Shown here: in pieces, positions 1 through 37,167 of the stretch
How the letters are laid out: each line of letters opens with the position of its first letter
How positions within the stretch are numbered: the first letter of the stretch is position 1
NCBI GenBank assembly: GCA_035945995.1
Contig: DASYZR010000074.1
Location: 1-37,167, forward strand
Direction: 5' to 3'
DNA from: a bacterium
GTDB lineage: Bacteria > Sysuimicrobiota > Sysuimicrobiia > Sysuimicrobiales > Segetimicrobiaceae
DNA: 37,167 nucleotides
Made by a program: the position numbers and the translations under genes
The notes under the pieces: generated by a model
Database searches by the model: none
Seen by the model: the letters and a program-made list of their open reading frames with translations, nothing else
Told to the model about the DNA's origin: nothing

Positions 1-51
1 AAAATCCCGCACCGACACAGATAATCCTCTCGTCGAGCGACGCATACCTAT

Positions 52-327
52 TCATGAATTGACACGTTCTGACGTCGACCATTTTCGCTCCGAGATCCAC
101 CACTCATCCGCGCCCTGCGCGACCCAGAGACGCTTCTCCCACTCCGCCAGCGGCCGCCCGTTCCGGCGCTCCGCCCAGTCTAGAAACGCCCGCTCCTCAG
201 ACGTCCATTCGTGATCGTCGGGTTCACGGAGGTACGGTAAAATCTCGCCCGCCAGCCGACGCTGCGGGTGTACGGACCGACGCCCCGATGGCAGAGAGCC
301 GGGCGTCCCGTCGCGATTCTCGCCCAC
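52..327 (-). CDS. Hypothetical small acidic/aromatic protein
   Basis: I do not recognise this gene. The frame is open further upstream, but the N-terminal part of the longer reading looks like random Arg/Pro-rich GC translation. The C-terminal 60 residues look genuinely protein-like, rich in Glu, Trp and Asp, with segments such as LREPDDHEW and ADEWW. A GTG start at 327 follows an AGGA five bases upstream and gives about 91 residues. There is no signal peptide or membrane segment. It lies inside the integrated element and may be cargo. The coding call is tentative and the start uncertain. Confidence 0.35.
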   Translation of the reverse strand: MGENRDGTPGSLPSGRRSVHPQRRLAGEILPYLREPDDHEWTSEERAFLDWAERRNGRPLAEWEKRLWVAQGADEWWISERKWSTSERVNS

Positions 328-618
328 CGTAATCCTGCGAACTCGATGTCGTCCGGGGGGACGCCTCCCCGCCCCTATTGGCCGCGCGGACGTGTAGTCA
401 TCTAATCTGGGATTTCCAATTTGGCGCCTGCACTCCTCCCTCGGTGGAACCCGGACCGTTCTTGGCCGTCCGGGGCCCACCCCGGCGGCCGCCCGAAAGC
501 CCGTTTGGCCCCGCTGGGACCCTCGACACTCCGCACTGCCGCCACAGCGAAGGCGATTATCCGGCCGGCACCGACAGCGTTGCCAGCCGCTGTAGGATCG
601 CCCCGAACAGCCGCCGTG

Positions 619-945
619 TCAGGTGCCCTTCCGCCAGCAGTAGCCAATAGTACGTGCGTGTGACGAAGCGGCCGACATGAGCTTCGCGATGGAGGTCTTC
701 GCCCCGCTGCCCTTGTAGCCGCGCCCGCCGACCTCGAGCTCGACGGGCACGTCGTCGGACGCCGCGACCGACCGCTCCTTCAGGAAGGTGTAGGTCGCGT
801 GGTCGGCGCCGTGCTGAGTCCGGCGGCCGTCGGTGAGCGTGGTGATCGAGTCGCCCTTGGCGGACTTCGCGGCGGCGACCTCGTCGCGCACGGCGACGAC
901 GAACGCGTCGAGCAACTGGGTGGCCTGGGATGTCGTGGGAGGCAC
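619..945 (-). pseudogene. N-terminal fragment of a large AAA/superfamily-I helicase-like protein
   Basis: The first 80 or so residues read LLDAFVVAVRDEVAAAK, then a Gly/Asp-Gly-Arg segment, then VPVELEVGGRGYKG. From memory this resembles the N-terminal small-barrel region of long bacterial DEAD-like/IGHMBP2-type helicases, where LEVGGR.Y is followed by VVSVEG. Here the similarity stops right after GYKGS, and the last 30 residues look unrelated. No Walker motifs follow in any nearby frame. I infer a decayed or truncated copy whose 3' part was lost by frameshift or deletion. It starts with GTG at 945. The family assignment is by recall and should be checked. Confidence 0.45.
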
Positions 946-1025
946 GTCTCCCAGGATACCCGGCGGCCGGCGGCCGCCACAGGCAACCGCCCTTTACGCG
1001 GGGATTGAGGCTGCCGTTACTCCTC

Positions 1026-1442
1026 CTACACGCGCAAGTGGCGCGTGTACGCCTTGAAGAGGATGTTGAGCGGGGGGTGCCCGGCCTTCGTCGCCGTGTC
1101 CATGATGCTGAGGAGGATCCCAATCGTCGACCCGTTGAGCGCATTCTCCAGCTTGCGCAGAGCGAGCGCGTTCGCCGGCAAGTCTCCCGCTTTCATCCGA
1201 AAGTGGGCCGCGAGCAGGGTGTCGGAGATGGCCGCCAGGTATCCGAGGAGGCATGCCGCGTCGAAAGCGCGCGCGGTCGCCGATCGGGGATCCGTGATCC
1301 GGGCCTTCTCGCGGATCCGGTCGAGCGTCTCGGGGATCGCGAGCATCGCCGCGCGGTTCCGCTCCCCCAAGCTGGTAATGTACCCGATCAGGTTGGGGTG
1401 GGCCATAAGCAAACGAGCTGGGCCGGTCGCGAGCGTTTCCAC
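1026..1442 (-). CDS. Hypothetical alpha-helical protein, 138 aa
   Basis: The GTG start at 1442 is preceded by an AGGAGG five bases away, far better than the internal ATG at 1406, so the product is 138 residues. It is mainly helical and mildly hydrophobic, with segments such as AFDAACLLGYLAAISD and LNGSTIGILLSIMD, but has no clear transmembrane helix or signal peptide. There are no Cys pairs and no recognisable enzyme motif. It sits between the helicase remnant and the excisionase-like gene within the integrated element, on the opposite strand to the integrase. I cannot assign a function; it may be an accessory cargo protein. Confidence 0.62.
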   Translation of the reverse strand: METLATGPARLLMAHPNLIGYITSLGERNRAAMLAIPETLDRIREKARITDPRSATARAFDAACLLGYLAAISDTLLAAHFRMKAGDLPANALALRKLENALNGSTIGILLSIMDTATKAGHPPLNILFKAYTRHLRV

Positions 1443-1716
1443 TGGCGCCTCCTGTGTGCTACGTGCACGTGTGGGAGGCGCCGGACGCCGGCGGCGTGCC
1501 GGCCGAGCCGAACGGATGTGGCGGTGCGAATCTGTCACTTTAATGGAAGTTCTCCCCCCGCGAGTGGTCACGTAGGATTTCGTCCTTCGTACCATACTCC
1601 TTCACAATCGGCTGTGGGAGCGTAGCCGAAACGGCTGGATGGCGAACACGTGCTCTGCTTCAACGGCCGCAGGAGCGTCAGGTTTGCGGCCAGAATGGAC
1701 TGTGACGTGTCCTAAG

Positions 1717-1983
1717 ATGGGAGGCATGGATGGTCACCCTCATCTGCTGGACTCTACCCCAATCCAATCCGCCGTACGGGACGGCCCGGCTGAACTTGTG
1801 AGCGACGGGTTGGTGACCGTGCCAGAGGCGGCGGCGTTTCTCAGTTTGAGCCGCAGTACGCTCTACGCCCTGATGGAGAGAGGGGATCTACCGTACGTCC
1901 GCATTGGAGCCGCGAGGCGCATTCCCCGGAAGGCGCTCATCGCCCTGGCCTCGTCCAATCTGACAGGCGTGCGCAGCGCGTAA
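1717..1983 (+). CDS. Excisionase-family HTH DNA-binding protein
   Basis: The C-terminal half is a classic MerR/excisionase-type winged HTH (HTH_17): VTVPEAAAFLSLSRSTLYALMERGD, then the wing LPYVRIGAARRIPRKAL. About 88 residues from the ATG at 1717; another in-frame ATG lies at 1726 and the frame opens at 1639, and none has a convincing ribosome site, so the start is uncertain. It ends 20 bases before the integrase start, and a GAGGGGG sequence in the gap serves the integrase, so the two probably share a transcript. By family and position it should be a recombination directionality factor or a repressor of the element. Confidence 0.82.
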   Translation: MGGMDGHPHLLDSTPIQSAVRDGPAELVSDGLVTVPEAAAFLSLSRSTLYALMERGDLPYVRIGAARRIPRKALIALASSNLTGVRSA

Positions 1984-2003
1984 ATAGTCCGAGGGGGTGC
2001 CGC

Positions 2004-3143
2004 GTGAGAAGTCGGCGTGGGCGCGGTGAGGGGTCGGTGTTTCGGCGCCGGGACGGCCTGTGGTGCGGATCCATTACCGCCGGGTATGACGCCCAGGGAA
2101 AGCGGAAGCGGCGAGTTGCGTACGGCGCGACGAAGGGCGAAGTGCTGGACAAGCTGGCTCGCCTTCGAGTCGACGTGCTTGCGGGCATGTTGGGTGACCC
2201 GCAGCGCCTCACAGTCGCGACCTTCTTGCACCGCTGGCTTGAGGATGCCGCCCGGCCCTCCATTCGCCCGTCAACACACCACCGGTACGAGGAAATCATA
2301 CGTCTCCACATCGTTCCCCAGATCGGCGGTGTCCCTTTGTCACGGATTGCTCCAGCGCACGTCCAGGGAATGCTTGCCTCATTGGAGACGGACGGCGCGT
2401 CCTCCCGAGGGCGCCAGATGGCCTACGACGAACTGCACCACGCCCTCGACCAAGCCGTTCGGTGGGGCATGATTCCACGAAACGTATGTGACGCCGTGAC
2501 GCGGCCCGGGGCCCCACGGCCGATCATGCAGGTCCTCACTCCTACGCAGGTGAGCGCACTACTCGAAGCGGCCCGAGAGGATCGGCTCCACGCACTCTAT
2601 GTCATGGCCATCACCACGGGCCTCCGCCAGGGGGAACTGCTCGGCCTGCAATGGGACGATGTTGATCTCACGGGTGCCCTCTTGCACGTCCGCCACTCGC
2701 TCCACGAAGTCAACGGCCGCTTGTCGCTTGGAGAGCCAAAGACCGCGAGAGCGAAACGCCCGGTGGATCTCCCACGAATCGCAGTAGCGGCGCTCCGCGA
2801 GCACCGCGAGCGGATGCTCGCGGAGGGACATCCGCACGGATGGGTGTTCTGTGATACGGAAGGCGGACCGGTCCGGCGGCCCAATCTCCTCCGGCGGTCA
2901 TTCCAACCGTTGCTCAAGAAGGCTGGCCTACCGCAGATCCGGTTCCACGACCTGCGCCACACCGCCGCGACGCTGTTGCTGCTCCAGGGCGTTCATCCCA
3001 AGGTGGTGCAGGAACGCCTCGGGCACTCTCAGATCTCGGTCACGCTGGATACTTACAGCCATGTCCTTCCATCAATGGGGCGCGAGGCTGCGGCCAAACT
3101 CGATGCGCTCCTAGAGAGAGGGACTACTGTAGCCAAACTGTAG
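2004..3143 (+). CDS. int: Tyrosine recombinase / phage-type integrase
   Basis: A 379-residue site-specific recombinase, normal length for phage-type integrases. Residues 10-60 form an AP2-like arm-binding domain, 65-165 the SAM-like core-binding domain and 175-370 the catalytic domain. The active site is visible: Arg208 in TTGLRQGEL, a Lys near 246, His315 and Arg318 in HDLRHT, His341 in RLGHS and the nucleophile Tyr351 in LDTYSH. The GTG start at 2004 follows a GAGGGGG site. It is preceded by the excisionase-like gene and followed 120 bases later by the tRNA-Phe 3' fragment. This is the usual int-att arrangement, so the tRNA-Phe gene is its likely target. It appears intact. Confidence 0.96.
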   Translation: MRSRRGRGEGSVFRRRDGLWCGSITAGYDAQGKRKRRVAYGATKGEVLDKLARLRVDVLAGMLGDPQRLTVATFLHRWLEDAARPSIRPSTHHRYEEIIRLHIVPQIGGVPLSRIAPAHVQGMLASLETDGASSRGRQMAYDELHHALDQAVRWGMIPRNVCDAVTRPGAPRPIMQVLTPTQVSALLEAAREDRLHALYVMAITTGLRQGELLGLQWDDVDLTGALLHVRHSLHEVNGRLSLGEPKTARAKRPVDLPRIAVAALREHRERMLAEGHPHGWVFCDTEGGPVRRPNLLRRSFQPLLKKAGLPQIRFHDLRHTAATLLLLQGVHPKVVQERLGHSQISVTLDTYSHVLPSMGREAAAKLDALLERGTTVAKL

Positions 3144-3262
3144 CCAATGGAGTGCACAAAGGCGGACGCGAAGGGACGCAGGCGGACCTGGGAAGCAGGC
3201 AGAATGCCTTGTGTTAAGCCGATTGTGGACGACGGCGGACACGGGTGGACGAAGGCCGGTTC

Positions 3263-3310
3263 GGACTGAAAATCCCCGTGTCGGCGGTTCGACTCCGTCC
3301 CCCGGCACCA
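3263..3310 (+). other. attR: 3' fragment of tRNA-Phe including CCA
   Basis: The segment contains an anticodon loop CTGAAAA (anticodon GAA, Phe) with the 3' anticodon strand TCCCC, then a T-arm GGCGG-TTCGACT-CCGTC, then an acceptor strand CCCCGGC, discriminator A and encoded CCA. Upstream of GGA the sequence no longer pairs as a tRNA: the 5' anticodon strand reads TCGGA rather than GGGGA, and no D-arm or 5' acceptor is present. It is therefore a duplicated tRNA tail, as left by integrase-mediated insertion, and not a working tRNA. Confidence 0.85.
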
Positions 3311-3456
3311 TCCTTTCTCGCTAGAGCTTACCCGACACGCTCCCACGAAAAGACGACGTTGCCACCAAAGATCGGCTCCGCTACCATTCATGTAAAGCAT
3401 AGTTTGGTCGCGTGGCCAGGCAATATTCGACCCTCTGTGTGGTGGGAAGGGGGCAC

Positions 3457-3639
3457 ATGACTCCCGACGGTCCAAAGGGCAAGATTCTCGAGGCTGTCCA
3501 GAATCTTCCGGAAGATGCCACTTTCGAAGACGCGATCGAGCGCCTTTGCTTCCTCGCGAAGGTCGAGCGGGGCCTTGCCCAAGCCGAAGCCGGTGCAACA
3601 GTGCCCCACCTCGAGCTGGATGACCGACCGGCGCGGTGA
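3457..3639 (+). CDS. Small antitoxin (RelB/ParD-like) of a type II TA pair
   Basis: A 60-residue acidic helical protein starting at ATG 3457, eight bases after a GGAAGGGGG ribosome site. Its core (KILEAVQNLPEDATFEDAIERL, then FLAKVERGLAQAEAG) matches the pattern I know from small antitoxins that precede ParE/RelE toxins. The stop codon overlaps the GTG of the next reading frame (GTGA), typical of translationally coupled TA pairs. The downstream toxin is broken, so this is probably an orphaned antitoxin that may still repress its own promoter or neutralise a related toxin elsewhere. The family label rests on pattern and context. Confidence 0.72.
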   Translation: MTPDGPKGKILEAVQNLPEDATFEDAIERLCFLAKVERGLAQAEAGATVPHLELDDRPAR

Positions 3640-3864
3640 TTTCGATTGTCTGGACAGACCTGGCGGTCGAAGATGTGAGGCGATTCGGTCCTTCATAACG
3701 CGCGATTGGTGCGGTACGCCTGGGTGGTAGTCGAGCAGATCGTCGACGTCATTGATCGGCTTGGGCGCTCTCCCCTCTCGGGCCGCGTCGTCCCAGAGTT
3801 GCAGGACGAGACCATTCGGGAAGTGATTCTGAGCCAACCAGAGGGGAGCCAGATACGGATCTGA
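3636..3864 (+). pseudogene. Frameshifted ParE/RelE-family toxin
   Basis: The frame starts with the GTG that overlaps the antitoxin stop and reads VISIVWTDLAVEDVRRFG, the usual start of a ParE-type toxin, but hits TAA at 3696. The +1 frame then continues from about 3712 with WVVVEQIVDVIDRLGRSPLS, then GRVVPELQDETIREVI. This is the conserved helix and strand of ParE proteins up to the invariant ELxDxxIRE segment. It ends at TGA 3864 without the final RxxYR strand. One frameshift, a probable internal deletion and a lost C-terminus make it inactive. Its order behind the antitoxin is canonical. Confidence 0.72.
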
Positions 3865-3900
3865 TGGGGGAGACGGAAGGCTCTTTCGCCCGTTGACCAT

Positions 3901-3918
3901 GTGGCGCATATGTGCCAC
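3901..3918. promoter_or_regulatory. Palindromic operator candidate upstream of the Xre-RES pair
   Basis: GTGGCGCATATGTGCCAC is an 18-bp palindrome with 16 of 18 positions symmetrical. It lies 28 bases before the antitoxin ATG at 3946, flanked by a looser TGACC...GGTCA pair. Xre-type antitoxins usually autorepress by binding such dyads, so I infer an autoregulatory operator. It also makes the upstream GTG at 3901 an unlikely start. Confidence 0.5.
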
Positions 3919-3945
3919 AGTATTGGTCATGGGAGACGCCCTTTG

Positions 3946-4689
3946 ATGCAAACAACCGTAGCCCTTAAGCGCGCGGAACGCGAACTTGAGGCGGTACTGG
4001 AAAAACAACGCGATCTTCCGCGTCAACTGAGTCGTGGTAGCGTCGACGGTGTGCGTACTTTTGTGTCTGAGATTTGGCGATTTCTTAGCAAGCTCTCAAC
4101 GAGCGCGGGATTGTCGCCTGAAGTCGCGCCGACTATCACGGGTGCGGTCGTTCAGGAATCATTTCCTTCTCTGATACAGTATCAGCGCGGACACGCTCAG
4201 GATGCTTCCAAATTACTTATTGGTCGCTGGCGTACTTATGCCGGGGGGCATCCCTCAAAGTTGCCGCCCCAGAACATCGAACTGACACCGAGCGATTTCG
4301 TCCTACTCGCGCTATTCGCCGTTGTGGTAGCTGCGATCGTTGCTTCCGCAGCGAAAGCTTCGAGAGGTCCAGCCATCATCACTCGTCTCATGAGCTCTTT
4401 GGACTTGAGTTACGACGATTTGGGTCGCATGCTAGGCGTTTCCGGAGAAACTGTTCGCCGGTGGGCGCAGCGTAAGACGGAGCTCCCGGACAAGCATCTC
4501 GCGAATCTCGATATCGCGGATTCAGCGTTAACACGGTTGCAAAGCCTCTTTCTCCCAGATCGTTTGCCGAGCGTAATCAGGAGAAACGCAGAACTCTTTG
4601 GTGGTGCTCGCGCGCTGGACTATGTTCTTCAAGGCCGTATCAGGGATGTTGTCGACCTTTATGAACAGGCGCTGAGTTTCCAGGAGTGA
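3946..4689 (+). CDS. Xre/MbcA-ParS-like antitoxin with N-terminal membrane-anchored extension
   Basis: A 247-residue protein from ATG 3946 (GGGAGA nine bases upstream). The C-terminal 105 residues are a standard Xre/MbcA/ParS antitoxin: HTH at about 153-176 (YDDLGRMLGVSGETVRRWAQ) and a toxin-binding tail with the usual LFGGARALDYV segment. Residues 1-117 are an extra helical region. A strong hydrophobic stretch follows at 118-137 (FVLLALFAVVVAAIVASAA), predicted to span a membrane, whereas ordinary Xre antitoxins of this class are about 110-150 residues and cytosolic. The stop overlaps the toxin start by GTGA. Codon and base use are less GC-rich than the flanking genes, which suggests horizontal acquisition. 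Confidence 0.87.
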   Translation: MQTTVALKRAERELEAVLEKQRDLPRQLSRGSVDGVRTFVSEIWRFLSKLSTSAGLSPEVAPTITGAVVQESFPSLIQYQRGHAQDASKLLIGRWRTYAGGHPSKLPPQNIELTPSDFVLLALFAVVVAAIVASAAKASRGPAIITRLMSSLDLSYDDLGRMLGVSGETVRRWAQRKTELPDKHLANLDIADSALTRLQSLFLPDRLPSVIRRNAELFGGARALDYVLQGRIRDVVDLYEQALSFQE

Positions 4690-5270
4690 AGGTGCCGCGG
4701 GCGATGGGCCACCGTCACGTGCCCATCTACCGGGTGGTGCGACAGGGCTGGCAAAATCCGGTAGACGCATCATACAGTCAACCGAAATCTAGCAATCATT
4801 GGAATACCCAAGCATTTCCTTCCTTGTATGCCTGTTGCAGCGTCAGGGTGGCACGTGCAGTCGCATTGGACAGGCTCCGGGCCGCCGCCGTTGTCATTGA
4901 GGATCTCCCGTCCGACCAAAAGCCCATCCTTGCTGAGATTACTTGGTCTGGCCATCTGGTCGATGTGGCGACACAAGCTGGAGTGGCCACCGCCGGTTTC
5001 CCGGGTCGGTACCCCAAGGACGTATCTAAGGACTCCACTCGTGCTGCAGCAACGAAGTGGCACGCGGTTGGATTGGAGGGAGTAGTCTGCCGAAGTGCTT
5101 CGATGGAACGGTTCGGGCAGAGGGCTTGGAACGGCCCCCACCAGCATTGGAGTGAATGCGCCATTTTTCCACGGAACAGCAAGCTTCAACCTCGCTTACT
5201 GCGCCGTCGGTCGAATACTGCTTGGCTTTTCCCAGTATCAGTGCAACCGGGCGCGGGTCATGAGACCTGA
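4686..5270 (+). CDS. RES-domain toxin (NAD-consuming)
   Basis: A 194-residue product; the GTG start overlaps the antitoxin stop. The RES domain spans about 14-160: YRVVRQGW at 15-22 with the conserved Arg16, LYACCSVRVARA with Tyr48, LAEITWSGHLVDV, a KWHAVGLEGVVCRSAS strand with Ser137 and Ser139, and a terminal GPHQHW...CAIF segment. Toxins of this family degrade NAD by phosphorolysis or hydrolysis and are held in check by the cognate Xre protein, encoded immediately upstream. The segment that is usually Arg-Trp-Asn reads His-Trp-Asn at 38-40, so activity is uncertain. The last 25 residues look non-conserved. GC is visibly low compared with the neighbours. Confidence 0.86.
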   Translation: MKVPRAMGHRHVPIYRVVRQGWQNPVDASYSQPKSSNHWNTQAFPSLYACCSVRVARAVALDRLRAAAVVIEDLPSDQKPILAEITWSGHLVDVATQAGVATAGFPGRYPKDVSKDSTRAAATKWHAVGLEGVVCRSASMERFGQRAWNGPHQHWSECAIFPRNSKLQPRLLRRRSNTAWLFPVSVQPGAGHET

Positions 5271-5292
5271 AGTCGATGCGGCCTCAACTCGC

Positions 5293-6153
5293 CTACGCTC
5301 GGGCAGAAGCGACGAGACCGGTCATCTGCGCGCTGACGTCCCAGAGGCGCTTCTGCGCGCCCTCGTCGTAGGAAGCCGGGGACGATCGGATGGGCCGTCG
5401 TTTCTCCCAATACCCGCCGGTAACCCCTTCGACCTCGGGAGACGATGCAAGGTATATGATCGTATCTGCGCCCTCCTCCGCGGAGATGGCGAACCGATGG
5501 AACATCCTCATCCCCAGGCGCATCATCCCGCCGTTGTCTTCACCGAAGCGCGTCGCGACGGTGCCGGGGTGCAGGGCGTTGGCGGTCACGCCGGCGCCGG
5601 TCAGGCGCCGCGCCAGCTCGTAGGTAAACATGATGTTCGCCAGCTTGGACCGGCTGTAGGCGCGGCCGCCGCCGATGCCGTAGCTGCGCTCGCCCTGCAA
5701 GTCGTCAAAGTCGATCGCGCCGCCTTCGTGTGCCTGCGATGATACATTGATGATGCGCGAGGGCGCGCCGGCCTCGAGTATACTCAGCAACAAGTTGGTC
5801 AACAGGAACTGGGAGAGGTGGTTGAGCGCGAACGTCCGCTCGTATCCGTCAACCGTGGCCTGCCGCCGCGCGAAAATGGCGCCGGCGTTGTTGATCAGGA
5901 CGTCGAGTCTCGAATAACCCTGCCGCAATTCGTTCGCGAGGCGCCGGACCTCCGCCATTGACGACAAGTCCGCCACCAGTCCGTCGGCAGATGGAGTGCC
6001 GCTCTGCTCCTTCATCTCCCCCGCGGTCGCCCGCGTCTTCGCAGGGTCGCGACCGACGATCACGACCGTCGCGCCCTGCTTCGCGAGTGCCAGCGCGGCG
6101 GCTTTGCCCAGCCCGTCGGTGGCGCCGGTAATCAGGACGACCTTTCGCTCCAT
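5293..6153 (-). CDS. Short-chain dehydrogenase/reductase (retinol dehydrogenase-like)
   Basis: A 286-residue classical-to-extended SDR. The cofactor motif TGATDGLG is at 9-16, an acidic/polar GRDP turn follows strand 2 (which suggests NADP), NNAG is at 88-91, the catalytic Ser is at about 139 in NVSSQ, and Tyr166/Lys170 lie in YSRSK. The C-terminus (GYWEKRRPIRSSPASYD, then LWDVSAQMTGL) matches the retinol-dehydrogenase/WWOX-like subgroup. That subgroup reduces diverse carbonyls, so the substrate cannot be given. I chose ATG 6153; another in-frame ATG at 6162 is possible and neither has a strong ribosome site. It converges with the RES gene 22 bases away. Longer readings upstream are artefacts of GC bias. 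Confidence 0.95.
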   Translation of the reverse strand: MERKVVLITGATDGLGKAAALALAKQGATVVIVGRDPAKTRATAGEMKEQSGTPSADGLVADLSSMAEVRRLANELRQGYSRLDVLINNAGAIFARRQATVDGYERTFALNHLSQFLLTNLLLSILEAGAPSRIINVSSQAHEGGAIDFDDLQGERSYGIGGGRAYSRSKLANIMFTYELARRLTGAGVTANALHPGTVATRFGEDNGGMMRLGMRMFHRFAISAEEGADTIIYLASSPEVEGVTGGYWEKRRPIRSSPASYDEGAQKRLWDVSAQMTGLVASARA

Positions 6154-6345
6154 GTCACGCATCCCGAACCGTATATGCCCCGCTGCGATCCGGCCGCCCC
6201 GTCCCGGGTGACGCGCGGATCGAGGCGACGAGAGGACGAACGGAGCTTCCCGTCTAATGCGGTCTGGCGGGGACGGTTCACCCGCGGTGCCGGCAGGATG
6301 CGGGCCGCCCCACGCGCCATGAACGCCGTGTGGGAGGGACAGACC

Positions 6346-7272
6346 GTGGGGAGATGGGTCCTTCTGCCGATTGCCATCGCACTCGCCGCCCTCAATCTCG
6401 CGCCCGCCGCGGCATACGCGAGGGACGATGCCGCCGACCAGCCACAGGCGTCCCCGGCGACCCGGTCGGTCGCCGCGCCCGCGCCGCCGGACGTCCGGGC
6501 GCAACAGGAGATTCGGTACGTCACGAAGATCAACACGCGCGTGCCGCCGGTGACATACACCGTGCAGGGCGTGTACTGGCCCGCCACGGCCGAATTCGGC
6601 TGGACCGGCGGCACCGTGGCCGGCTGGACGACCCAATTCTACGGCCTGGATTTCCGCGTGGACACGCAATCGCACTGGGGCTTTCACCTGAACGCCGTCA
6701 CGGGCAACCCGGGCAGCCCGACTGTCCTGGGGACGTCGTCCGGCGTCTCGCTCAGCGGCACCGACACCATTTGGAGCGCCGATATCGCCTACTTGTGGAG
6801 CGTCCCGTCGCACACGGACGCCGCCCTCATCAACACGCTGCGGGTGTTCGCGGGCTACGGTGACGCCAAGACGACGCTGAACCTCGGCAATCTCGGGGGG
6901 TTGCGACTCGGCGCCAACTCGGCGACAATGAGCCTCGAGACCACGGGTGTGCGGGTGGGGTTCGACGTCTCGGCGCCCCTCTCGTCGGGATCCCCATGGT
7001 CGGTGAATTTCGGCGGCGCGTATTGGCCGTCTGTCACGACAACGGGGACCGCGCTCGTGCCCGGGGTCGGAGCGTCGTCCGTCAGCGTGCCCGGCACCGG
7101 GTACGACTGGACGGCCAGCATCCGGTACACGACGTCCGCCCGATGGAACGTTGAGGTCGGCTACCGGTTCATCCAGGAGCGGCAGAACGCCCTCACCGTC
7201 GCGGGGGTCACGCTCTGCCCGTGCCACACGCAGTGGTCGGGCCCGTTCGGCGCGATCGGCATGAACTTCTGA
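6346..7272 (+). CDS. Secreted beta-rich protein, outer-membrane-barrel-like
   Basis: The start is the GTG at 6346, eight bases after GGGAGG, which places a textbook signal peptide at the N-terminus (MGRWVLLPIAIALAALNLA, cleavage near AAAYA). The mature part, about 280 residues, is an alternation of short amphipathic strands rich in Gly, Thr, Trp and Tyr, with repeated patterns such as WGFHLNAV, WSADIAYLW and WNVEVGYRF. It ends in Phe (GAIGMNF), the typical terminal residue of outer-membrane beta-barrels. The fold is inferred from this pattern; I do not recognise a family. If right, the organism has an outer membrane. Its stop lies three bases from the stop of the convergent VWA gene. Confidence 0.75.
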   Translation: MGRWVLLPIAIALAALNLAPAAAYARDDAADQPQASPATRSVAAPAPPDVRAQQEIRYVTKINTRVPPVTYTVQGVYWPATAEFGWTGGTVAGWTTQFYGLDFRVDTQSHWGFHLNAVTGNPGSPTVLGTSSGVSLSGTDTIWSADIAYLWSVPSHTDAALINTLRVFAGYGDAKTTLNLGNLGGLRLGANSATMSLETTGVRVGFDVSAPLSSGSPWSVNFGGAYWPSVTTTGTALVPGVGASSVSVPGTGYDWTASIRYTTSARWNVEVGYRFIQERQNALTVAGVTLCPCHTQWSGPFGAIGMNF

Positions 7273-7275
7273 CCG

Positions 7276-8253
7276 TCAGCTGATCAGGGGTTGGATCCGG
7301 ACCGCCAGGAGCACGGCGGCGAGAAGGACCGCGGCCACCAGCGCGCTCAGGATTCCGGTGACTTCGACCGGCTTCGTGGCCCAGCCGACGCTGCGGCTGA
7401 GGGTCCGGTAGATCGTCCGGAGGGCTCCCGCCGATGACGCGTGGTGATACGTGCCTCCCGTGTGCTGCGCGACGGCCTGGAGCGTCGCCTCGTCCAGGGG
7501 ACCGCCGATCATGAAGCCGCCGGAGGACCCGAGCGGCTGGCCGATGCCGACCGTGTACACCCGCACCTGCTGGCGGCGGGCCCACTCCGCCGCTGCGAGC
7601 GGGTCGATCCCGGTGTTGTTCTGACCGTCTGAGAGCAGGACCACCACGCCCGGTGGTTTCGGCGTGGCGGACACCGGCGGCAGCGCGCCGTCGTCGTGGG
7701 AAGGAAGCGTCCGCTCGGGCAGCGCGCCCACCGCGGCGAGCAGCCCCTCGCCGATCGCGGTCCGGTGGCGCACCGTGATCTCGTCGATCGCGCGCAGCAG
7801 ACGCTCGTGATCCTCGGTCGGCGCCGATACGAGCACCGTGTCGCCGGCGAACGTGACGAGACCCACGGGGATCCCCCGCGGCAGCCCGGCGACGAATCCC
7901 TTCGCCGCCGCCTTCGCCGCCTCAAGACGGGACGGGGCGATGTCCTCCGACCGCATGCTCCCGCTCACGTCGATCGCCAGCATGACCGCGGACCGGTTTG
8001 CGGGCTGCGGCATCGGTACGACCGGCCGTGCGAGAGCGAGGATCGCGGCGGCGAGCGCGCCGAGAAACAGGCCGGCGGGGATGAGACGCCGGCGCCGGCT
8101 CCCCGGGCCGGCCGCCGCGACGATCTCGAGCGCGGGGAACGCGACGGACTGCCGGAAGCGCCGCCGCGTGCTCCAGGCGAAACCGGCGGCGAACACGGGG
8201 ACGAGCAGGAGTCCCCACAGCACACTCGGCCAGAGGAACGTCAGGCCTTTCAT
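7276..8253 (-). CDS. VWA-domain membrane protein, BatA-like
   Basis: A 325-residue protein from ATG 8253. Two N-terminal membrane helices (about 8-27 and 57-76) are followed by a von Willebrand A domain with an intact MIDAS: DVSGS at 95-99, a conserved Thr region later, and LLSDGQNN. A final membrane helix lies near 300-318. This TM-TM-VWA-TM plan is that of BatA, the aerotolerance/MoxR-associated VWA proteins, which bind metal through MIDAS and act in envelope protein complexes. The usual partners (MoxR ATPase, DUF58, BatB) are not adjacent, so it stands alone here. A divergent hydrolase gene starts 120 bases away. Confidence 0.93.
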   Translation of the reverse strand: MKGLTFLWPSVLWGLLLVPVFAAGFAWSTRRRFRQSVAFPALEIVAAAGPGSRRRRLIPAGLFLGALAAAILALARPVVPMPQPANRSAVMLAIDVSGSMRSEDIAPSRLEAAKAAAKGFVAGLPRGIPVGLVTFAGDTVLVSAPTEDHERLLRAIDEITVRHRTAIGEGLLAAVGALPERTLPSHDDGALPPVSATPKPPGVVVLLSDGQNNTGIDPLAAAEWARRQQVRVYTVGIGQPLGSSGGFMIGGPLDEATLQAVAQHTGGTYHHASSAGALRTIYRTLSRSVGWATKPVEVTGILSALVAAVLLAAVLLAVRIQPLIS

Positions 8254-8372
8254 CGTCGCCGCTCCGGGTCGCCGCTCCGGCACCCTCGTCCGAACGTCAG
8301 GAGAGTGCGTTCGGGCTTCCCCCCGGCGGGGATGGTTCCTGCCCGCAGGATGCGGGGAAACATCACAATGAC

Positions 8373-9743
8373 ATGGGCGGCATAGGCGGACTCTTGCGAA
8401 TATCTCGCGCCGCACGCCGAGCCGGCATGGTGCTCGTCGTGGGTGCTGCGTTCGCGTCGGGACCGGCCGCGGCCGCCGGATTCGCGGCGGCCGCCCCGCC
8501 TGCGCGCGCGGTCGTGGCCGCGGTCTCTTCGACCGGTCCGGCGGGCGGGGAGACGATCCCCGCCGCGCGGTCGTTCCAGGTCAGCGTGCCCACGCAGGGC
8601 CTCTCAACGGAGGCGGCCGGCCCGGCGACCGTGTCGGTGGCCACCGATGTCGGCGCCGTCCCGGCCCACGCGACGTTCTCCGTCGCCCAACTCCCCGCGG
8701 CCGTGACGATGGACTTCGATCTGCCGCACGGCGTCATCCGGACCGGCGGCAGGCAGATCGGATCGTTCCCGCCCGTCGCGCCGCTGACCGACAACTTGAA
8801 ATTCCCGATTGACGTCGCGATCCGTCGCGGAGGGACCGTCGTCACCGAGCGCCGTGAAGTCACGCTGCTGCTTCCCACGGTGATCATTCCCGGCTATTCA
8901 GACGAGCGGCGACCGCCGGACCGCGTCGTGCTGAGCCGGCTCGCACAATACGGGTACACCGAAGCCGGCGGCCTGCCGACGCTCTTCTGGTTTTCGTATC
9001 AGTCCCACACGATGGGGCTCGAGGAGGGTGCGCAGGCGCTGGCGGCCTATGCGCGCCGGGTGGTCCTCCCGACGACGTACGCGGCCAAGATCAACGTCGT
9101 CGGCTATAGCGTCGGCGGGCTCTTCGCCCGCTGGAACATCGCGTATGACGTCGACGGCTGGAGCAGTCTGGTCAACCGCTTGATCCTGGTGGCCGTGCCG
9201 AACGAAGGCGCCGTCCTGCCGTATCTCGGCGAGCACGCCCCGTCGTTCTTCCCGTTTGCGGGGTTATCGAAGACGCGGCTTGCACGGGTGATGATGCCGG
9301 TGTTTCCATTCTGGCGGCCGACCGCGGCGGCTCCGTGGTCCCTCCCGCCCGACGCCGGCAATTCCCTGCTGGCCGGTCTCAACGAGCGGCCGATTCCGCC
9401 CGAGGTGCGCGTGTATTTATTGTACGGGAACAACGATCCGAGCCATCCGGGCGGGCCCCAGACCGCCGCCGGTCTCACGGGCGCGCTGCCCGGGGCAACG
9501 GTCTCGTTCGGCCCGGGTGACGGCATCGTGTTGACGGCCAGCGCCCTTGGGTTCCCGATCAACGGCTCCCCCGCCGTGCCGGCGCTGGCCGGCCGGGGGG
9601 TGATGCGCGTCGACCTGGGGCGCGTCTACCATACACACGTGCTTCAGGCCGCCGCCGTCCGCGCGGCCGCCGCGCTCCAGGACCGATTCGAGAGCGCGGC
9701 CGAGGTGGCCGGCACGGCGCCGCGGGCACCACTGGGCCGATGA
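8373..9743 (+). CDS. Secreted alpha/beta-hydrolase, lipase-like
   Basis: A 456-residue protein. A basic N-terminus and hydrophobic stretch (about 16-45) act as signal or anchor. Residues 55-160 look like a beta-rich Ig-like accessory domain. The hydrolase core begins near 165 with VIIPGYSDE, the oxyanion-side loop. The nucleophile Ser246 is in VVGYSVGG; an Asp in FGPGDGIV and a His in VYHTHV complete a likely triad in the right order. The arrangement matches secreted lipases/PGAP1-like esterases acting on lipid or ester substrates outside the membrane. The ATG at 8373 has no clear ribosome site, so the start could be downstream. It is convergent with msrB. Confidence 0.85.
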   Translation: MGGIGGLLRISRAARRAGMVLVVGAAFASGPAAAAGFAAAAPPARAVVAAVSSTGPAGGETIPAARSFQVSVPTQGLSTEAAGPATVSVATDVGAVPAHATFSVAQLPAAVTMDFDLPHGVIRTGGRQIGSFPPVAPLTDNLKFPIDVAIRRGGTVVTERREVTLLLPTVIIPGYSDERRPPDRVVLSRLAQYGYTEAGGLPTLFWFSYQSHTMGLEEGAQALAAYARRVVLPTTYAAKINVVGYSVGGLFARWNIAYDVDGWSSLVNRLILVAVPNEGAVLPYLGEHAPSFFPFAGLSKTRLARVMMPVFPFWRPTAAAPWSLPPDAGNSLLAGLNERPIPPEVRVYLLYGNNDPSHPGGPQTAAGLTGALPGATVSFGPGDGIVLTASALGFPINGSPAVPALAGRGVMRVDLGRVYHTHVLQAAAVRAAAALQDRFESAAEVAGTAPRAPLGR

Positions 9744-9786
9744 TGCCTACGGCATGAGCCAGTCCGTCCCCGCGGCATCGGCCGGT

Positions 9787-10185
9787 TCAGGGCTTGGGGG
9801 AGAGCTTCAACGCCGCGGAATTGATGCAGTAACGCAGGCCGGTCGGCCGCGGACCGTCGTCGAACACGTGGCCGAGATGCGCGTTGCACCGGGCGCAGAG
9901 CACTTCGGTCCGAACCATTCCGTGACTGCGGTCGGCCTGTTCCTCGATGTTCGACGGATCGGCCGGAGCGGTGAAGCTCGGCCACCCGCAACCCGCATCA
10001 AACTTGGCGTCGGAGGCGAAGAGCTCCGCGCCGCAGCACACGCAGCGGTAGGTCCCCGGCGTCGTGGTGTGCTCGTATTCGCCGGAAAACGGACGCTCCG
10101 TCGCCCGCTGCCGCGTAACGGCGTACTCGAGCGGCGTCAATTGCTCCCGCCATTCCTTGTCGCTCTTCGCGATCTTCTCGGCCAT
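9787..10185 (-). CDS. msrB: Peptide-methionine (R)-S-oxide reductase MsrB
   Basis: A 132-residue enzyme reducing the R-epimer of methionine sulfoxide in proteins, a cytosolic oxidative-damage repair role. The ATG at 10185 follows a GGAGG five bases upstream, which settles the start over an upstream frame extension. Two zinc-binding CxxC pairs lie at 48/51 and 97/100, the family segments GCGWPSF and [10 protein letters not shown] are intact, and the catalytic Cys120 lies in RYCINSAAL. All key residues are present and the length is normal. It is a single gene, convergent with the hydrolase and divergent from the large GAF protein. Confidence 0.97.
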
Positions 10186-10380
10186 CACGGCCTCCGGGGT
10201 GCGGCTTTCCGTCACGATACCGCCCCGGGCTGCCTCCCGCAAGGGAGGAAGGGGGCGGGAGAGGCACGGACGAGGGCTGAAAGTCCGGCCTGTTGGGCAT
10301 CACAAATGCGAGGTTGGCGGCACATTCGAGTACAGGCGGCCGGATGACGTCGCTCCGCCGGCCGGCCGAGGGGACACGTA

Positions 10381-13278
10381 TTGCCTACGCAGCGTATTGC
10401 GGGAGCGGGGGAGCCGCAGCGCATCGTAGAGACGGCAGCGAGTGACCGGCCCGCCGACGTCGACCTGCGTGCGACGCTGATGGCACGCCTCGTCGCCGTG
10501 AGCGAGACCTTGCGCGGCGGTCTGTCGCCCGCGTCTGCCGCCGCCACGATCGGGCGCGGCCTGCTTACCTTGACCGGTGCGCGGCGCGGCGCCCTTTTTC
10601 TGCGCTCGCAGGCCGGCGTCGTGACCTGCCCCTGGTCCCAGGGACTGTCCGAAGAGTACCTCGGTCTGCTGCGCACTCCCGAGGGCGCCAATTCGTGGGC
10701 GCATCTGACCCGCTACCCTGAGCTGGTCTGCATGGACTTGCCGAGGCGCCGCGGAGCAAGAACGGCCGCGCCGTCTCTCGTGCCGGACGTGCGCGCGCTG
10801 CCGGGCGGCAATGAATCCCGCCGGCTCGCGGAACGTGAAGGCTGGCGGGCGCTGTGCTCGTGGCCGCTCAGCCGCGGGGGCCGCGTGTTCGCGGCCGTCG
10901 CGTACTACTTCGATAACCCCCATGTCTGCCCGGCCGCGGAGCACGAGGTCGTGCTGGCATTTGCCCTGCAGGCCACGGCGATGCTGGAACAAGCCCTGGA
11001 GGCGGAAGCGCGCGGACAGGTGGGAGCGGAGGTCGACGACGCGGCGACGCGGCTCAGCGAGGAAGAAGGCCGGCTCCGGACCGAAGCGGCGGCGCTCGCG
11101 ACGCTGCAGCGCACGTTGGAGGCCGACGACGCGCGGCTTGCCGCCGACCGGGCGGGCCTTGCCGCCGAGCGCGAGCGGCTCGAACGCACGCGCGCCGAGT
11201 TCGACGTGGAGCGCAAGCGGCTCGTCGGCCTGCGCCGTGCGGCGGACGCGGAGTCCCAGCGGCTGGCCGCCTCCCGCACCGAGCTGGAAGCGGAGCGGGA
11301 GCGCATCGCGGCCGCGCGGCGCGAGGGGGAGGCGGAACGGAGCCGTGTCGCGGCCGAGTTGGCCGCGGGGCGGACCGAACTGGCGCAGGCGCGGATGGCG
11401 CTCCGCGCCGAAACCGAGGCCTTGACGGACGCGCGCCGTACCGTCGAGACCGATCGGGCCCGGTTGGCGGATCGTGAGCGGACGCTCGAGACCAAGCGGG
11501 AACGGGTGGCGGAGCGCGAGCGGACGCTGGCGACCGAGCAGGAGCGGCAGGCCGCGGCGCATCGCGAGGTGGACGCGGCGCGGAGCCGGGGCGCGGCCGA
11601 GCTGGCGGCGGAACGGGCTCAACTGGCGAAGGCACAGACGGCGCTCCGGGCCGAAACCGCCGCCGTGGCGGAAACGCGCCGCAGCCTGGAGGCCGATCGG
11701 GCCCGTCTGGCGGAGCGCGAGCGGACGCTGGCGACCGAGCGCGATCGGCTGGCGGAGCGCGAGCGAACGCTGGGTACCGAGCAGGAGCGGCTCGCCGGGA
11801 TGCAGCGCGACGCGGAGGCCGAGCGGAGCCGAGCCGCGGCCGAACTGGCGGCGGAACGGGCCCAACTGACGCAGGCCCAGACGGCGCTCCGGGCCGAAAC
11901 CGCCGCCGTGGCAGAGGCGCGCCGCAGCCTGGAAACCGATCGGGCGCGCTTGGCGGATCGGGAGCGGACGCTGGACACCGAGCGGGAGCGGCTGGTGGAG
12001 CTTCAGCGGACGCTCGGCACCGAGCGGGAGCGGCTGGGGCAGCTTCAAGGGACTCTGGACGCCGAGCGAGGGGGCCTGGGCGATCTTCGACGGACGCTCG
12101 ACGCCGAGCGGGAACGCCTGGCGGAGGCACAGCGCGCACTGGCGACGGAGCGTGCGCAGGCCATGGACTCCGCCGCGCAGCACAACGCGGAAGAGTTGGC
12201 CCGCGCCCTCAAGGAGCTGGACGACGAAAAGAGCCGGTTGATCGACGCGCACAGCGAGCTCACCGCCGCGGAGGGGCAGGTCGCCCGGCGGCAACTCGCC
12301 CTGGAGGCCGAAGCGACGCAACTGGCTGAGACGCGCCGCGAGCTCGAGGCGGAGCATGCCCGCCATGCCGCAGCGCAGCGGGCGCTCGAGACCGATCGCC
12401 GTGCGCACGGCGCCGATCGCGAGGCGCTGGAGGCGGCCCGGCGTGTGCTCGAGACCGAGCAGGTCACGCTCGCGGAGGCGCAGCAGACGTTTGACGCGCA
12501 CCGCGTCCGGCTTGCCGAAGCGGAGCACACCTTCGGGGCGCAGCGGGCGCGCCTCGAAGAGGTGCGGCGGGCCCTCGACGCCGAGCACGCGGGCCTCAAC
12601 GAGACGCAGAACGGGTTGACGGCCGAATGCGCCCGGTTGTCGGCCGCCGTCGCGGTCCTCGCGGAGCGCGCGACGGCGGCGGCGGTTGACGCGACACCGT
12701 CGGCCGCCCCGGCGCCCGTTCCGGCAAGCGAGACACCGGCCGCCGCTCCACCGGCCGCGGAGGCGCCGGGAGCCGAAGCGCCCGCCGCGGAGGAACACGC
12801 CACCGGCGCGGCCCTGCCGCCCGCATCCGATGGTGCGCCGGCCTCAACGGAGAAGGCCGCCCCCGCCCCCCGGCCGCACGCGGACCGATACCGCAAGCGG
12901 CTGGCGGGTTGGGCGGAAGCCGTGGCCCGAGCGCTCGCGTGCGACGAAGCCGAGGTGCGCGACATCCGGCAGGCGGCGCTGCTCCACGACGTCGAGGTGC
13001 CGGACCCGCTCGACGCGGCGCCCCAGGTGGCGGCGTTCCTCCGTTACCGGAACGAACGCTGGAACGGCTCCGGGCCCGATCGGATGAAGGGAGAGGACAT
13101 TCCGCGGGGGGCCAGGATTCTCGCGGTGGCGGAGGCCTACGCGGACATGGTGACCGGCCGGCCCGGGGTGCCGATGCTGTACTACCTGGATGCGATGGCG
13201 GCCCTTAAGCGCGGCGCCGGCAAAGAATTCGATCCCAAGATCGTGACGATCTTCCGCCGCGTCGTCGACCACAGCTAG
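10381..13278 (+). CDS. GAF - long coiled coil - degenerate HD-GYP protein, 965 aa
   Basis: The TTG start follows a GAGGGG site. Residues 30-205 form a GAF-like sensor (GARRGALFL, LCSWPLSRGGRVFAAVAYYF). About 205-765 is one continuous charged coiled coil built of Glu/Arg/Ala/Leu units such as ADRERTLETERERL, including three near-identical 81-residue repeats. An Ala/Pro-rich linker (766-835) leads to an HD-family domain at 840-965. There the HD pair is kept (LLHDVE, His869-Asp870), but the HHExxxGxGYP segment reads RYRNERWNGSGPD: the His pair and the Tyr are gone. I infer a sensory or scaffold protein whose cyclic-di-GMP phosphodiesterase activity is probably lost. There is no membrane segment. 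It is monocistronic, upstream of the aminotransferase by 74 bases. Confidence 0.92.
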   Translation: MPTQRIAGAGEPQRIVETAASDRPADVDLRATLMARLVAVSETLRGGLSPASAAATIGRGLLTLTGARRGALFLRSQAGVVTCPWSQGLSEEYLGLLRTPEGANSWAHLTRYPELVCMDLPRRRGARTAAPSLVPDVRALPGGNESRRLAEREGWRALCSWPLSRGGRVFAAVAYYFDNPHVCPAAEHEVVLAFALQATAMLEQALEAEARGQVGAEVDDAATRLSEEEGRLRTEAAALATLQRTLEADDARLAADRAGLAAERERLERTRAEFDVERKRLVGLRRAADAESQRLAASRTELEAERERIAAARREGEAERSRVAAELAAGRTELAQARMALRAETEALTDARRTVETDRARLADRERTLETKRERVAERERTLATEQERQAAAHREVDAARSRGAAELAAERAQLAKAQTALRAETAAVAETRRSLEADRARLAERERTLATERDRLAERERTLGTEQERLAGMQRDAEAERSRAAAELAAERAQLTQAQTALRAETAAVAEARRSLETDRARLADRERTLDTERERLVELQRTLGTERERLGQLQGTLDAERGGLGDLRRTLDAERERLAEAQRALATERAQAMDSAAQHNAEELARALKELDDEKSRLIDAHSELTAAEGQVARRQLALEAEATQLAETRRELEAEHARHAAAQRALETDRRAHGADREALEAARRVLETEQVTLAEAQQTFDAHRVRLAEAEHTFGAQRARLEEVRRALDAEHAGLNETQNGLTAECARLSAAVAVLAERATAAAVDATPSAAPAPVPASETPAAAPPAAEAPGAEAPAAEEHATGAALPPASDGAPASTEKAAPAPRPHADRYRKRLAGWAEAVARALACDEAEVRDIRQAALLHDVEVPDPLDAAPQVAAFLRYRNERWNGSGPDRMKGEDIPRGARILAVAEAYADMVTGRPGVPMLYYLDAMAALKRGAGKEFDPKIVTIFRRVVDHS
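11338..12066 (+). repeat. Three tandem 243-bp (81-codon) repeats inside the coiled-coil gene
   Basis: Copies begin at 11338, 11581 and 11824, each starting RSRxAAELAA and running through ALRAETxA, ARLAxRERTL and a final ER-rich segment. The period is exactly 243 bases and the copies remain highly similar at DNA level, especially the second and third, which suggests recent duplication or gene conversion. The period is a whole number of codons, so copy-number change would alter coiled-coil length without a frameshift. Confidence 0.88.
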
Positions 13279-13352
13279 CCCCCGGCGGGCAGGCATTCTC
13301 CATCTCGCCATGGAACCCGGCGGCGACCACGCTGCCGACCGGGAGGCTTCGC

Positions 13353-14771
13353 ATGTCCGACACCGCACCGCTGTCCGATCCCACGACCATATCCGCGGCC
13401 CCGTCCTTGCCGCTCACGCCGCTCGAGCAGCAGGCGCTCGCGCACATCTGGATCCACACGACGCGGTGGCTGGATCTCGCGGAACGTGACGGGCTGCGCG
13501 TCCTGGTCCGCGGCGACGGTTGCCGCGTCTGGGACGCGCGCGGCCGCGCGTATCTCGACGCGCTCGCCGGCCTGTACGTCGTCAACGTGGGGCACGGGCG
13601 GAAGGAGATCGGTGAGGCGATGGCCCGGCAGGCGGGGGAGCTCGCCTACGTGTCCGCCGCGTCCTACACGAGCCTGCCGGCGGTCCGGCTCGGGGAGGTC
13701 CTGGCCGGCCTCACGCCCGGGGACCTCAACCGATTCTTCTTCTGCTCCGGTGGATCCGAAGCCGTCGAGAGCGCGATGAAGATCGCCAAGCAGATTCAGG
13801 CCATGCGGGGCTTCCCGAAGCGGTACAAGGTGATCGCCAGGGTCGGCGGCTACCACGGCGCGACCTTCGGGGCGATGAGCATCACCTCGTCGCGCAACGA
13901 GACGTATTTCGGGCCGTTCATGCACGGCGTCTGCTTCGTCCCGTCGCCCAACCGCTACCGCACCCGGTTCGGCCTGGCCGGGGAGGCCGAGGACCTGGCC
14001 TGTGCGGAGGCCATCGACTATGAGATCCGCGCGCAGGGCCCCGAGACCGTCGCGGCGGTCATCGGCGAGCCGGTGTCGGCCGCCAACAATACACACGTGC
14101 CGGCCCCCCGCTACTGGCAGCGCGTGCGCGAGATCTGCGACGCCCACGGCGTGCTGTTGATCCTCGACGAGGTCATCAACGGGTTCGGGCGCACCGGCAC
14201 GATGTTCGCGGCCGAGCAATTCGGGATCACGCCGGACCTCATGACCATGGCGAAGGGCCTCTCGTCCGGGTACGCGCCGATCGGGGCCGTCGCCGTCAGC
14301 GAGCGCCTCTACGCCGAGTTCAAGCAGAAGGACGTCGGGCTGGCGCACCTGCTCACGTTCGGCGGGCAGGCGGTCTCGTGCGCGGCGGCGCTCGCGAACC
14401 TCGAGATTCTGCGCCGCGAAGACCTCGCGCGGCGAAGCGCCGAGCAGGGCACGTACCTGCTGCGGCAACTCCAGCAACTCCGGTCGCATCCCACGGTGGG
14501 GGACGTGCGCGGCCTGGGCCTCCTCTGCGCCGTGGAGCTGGTCCAGAACCGGGAGACCAAGGAGCCGTTCGGGTGGGGGCCGGCCGCCGCGGCGCACCCG
14601 TTCAGCCGGCGGCTCGTCGCGGCGATGGACGAGCGCGGGCTCTTCGGGCGGGTGTTCATGTCAATCCAGATCTCACCGCCGCTGATCATCGCGCGCGACG
14701 AGATCGACCGCATGGTCGCGATCATCGACGAGAGCCTCACGGTGACGGAGCGGGAGTTCGGGTTCGCCTGA
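13353..14771 (+). CDS. Class III (omega) aminotransferase
   Basis: A 472-residue PLP-dependent fold-type I enzyme starting at ATG 13353, behind GGGAGG. Signature elements are the CSGGSEAVESA phosphate-binding loop (131-141), YHGATFG, the LDEVINGFGRTG segment with cofactor Asp272, and the Schiff-base Lys301 in TMAKGLSSGYAP. Family members move the terminal amino group of beta-alanine, GABA, polyamines or other omega-amino acids to pyruvate or 2-oxoglutarate; the subgroup resembles beta-alanine/taurine:pyruvate enzymes, but the substrate cannot be fixed here. Its stop lies seven bases from the stop of the convergent DmpA peptidase gene. Complete, with no oddities. Confidence 0.96.
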   Translation: MSDTAPLSDPTTISAAPSLPLTPLEQQALAHIWIHTTRWLDLAERDGLRVLVRGDGCRVWDARGRAYLDALAGLYVVNVGHGRKEIGEAMARQAGELAYVSAASYTSLPAVRLGEVLAGLTPGDLNRFFFCSGGSEAVESAMKIAKQIQAMRGFPKRYKVIARVGGYHGATFGAMSITSSRNETYFGPFMHGVCFVPSPNRYRTRFGLAGEAEDLACAEAIDYEIRAQGPETVAAVIGEPVSAANNTHVPAPRYWQRVREICDAHGVLLILDEVINGFGRTGTMFAAEQFGITPDLMTMAKGLSSGYAPIGAVAVSERLYAEFKQKDVGLAHLLTFGGQAVSCAAALANLEILRREDLARRSAEQGTYLLRQLQQLRSHPTVGDVRGLGLLCAVELVQNRETKEPFGWGPAAAAHPFSRRLVAAMDERGLFGRVFMSIQISPPLIIARDEIDRMVAIIDESLTVTEREFGFA

Positions 14772-14778
14772 CCGGCGG

Positions 14779-15852
14779 TCAGTGCGCCGCCGGCCGGTGC
14801 CGGGCGACGATGCGGCGCACGTCGTGCAAGGGCAGGGCTTCCACCGTGCCCCGCAGGCCGGTCATCGTTTCCGCCGCCGCCAGCGCGTTGAGGATGGATT
14901 CCTCGGTGGCGTCCGCCACCGCCTCGAAGAACGGATCGATGTGCTCGTGCGGGATCATCGTGAGAGGGTAGGGCTCGGCCGGCGACGCGGACAGGCCGTT
15001 GCCGGTCGCGAACGCGAGAAACAGGTCGCCGCTCGTGTTAAACCCGTGTCCCCCGACGCGGGCCAGGCCGACGGTGGCGCGCCGGGCGAGGCGGGAGCAC
15101 TGCGCCGGAATGAGGGGCGCGTCGGTGCCGGCGATCACGATGATCGATCCTTTCGGCTCGCCCTCGCCGGGCCTCCCGGCGTGGCCCGCCTCGATCTCGC
15201 GTCCCACGGGGACACCGTCGATCCGCAGGTCCGCCATGCGGCCGTAGTTCGCCTGCACCAGCACTCCGACGGCGTAGCGGCGGCCGAGGACGTCGACGAT
15301 CCGGGACGAGGTGCCGATGCCGCCCTTGAACCCGTGGCACCGCATGCCGGTGCCGCCGCCGACGTTGCCTTCCGGCACCGGGCCGTCCGCGGCGGCGGCC
15401 AGCGCCTCGTAGACGTGCTCGCGGGTGACGGGGAACGCGTCGATGTCGCTGAGGAACCCATCGAAGGTTTCCGCGACGACCGGGAGATGGAACCGATGGC
15501 TGAAGCCGTGTTCCACGGCGTAGGCAATGAGCGCGTCGCGGACGATCCCGACGGCGTACGTGTTGGTGATGCCGATGGGCGATCCGAGCTGGCCGGACTC
15601 CTGGAGCCACGGCAGGCCGGTCATCTCGCCGTTGCCGTTGAACGAAAACGTCCCGGCAAACGCGTAGTTGGTCCAAATGGCCCCCGCCCGCGGCACGATC
15701 ATCGTGACGCCGGTGCGGATGACCCGCGGCGTATCGGCGATGAGCGTGCGGTGGCCGACCAGGACGTCGGGCACGTCGGTGATCGCGTTGAGCGGGCCGG
15801 TGGGCAGCCGTCCGATCGTGATCCCGAGGTCTCGCACGCGCGCGCGTCCCAT
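14779..15852 (-). CDS. dmpA: P1-family L-aminopeptidase/D-esterase (DmpA-like)
   Basis: A 357-residue N-terminal-nucleophile hydrolase. The precursor self-cleaves between Gly235 and Ser236 in GEPKGSIIVIAGTDAPL, making the Ser the nucleophile of the beta chain. The family segments GVTMIVPR, FNGNGEMTGLPW, GITNTYAVG and GNVGGGTGMRCHGFKGGIG are intact. Such enzymes release N-terminal residues from peptides, beta-peptides and amides in the cytosol. The ATG 15852 start fits the conserved N-terminus (DLGITIGRLPTGPLNAITDVPDV is typical). It is convergent with the aminotransferase and divergent from the MFS gene, a neighbourhood that hints at use of amino compounds as nutrients. Confidence 0.96.
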   Translation of the reverse strand: MGRARVRDLGITIGRLPTGPLNAITDVPDVLVGHRTLIADTPRVIRTGVTMIVPRAGAIWTNYAFAGTFSFNGNGEMTGLPWLQESGQLGSPIGITNTYAVGIVRDALIAYAVEHGFSHRFHLPVVAETFDGFLSDIDAFPVTREHVYEALAAAADGPVPEGNVGGGTGMRCHGFKGGIGTSSRIVDVLGRRYAVGVLVQANYGRMADLRIDGVPVGREIEAGHAGRPGEGEPKGSIIVIAGTDAPLIPAQCSRLARRATVGLARVGGHGFNTSGDLFLAFATGNGLSASPAEPYPLTMIPHEHIDPFFEAVADATEESILNALAAAETMTGLRGTVEALPLHDVRRIVARHRPAAH

Positions 15853-15964
15853 GAAGAAGCCTCCCGTTCGCGGACTGTGTCGTGGGCGCCGGCGTTCTTC
15901 GCGGTCGGCGCCCGGTTCCCCGGTCCCGCGGGCCGTTACTAGGAACGCCGGGTGTTCGCGGAAT

Positions 15965-15994
15965 GTTGCCCCGCCTCCGGGGCGTTGGTATAAG
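15965..15994 (+). promoter_or_regulatory. Sigma70-like promoter for the MFS gene
   Basis: TTGCCC (15965-15970) and TATAAG (15989-15994) are separated by 18 bases, and TGG immediately before the -10 makes it an extended -10. Transcription would start near 16001, about 27 bases before the GTG. It lies in the 175-base divergent gap between the peptidase and transporter genes. Confidence 0.55.
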
Positions 15995-16027
15995 AGAGCG
16001 AGAACGAAGGGGCACGGACGGTGACCG

Positions 16028-17389
16028 GTGCGGATTGAGCGGCTGCTTCGAGGACGGCTGCACTACGGGTGGATCGTTGCGGGGGTGACGTTTCTCACCC
16101 TGCTCGCGTCCGCCGGCGTGCGGTCGGCGCCCGGGGTCTTGATTGTCCCGCTGGAGCGCGAATTCGGTTGGACCCGCGCGATCGTCTCGGCCGCGGTCTC
16201 GATCAGTCTGCTCCTCTACGGGTTCTCCGGTCCCTTCGCCGCGGCCCTGATGGACCGGTTCGGTGTGCGCCGCATCATGCTGCTCGCGCTCGGGCTCGTC
16301 GCCACCGGCGTCGGCCTGACGACCGTCATGCACACCGCCTGGCAGCTCGACCTGCTGTGGGGCCTGATCGTCGGCACGGGCACCGGGACGATGGCCATGA
16401 CGCTCGGCGCCTACGTGGCGACGCGGTGGTTCGTGGAGCGCCGCGGACTGGTCATGGGTATGCTGACCGCGAGTTCGGCGACCGGCCAGCTGGTGTTTCT
16501 GCCGCTGCTCGCGTCGCTCGTCGTGCACCACGGATGGCGCGCCGCGACGATGACCGTGTCAGGGGTCGCGCTGCTGATCATACCGATCGCCGCCCTGTTG
16601 ATGCGGAACGATCCGGGCGAAGTCGGGCTCCGTCCGTACGGGGCGGTCCCCGGCGGGCAAGAACCGGAGGGTGCCGCCTTCGCGGCGGGCGGGGCGCGCG
16701 GCGTCCAGGCCGCCGCGGCGCGCCCATCCGCGGCCGCAACCGTCAATCCCGCCGCGGCCGCCGTGCGCGCGCTGACCGATGCCGCACCCGTCCGCGACTT
16801 CTGGCTGCTCGCCGGCTCATTCTTCATTTGCGGCGCCAGCACGAACGGCCTCATCGGGACGCATCTGATTCCGGCCTCCATGGAGCACGGCATTCCCGAA
16901 GTGACCGCCGCCGGCATGCTGGCCACGATCGGCGTGTTCGACCTCTTCGGCACGGTCTGCTCGGGATGGCTCACCGACCGCTGGGACAGCCGGTATCTGC
17001 TGTGCTGGTACTACGCGTTGCGCGGCCTCTCACTGCTCTATCTGCCCTATGCCCTGGGGACGTCGTTCGCCGGCATGGCGGCGTTCACGGTCTTCTACGG
17101 GCTCGACTGGGTCGCGACCGTACCGCCGACGGTCCGCCTGACCGCGGACATCTTCGGGAAGCAGCGCGTCGGCGTGGTCTTCGGTTGGATTTTCGCGTCG
17201 CACCAGATCGGCGCGGCGATGGCGGCCTTCGGCGCCGGCGCGCTGCGCACATCGTTCGGGACGTATCAGGGCGCCTTCATGGCCTCGGGCCTTCTCTGTC
17301 TCATCGCCGCCGGATTGGTGATGCGCATCACGGCTGCTTCCCCCGGCGTGACTCTTCCGCTGCGGCCGGCCGAGGCGGGGGCGGTATAG
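16028..17389 (+). CDS. MFS transporter (monocarboxylate/oxalate-formate antiporter-like)
   Basis: A 453-residue permease with 12 predicted membrane helices in two halves and a long Ala-rich cytoplasmic loop at about 200-245. The N-terminal LHYGWIVAGVTFL and the PLEREFGWTRA segment after helix 1 are typical of the monocarboxylate and oxalate:formate antiporter branch. GFSGPFAAALMDRFGVRR is the conserved loop 2-3 signature. I infer transport of a small organic anion; the substrate is unknown. The GTG start follows a good extended -10 promoter. The CopC-CopD gene begins soon after the stop, so the two may be co-transcribed, though they are functionally unrelated. Confidence 0.95.
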   Translation: MRIERLLRGRLHYGWIVAGVTFLTLLASAGVRSAPGVLIVPLEREFGWTRAIVSAAVSISLLLYGFSGPFAAALMDRFGVRRIMLLALGLVATGVGLTTVMHTAWQLDLLWGLIVGTGTGTMAMTLGAYVATRWFVERRGLVMGMLTASSATGQLVFLPLLASLVVHHGWRAATMTVSGVALLIIPIAALLMRNDPGEVGLRPYGAVPGGQEPEGAAFAAGGARGVQAAAARPSAAATVNPAAAAVRALTDAAPVRDFWLLAGSFFICGASTNGLIGTHLIPASMEHGIPEVTAAGMLATIGVFDLFGTVCSGWLTDRWDSRYLLCWYYALRGLSLLYLPYALGTSFAGMAAFTVFYGLDWVATVPPTVRLTADIFGKQRVGVVFGWIFASHQIGAAMAAFGAGALRTSFGTYQGAFMASGLLCLIAAGLVMRITAASPGVTLPLRPAEAGAV

Positions 17390-17475
17390 CCCGGCCGGAA
17401 CACCCACGGTCCCGCTCCAGTGCCGCGACGGCGGCCGCGGCCGCGACTGCCGCCGCGCCCGCCGTCATCCTGCTC

Positions 17476-18723
17476 GTGATGCTGCTGGGGCGTGTTCCCG
17501 CAGCGCTGGCCCACGCCGTCCTCGTCCGAGCCGATCCGCCGGATCTCTGCCTCCTGCCGGGCGGCGAGAGCCTGCCGCCGGACGCGCCTCCGTGCCGCGC
17601 CGGCGTGGTGCTGCCTGAGCCGCCGCGGGTAGTTCACCTCGTCTTCAGTGAGCCGGTGCAGCCGATCGGGCCGGGGCTTCGCATCATCGGACCCGATGGA
17701 CGGCGTGCGGACCGCGGACCGGTGAGCGTCGAGGGGACGGAGGTGCACGTCGCCGTCGACGCGCGGTCACCGGGGACATACCGAGCCGTCTGGGCCGTGA
17801 TCTCCCAGGACACCCACCCGGAACTCGGCACGATGGCCTTCAGCGTGCGGCGCACCGGCGGGATCATCTCGGAAGGCGCGCCGCCGGGCGGACCAACCGG
17901 TGCCGCGGGGGCGTTCGGAACGGTGCTTGGTGTGTTTGCGCATGCGCTGCACTTTTCCGGGTACGCGCTCGGCTTCGGGGCGTTCTCGGCGTCGTGGCTG
18001 CTGGGGCAGGTGCGCGCGGCCCCGCCGGATGCCGTGTGGCGGATGACCGGCACGGGGATCGCGCTCCTGCTGCTCGCCGAACCGGCCGCGTTTGCCGCAG
18101 AGTCGGTCGCCCTCGGGGCGGTCGGCGGAGGGTCCGATCCCGCGGTCATCGGCGCAGTGCTTGATTCGAGCTTCGGCCGCGTGCTCTCGCAGCGGCTCGC
18201 CGGCGCGATCCTACTGTGGGTCCTCGCGGGTGCGCTCCGGAGCGGCGCCCTGCGCGCCGCCTGGACGGTGCCGCTCCTCGGCGTGGGCCTCGCGTTCGTC
18301 GACGGGCAGGCCGCGCACGCGACCGGCGTGCGGCCGGCGTGGTGGGGTCTCGGCGTCAACGCCGTTCACCTCGGCGCGATGGGACTCTGGGGCGGTACGC
18401 TGGCGTTTGTCCTGCTGTCGCCGGGCGCGTGGGCAAGGAGATCGGGCGTGCGGCGGTTCGCGGTGGCCGCCGGTGCCGCCGCGGTCGCGACCGGGATCGT
18501 GATGGCCGCCCAGCACCTGACCGGGCTTCGGGATCTTGTCGCCGGCCCGTACGGCCGCACGCTCGCGGTCAAGATCGGCGCGGTCGCCCTGGCCGCCGGC
18601 CTCGGTTGGTTTGGCGTCCGCCGGCAGGGCCGGCGCGGGCTGATAATCTGGGAGGCGGCGGCGATGCTCGCCGTCCTGCTGCTGGCGGGACTGCTGGTGC
18701 TGCTGCGGCCGCCCGTACCGTAA
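17476..18723 (+). CDS. copCD: CopC-CopD fusion, copper resistance/uptake protein
   Basis: The mature CopC domain begins at the His of LAHAVLVRADPP, the usual copper-binding N-terminus after signal cleavage, and continues with VVHLVFSEPV and TYRAVWAVISQDTHPELGTMAFSV. It carries an unusual insertion near its start holding a Cys pair (DLCLLPGGES...PPCRAG). From about residue 150 a CopD membrane domain follows, with roughly eight helices and conserved His-containing segments (HALHFSGYALGFGAF, HATGVRPAWWGLGVNAVHL). It acts at the cytoplasmic membrane with CopC outside. The first canonical start, GTG 17476, leaves only 13 signal residues, and hydrophobic sequence extends upstream in frame, so the real start may be a rare codon upstream. 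Confidence 0.9.
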   Translation: MMLLGRVPAALAHAVLVRADPPDLCLLPGGESLPPDAPPCRAGVVLPEPPRVVHLVFSEPVQPIGPGLRIIGPDGRRADRGPVSVEGTEVHVAVDARSPGTYRAVWAVISQDTHPELGTMAFSVRRTGGIISEGAPPGGPTGAAGAFGTVLGVFAHALHFSGYALGFGAFSASWLLGQVRAAPPDAVWRMTGTGIALLLLAEPAAFAAESVALGAVGGGSDPAVIGAVLDSSFGRVLSQRLAGAILLWVLAGALRSGALRAAWTVPLLGVGLAFVDGQAAHATGVRPAWWGLGVNAVHLGAMGLWGGTLAFVLLSPGAWARRSGVRRFAVAAGAAAVATGIVMAAQHLTGLRDLVAGPYGRTLAVKIGAVALAAGLGWFGVRRQGRRGLIIWEAAAMLAVLLLAGLLVLLRPPVP

Positions 18724-18805
18724 AGGCGGCATTGCTGGTAGTGATCCCGCACGCACCGGATGACGGAGCGCGTCTCTCCCACGCGTTCAGAAGGAGGAGG
18801 CTACC

Positions 18806-19882
18806 GTGCGCCTGATTGTCGGCCTGGCCGGGATCGGCCTGATCGTCGCGATGCTCTGGGACGCGTTCGAGACGGTCGTGCTGCCGAGGCGGGTGGCGCG
18901 GCGCCTCCGGGTGGCCTTCTACATTCGGTATGCGTGGCGGGCGTGGGTGGCGGTCGTCGGACGGATACAGCGGACAAGCCGGCGGGAAGCCTACCTCGCG
19001 TTCTTCGGACCGCTGGTGACATTGAGCCTACTATGCGTCTGGGCCGCCGGCCTGATCCTCGGCTTTGGGGTGCTTCACTGGAGCCTCGGTTCGCAGATGA
19101 CCGCGCCGGAAAGCCATCCGGGGTTCGGCACCGACGTGTACTTTAGCGGCACGACGTTCTTCACGCTGGGGCTCGGGGACGTTGCCCCGCGATCCGCGGT
19201 GGCCCGGGTCGCGGTCGTGGTCGAGGGCGGGGTCGGATTTTCGTTCCTGGCCCTCATCATCTCGTACCTGCCGGTCATCTATCAGGGCTTCTCACGGCGG
19301 GAGTCGCGGATCTCGATGCTCGACGCCTGGGCAGGCTCGCCTCCGAGCGCCGGAGAGCTGCTGCGGCGCGCCGGCGGGGATCACGCGCTGCTCGAACCGT
19401 TTCTCCGCGAGTGGGAGCGATGGGCGGCTGAATTCCTCGAGAGCCACATCTCGTATCCGGTGCTGGTGTACTTTCGATCGCAGCACGACAATGAATCCTG
19501 GCTCTCGGCGATGACGGCGGTGCTGGACGCGTGCGCGCTGGCGATCGGCGCCGTGGAGGGCACCCCGCGGCGGGGGGCGGAGCTCACCTTCGCGATGGCG
19601 CGGCACTCGGTCGTCGACATCAGCATCATGCTCAACTGTCCGCCCGAGCCGCCGCAGGCGGACCGGCTGGCGGACGGCGACCGGGCCGCGCTGATGGCGA
19701 TGCTGCGCGCGGCCGGGTGCCGCATTCGTGACGACGCGGCCGCGCGGGCGCGGGTCGACGAACTGCGCCGGATGTACGAGCCGTACGTCAACGCGCTCGG
19801 CCGCCGGCTCGCGATGCCGCTGCCGTCGTGGGTCGGGGCGCCGGGGGCGCGGGACAACTGGCAGAAATCCAAGTGGAGATAG
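18806..19882 (+). CDS. Two-TM pore-loop ion channel with unusual filter
   Basis: A 358-residue protein from GTG 18806 with GGAGGAGG just upstream. Hydrophobic helices lie at 2-17 and 67-90, followed by a pore helix, a selectivity-filter segment TLGLGD at 120-125, and an inner helix at about 132-158. Residues 165-358 are a soluble helical domain without recognisable RCK or cyclic-nucleotide motifs. The layout is that of a prokaryotic K+ channel-like protein, but the canonical TVGYGD filter reads TLGLGD, so selectivity may differ. The soluble part (for example LEPFLREWERWAAEFLESH) seems lineage-specific. No operon partner is evident. Confidence 0.88.
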   Translation: MRLIVGLAGIGLIVAMLWDAFETVVLPRRVARRLRVAFYIRYAWRAWVAVVGRIQRTSRREAYLAFFGPLVTLSLLCVWAAGLILGFGVLHWSLGSQMTAPESHPGFGTDVYFSGTTFFTLGLGDVAPRSAVARVAVVVEGGVGFSFLALIISYLPVIYQGFSRRESRISMLDAWAGSPPSAGELLRRAGGDHALLEPFLREWERWAAEFLESHISYPVLVYFRSQHDNESWLSAMTAVLDACALAIGAVEGTPRRGAELTFAMARHSVVDISIMLNCPPEPPQADRLADGDRAALMAMLRAAGCRIRDDAAARARVDELRRMYEPYVNALGRRLAMPLPSWVGAPGARDNWQKSKWR

Positions 19883-20038
19883 GCGTCCCGGAATTTTCGG
19901 GGTGTCCATTGTACTTCGGGCTTCGCTTACCGGGCGTACCGCGTGGGCGTGGAGCGCCTTGTCGCTGCGGAGGTCGGTGGACGCGCCTGCCCCGCGGTGT
20001 GATAGGGCCGCCGCCCGACACCGCCGAAGGATGTCGCC

Positions 20039-20623
20039 GTGGCGGTGATTGTGCTCGCGTCCGGATCCCCGCGGCGCGCGGAACTGCTTACGCTGGCCGG
20101 AGTCCCGTTCATCGCGGTCCCGAGCGCCGTCGTCGAAGACCGCCGTTCGGATGAAGCCCCCGCGGAGCTGGTTCGCCGGCTGGCCGCGGCCAAAGCCTAC
20201 GAGGTGGCGGCGGCCGGGAACGGGCGGTTCGTGCTCGGCGCGGACACCGCCGTCGTTCTCGCCGGCGAGGTGCTGGGCAAGCCGCGCGACGATGACGAGG
20301 CCCGGGCGATGCTCGCGCGGCTCTCCGGGCGTTCGCATGAAGTCCTGACCGGGTACGAAGTGATCGACGCCGCGTCCGGCCGTACCGACGGCGGCGTCGT
20401 GTCGACGCGTGTGGAATTCGCGACGTTGAGCCAGGCGGAGATCGACGCGTACGTGGCGACCGGCGAGGCGCGCGGCAAGGCGGGGGCGTATGCGATTCAG
20501 GGGAGGGCGGCGGCCATGATCCGGTGGCTCGAAGGCTCGTACACCAATGTCGTAGGTCTTCCACTCCGGGAGGTCCTCGAGACGCTCACGCGGATGGGCG
20601 CGATGACGCCGGGGGCGGCATAG
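20039..20623 (+). CDS. maf: Maf-family nucleoside triphosphate pyrophosphatase
   Basis: A 194-residue house-cleaning enzyme that hydrolyses non-canonical or specific nucleoside triphosphates (dTTP/UTP type or modified bases) to monophosphates in the cytosol. The N-terminal LASGSPRRAELL motif, the GADTAVVL motif with its catalytic Asp, LGKPRDDDEA, and the C-terminal KAGAYAIQGRAA are intact. The length is standard. It uses a GTG start at 20039. The next gene begins two bases after its stop, so the two are probably translated from one mRNA. Confidence 0.97.
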   Translation: MAVIVLASGSPRRAELLTLAGVPFIAVPSAVVEDRRSDEAPAELVRRLAAAKAYEVAAAGNGRFVLGADTAVVLAGEVLGKPRDDDEARAMLARLSGRSHEVLTGYEVIDAASGRTDGGVVSTRVEFATLSQAEIDAYVATGEARGKAGAYAIQGRAAAMIRWLEGSYTNVVGLPLREVLETLTRMGAMTPGAA

Positions 20624-20624
20624 C

Positions 20625-21659
20625 GTGCCGCCCCGCCCGCCGGTGTCCGTGCTGATCGCGTCCTATCTCGAGCCCGAATGCGTCGAACGGGTCCGGGCGG
20701 TTCCGGGCGTCGAGGTCATGTACGAGCCCGAGCTACTGCCCAAGCCCCGTTACCAGGGCGAGCATCACGGGCAGCCGTTCACGCGCGGCGCACAGGACGA
20801 AACGCGGTGGCGCGCGCTGCTGGCGCGGGCCGAGGCGTCCTTTGATTTCGACTACACGAACCTCGAGCGCATCCCGGTCCTGGCGCCCCGCCTCCGCTGG
20901 ATCCAGGCGACGAGCGCCGGCATCGGCGAGATGCTGGTCCGCACCGGCCTCGTCGACTCCTCGATCACGTTCACCACGGCGTCCGGCATCCACGCGGGGC
21001 CGCTCGGCGAGTTCTGCGTCACGGCGATGCTCGTCTTCGTCAAGGACCTGGGCCGGCTCCGGATCGAGCAGGCCGCGCATCGATGGGAACGCTACTGCGC
21101 GCGGGAACTGCGCGGCCTGACCCTCGGCGTGATCGGGCTCGGCAACGTGGGACGCGAAGTGGCCCGGATGGGCGATGCCTTGGGGATGCGGGTCATCGGG
21201 ACGAAACGGACGATCCCGGCGGACGGCGTTGCGCACGTCGAGCTCGCGTTGCCGCCGGAGCGGTCGGGAGAGGTGATCCGGGAGGCCGACGTGCTCGTGC
21301 TCACCGTCCCGCAGACGCCCGGTACCAGGCGGCTGCTCGGGGAGCAGGAGCTCCGGAGTATGAAACGTGGCGCCATCTTGATCAACATCGCGCGGGGCGC
21401 CGTGGTGGACGAGCCGGCGCTCGTGGCGGCGCTGCGCGACGGGCATCTAGGCGGCGCGGCGCTGGACGTCTTCGCCAGGGAGCCGCTGCCGCCCGACAGC
21501 CCGCTCTGGGACCTTCCGAACGTGATCGTCAGCCCGCACTCGGCGAGCACCGTGCCGGCCGAGAACGCGAGACTGACCGAGCTGTTCTGCGACAACCTGC
21601 GCCGTTATATCGAAAACCGGCCCCTGCGCAACCTCTTCGAACGGGAACGGCTGTACTGA
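20625..21659 (+). CDS. D-2-hydroxyacid dehydrogenase family protein
   Basis: A 344-residue NAD(P)-dependent oxidoreductase. The Rossmann segment GVIGLGNVGREVARM lies at 168-182. The catalytic triad is Arg257 in NIARGAVVDE, Glu286 in DVFAREPLP and His305 in VSPHSAS. The substrate-binding domain (1-120) contains the usual LRWIQATSAGIGEML region. Members reduce 2-ketoacids such as glyoxylate, hydroxypyruvate or phenylpyruvate; the substrate is not predictable here. GTG start; it is tightly coupled to maf. A 20-bp perfect palindrome follows the stop and could end the transcript. Confidence 0.95.
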   Translation: MPPRPPVSVLIASYLEPECVERVRAVPGVEVMYEPELLPKPRYQGEHHGQPFTRGAQDETRWRALLARAEASFDFDYTNLERIPVLAPRLRWIQATSAGIGEMLVRTGLVDSSITFTTASGIHAGPLGEFCVTAMLVFVKDLGRLRIEQAAHRWERYCARELRGLTLGVIGLGNVGREVARMGDALGMRVIGTKRTIPADGVAHVELALPPERSGEVIREADVLVLTVPQTPGTRRLLGEQELRSMKRGAILINIARGAVVDEPALVAALRDGHLGGAALDVFAREPLPPDSPLWDLPNVIVSPHSASTVPAENARLTELFCDNLRRYIENRPLRNLFERERLY

Positions 21660-21674
21660 GGGAACGCCGTTTCA

Positions 21675-21694
21675 CGCCGGACGGCCGTCCGGCG
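21675..21694 (+). terminator. Palindromic hairpin after the 2-hydroxyacid dehydrogenase gene
   Basis: CGCCGGACGGCCGTCCGGCG is a perfect 20-bp palindrome starting 15 bases after the stop at 21659. It would fold as an 8-bp stem with a 4-base loop. There is no T tract, so termination is inferred from its position only; a protein-binding site is the alternative. Confidence 0.4.
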
Positions 21695-21725
21695 GCAGGA
21701 TTCAGCCCGTCGTCTGAAAGCCAAG

Positions 21726-21734
21726 TGATATAAG
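21726..21734 (+). promoter_or_regulatory. Extended -10 promoter for HU
   Basis: TGATATAAG fits an extended -10 element (TGnTATAAG), with no obvious -35. Transcription would start near 21741 and give a leader of about 83 bases before the HU ATG. The same TGnTATAAG form precedes the MFS gene at 15986. Confidence 0.45.
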
Positions 21735-21823
21735 GCCGCGAGCGGAAATCCGGGAAGGAAACCCCCCACCATCCACGAACCCCTAAGTCCCGAGATCGCA
21801 ATGACAACAGGCGGAGGGGAGAT

Positions 21824-22096
21824 ATGACTAAGGCTCAGTTCACGGCGCGGCTCGCCGACAAGCTTAAGATGAAGAAGGCCGAGGCCGCTCGGTTCGTCGA
21901 TGAGTTCACCGGTCTCGTCGTAGGCGCTCTCAAGAAGGGCGATCGCGTGCGGTTCCCCGGATTCGGGACCTTCAAGGTTTCCAAGCGGAAGGCGCGCATC
22001 GCCCGGAATCCCCAGACCGGCGAGCCGGTACGGGTGCCGGCACGGACGGTCCCCCGGTTCACGCCTGCCAAGGAGCTGAAGGCTACGATCAAGTAG
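21824..22096 (+). CDS. hup: HU-family DNA-binding protein
   Basis: A 90-residue histone-like protein, normal for HU. The helical dimerisation half (TKAQFTARLADKLKMKKAEA) is followed by the RFPGFGTFKVSKRKAR beta region and the DNA-wrapping arm RNPQTGEPVRVPARTVPRFTPAKELK, with the intercalating Pro of RNPQTGE conserved. It dimerises and bends DNA for nucleoid compaction. A strong GGAGGGGAG site precedes ATG 21824, and an extended -10 promoter and a strong downstream hairpin mark it as its own transcription unit. Nothing is missing. Confidence 0.97.
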   Translation: MTKAQFTARLADKLKMKKAEAARFVDEFTGLVVGALKKGDRVRFPGFGTFKVSKRKARIARNPQTGEPVRVPARTVPRFTPAKELKATIK

Positions 22097-22123
22097 CGCA
22101 CCCTACCGATCGAACCGAAGCCT

Positions 22124-22156
22124 CCGGGCCCGCGGGCGGCCGTCCCGCGGGCCCGG
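22124..22156 (+). terminator. Strong GC hairpin after HU
   Basis: The arms CCGGGCCCGCGGG (22124-22136) and CCCGCGGGCCCGG (22144-22156) pair perfectly over 13 bp around a 7-base loop, 27 bases after the HU stop. No T run follows, but in such a GC-rich genome this is a plausible terminator or mRNA-stabilising end. Confidence 0.62.
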
Positions 22157-22240
22157 CCGTCCGGCCACCCGATCGACCGGCGCGCCGTCTCTGCGCCGCG
22201 GTCCCGTCTGGGCACTTTGGCCCGCGCCGCGGGCCCCAGG

Positions 22241-22355
22241 GACCTCCGGCCGCGTCCAGGCGGCCTCCTGCCCCGTCTGGCGCGGGACCTCCGGCCGCGT
22301 CCAGGCGGCCTCCTGCCCCGTCTGGCGCGGGACCTCCTGCCCCGTCTGGCGCGGA
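22241..22355. repeat. 45-bp tandem repeat (2.5 copies) between HU and the MEDS-CRP gene
   Basis: Copies start at 22241 and 22286 with a 45-base period, and a third, shortened copy starts at 22331 lacking 21 internal bases. Each unit runs from GACCTCCGGCC through CCAGGCGG to CTGCCCCGTCTGGCGC. On the minus strand the period is in frame and gives a 15-residue unit (EVPRQTGQEAAWTRP), but the small ORF holding it has no other coding sign. It looks like an intergenic minisatellite just upstream of an AT-rich promoter-like stretch. Confidence 0.85.
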
Positions 22356-22386
22356 TTGCTCTTTGGCAATTTTTGCAATAGCGCAA

Positions 22387-22414
22387 TTCAACTTAGCGTT
22401 CTCCATGCTAAACT
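22387..22414 (+). promoter_or_regulatory. Possible promoter for the MEDS-CRP regulator
   Basis: TTCAAC (22387-22392) and TAAACT (22409-22414), 16 bases apart, lie in an AT-rich island (about 22358-22415) that contrasts sharply with the surrounding GC. This placement argues that the coding start is downstream at 22477 rather than the earlier in-frame ATGs at 22363 and 22405. Confidence 0.37.
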
Positions 22415-22476
22415 GCGCACGTGCCCCGAGGAGCGAACATCTGTCCACCATCGGCGCCAGGAGCATCACGCTTCCG

Positions 22477-23769
22477 ATGACGGCCCGACCCAACACAAGA
22501 CGCGCCCGGGCGAAGCGCCGGGCGCGGCAGCCGCAGCCTGCCCGGTTGGAGGAGATCGTCATCGGCAAACACGGCGTCCTCATTTACGACGGCGCGTCCG
22601 AATTCGTGTCGTTTGCCGCCGCGTTCGTCCGGCAGGGATTGGGGCGAGGGGAACGTTGCCTCTCGGTCGTCGATCACCTGATCGCCGAGGCGCTCGTCGC
22701 GGCCCTCGACGGCGGTGGCGTCGACGTTGCCCTGGAGACCGAGCGCGGGGCGCTGGCGATGATCCGCACCCAGGACTACGCCGCGCCGTCAGGCGTCGAT
22801 GCCGCCGCGTTGATCGACGCCGTGCGACGGGTCGCCAACGACCCGCGGTCGCGACGGTTTGCCGGCCTTCGCCTCGCGATGGACCTGACCTGGGCGTCGA
22901 AAGCGGCCGCCGGCGCGGATTCTCTCACAGAGATCGACGCGCTGTTCGATGACGGTACGGAACGGTACGCGTGGACCGGGATCACCGCCTACCGTGACGG
23001 CACCTTCGCGCCGGCGACGATGCGGGGGGTGATCCGCGGCCATCGGACCGTGCTTGCGCCGGACTACGTTCACGTCGACCTCAATCCCATCTTCGAGGGA
23101 CTGAACGCAAAGGCACGGGCGTCGCTCCTCGCCGCCGCCGCCGAGCGCCTCGTTCGCAAAGGTGAATTCTATTTCCGTGAAGGCGAGGAGGCGGCGGAAG
23201 TCTTCCTCTTGACCCGCGGTCGGGTCGCGGCCGGCCGGACGGATCTCGACGGCCGCCGCATCCTGAGCCTCGAGATCGCGTCACCGTCGGGGGTCTTCGG
23301 ATACGCGAGCGTCCTCGGCCGCAACGTCCGCCTCGTCTCGGCCCAGGCGCTCGAGGACTCGCGCGCCCTGGCGTGGGATGCGGCGACGATTCGCCGGGCC
23401 ATCGCCTCCCGCCCCGAAGTCGCCACGGCCGCGATTCAGTACCTGCTCCGGCAGCAACTGAACCAGTGGGTCGACCTGTCCATCATCGCTACCGAACGCC
23501 TCGAACAGCGGCTGGCGCGGGCCGTGCGCCGCCTCGCGCAGTCGGCCGGCCGGCCGGCCCCGAACGGGGCCGTGATCGAGCTGTCGCTGTCCGGTCACGA
23601 TCTGGGGGCCATGATCGTGACCACCCCGTACACGGTCAGCCGGATCCTGGCCGGCTGGAGGCGCCTCGGGATCGTGGACGCGCGGCGCGACCGGATCGTC
23701 ATCCTCGACGGGAAGCGCTTGGCGGCCGTCGCGCGGCCCGACACGGAGGGCGAGTCGGCCGCGGGCTAG
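22477..23769 (+). CDS. MEDS sensory domain - CRP/FNR-type transcription regulator fusion
   Basis: A 430-residue protein from ATG 22477. Residues 28-200 match the MEDS domain (methanogen/methylotroph DcmR sensory): KHGVLIYDGASEFVSFAAAF, a FVRQGLGRGERCLSVVD strand-helix, DLTWA and the closing RTVLAPDYVHVD. Residues 205-310 form a cyclic-nucleotide-binding-like beta roll (GEFYFREGEEAAEVFLLTRG). After a dimerisation helix (about 312-350), residues 365-415 form a Crp-type HTH (HDLGAMIVTTPYTVSRILAGWRRLGIV). The expected RxA phosphate cassette is not obvious, so cAMP binding is doubtful. It lies 170 bases upstream of korA on the same strand and may sense a small metabolite for control of korAB. Confidence 0.9.
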   Translation: MTARPNTRRARAKRRARQPQPARLEEIVIGKHGVLIYDGASEFVSFAAAFVRQGLGRGERCLSVVDHLIAEALVAALDGGGVDVALETERGALAMIRTQDYAAPSGVDAAALIDAVRRVANDPRSRRFAGLRLAMDLTWASKAAAGADSLTEIDALFDDGTERYAWTGITAYRDGTFAPATMRGVIRGHRTVLAPDYVHVDLNPIFEGLNAKARASLLAAAAERLVRKGEFYFREGEEAAEVFLLTRGRVAAGRTDLDGRRILSLEIASPSGVFGYASVLGRNVRLVSAQALEDSRALAWDAATIRRAIASRPEVATAAIQYLLRQQLNQWVDLSIIATERLEQRLARAVRRLAQSAGRPAPNGAVIELSLSGHDLGAMIVTTPYTVSRILAGWRRLGIVDARRDRIVILDGKRLAAVARPDTEGESAAG

Positions 23770-23803
23770 CCGCGGTACCTTCGGGGCACAACGTCGACCG
23801 TGA

Positions 23804-23853
23804 CCCCGCGTCGCGCGGGGCGTCGCACGGCGGCGCGGTGGCGCTTTCGCGCC
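23804..23853 (+). terminator. Two consecutive GC hairpins downstream of the MEDS-CRP gene
   Basis: CCCCGCG-TCG-CGCGGGG (23804-23820) and GGCGC-TTTC-GCGCC (23840-23853) lie between the regulator stop and korA. No T tract follows. They would separate the regulator from korAB transcription. The second hairpin recurs exactly, in the same transcribed orientation, after the hydratase beta gene (35406-35419). Confidence 0.45.
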
Positions 23854-23861
23854 GGACCTGC

Positions 23862-23867
23862 TACTAT
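23862..23867 (+). promoter_or_regulatory. -10 element candidate for korAB
   Basis: TACTAT matches five of six consensus bases and lies in a short AT-rich patch right after the double hairpin, 79 bases before the korA GTG. The -35 is poor (TGGCGC at 23839, spacing 17), as expected if an activator such as the adjacent CRP-type protein is needed. Confidence 0.33.
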
Positions 23868-23940
23868 TTAGTGCTGGGATGAACCTCGGATCCACTGGAG
23901 GCTTAGCGAACTCGAGCCGCGACGCTCGGGGGAGACGCCG

Positions 23941-25866
23941 GTGCTGCGCCTCGCCCTTCGCCCACGGTTCCACCGGAGGCAGTTGTCCACGATGCAGATC
24001 AACCGAATGAAGCTGCTCGTCGGGGGTGTGCAGCTTCGCGACGGCGTCTCGACGATCACGGACCTTCTCGGACGCCTGCTGACGCGATCGGGTCTTCACG
24101 TGATGGCCGTCGAGCGCGGGTTTGCCTCGACGATTTTCGGCGCGCACCAGTACGACCCCGTCGTCATCGCGCCCGAACCGCCCCTCTCGTGGGGCGACGC
24201 GCGCGTGGACATCCTCGTCGGGCTCGAATACGATATCAACCCCGACTCGAAGGTCCAGCCCAACCGCGACACGCTGCTCCGGCACGCCCGCGAGTTGCGC
24301 GACGGCGGCGTCGCTCTGTACGACAGTTCGACCGGCCTGGTCCCGACCGGCGACCTGGAGGCCCGCGGCGTGCGGGTGTTCCCGATCCCGGCGCGCCAGA
24401 TCGCGCAGCAAGATCTCAAGAAGGAAGTCGTGAAGAACCTGGTCATGACGGGCGCCCTCTTCCGCCTCCTGGGGTTTGACCAAGACGAGACCCGTCTGCG
24501 CCGCCTGCTCGAAGAGCGGTTCGCCCGCCGGGGCGCCGGGCTCGTCGATCTCAACATTGAAGCGGCCCGCCGGGGCCGCGCCGCGGCGGAGGCGATCCTC
24601 GCGGAGCACGGCTGGCACGACATCGGCTACCGGCTGGAGCCGGTCGCCGGGGCGCCCCCCGCCGTCTACATCGGCGGCAACGAAGCGCTCTCGATCGGGG
24701 CGATTCAGGCCGGCGTGCGGTTCTACGCGGGGTATCCCATCACGCCCGCCTCGTCGATCCTCGAGTTCATGGAGGGGCATCTGCCGCGCTACGGCGGTCG
24801 CGCCCTCCAGGGGGCCAACGAGCGGGAGTCGATCCGCGCCGCGCTCGGCGCGAGCGCCGCGGGCGTGCTCAGCATGGTCGGCACGAGCGGCCCCGGGTTG
24901 TCCCTCAAGGTTGAAGAGATCGGCGTCTCCGGCATCACCGAAACGCCGCTGGTCATCGTGGACGCGATGCGGGCCGGGCCGTCCACTGGCATGCCCACCA
25001 AGCCCGAGCAGGGAGACCTGTGGCTGGTCACCGGCGGCGGGCATGGAGAGATCCCCCGGATCGTGCTCGCGCCCGCGAGCATCGAAGAGTGCTACTCGCT
25101 GATCCACGACGCCGTGCGCTTCTCGGACCGGTACCAGTGCCCGGTGTTCTTCCTGACCGATCTGAACCTGAGCGAAGGCCGCGCCACGGTGCGCGAGGAC
25201 GTCTTCAGCAACCACGGGCACGCGGTCGAGCGGTTCGTCGCTACCGAGGCGGACGTTCGGGGCGAGCGGTATGCCCGCTACCGCCTCACCGAGTCCGGCA
25301 TTTCCCCGCGCCTCGTTCCCGGGACCCGCGGCGTCATCGCGAAAGTCAACAGCACCGAGCACGACGAGACCGGGTTCGTCACGACGGACCGCCCGACGCG
25401 CGTGGCGATGATGGACAAGCGCATGCACAAGATGACGGAGTATTTGAATCACGACGCAAAGCCGCCGCATGTCTACGGCACGCTCGGGAAGGGGCCGATC
25501 CTGGTCGGGTGGGGGTCGACCCGTTCGGTCCTGCTGGACGCGCGCGAGCGGCTGCGGGCCGACGGCGTCGACGCGGCGGTCGTGCACTTCACGCACCTGT
25601 GGCCGTTCCCGACGAACCTGGCGAAGCCGCTTCTCGATCGCGGCGTCCCCGTGGTCGTCTGCGAGCACAACTATCTGGGGCAGTTCGCCGGCATCATCCA
25701 GGCGCACTGCCTGATCCCGGCGCGGCGCGTCCTCAAGTATAACGGGCGTCCGCTGCACCCGTCCGAAGTCGTGCGCGCCGTGCGCGAGGTGACCCGCAAC
25801 GGGGCCGGGACGGTCCGCCTCGGCGGCAAGGATCCCGTGATGGTCGAGGTGACGCTCGATGCCTGA
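23941..25866 (+). CDS. korA: 2-oxoacid:ferredoxin oxidoreductase, fused gamma-alpha subunit
   Basis: A 641-residue subunit. The gamma domain occupies about 20-210 (LLVGGVQLRDGVSTITDLLGRLL) and the alpha domain 228-610, with GYPITPAS at 264-271, the GANERESIRAALGASAAGV segment and TSGPGLSLKVEE. With KorB it oxidatively decarboxylates a 2-oxoacid (2-oxoglutarate is the commonest substrate for this two-subunit form) to acyl-CoA, reducing ferredoxin in the cytosol. GTG 23941 has GGGGGAG six bases upstream; ATG 23992 (MQINRMKLLVGG) fits homology better but has a distant GGAGG, so the start is open. It overlaps korB by eight bases. Confidence 0.95.
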   Translation: MLRLALRPRFHRRQLSTMQINRMKLLVGGVQLRDGVSTITDLLGRLLTRSGLHVMAVERGFASTIFGAHQYDPVVIAPEPPLSWGDARVDILVGLEYDINPDSKVQPNRDTLLRHARELRDGGVALYDSSTGLVPTGDLEARGVRVFPIPARQIAQQDLKKEVVKNLVMTGALFRLLGFDQDETRLRRLLEERFARRGAGLVDLNIEAARRGRAAAEAILAEHGWHDIGYRLEPVAGAPPAVYIGGNEALSIGAIQAGVRFYAGYPITPASSILEFMEGHLPRYGGRALQGANERESIRAALGASAAGVLSMVGTSGPGLSLKVEEIGVSGITETPLVIVDAMRAGPSTGMPTKPEQGDLWLVTGGGHGEIPRIVLAPASIEECYSLIHDAVRFSDRYQCPVFFLTDLNLSEGRATVREDVFSNHGHAVERFVATEADVRGERYARYRLTESGISPRLVPGTRGVIAKVNSTEHDETGFVTTDRPTRVAMMDKRMHKMTEYLNHDAKPPHVYGTLGKGPILVGWGSTRSVLLDARERLRADGVDAAVVHFTHLWPFPTNLAKPLLDRGVPVVVCEHNYLGQFAGIIQAHCLIPARRVLKYNGRPLHPSEVVRAVREVTRNGAGTVRLGGKDPVMVEVTLDA

Positions 25867-26818
25867 GACCAAGTCTTCATCCGACGCGCCGACTAGCGCG
25901 GGGCAGGCCCCGACTGGCGCCCCGGCTGGCGCGGGGCAGGCGGGGCAGGTGGGGCAGCAGGGTCAGGCGGCCAAGTCGATCTGGGAGCAGAACGCGACGC
26001 CGCGGCACCGCATCCAATGGTGCCCGGGGTGCGGCGACTACGCGGTGCTGAACTCGCTCAAGGCCGCGCTGACTACGCTCGAACTCACGCCGTCCGAGGT
26101 GTTCCTCGTCGGAGGCATCGGCTGCTCCGGGCAGATCCGCAACTACCTCAACGGCAACTCGTTCTACGGGACGCACGGCGGCGCGCTGGCGTATGCGCTC
26201 GGCGCCAAGATGGCCAATCCGGGCTTGAAGGTGATCGCCCTCGCCGGAGACGGCGACACGCTCGCGATCGGTGTCGAGAACTTCGTCCATGTCTGCCGGC
26301 GCGATCCGGACGTCACGCTCGTGATCATGGACAACGGCGTCTACGGGCTGACGAAGGGCCAGGACTCGCCGTCGTGGGGCCTGGGACAGCCCCACATGAA
26401 GGTCTCCGAAGAACACCCGCCGTTTCTCGATCCCCTCAAGCTCGCGCTCGCATCCGGAGCGACGTTCATCGCGCAGTCGTTCTCCGGCGATCCGAAGGCC
26501 ACGACCCGGCTGATGGTCGAGGCGGTCCGGCATCCGGGCTTCGCGATGCTGAACGACTTCTCGCCATGTGTGACGTACAACAAGCTCAACACCTACGACT
26601 GGTTTCGGGAGCACGTCGAAGCCGTACCCGACGGCCACGACCCGAGCAGCGAGGACGCCGCGGACGCGCTGATCCGCGACTTCGACCGCCGGCAGAAGCT
26701 GCCCATCGGGGTCATCTACCGGCACCCGCGCGTCAAGGACCCGGTCAAGCGCCTGCCGCTGTGGCCGCAGGAACTGGCTGGGGTCGACGTCGAGCCGATG
26801 CTGCAGGGGTTCAGGTAG
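25859..26818 (+). CDS. korB: 2-oxoacid:ferredoxin oxidoreductase, beta subunit
   Basis: A 319-residue thiamine-diphosphate-binding subunit. CPGCGD at 55-60, GIGCSGQ at 86-92, the ThDP/Mg motif GDGD (130-133) continuing to MDNGVYGLTKGQDSP, and the C-terminal PIGVIYR segment are intact. It lacks ferredoxin cysteines beyond the usual ones, as expected for the two-subunit enzyme. Residues 8-40 are an unusual Ala/Gly/Gln/Pro-rich leader (AGQAPTGAPAGAGQAGQVG) not normally seen in KorB. The start overlaps the end of korA, so translation is coupled. Confidence 0.96.
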   Translation: MPETKSSSDAPTSAGQAPTGAPAGAGQAGQVGQQGQAAKSIWEQNATPRHRIQWCPGCGDYAVLNSLKAALTTLELTPSEVFLVGGIGCSGQIRNYLNGNSFYGTHGGALAYALGAKMANPGLKVIALAGDGDTLAIGVENFVHVCRRDPDVTLVIMDNGVYGLTKGQDSPSWGLGQPHMKVSEEHPPFLDPLKLALASGATFIAQSFSGDPKATTRLMVEAVRHPGFAMLNDFSPCVTYNKLNTYDWFREHVEAVPDGHDPSSEDAADALIRDFDRRQKLPIGVIYRHPRVKDPVKRLPLWPQELAGVDVEPMLQGFR

Positions 26819-26873
26819 CCGGATAGCCGCAACAATCGCCGCAATCGCTCAGGTCGGCTTCGGGGGCACTGCC

Positions 26874-27230
26874 GTGGGCAGCAACGGGAGCAGCAACGGG
26901 TTACCGGACCCGTCGAGTGAGGGTCTTGACGCCGGCGCCCTGCGGCAGGACCGCGACTACATCAACATCGCCACGCGATCGTTGCCCGCCGGCCTGGTCC
27001 GGCGGGTTCTCGAGGCCATGGACGAGCGGCGCCGGGGCCGGCGCGCCGCCCCGGCGCGCGGCACGGGCCTGCCGGACATGAGCGCCGCCGAGATGCAGCG
27101 CGAGATCGCCTGGCGGCTCGATACCCTCCCCCCCGAGGACGCCGCGGCTATTGCGCGTCTCGTGCGCCGATTGGTCCCGCACGGCGGGCAGAAATCGCCC
27201 GCGAGAGATGATGCCGCACAGGAGGCCTAG
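26874..27230 (+). CDS. Hypothetical protein downstream of korB, 118 aa
   Basis: I do not recognise this gene. The GTG start follows GGGGGC, and the product is charged: a Gly/Ser/Asn-rich N-terminus (about 1-20), then RDYINIATRSLPAGLVRRVLEAMDE, an Arg-rich patch and a helical C-terminal half (MSAAEMQREIAWRLDTLPPEDAAAIARLVRRL). There is no membrane helix or Cys motif. It follows korB by 55 bases on the same strand, so it may be co-transcribed. A role linked to the oxidoreductase is only a guess from position. Confidence 0.6.
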   Translation: MGSNGSSNGLPDPSSEGLDAGALRQDRDYINIATRSLPAGLVRRVLEAMDERRRGRRAAPARGTGLPDMSAAEMQREIAWRLDTLPPEDAAAIARLVRRLVPHGGQKSPARDDAAQEA

Positions 27231-27536
27231 AATCTCCTGGCGAGGTTTACTCAAATAAATGTCGGCAGGAATGAGCCAAGCCGCATTGAACTTCTACAGA
27301 CCTTGGTCGGGGCGGGTGGGGGAACGGCGGTCTACCATACCGCACATCCCCGGGGTGCCCGTCGGGCAACGGAGGGGGATTCACGGCAGTCGCCGCGATG
27401 ACGGCGAACAATTACATACCGAGTGGGTGACGTGCACAACGCACGGACTTGGTTTCGTAGCTCACTCGTACGTGGTTCCATGTACGGCGACGGCGGCGCA
27501 TAAATCAGGGCGCTCGGTGCTCCCGGTGCCTTGAGT
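27231..27536. other. Intergenic region upstream of the membrane HD operon
   Basis: About 300 bases without a credible gene; a 91-codon frame at 27259-27534 has no family-like composition and I reject it. The stretch contains GGCAGGAAT at 27264, resembling motifs before HU and before the HTH-TPR gene, and a hairpin CGTGC-ACAAC-GCACG at 27431-27445. It is less GC-rich than the coding flanks, consistent with promoter and leader sequence for the downstream HD pair. Confidence 0.4.
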
Positions 27537-28871
27537 ATGCTCCCACTCAACCCCCGACCAGGTTTTGTCGTTTCATCCCCCGGTGCGTTCACGATGGTCC
27601 GCGGCTGGCTGCGAACCATCGTGGCCTTGAACGTTCGCGCCCCCGATGAGCTGGAGGAATACCGCCGTCCGCCGGCGTGGTTGCGCGTCGCACTCCTCAG
27701 CAGTCTTCTCGTTGACATCGGCGCGCTGGCGCGGCTTGCACCACGCGATATCCCCGCGGTCATTGCGCTGACGGTCGTCTACGCTCTGACCATGCTCGTG
27801 CCGCCTGTTGCGAGTCCGCTCGGGATGATACGCACGCCGCGTGTCGCGTTCTTGGTGACCCTCATGTTGCTGTGGTCCCCGTTGCACACGCTACTCGCGG
27901 TCGCCTTTGGCACGCTTCTTGCCGTGTTTGCATTCCGGCTCTACGAACCCTGGCGAGCGCTTATCAACACCGTCTTCTGGGCCTATCCGGCCGCCTTTGC
28001 ATCGCTGGTCGGCCACGCGGCACTGCGCGAGATTCCCGACCCGCTGGTTGGACTTACCGTGGCCGGCCTAGTCATACTGGTCGTGTATCTGGCCACAAAC
28101 TTCGCATTGCTCGCGCTGTACCGCCGTCTGCGTCACGGCGAAGCATTTTTCGCCTACTGGTGGAGTTGCCTGACGGAGAATCCGCTCGCGCAGGTGCTGG
28201 CGGCTCCGCTTCCGATTCTGTTGGGCGCCATCGCCCTCGGGGTCGGGCGAACGCCGTGGACGGCGCTGCTTCTCACGGCCCTGTCGGCGGTCACCATGCC
28301 GCCCGGCCGGGCCCAACTGGCCATCTTCCTCGCCTCGCAGCGGACCGTGCAGGACATCGTTCGTGCGTTGATGATCGCGCTGGAGCGGACGGCTCCGGGC
28401 GCGCAGGAGCACGCACGGCGGGTGAGCGATCTCGTCGGCGAGATGGGGCGCCGTCTGCGGGTTTCTCCCGACACGGTGGAGACGTGGCGCACCGCGGCGC
28501 TGCTGCACGACATCGGCCTCATCGACGCCGCCAGGCGGGCGGACTCGCCGGAAGGTCACGCGGTCGCCGGGGCGCGGATTCTCGCGTCGTATCCGGACAC
28601 GATCGTCGCCGACATGGTGCGGGAACACCACACCCCGTGGTCGGAACTGTCGCCGCGGCTGCGCGGTCCGGCGGCCCTCGGGGCGCGGGTGCTCGCCGCG
28701 GCCGAATATTACGATGAACTGCGGTACGGCACGCCGGAGAGGCCCGGTCTCATCACCCACGCGGCCACCGCGGAAGCCCTTCGTCCGCTGTTTGGCACAC
28801 AGTTGGACCCTCGGGTCGCTGCGGTACTTCTCGATGCGGCCCGGTCGCTCGACCCCAAAGCGGTTTCATGA
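27537..28871 (+). CDS. Membrane protein with C-terminal HD-GYP-like domain
   Basis: About 444 residues from ATG 27537 (TTG 27531 and ATG 27594 are alternatives; none has a strong ribosome site). Six or seven hydrophobic helices occupy about 45-265. The C-terminal domain is HD-type: LLHDIGLID (His324-Asp325), GHAVAGARIL and REHHTPW keep the metal-ligand pattern. The GYP loop is absent, though, with WSELSPRLRGPA in its place. It is therefore a divergent HD-GYP relative that may or may not hydrolyse cyclic-di-GMP. Its stop overlaps the next start as ATGA, so it is co-translated with the HD-GYP-MFS fusion and the two may form one membrane complex. Confidence 0.88.
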   Translation: MLPLNPRPGFVVSSPGAFTMVRGWLRTIVALNVRAPDELEEYRRPPAWLRVALLSSLLVDIGALARLAPRDIPAVIALTVVYALTMLVPPVASPLGMIRTPRVAFLVTLMLLWSPLHTLLAVAFGTLLAVFAFRLYEPWRALINTVFWAYPAAFASLVGHAALREIPDPLVGLTVAGLVILVVYLATNFALLALYRRLRHGEAFFAYWWSCLTENPLAQVLAAPLPILLGAIALGVGRTPWTALLLTALSAVTMPPGRAQLAIFLASQRTVQDIVRALMIALERTAPGAQEHARRVSDLVGEMGRRLRVSPDTVETWRTAALLHDIGLIDAARRADSPEGHAVAGARILASYPDTIVADMVREHHTPWSELSPRLRGPAALGARVLAAAEYYDELRYGTPERPGLITHAATAEALRPLFGTQLDPRVAAVLLDAARSLDPKAVS

Positions 28872-31420
28872 CGCGAACGCGGCGGATCGCCGTCCTGAAC
28901 GGGCTGCTGTTCTTGCTCCCGGCCGTGGTCTGGGCCCGGTGGGGCCTCGGCACGCACGTGCGGCTGCCCGATCTGCTGCTGCTGGCATCGACCGCGGCGA
29001 CGGTGGCGTGGCTCGCGGCCTACCCGTTGCGGATTTCGCCGAGCGATGATTTCCCGCTGCTGGTGGTTCCCGTGCTGGTCGCGCTCGGCCTCGGCCGGCC
29101 GCAGCTCGCGCTGGCCGGCGGTCTCTTCGGTCTTGCGGCCGCGACGGTCGGGGAGCCGGAGCGGTGGGGCGGCGTCCGCGCGATGGAAGAGGGCACGGCG
29201 CTCGCGGGCGGCGTGCTGGCGGTGATGCTGATCCGGTTGCCGCAGTTCCCCGATGCGCCGTACCGCCTCGGCACGCTCGTCCCCATAGTCATCGCGGCGA
29301 TCGTTTACGCGGCCGTTCGGCCACCGCTCGTCGCCGTTCGAATTGCCCGGACCGAACGGATGGCGTGGAGACGCGCGCTCATCGTCGTCGGCAACGGGTG
29401 GGGGACCTCGTTGGTCAGCTCCGTGGCGCTGGTCCTCGCGACCGTCGCGATCGAGCGCCTCTGGCTGCCGCACGCAAGCCGGGTCGCCTTGAGCGCCCTG
29501 CCGCTGTTGGCCGGCGGCGTGGTGCTCCACGTGTTTCATCCGCGTTCGATGAGCGGCCGGGAGGAGCGTCGTGTGCTGGCCACCACGGCGGTGCTCGCGG
29601 ACGCCATGGACGTGAAGGATACGCGCACCGGGCTGCATTCGCAGGACGTCGCGCAGCTCTCCAAACAGATTGCCCGGGCCGCCGGAGTGAGCGAGCGGTT
29701 GGCGCACGACGCGTTCCTGACCGGTCTGCTGCACGACATCGGCAAGGTCGCCGTTCCGGACGCCATTCTACAGAAGCCGGGCAAGCTCGACCCCGATGAG
29801 TGGCGCGTGATGGAGCACCACGTCCTCGACAGCGCCGCCATGGTCGAGTCGATTGCCGGCCTTTCGCGCATCGTCCCGCTCGTCCGCGCGAGCCACGAGC
29901 ACTACGACGGATCCGGCTACCCCGACGGCCTCGCCGGCCGGGCGATCCCGCTGGCCGCACGGATCGTGGCGATCGCGGATGCCTACCACGCCTTGACGAA
30001 CGACCGCGTCTACCGGCCGCGGGCAAGTCGCGAGACGGCGCTCGCGGAGCTCGAGCGGTGCAGCGGCACGCAGTTCGATCCGGCGCTCGTCCGGGCCCTG
30101 CGCCGGGTGGTCGGCGCGGGCGCTCGACCCCGCGCCCTCCCCGCGGCGCGTCCGGCGCCGGCCTGGCTCAGCGTGCTTCGCCGCCCGGCCTTCGCCCTGC
30201 TGTGGGGCGGCGAACTGGTCTCCTTTTTGGGCGACGAGGTCTTCTTCATCGCGATCACTCTCTGGGTGTACGCGCTCACCGGGTCGGCGACAACGCTGGC
30301 GGCCGCGCTGGGCGCGGGATACGTCGCGCAGGCGGTCTTCAGTTTTCTCGCCGGAACCATCGCCGATCGGGTGGACCGCCGCGTCATCGTCGCGTTTTCG
30401 GACGTCGGCCGGGCGCTGGTCGTGGCCGCCCTCCCGTTTGTGCTTCCGTGGTCGCTGCCCGCGGGGCTGATCCTGCTCGGAATTCTGAACGTCGGCTCCG
30501 TGTTCTTCCGCGCGGCCGTCAACGCGCTGCTGCCGTCGATCGCGACGGCGGAAGAGCTGCAGGCGGTGAACGCGCTGTTCCAGACGACGGAGCGGGTCGC
30601 GGAGATTCTCGGCGGGGTCCTCGGAGCGGCGGCGGTGCTGGCGCTGGGCTACGCGGGTGTCATGTTCGCCGACGCCGGGTCGTTCCTGGTGAGCGCCGCG
30701 TGCGTCCTCCTCATGCCGCTCGCGTGGGGCGCGGGCCTCGGTACCAGGCGGCGCGTCTCGATCACCGCCGATCTCACGACGGGGCTCCGGTACTTATGGA
30801 GGACGCCGTTCCAGCGATACTTTGCCCTGTTGATCGTGCCGGGCTACCTCACCCTCGCATTCGAAGCGCTTCGCGCGCCGATGATCGTGCACACCGCCCA
30901 CCTCTCGCCAACGGCCTACGGGGTCGTGAACAGCACGCTCGGCGCGGGCAAACTGGCGACCGCGCTCGTCCTGGCCGGGCTGACGAGGCGGTGGGCGACG
31001 CCGGGTCTGGCGGTCGTCGCCTATTTGATCGCCGGTCTCGGCGTGGCGGTGTTCGCGTCCGCGCCGTGGTATCTCGGGTTGGTGGCGGGAACGTTTATCT
31101 TTGCGGTCGGCAACATGCTCTCGTACATCGTCAACGCCACGCTCGTCATGCAGACGACCCCGCAGGAGCTGCTCGGCCGCGTCCTCGGCAACCGTCAGGT
31201 GCTCGTCCAGGGCACGCGTCTCATCGGCGCGCTCGCGCTGGGGCGTCTTGCCGACACCGCGTCGCCGCCGGTAGCGTTATGGGCTATGGCCGGCGTCTCG
31301 ATGGGCGGCGTGTTGATGCTTTGGCTCTTCACCGGCCGCTCGGTGGCCGCGTCGACGCCGCCCCCCGCGTCCGCCGCCGGCGGAGCGGCCCGCTCCGTCG
31401 CGGAACTCGAGCCGTCGTAG
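28868..31420 (+). CDS. Membrane sensor - HD-GYP - MFS transporter fusion, 850 aa
   Basis: Three modules lie in one uninterrupted frame. Residues 1-225 hold about seven hydrophobic helices. Residues 235-415 are an HD-GYP domain: His257, LLHDIGKVAVPD with His289-Asp290, MEHHVLDSA, ASHEHYDGSGYPDGL (one His of the usual HHE pair is Ser342; GYP is intact) and IADAYHALTNDR. After a Pro/Ala linker, residues 435-830 form a full MFS permease of the enterobactin-exporter-like MFS_3 type (LLWGGELVSFLGDEVFF, AGTIADRVDRRVIV, ALLPSIATAEELQAVNALFQT). HD-GYP proteins normally hydrolyse cyclic-di-GMP; fusing one to a transporter is unusual and suggests signal-coupled efflux. ATG 28868 overlaps the preceding gene's stop. 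Confidence 0.94.
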   Translation: MTRTRRIAVLNGLLFLLPAVVWARWGLGTHVRLPDLLLLASTAATVAWLAAYPLRISPSDDFPLLVVPVLVALGLGRPQLALAGGLFGLAAATVGEPERWGGVRAMEEGTALAGGVLAVMLIRLPQFPDAPYRLGTLVPIVIAAIVYAAVRPPLVAVRIARTERMAWRRALIVVGNGWGTSLVSSVALVLATVAIERLWLPHASRVALSALPLLAGGVVLHVFHPRSMSGREERRVLATTAVLADAMDVKDTRTGLHSQDVAQLSKQIARAAGVSERLAHDAFLTGLLHDIGKVAVPDAILQKPGKLDPDEWRVMEHHVLDSAAMVESIAGLSRIVPLVRASHEHYDGSGYPDGLAGRAIPLAARIVAIADAYHALTNDRVYRPRASRETALAELERCSGTQFDPALVRALRRVVGAGARPRALPAARPAPAWLSVLRRPAFALLWGGELVSFLGDEVFFIAITLWVYALTGSATTLAAALGAGYVAQAVFSFLAGTIADRVDRRVIVAFSDVGRALVVAALPFVLPWSLPAGLILLGILNVGSVFFRAAVNALLPSIATAEELQAVNALFQTTERVAEILGGVLGAAAVLALGYAGVMFADAGSFLVSAACVLLMPLAWGAGLGTRRRVSITADLTTGLRYLWRTPFQRYFALLIVPGYLTLAFEALRAPMIVHTAHLSPTAYGVVNSTLGAGKLATALVLAGLTRRWATPGLAVVAYLIAGLGVAVFASAPWYLGLVAGTFIFAVGNMLSYIVNATLVMQTTPQELLGRVLGNRQVLVQGTRLIGALALGRLADTASPPVALWAMAGVSMGGVLMLWLFTGRSVAASTPPPASAAGGAARSVAELEPS

Positions 31421-32802
31421 CTCCCGGACCAGACGCCGCGCCGGGCGTCCGCCGCCGCGTAGAGGTCCGCGCGGCTGGTTTGCGGATGCGTATCGACCAC
31501 CGTCACCGAGCGGAGCCGAAACCCGGCCGCGTGCGCGGCCCCGGCCGCGTCGGCGAGGCGCGCCGGCGAGGTCGCGGCCAGCACGAGACGCTCCACCCCC
31601 GCCTCGTGCAGCGCGCCGAAGGGCACGGGGTCGCCCGTCACGTGGGCGAGGGCCCGCCGGGTCGGGCCGTACGACCGGATGACCGCCGAAAGCGTCTGCG
31701 ACGCGCGATCGACGAAGATCGCGTTTGACGCCTCGTTCCACGCCGCGTTCTGCCGGGCGACGGCGAGGTGCTCCCCGGCCGTCCGTCCGACGGCGCGCTT
31801 CGCCCGGGCGGCGGCGGGCAGCGTGTAGGCTCCGATCCCCGCATCCATCTCGAGCAGGGTGGCGGTGCCGTCCAGTTCCAAGGCGTCGAGCGCGCAAGTG
31901 ACGGCCGCGGACGCCGCGCGGCCGGTCACCGGAAACGGCGCGAACACCGGGACGTGGTACCAGCGGCCGAGGAGCGCTTCCACCACACCCGCCTGTCCCC
32001 AGCGCAGTTCCGGCTCGGCCGGACGGGCCCGCTTGACCGTGACTTCCACCAGGCCCGTAAGATGCCGGCGCAGCGCGTCCAGGATCGCGTCGCGCAGCGG
32101 CGGTGCGAGGGGCGCGTCGACCACCAGGCCGACCGCCGCTTCCTGCGACGCTTCGCCGACCCGAAGACGAATCTGCCGGCAGACCCGTTCGCCCCCGCCC
32201 GCCGCGTCAAGCGCCGGGGCGAGAATCCTCCACGCCCGCTGCACCTCGGCAAACGTCCTCTGAAGAACGGGGGACTGCACCGGGCACGCGTCGATGGCGA
32301 CGTGCGCCGGTCCGGCGGCGGCGTGCAACCCCAACGCCGGCCCGCGGCCGTCCGCCGCCGGGACGTACGTGCCGGCGGTCCGGTATCCCCATCCGTCCGC
32401 GGCGGGAACGACATCGACCGGAACCGCATCCAGCCCGGACGCGGCGAGCGCACGTTCCACCAAGGCACCTTTGGCTGCGTTCTGCGCGACGCCGTCGAGG
32501 CGCTGCCACTGGCATCCGCCGCACCGCTCGAAGTGCGGGCACGGCGGCGGTACGCGTCGGGACGAAGGCTGGACGAGCGTCACGAGGCGTCCGCGAATGG
32601 CCCGCTCGCGACGCTCGCGCAGCTCGACGTCGGCAAGATCGCCCGGGACCGCGTCCGCGACCGCGATGGTCCACGGTCCGAGGTGCGCGAGCGCCTTTCG
32701 GTCCGCCGACATGCCGTCAAACATGACGCGGACCCGGGTGCCGAAGACCTGCGCGGAGGCGTTGCGCGACGTCACGGTTTCTCGGCTCTCCTCCCAAGAC
32801 AT
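31195..32802 (-). CDS. TrmA/RumA-family RNA methyltransferase-like protein, catalytic Cys absent
   Basis: About 535 residues from ATG 32802 (GTG 32775 possible). A TRAM-like N-terminal beta domain spans 20-78. The [4Fe-4S] cysteines are Cys88, Cys94, Cys97 (CPHFERCGGCQWQ) and Cys173. The C-terminal Rossmann fold has a worn SAM motif (LLEMDAGIGAYTLPA). At the site where RumA/TrmA enzymes carry their nucleophile (SCNPAT), this protein reads ATSPAR, with Thr411 in place of Cys, and the DPPR motif is not recognisable. The trailing VVDTHPQT is conserved. It may bind RNA without methylating uracil. Its last 75 residues run antisense to the MFS gene end, which is odd. The start region faces the small-peptide gene. 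Confidence 0.87.
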   Translation of the reverse strand: MSWEESRETVTSRNASAQVFGTRVRVMFDGMSADRKALAHLGPWTIAVADAVPGDLADVELRERRERAIRGRLVTLVQPSSRRVPPPCPHFERCGGCQWQRLDGVAQNAAKGALVERALAASGLDAVPVDVVPAADGWGYRTAGTYVPAADGRGPALGLHAAAGPAHVAIDACPVQSPVLQRTFAEVQRAWRILAPALDAAGGGERVCRQIRLRVGEASQEAAVGLVVDAPLAPPLRDAILDALRRHLTGLVEVTVKRARPAEPELRWGQAGVVEALLGRWYHVPVFAPFPVTGRAASAAVTCALDALELDGTATLLEMDAGIGAYTLPAAARAKRAVGRTAGEHLAVARQNAAWNEASNAIFVDRASQTLSAVIRSYGPTRRALAHVTGDPVPFGALHEAGVERLVLAATSPARLADAAGAAHAAGFRLRSVTVVDTHPQTSRADLYAAADARRGVWSGSYDGSSSATERAAPPAADAGGGVDAATERPVKSQSINTPPIETPAIAHNATGGDAVSARRPSASAPMRRVPWTST

Positions 32803-32927
32803 CGCATCCCGGCGTCGTGCGGGCGCGTGACCGGTTTCCACGTTTCTTACCCGGCCGGGCTCATTCTCCTGGTCGTCAATCGTACGTTTGTTTGGTAGGT
32901 ATTCTGAAAAGCGTGGCTCAACCTTCG

Positions 32928-32950
32928 CAGTGACCGCGCGAATGTCACTG
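32928..32950. promoter_or_regulatory. Perfect 7-bp dyad, operator candidate
   Basis: CAGTGAC and GTCACTG are separated by nine bases (centre near 32939), in the divergent gap between the TrmA-like gene and the peptide gene. Spacing and symmetry fit a dimeric HTH regulator. The nearest candidate is the Xre-type HTH-TPR protein at 33305. Confidence 0.5.
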
Positions 32951-33038
32951 GCCGACAGGAGGTCCACTCTTTCACGGCAGGAGTCCGTAACTATTCAGAC
33001 GTGGCCGTCCGGCTAAAAACTCCATGGAGGTGATCGGG

Positions 33039-33173
33039 ATGCGGAAGATGTTTGCGATCGTGGTGACCATGGTATTGCTCGTGCTTGGTGGAATCGCGGG
33101 AAGCAGCCTGCACGCCGGCCATTCGCAGGCGCATGTCCTGGCGAGCGACGGCGGAAGCGGAGCGGGCGGCTAG
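33039..33173 (+). CDS. 44-aa secreted/membrane peptide, candidate signalling propeptide
   Basis: ATG 33039 is preceded by GGAGGTGAT, a near-perfect Shine-Dalgarno with ideal spacing, which strongly supports translation of this short frame. The product has a basic start (MRK), a hydrophobic core (MFAIVVTMVLLVLGGIAG) and a polar tail ending VLASDGGSGAGG. VLA before SDGG would suit signal peptidase, releasing a nine-residue Gly/Ser peptide; cleavage after HA at about 26 is another option. It has its own downstream hairpin and lies 131 bases upstream of an HTH-TPR regulator on the same strand. That order resembles peptide-receptor modules of the RRNPP type. Function is inferred from context only; a simple small membrane protein is the alternative. 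Confidence 0.72.
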   Translation: MRKMFAIVVTMVLLVLGGIAGSSLHAGHSQAHVLASDGGSGAGG

Positions 33174-33193
33174 CACCACACGAGCCTGCGCTG

Positions 33194-33235
33194 CGCCGGG
33201 TAGGTTGCGTCTGGCCGGACGGCCGCCTACCGGCG
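33194..33235 (+). terminator. Stem-loop between the peptide gene and the HTH-TPR gene
   Basis: CGCCGGGTAGG (33194-33204) pairs with CCTACCGGCG (33226-33235) over ten base pairs with one bulged G, enclosing a smaller inner stem. It starts 20 bases after the peptide stop. It could terminate the peptide transcript or attenuate read-through into the regulator. No T tract is present. Confidence 0.52.
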
Positions 33236-33304
33236 TGCGGCAGGAATCGCCGCGTTTCCCCGCTGAATAGTCAAGGACTCATTGACGTTCGGGGACGCGC
33301 GGCA

Positions 33305-34681
33305 ATGGCACAATTGACCTTCGGGCAACTACTGAAACAGGCCCGCCTCGCGCTCGGACTCAGTCAGGCCGAGGCGGCGGCCCCCATGCTGACCAAGGCG
33401 TTCATCAGCCTGCTCGAGCACGACGGCGCGCGCCCCTCCTTGTCCACGATCCGGCATCTCTCCCGGCGGCTGCGCCGCCCGCTCGAGTACTTCCTCGCCG
33501 GACTCGATGCGACGACCGTCGCGCGCGCGTTGCGCGCCGCCGGGGATCAGGCGCGGGCCGCCGTGGATCAGCGGCGATACGCCGCCGCGCACGCCGCGTT
33601 CGAGGAACTCGGCCGTCTTGGGTCCGTGTGCGGCGTGCCGCAGGCCGCGGCGGCCGCGACGCTCGGCATGGGGGAGGCGCTGCTCGGCCTTCGCCGGCTG
33701 CCCGAGGCGGAGCGGCTGCTCCGCGACGCGCTGGACGGGGCCCGCGATCCGCTGACCGAGTGCCGCGGGCTGCGCGGGCTCGGATATGCGGCGCACCTGC
33801 GGGGGCGGCTGCACGAGGCCGTGGCGCGGTATCGCGCCGCCCTCGCGCTGATCCCAGCGATCTCCAGCCCTATGCCCGCGCTGCACGGCGAGCTGCTGGC
33901 CTACCTCAGCACCATGCTCTTCCGGCTGGGAAATTTTGAAGAGTCGCTCGCCGCGGCGACCGAGGCCCTGGATTTGCTCGAGGCGAGCGCGCCGGCCCGG
34001 GTCGCCGAGGTACGCATGAATCTCGGGTTCATTCACTACAGCCTCGGTGCGTACGAGTCGGCCGCGGAGGAATACCGGCTCGCGCTGCGGATCGCCGAGC
34101 AGTATGAAGACCTCGAGACCGTCTTCCGGGTCCGCAAGAACTGGGCGATGGTCCTGATCGAAGCCGGCCGGCCGGAGGCGGCGTTGGAACACCTGCGGTT
34201 GAGCGTGACGATGGCCCGCCGGCTGTCGGACGTCCGGGGCGAATGCCTCGCCTTGACCGAGCTGGCCCGCTGCTACCTCGCCCTCGGGGCGCTTGCCGAT
34301 GCCCGGGCGAGCGCGGAGGAGGCCGTGGCCCGCAGTCACGCCGCGGGCGTCACGGACGAGGTGGCGCGCGCGGGCATCGTGCTCGGGGCGGTGTCGGTGG
34401 CCCAGGGTCAACCGCAGCGCGCGCTCCGCTATCTCACCGCCGCCTACCGCCACTCGACCGGGGCCGGCATGACGGTGGAAGTCATTATCGCCGGCTACCT
34501 GCTCGCCCGCGTCACGTCGCGCTGGGGCCGGGCGGCCGACGCGGTGCGGCTCCACAACGAAGTGTTCGCCGCCCTCCGGCGGCTGTCGCCCGAGGAAGTG
34601 TACGGCGTCATGCAGGTGGCGAAGACATTCGACGGTGCGATCGACCACGCCGTCGCGCCGGCGCCGGTCTCAACGCCGTAG
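33305..34681 (+). CDS. Xre-type HTH regulator with TPR array
   Basis: A 458-residue regulator. Residues 8-65 are an Xre HTH (LLKQARLALGLSQAEAAAPM, FISLLEHDGARPSLSTIRHLS). From about 75 to the end come roughly nine TPR-like helical pairs with typical residues (LGMGEALLGLRRLPEAERLL, LGYAAHLRGRLHEAVARY, LGFIHYSLGAYESAAEEY, LARCYLALGALADARASA). HTH-TPR proteins of the RRNPP class bind short exported peptides in the TPR groove, which changes their DNA binding. The 44-residue secreted-type peptide encoded just upstream makes that model attractive here. ATG 33305 has only a weak GGGGA site. An 18-bp inverted-repeat copy lies 25 bases upstream, suggesting autoregulation. Confidence 0.94.
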   Translation: MAQLTFGQLLKQARLALGLSQAEAAAPMLTKAFISLLEHDGARPSLSTIRHLSRRLRRPLEYFLAGLDATTVARALRAAGDQARAAVDQRRYAAAHAAFEELGRLGSVCGVPQAAAAATLGMGEALLGLRRLPEAERLLRDALDGARDPLTECRGLRGLGYAAHLRGRLHEAVARYRAALALIPAISSPMPALHGELLAYLSTMLFRLGNFEESLAAATEALDLLEASAPARVAEVRMNLGFIHYSLGAYESAAEEYRLALRIAEQYEDLETVFRVRKNWAMVLIEAGRPEAALEHLRLSVTMARRLSDVRGECLALTELARCYLALGALADARASAEEAVARSHAAGVTDEVARAGIVLGAVSVAQGQPQRALRYLTAAYRHSTGAGMTVEVIIAGYLLARVTSRWGRAADAVRLHNEVFAALRRLSPEEVYGVMQVAKTFDGAIDHAVAPAPVSTP

Positions 34682-34733
34682 CGCGGTCTTTGTCATACGC
34701 GGCGGCCGCCGGATTCCGGCGGGGCTGCCGCGC

Positions 34734-35291
34734 TCAGTGATACCAGCGTGCGAGCCAGCCCCGAAGCGTGCCCTCGTCCTGCCGGTCGACCGCGGCGGCG
34801 TTCGTCGCGAAGGTCCGCAGCGCCGGGCGGTCGGCCCTCTGCGCGGCGAGTTTCGCGAGCGCCATGCTACGATCGAAGTGCCGGGTCATGAGCGCGATGT
34901 AGGTCCGCTCGAGCGCCGGGCCCCGCAGCGCCCGCAACTTCTTGACCGAGGCGGTGGCGACGCCTTCCTTGCGCTCCGTGGGCCCGGTGCCGAATTCTCC
35001 CAGCAGGGCGAGCATCTCGCGAATTTGGGCGTGCTCGCGCTCCGCAAAGTCCTGATTCCACCGGAGCAGGTCCGCGTGATCGGCGTAGAGCGTGGCCGTC
35101 ATCGCCAGCTCGACCGCCTCATCGTCGTCGGGCACGGCGGCCCGCAGGAACGCGACGTCGAACGCCGGTCCGCGCAGCGCCGACAGGTTCGCGAGGGTCG
35201 GGTCCGGCGCCGGGGCCGGGGAGGCGAACGAGGCCGATACGGGGAGGATGAGGGCCACTACGAGAAGCGCCGTCACTCGCTGGATTCGCAT
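34734..35291 (-). CDS. Secreted DUF305-like protein
   Basis: A 185-residue protein with a clear signal peptide (MRIQRVTALLVVALILPVSA, cleavage near FAS). The mature part consists of two helical-hairpin repeats in the DUF305/ferritin-like style: FDVAFLRAAVPDDDEAVELA...LREHAQIREMLALL-type helices and then TYIALMTRHFDRSMALAKLA. DUF305 proteins normally carry a PHH motif in each repeat. Here the first repeat reads PDDDEA and the second TRHFD, so the metal-binding His pairs are mostly lost. It is probably periplasmic or extracellular, of unknown function. It starts 147 bases downstream of the hydratase operon, with a hairpin between. Confidence 0.8.
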   Translation of the reverse strand: MRIQRVTALLVVALILPVSASFASPAPAPDPTLANLSALRGPAFDVAFLRAAVPDDDEAVELAMTATLYADHADLLRWNQDFAEREHAQIREMLALLGEFGTGPTERKEGVATASVKKLRALRGPALERTYIALMTRHFDRSMALAKLAAQRADRPALRTFATNAAAVDRQDEGTLRGWLARWYH

Positions 35292-35405
35292 GCATCACCT
35301 CGTCACGATCGATTGCCGCACCGGAGGGGCCGGGTGGACATAGGCATTTATGCCCCGCGGATCGCGCGGCACGACGGACGGGGTCGCAAGTCCGTGTCAA
35401 GGCGA

Positions 35406-35419
35406 TGGCGCGAAAGCGC
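35406..35419 (-). terminator. Hairpin after the hydratase beta gene
   Basis: Read on the minus strand this is GGCGC-TTTC-GCGCC, starting 20 bases past the stop of the beta subunit gene. It is identical over 14 bases to the hairpin at 23840-23853, in the same orientation relative to transcription. It probably ends or insulates the hydratase transcript before the DUF305 gene. Confidence 0.42.
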
Positions 35420-35438
35420 CCGTGAACTGCGGTCGAGT

Positions 35439-35990
35439 CTACCGCCGGAACTTCGCCCGGCCGTCCTCGTAGACGTCGCCGCCGCGGCAATCGTTGGCGA
35501 CGACGAGGGGAAACTGCTCCACGACCAGCCGGTAGATCGCCTCCGCGCCGAGATCGGGAAACGCGACGACCTCGGCGCTCCGCACGCGGCGTCCGAGGAG
35601 GGCGGCGGTGCCCTCCACCGCCGCCAAGTAGACGGCGCCGTACCGCCGGATCGCGTCCCTGACCGCCGCGGAGCGCCGGCCCTTGCCGATCATGCCGCGC
35701 ACGCCGCGTTCGAGGAGGGCGGGCGTGTAGGGGTCCATCCGGGAGGCCGTCGTCGGGCCCGCGGAACCGATCGGCCGGCCGGGACGCGCGGGCGTGGGGC
35801 CGCAGTAATAGAGCACCTGGCCGCGGAGGTCGACGGGCATCGCCTGCCCCGCGGCGATGATGCGGGCGAGCCGCTCGTGCGCCGCGTCCCGGGCAGTGTA
35901 GACTACACCCGACAGCAGGACTTCGTCGCCGGCACGGAGCCGCTCGATGTCGGCCGGCGCGAGCGGCGTCACGAGGATCTGATCGCTCAC
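35439..35990 (-). CDS. Fe-S hydro-lyase, beta subunit (fumarase/tartrate dehydratase C-terminal type)
   Basis: A 183-residue beta subunit of class I fumarase-type hydratases. Family segments are LSGVVYTARDAAHERL, LYYCGPTPARPGRPIGSAGPTTASRMD, GMIGKGRRS and the GAEAIYRLVVEQFPLVVANDCRGG end. It forms the substrate site with the alpha subunit for reversible hydration of fumarate to malate, or related acids such as mesaconate or tartrate. Its start overlaps the alpha stop by four bases (ATGA), so the subunits are made in equal amounts. The length is normal for the split form. Confidence 0.95.
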   Translation of the reverse strand: MSDQILVTPLAPADIERLRAGDEVLLSGVVYTARDAAHERLARIIAAGQAMPVDLRGQVLYYCGPTPARPGRPIGSAGPTTASRMDPYTPALLERGVRGMIGKGRRSAAVRDAIRRYGAVYLAAVEGTAALLGRRVRSAEVVAFPDLGAEAIYRLVVEQFPLVVANDCRGGDVYEDGRAKFRR

Positions 35991-36829
35991 AGGATCGTCC
36001 GGCCGGCGCGGTGCGAATGGCAGTCCAGGTTCACGGCGACCGGCAGGCTGGCGATGTGGGTCGGATGCTGCTCCACGTGCACCGCGAGCGCGGTGACGCG
36101 ACCGCCGAAGCCGCCGGGCCCGATCCCGAGGTCGTTGATCCGCCGCAGCAGTTCCGCCTCAAGGGCCGCGGCGTCCGCTTCGGGCGACGGCGCGCCGACC
36201 TCGCGCAGCAGCGCCCGCTTCGCGAGCAGGGCCGCCAACTCGAACGTGCCGCCGCATCCGACCCCGACGATGAGGGGCGGACTCGGATTGGGTCCGGCCT
36301 CGGCGATCGCGCGGGTCACGAACTCGATCACGCCGCCGCGGCCGTCGGCGGGCGTGAGCATCGCGAGACGGCTCATGTTGTCGCACCCCGCGCCTTTGGC
36401 CAGCATCGAGAGCGTGACCCGGTCCCCCGGCACGATGCGCGTGTAGACGATCGCCGGCGTGTTGTCGCCGGTGTTCTCGCGGTGGAGCGGCGCGCGGACG
36501 ACCGACGCGCGGAGATAGCCGTCGCGATAGCCCTGCCGGACGCCCTCGTCGATCGCGGCCTGCACGTCTCCGCCGGTCAGATGGACGTCCTGCCCGACGT
36601 CGAGGAACACCACGGCCGTGCCGGTGTCCTGACAGATCGGAAACCACTCCTCGCGCGCCACCCGCGCGTTCTCCAGCAGGCGCGCGAGCACCGTCCGGCC
36701 GATCGCGGATTCTTCGGCGGCGTGGGCCCGCTCGAGGGCGGCGAGCATGTCCGGGCCCATCCGGTGATTGATCGTAATGCACAGCTCGCGCAGCGCCGCC
36801 GTGATCGCCTCGGTCGGGACGGTGCGCAT
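35987..36829 (-). CDS. Fe-S hydro-lyase, alpha subunit (class I fumarase type)
   Basis: A 280-residue alpha subunit. The three [4Fe-4S] ligands are visible: Cys66 in PICQDTG, Cys149 in GAGCDNMS and Cys192 in GVGCGGT. HRENTGDNTPAIVY and GIGPGGFGGRVTALAVHVE are also standard. With the beta subunit it hydrates fumarate or a related unsaturated dicarboxylate; the oxygen-sensitive cluster fits the ferredoxin-based metabolism indicated by korAB. The start at ATG 36829 lies four bases after the CoA-transferase stop, so all three genes are likely one operon. The preceding CoA-transferase leaves open a role in mesaconate/citramalate-type metabolism. Confidence 0.96.
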   Translation of the reverse strand: MRTVPTEAITAALRELCITINHRMGPDMLAALERAHAAEESAIGRTVLARLLENARVAREEWFPICQDTGTAVVFLDVGQDVHLTGGDVQAAIDEGVRQGYRDGYLRASVVRAPLHRENTGDNTPAIVYTRIVPGDRVTLSMLAKGAGCDNMSRLAMLTPADGRGGVIEFVTRAIAEAGPNPSPPLIVGVGCGGTFELAALLAKRALLREVGAPSPEADAAALEAELLRRINDLGIGPGGFGGRVTALAVHVEQHPTHIASLPVAVNLDCHSHRAGRTIL

Positions 36830-36833
36830 CGTG

Positions 36834-37167
36834 TCAGATGACCCCCTCAGCGTGAAGGCGTTCGAGCTCCGCGGCCCCGAGATGCAGCCATTCCCCGTAG
36901 ATCTCGCCGTTGTGGGCGCCGAGGGCCGGGCCGGCGTGGCGGATGGCGCCCGGCGTATCGGTGAACTTTGGGATCACCCCGGGCATGCGCAGCGTCCCGG
37001 CGTCGGGGTCGGCGACGGTCGCGATGTCATCCCGGGCGGCGTACTGGCCGTCCGCGAGGATGCGCGGTACGTCGTAGACCGGGCCCGCGACCGCGCCGGC
37101 CTCGTCGCAGCGCGCCAGCACGTCGGACTCTTTGTGCGCGCCGATCCACCCGGCGAGAATGGCATCG
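36834..37167 (-). CDS. CaiB/BaiF class III CoA-transferase, C-terminal part (cut by window edge)
   Basis: The frame is open to the window end (DAILAGWIGAHKESDVLARC...), and about 110 C-terminal residues are visible. EAGAVAGPVYDVPRILADGQY, then RDDIATVADPDAGTLRMPGV and KFTDTPGAIRHAGPALGAHN, is the characteristic tail of formyl-CoA-transferase-like (family III) enzymes. These move CoA between carboxylic acids. The catalytic Asp lies upstream, outside the window. It is first in an apparent operon with the two hydratase subunits, with a four-base gap. The substrate is unknown. Confidence 0.88.
   Translation of the reverse strand, partial: DAILAGWIGAHKESDVLARCDEAGAVAGPVYDVPRILADGQYAARDDIATVADPDAGTLRMPGVIPKFTDTPGAIRHAGPALGAHNGEIYGEWLHLGAAELERLHAEGVI

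Follow-up and report, generated by a model that had tools for sequence, protein, structure and literature searches.

The window, by which we mean the whole analysed stretch of 37,167 nucleotides, carries on its forward strand a gene (positions 28868–31420, +) for a protein of 850 residues composed of a membrane sensor domain, an HD-GYP domain and an MFS exporter, as assigned from translation, Pfam, orthologues and dN/dS. Translation of 28868–31420 yielded a single open frame of 850 codons with zero stops. The initial annotation had read the gene as one 850-residue frame joining membrane helices, HD-GYP and MFS, which is confirmed by the translation, by Pfam and by seven other assemblies. As grounds for doubting the fusion it had named a missed stop or an assembly join near 30,120–30,190, neither of which is present, and homologues always encoded as separate proteins, which is untrue, since full-length orthologues in one frame occur in the seven other assemblies. 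These orthologues are 42–76% identical and, together with the window, place the fusion in eight genomes of four genera and one family; two come from the same genus (75–76% identical) and five from three other genera in that family (42–46%). The chosen coding sequences of all eight fusions could be aligned end to end. One in-frame TAG was counted at the edge of the search match in genome G005, and also in G006 with a different query; these codons are taken to be beyond the bounds of the chosen coding sequences.

Next to the frame itself, we determined dN/dS in three same-genus pairs. The values were about 0.11–0.17 for the HD-GYP part and about 0.10–0.13 for the MFS part; each half is under purifying selection in the pairs tested. 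Because the same full-length frame recurs in seven other assemblies, and with purifying selection across the frame in the tested pairs, the chance that a frameshift, missed stop or assembly join lies behind the fusion is practically negligible, even though the source genome is a draft of 181 contigs. The linker between the two halves (residues 416–436; 30113–30175, +) is variable and rich in Pro, Ala and Arg, as seen from the alignment, and its dN/dS of about 0.3–0.6 in the same pairs lies above that of the domains on either side. Separate translation of the MFS part was considered and rejected, as the linker has no conserved internal start codon; in one orthologue the 45 codons preceding the MFS part contain no start codon. 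Within one genus of the fusion family, four genomes gave no match to the MFS part (G003, 97% complete; G008, 92%; and two incomplete genomes). In all four the OOR locus lies on short contigs, with the fusion outside view, so that either loss or assembly gaps may account for the missing part.

The N-terminal membrane domain spans residues 1–228 (28868–29551, +). The initial annotation had counted about seven helices here; the membrane domain stands, but the model has eight, comprising a six-helix core and one helix on each side. A plain hydropathy count gave 16 helices over the whole fusion, which is too few for the MFS half. Modelled alone from 25 homologues (pLDDT 86, pTM 0.86), the domain was compared with the PDB. 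The best 15 matches were all S-type components of ECF transporters, with Z scores of 9.4–14.4, followed by the next match at 5.8; the top match was RibU (Z 14.4 over 163 residues, rmsd 2.9–3.3). Foldseek returned weak E-values (RibU, 0.18 at a probability of 0.99). Helical bundles can score Z 13–14 by chance, but the uniformity of the top 15 matches and the gap beneath them argue that the S-component match is true. We therefore predict from the model that the domain has the fold of an ECF-transporter S component and is related to MASE9. The modelled fold is shared with S components such as RibU, ThiT and BioY, whereas the window protein has no S-component sequence match in Pfam or by profile search against the PDB, and no ECF module was seen among the nearby genes examined. 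Similarly, MASE9 (PF20972) is matched above the Pfam cut-off by homologues of the membrane domain, namely solitary HD-GYP proteins and the HD partner of locus L065, but not by the window protein itself. The S-like fold had been missed in the earlier reading of the sequence.

The HD-GYP domain occupies residues 242–407 (29591–30088, +) and belongs to Pfam family HD_5 (3.5e-37; 128 bits against a cut-off of 27). Its active-site residues were mapped by PDB alignment onto PmGH (4mcw, PMC4159591), a trinuclear phosphodiesterase that shares the HD-GYP fold, most metal ligands, the GYP motif, D183 and K225, and that differs from the fusion in its GAF sensor and in the presence of all eight ligands. 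The fusions retain the equivalents of PmGH D183, H189, H221, D222, K225, H250, H277, G284, Y285, P286, D305 and R314, and H289-D290-K293 and G350-Y351-P352 are invariant in all eight. The earlier description of most metal ligands and an intact GYP was thus right, only E185 (R) and H276 (S) being changed among the eight PmGH ligands. The H276 position (Ser342 in the window protein) is Ser in every fusion, HHE having become SHE, so that the full H...HD...H...HH...D ligand set, in which the extra histidine is the named mark of HD-GYP enzymes (PMC8177086), is incomplete. The position of D308, which is not a metal ligand, holds Asn or His in 8/8 fusions (His374 here). The E185 position is R253 in the window protein, Y in five orthologues and L in one. 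Among the HD-GYP domains of the separate-gene operons described below, Ser occupies the H276 position in two and Asn the D308 position in three, with no domain showing both changes.

In PmGH, Ala at H276 or D308 abolishes activity, and Ala at G284, Y285, P286, R314 or K317 does not (PMC4159591). Judging from these residues, with the H276 and D308 equivalents lost but GYP and the nucleotide contacts retained, gating of export by a receptor is no less likely than breakdown of cyclic-di-GMP. The domain would then be mainly a receptor, perhaps a slow phosphodiesterase, and not an efficient enzyme. A precedent is DvhD of Desulfovibrio vulgaris, in which an inactive HD-GYP domain is a c-di-GMP receptor within a membrane protein (PMC13090378); DvhD is also the HD-GYP structure listed among the Foldseek matches of the fusion model. 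Like the fusion, it is a membrane protein whose HD-GYP domain lacks metal ligands, but it has a periplasmic dCache and a PAS domain, no transporter, and a far more degenerate domain (HD is SQ). With Ser instead of Ala and six PmGH metal ligands remaining, weak or altered activity is possible. Against the receptor reading, activity may indeed persist, because six ligands are left, Ser is perhaps tolerated, and Ser also occurs in two of the separate homologues. With at least 13 places scoring above the GGDEF family cut-off, and several more HD-GYP domains, the source genome makes c-di-GMP signalling likely in this organism.

Directly upstream of the fusion lies a gene for a membrane protein with a degenerate HD domain (27531–28871, +; 446 aa; Pfam HD 4.6e-13), whose start, TTG at 27531 or ATG at 27537, is uncertain. 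The earlier reading had missed it. Such a membrane-HD gene immediately precedes the fusion in all eight genomes, and the two genes share 4 bp (28868–28871, +), in which the stop of the first and the start of the second overlap as NTGA, that is ATGA, GTGA or TTGA, again in 8/8. The membrane parts of the two proteins are homologous (hhalign probability 96.4, E 1.1e-9). In the partner HD domain the H and HD residues are kept, but the GYP is no longer intact, no equivalent of K225 is present, and D305 is replaced by E. It is the synteny that suggests that the HD-GYP domain of the fusion pairs with this HD domain. An HD plus HD-GYP pair is also found in the phosphodiesterase V-cGAP3, HD-[HD-GYP] (5z7c), whose sequence matches the HD-GYP domain of the fusion best among PDB entries (5.2e-36). 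V-cGAP3 is a soluble, active single chain, whereas here HD and HD-GYP are distributed over two adjacent, overlapping genes for membrane proteins.

The MFS exporter comprises residues 437–825 (30176–31342, +). It is a member of Pfam MFS_1 (match from residue 445; 3.6e-17, 62.8 bits against a cut-off of 33.4), and matches the H+ antiporter subfamily TIGR00900 at 5.6e-51 with a score of 174, below the cut-off of 319.6. All 12 helices are modelled within 437–825, and MFS structures align at Z scores up to 37 (YegT, 37.2; SotB, 36.9; about 365 residues aligned), in agreement with the full 12-helix permease proposed initially. As to the accompanying label 'MFS_3-type', MFS_3 (residues 434–818, 2.7e-6) scores 26.5, just under its cut-off of 27. 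The model of the full-length fusion reached pLDDT 71 and pTM 0.48, at which the domain arrangement is unreliable. A promoter scan found none.

In four other families, 12 genomes carry the three parts as separate linked genes. In 11 of these 12, the order is MFS, HD partner, membrane HD-GYP on one strand; the exception is G026, where the MFS gene lies beyond the regulator gene on the opposite strand. A large gene for a BTAD-AAA-TPR (SARP-type) regulator stands after the HD-GYP gene at 11 of the 13 loci examined (absent in G015 and G017), some of these loci being split or cut by contig ends. No SARP-type regulator gene was seen adjoining the fused genes. One further separate copy, L086, from a MAG named Chloroflexi, has an MFS that falls inside the clade of family f2. 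The separate clusters thus contain the same three parts as the fusion within the same phylum and are its sisters by tree, but differ in being three genes with MFS first, usually with a SARP-type regulator after, and with a mostly intact HD-GYP active site.

In the MFS tree, the eight fused proteins form a clade (100/100) whose sister is the separate MFS (100/99), and fused and separate proteins stand together apart from 38 other MFS, some of the same phylum (100/100). The tree of membrane plus HD parts unites the HD-GYP proteins of the fusion and of the separate operons in a single clade (98/97) that excludes the HD partner and the solitary membrane HD-GYP proteins. The HD-only tree, based on a shorter alignment, conflicts with this by placing the fused HD with solitary proteins (95/88); we prefer the longer membrane plus HD alignment. 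As the fused parts are sister to the separate genes, one lineage appears to have fused a pre-existing module. The simplest history is a three-gene module in which the MFS gene then moved and underwent one fusion in the ancestor of the fusion family.

The initial statement that no HD-GYP–MFS fusion has been described stands for the literature searched, which contained neither such a fusion nor a matching separate gene cluster; domain-architecture databases (InterPro and CDART architectures) and the supplementary tables of PMC8846402 are outside that scope. PMC8846402 describes PTS_EIIC domains joined to c-di-GMP enzymes, a transport-related domain that is a precedent for the general idea; these differ, being presented there as rare phosphoreceiver domains, with no MFS exporter. 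None of the 72,556 plasmid and 50,697 phage records covers 80% of the fusion protein, which is a weak negative. Outside the phylum, no fusion was found at E 1e-66 in five phylum sets of 4, 291, 392, 10 and 2 sampled genomes (about 700), likewise a weak negative in which only 2–3 candidates per genome were scored, with no positive control, for the two large sets. Taken singly, HD-GYP domains, MFS exporters, MASE-type sensors and fusions of transporters to signalling domains are all known; it is their combination that was not found in the literature searched.

Conservation of the fusion in eight genomes of four genera, the linked separate genes in 12 genomes and the trees support a functional link between HD-GYP and exporter. 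Of the coupling of cyclic-di-GMP breakdown to export that had been suggested initially, this link is upheld, and the breakdown is the weaker part, given that a metal-binding His and the D308 equivalent are lost. Because the same parts are found as neighbouring separate genes in sister families, the exporter is probably controlled directly by the signalling module. Our preferred reading, held tentatively and given a little less than even weight, is an exporter controlled by a second messenger within one chain, in which membrane sensing and the nucleotide state of the paired HD domains regulate the MFS part. The S-component-like, MASE9-related domain would sense a ligand in or near the membrane and pass the signal to the cytoplasmic HD-GYP domain, which would bind a cyclic dinucleotide, probably c-di-GMP, and form a pair with the degenerate HD domain of its co-translated upstream partner. 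Depending on the nucleotide, the state of this pair would in turn determine how active the MFS exporter is at the other end of the short linker. We infer both the sensing of a ligand by the membrane domain and the direction of control, toward the MFS part. Against this direction, the sensing part of many known transporter-signalling fusions is the transporter itself.

The main rival of the receptor model reverses this direction, with the transporter as sensor and the enzyme as output: the MFS part, the S-like domain or both would sense substrate and switch an active HD-GYP phosphodiesterase, lowering c-di-GMP locally. We regard it as rather unlikely. The catalytic core (HD, K225, D183, H250, H277 and D305) is intact, and the SARP-type regulator gene found after the separate version at most loci suggests that the output is regulatory as well as transport-related; however, the H276 and D308 equivalents are consistently lost in exactly the fused lineage, and the regulator gene is not adjacent at the fused loci. 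Mere co-localisation or fixed stoichiometry, in which HD-GYP and MFS have unrelated jobs, were joined by chance in a shared operon and exert no mutual control, would fit the variable linker and the fact that genes of an operon can fuse without selective effect, but fusion and separate linkage are conserved over five families, and we consider this improbable. Export of a cyclic dinucleotide or its linear product by the MFS part, after hydrolysis or delivery by the HD-GYP pair, is more improbable still: a nucleotide-handling domain is physically tethered to an exporter and MFS pumps of Listeria export c-di-AMP, but the MFS part is similar to general drug/H+ antiporter families and bears no sequence sign of nucleotide transport.

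If the receptor model is taken to its full extent, the fusion would be an exporter made as one chain and under direct gating by a cyclic dinucleotide, with an S-like receptor and a nucleotide-binding HD-GYP pair jointly opening or closing an MFS pump; that it is such a transporter, of a class not described before, is possible but doubtful. The predicted S-component fold would suggest that MASE9-like sensors are membrane-embedded binders of small molecules. Should the model prove true, export of small molecules would be under the control of cyclic-dinucleotide signalling through direct contact and not via gene expression, and the separate clusters found across the phylum would be seen to form one system. 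The eight natural fusions and the 12 separate versions make this coupling directly testable.

Most MFS proteins encoded by the separate operon, in which the MFS, a degenerate membrane-HD partner and a membrane HD-GYP protein are linked genes, extend past helix 12 by a C-terminal segment (loci L055-L060 and L062-L066). This segment comprises an EF...Q..LN motif and hydrophobic stretches; it is absent from the fused MFS and from the MFS copy of genome G017. At loci L055-L060, L062-L064, L067 and L068, the separate membrane HD-GYP gene is followed by a BTAD-AAA-TPR regulator of the SARP type, about 1190-1310 aa long; at the fused family loci, no such regulator adjoins the fusion. At L056, the separate operon lies close to a 436-residue frame (11652-12959, minus strand) that combines an RNase HI-like domain (RVT_3, 3.1e-24) with a serine beta-lactamase-like domain (Beta-lactamase2, 2.2e-60). 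The L064 frame at 11508-12953 (minus strand) starts similarly and may be its counterpart.

The window itself contains a further, weak HD-GYP-like stretch (12997-13329, plus strand) with 35% identity to the fusion. A 965-codon frame (10381-13278) carries this stretch in its 3'-terminal part, and the match to the fusion includes one TAG. At 22363-23769 (plus strand), a MEDS sensory domain (1.1e-26) and a Crp-type regulator, the latter consisting of cNMP-binding and HTH_Crp_2 domains, share a single 468-residue frame; as a one-component regulator it looks unusual.

The fused MFS had no match in G003 or G008, two fairly complete genomes (97% and 92%) of the same family that belong to the genus of the fusion-bearing G006. 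The fusion gene may therefore have been lost in both.

Follow-up and report, generated by a model that had tools for sequence, protein, structure and literature searches.

RRNPP quorum-sensing systems pair a small exported propeptide with a TPR-containing receptor, and the papers we found place the family in Bacillota and their phages and plasmids. The largest published survey scanned only Firmicutes complete genomes and viruses, and defines the systems by five points: a small propeptide (10-100 aa), its secretion by Sec, a receptor of about 250-500 aa, TPRs within that receptor, and direct adjacency of the two genes (PMC10075063). Here we analyzed a 37,167-nucleotide stretch of DNA (the window) from a 4.1-Mb genome bin of Candidatus Segetimicrobium genomatis, phylum Candidatus Sysuimicrobiota (formerly CSP1-3; kingdom Bacillati), an uncultured lineage outside Bacillota (PMC11604079). 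A tiny gene for a predicted secreted, glycine- and aspartate-rich peptide sits just before a gene for a predicted DNA-binding receptor, and the same pairing, with a different peptide for each receptor type, recurs across the phylum, which suggests that these bacteria communicate by peptides in a way so far described, in the open-access literature we searched, only in Bacillota.

A small conserved gene precedes an HTH-TPR regulator

The locus comprises the following features:

33001-33013 (+), GTGGCCGTCCGGC, conserved in three congeners, upstream arm of an inverted repeat flanking the peptide gene
33026-33035 (+), Shine-Dalgarno sequence GGAGGTGATC of the peptide gene
33039-33173 (+), precursor gene, 44 aa (MRKMFAIVVTMVLLVLGGIAGSSLHAGHSQAHVLASDGGSGAGG), with a Sec-like N-terminus (MRKMFAIVVTMVLLVLGGIAGSSLHA) and a polar tail
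33144-33170 (+), predicted mature signal peptide SDGGSGAGG, following VLA
33214-33226 (+), GCCGGACGGCCGC, downstream arm of the inverted repeat, inside a GGTAGGT...CCTACC hairpin between the two genes; possible operator or RNA switch
33305-34681 (+), receptor-regulator, 458 aa, with an Xre-type HTH (about residues 1-65) and nine predicted TPR helix pairs (69-449)

The precursor ORF begins at an ATG at 33039, ends with a stop codon at 33171-33173, and is separated by 131 nt from the receptor ATG at 33305, whose stop codon lies at 34679-34681. Its 10-nt Shine-Dalgarno is perfect and occurs once in the window, with 0.13 copies expected by chance. An in-frame ATG at 33024 would give a 49-aa product, but it overlaps the Shine-Dalgarno, and the two orthologues align as ORFs only from the ATG at 33039. 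The Sec-like signal was judged by a hydrophobicity and charge rule. Pfam searches of the receptor revealed HTH_3 at residues 10-63 and TPR families over the rest, including TPR_12 (1.4e-21).

We next asked whether the small ORF is a gene. Orthologues of 45 codons are present in both congeners at the same place, upstream of the orthologous receptor (68 and 60% identity), with the predicted tails ADGENGGGG and ADGDNGSGG. The surrounding gene order is also the same: an HD/MFS protein, an RlmD-like methyltransferase, peptide, receptor, a DUF305 protein and fumarase subunits. The first of these is a single 850-aa ORF (28868-31420, +) that joins an HD-type domain (HD_5, 3.5e-37) to an MFS transporter domain (MFS_1) and is conserved in both congeners at 73-74% identity, whereas the RlmD-like rRNA methyltransferase (31195-32802, -) scores below the curated cut-off (118.7 against 183.55 bits), lacks a Pfam match and may be a divergent enzyme. 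Across the small ORF the DNA alignment has one 3-nt indel, while the flanks have many. Nei-Gojobori omega for the three pairs is 0.36, 0.47 and 0.31, close to the receptor's 0.26, 0.37 and 0.36; although these values are rough, with 132-135 nt per pair, third codon positions differ most in every pair (27, 24 and 21 against at most 19 elsewhere). The ORF therefore evolves under constraint in the window's genus. An earlier note made from the sequence alone had proposed that the two genes have the layout of RRNPP pairs, with the functional link as inference, and that lack of conservation or a near-neutral ratio in the small frame would count against it; that test came out the other way, and the interpretation is supported.

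An inverted repeat of 11-15 nt flanks the precursor gene in the three congeners, with its arms at 33001-33013 and 33214-33226 pairing with one mismatch, and may represent an operator pair or an RNA switch. GGTAGGT also occurs upstream of the peptide gene (32892-32898) and, as GGTAGGT...CCTACC, between the genes (33199-33232), largely conserved in the three congeners. When we tested the inverted repeat as a genome-wide operator, 108 near-matches were obtained against 167 for the reversed control pattern, so that no regulon can be read from it. Flanking inverted repeats are not general, being clear only in the window's clade and some others.

The pairing recurs across Sysuimicrobiota

Receptor relatives at E <= 1e-25 occur in 36 of 43 genomes of the phylum. 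We retrieved 90 HTH-bearing homologues, 89 of them with enough upstream sequence, and applied one fixed rule to 700 nt on each side: a Shine-Dalgarno of 5 or more, a basic residue near the start, a 12-residue hydrophobic window of at least 2.3, and a length of 30-145 aa. Such an ORF was found on the sense strand upstream of 38 of 89 receptors, compared to 0 of 89 antisense upstream, 0 of 71 sense downstream, 2 of 71 antisense downstream, and 1 of 1780 shuffled sequences. Because the thresholds were set after seeing the first examples, the controls, rather than the raw count, carry the argument. One hit, at receptor locus L013 (L numbers denote receptor loci), is a 145-aa cupredoxin-like secreted protein rather than a peptide; with the remaining 37, the Fisher p is about 1e-13. 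In sister receptors of the window's clade (L011, 3057-3494, -; also L012, L013 and L014), a secreted cupredoxin-like protein occupies the place of the peptide gene, and that of L011 is Pfam Cupredoxin_1. Five more precursors with a weaker Shine-Dalgarno were added by inspection (L009, L010, L020, L025, L066), giving 42. These are 38-101 aa long in all but one case, L118 being 137 aa, indicating that the limit of under 60 codons suggested in the earlier note is too narrow.

About half of the receptors have no precursor. Two receptor groups, comprising 18 genes, have none found (Fisher p about 1e-7, ignoring shared descent), and no convincing candidate emerged next to three homologues in the window's own genome (contigs C147, C100 and C125), even with relaxed start, Shine-Dalgarno and length rules; these receptors may be orphans. 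Outside the phylum, only two of about 343 sampled genomes gave matches at E <= 1e-45, one of them by TPRs alone, and the one good HTH-TPR match (genome G368) has no convincing precursor. In a contig scan with an alignment of nine closely related receptors, used because an alignment of 26 was too diverse, HTH genes of other phyla were mostly about 180 aa, and only one of 35 loci gave a hit, a 111-aa membrane protein.

Precursor tails are often repeated and track receptor clade

The strongest evidence lies inside the precursors. Eighteen of 42 contain an exact repeat of at least five residues, usually the last 7-10 residues, such that the predicted mature peptide is present 2-5 times. IAGDSLPGGS occurs twice in L034, where 10 of 30 nt differ but no amino acid does; AGDSLPGGS occurs twice in L056 (9 of 27 nt), AGDVGPGQNGP is repeated in L051 (8 of 33 nt), and GDDPPDSD in L059. 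Units of 13-19 residues are found in L022, L028, L029, L048, L118 and L119, where the most recent copies are nearly identical in DNA as well, and L118 holds five GDDNGxGAVYGLPPLVPQ units. Amino-acid identity kept through synonymous change is strong evidence for translation and for selection on the unit itself. Although the window's own precursor has a single tail, so that the repeat evidence comes from relatives, the boundaries of these units inform the inferred cleavage site: 33 of 46 units are preceded by alanine, as a signal-peptidase-like or Ala-directed cut would need, and the first unit often follows a signal-peptidase-like motif (PALA, AVSA, TAIA). In the window, the corresponding cut gives SDGGSGAGG. 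Overall, the last nine residues of the precursors are 33% Gly and 10% Asp.

In an 81-receptor tree, tails group by receptor clade: GDxGPG/GDSLPGGS, GHGGGELL/GHGDGELL, GRGDxDSFG, GDD..., and ADGxNGxGG for the window's genus. Importantly, tail type follows the receptor clade and not the genome. Five genomes (G018, G030, G038, G021 and G033) each carry two or three different pairs that sit in the matching clades, and G030, G038 and G018 each hold a GHGGGELL pair and a GDxGPGQNG pair with two different receptors. A patatin-like phospholipase gene, a candidate output gene, starts 27-38 nt after the receptor of the GHGDGELL clade (L022, 2821-3921; L029, 254-1354, -; also L028 and L023; PF01734 in L022 and L029), and a quinone-oxidoreductase-like ORF, named from the sequence alone, lies about 0.4-0.8 kb downstream of receptors of the GDxGPG clade (L027, L051, L053, L032, L126). 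In four genomes, a second, shorter HTH-TPR gene in the opposite orientation lies about 2.5-3 kb from the paired receptor (L157, L158, L159, L160).

Predicted receptor structure and proposed mechanism

An AF2 model of the receptor (pLDDT 93.9) shows an HTH followed by nine TPR pairs. Structural alignment (VIA-align) of the model matched RapI (4i1a; Z 29.4, 347 residues, 3.6 A) and NprR (5dbk; Z 28.4, 344 residues, 3.4 A, model residues 71-425), along with further Rap-Phr and NprR-NprX complexes. However, eukaryotic LGN, a TPR protein that is not a pheromone receptor, reaches Z 30.6 over fewer residues, and the fold alone therefore does not prove membership. PlcR and Rap were also recovered by profile search, among many unrelated TPR proteins. 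Residues conserved in paired but less so in orphan receptors (E319 and R322, in the A-helix of a TPR) are suggestive only, since their assignment to the groove rests on TPR consensus numbering.

Together, these results support, with high confidence, a peptide-signal and receptor pair that very probably works like RRNPP systems, although whether it belongs to that lineage by descent is open. By inference, the 44-aa precursor is exported by Sec and cut near its C-terminus, most likely after Ala-35, to release SDGGSGAGG; the peptide would accumulate outside, be taken back in by an oligopeptide ABC importer, and bind the concave TPR groove of the protein encoded just downstream, changing its DNA binding. 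An importer is plausible, as the genome has 47 SBP_bac_5 matches, and the inverted repeat flanking the precursor gene is a possible operator.

Discussion

We considered whether the small protein might instead be an effector (a small membrane protein, toxin-like peptide or secreted bacteriocin-like peptide) whose expression the HTH-TPR protein controls while sensing something else. A regulator next to a secreted small protein is a common layout, and orphan receptors without a peptide exist in the same genomes. Nonetheless, this reading is unlikely: the short Gly/Asp-rich tails have no cysteine, no modification or immunity gene was noticed beside the window's pair, the tails form tandem repeats of 7-10 aa units, peptide type tracks receptor clade, and the TPR groove is the known peptide-binding site of the structurally similar NprR and Rap. 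Less likely still is that the ORF is a leader peptide of an attenuator or riboswitch-like control of the receptor gene, for which only its translation would matter and the flanking inverted repeat (GTGGCCGTCCGGC / GCCGGACGGCC) would form alternative RNA hairpins. The 131-nt gap does contain a stable hairpin (z -2.5) and an upstream segment complementary to it, conserved in three species, but a leader peptide would need neither a Sec-like core, nor exact amino-acid repeats of its tail with synonymous divergence, nor tail types that follow the receptor clade, and the strong inverted repeat is present in only some loci. Finally, a chance or decaying frame, as might be suspected from only 44 codons and three members in the clade, is contradicted by the survey controls, the omega values and third-position excess, the perfect Shine-Dalgarno and the phylum-wide recurrence.

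More broadly, it appears more likely than not that Sysuimicrobiota as a whole runs its own diversified language of Gly/Asp-rich peptide pheromones, with receptor clades and peptide types evolving together, tandem-copy precursors, and orphan receptors that may listen to other systems' peptides. This would place RRNPP-type signalling outside Bacillota, either by very old common descent or by independent assembly. A literature search for RRNPP with Actinomycetota returned only the Firmicutes and virus survey, and the description of Sysuimicrobiota contains neither the word 'quorum' nor a peptide-signalling passage (PMC11604079), although an earlier report outside the open-access literature cannot be excluded. 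The 42 precursors provide a second radiation to compare, matched sets of peptides and receptors make the specificity code testable, the repeated tails give predicted mature peptides that can be synthesised directly, and the family offers a handle on behaviour in a phylum that has not been cultivated.

Of the five points that define RRNPP systems (PMC10075063), four hold for the window's pair, namely propeptide size, receptor length, TPRs and adjacency on the same strand, while the Sec tag is supported only by rule. Compared with NprR-NprX of Bacillus, the receptor resembles a protein of similar length that likely likewise combines an N-terminal HTH with about nine TPRs and has a small precursor encoded next door, whose secretion is inferred here; the precursor gene lies upstream of the receptor here but probably downstream in NprR-NprX, the peptides here are Gly/Asp-rich, the phylum is different, and no orthology beyond the HTH and TPR superfamilies is shown. 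Rap-Phr systems, including the tandem propeptides of Phr3T and Phr105 (PMC11343458), share a precursor (exported here by inference) with one or more pheromone copies and a TPR receptor whose fold the model matches, but Rap appears to carry a helical bundle instead of an HTH and to act by protein contact, whereas the receptor here has an HTH and precursors of the family hold up to five near-exact copies. PlcR-PapR likewise pairs an HTH-TPR regulator with an adjacent small precursor, exported here by inference, and PlcR is among the profile hits (E 2e-14), but PlcR is shorter (a 293-residue chain) and PapR peptides such as ADLPFEF (PMC6568020) are unlike SDGGSGAGG. The peptide-receptor families of Paenibacillus, in Bacillota, also comprise many parallel pairs per lineage (PMC7425212).
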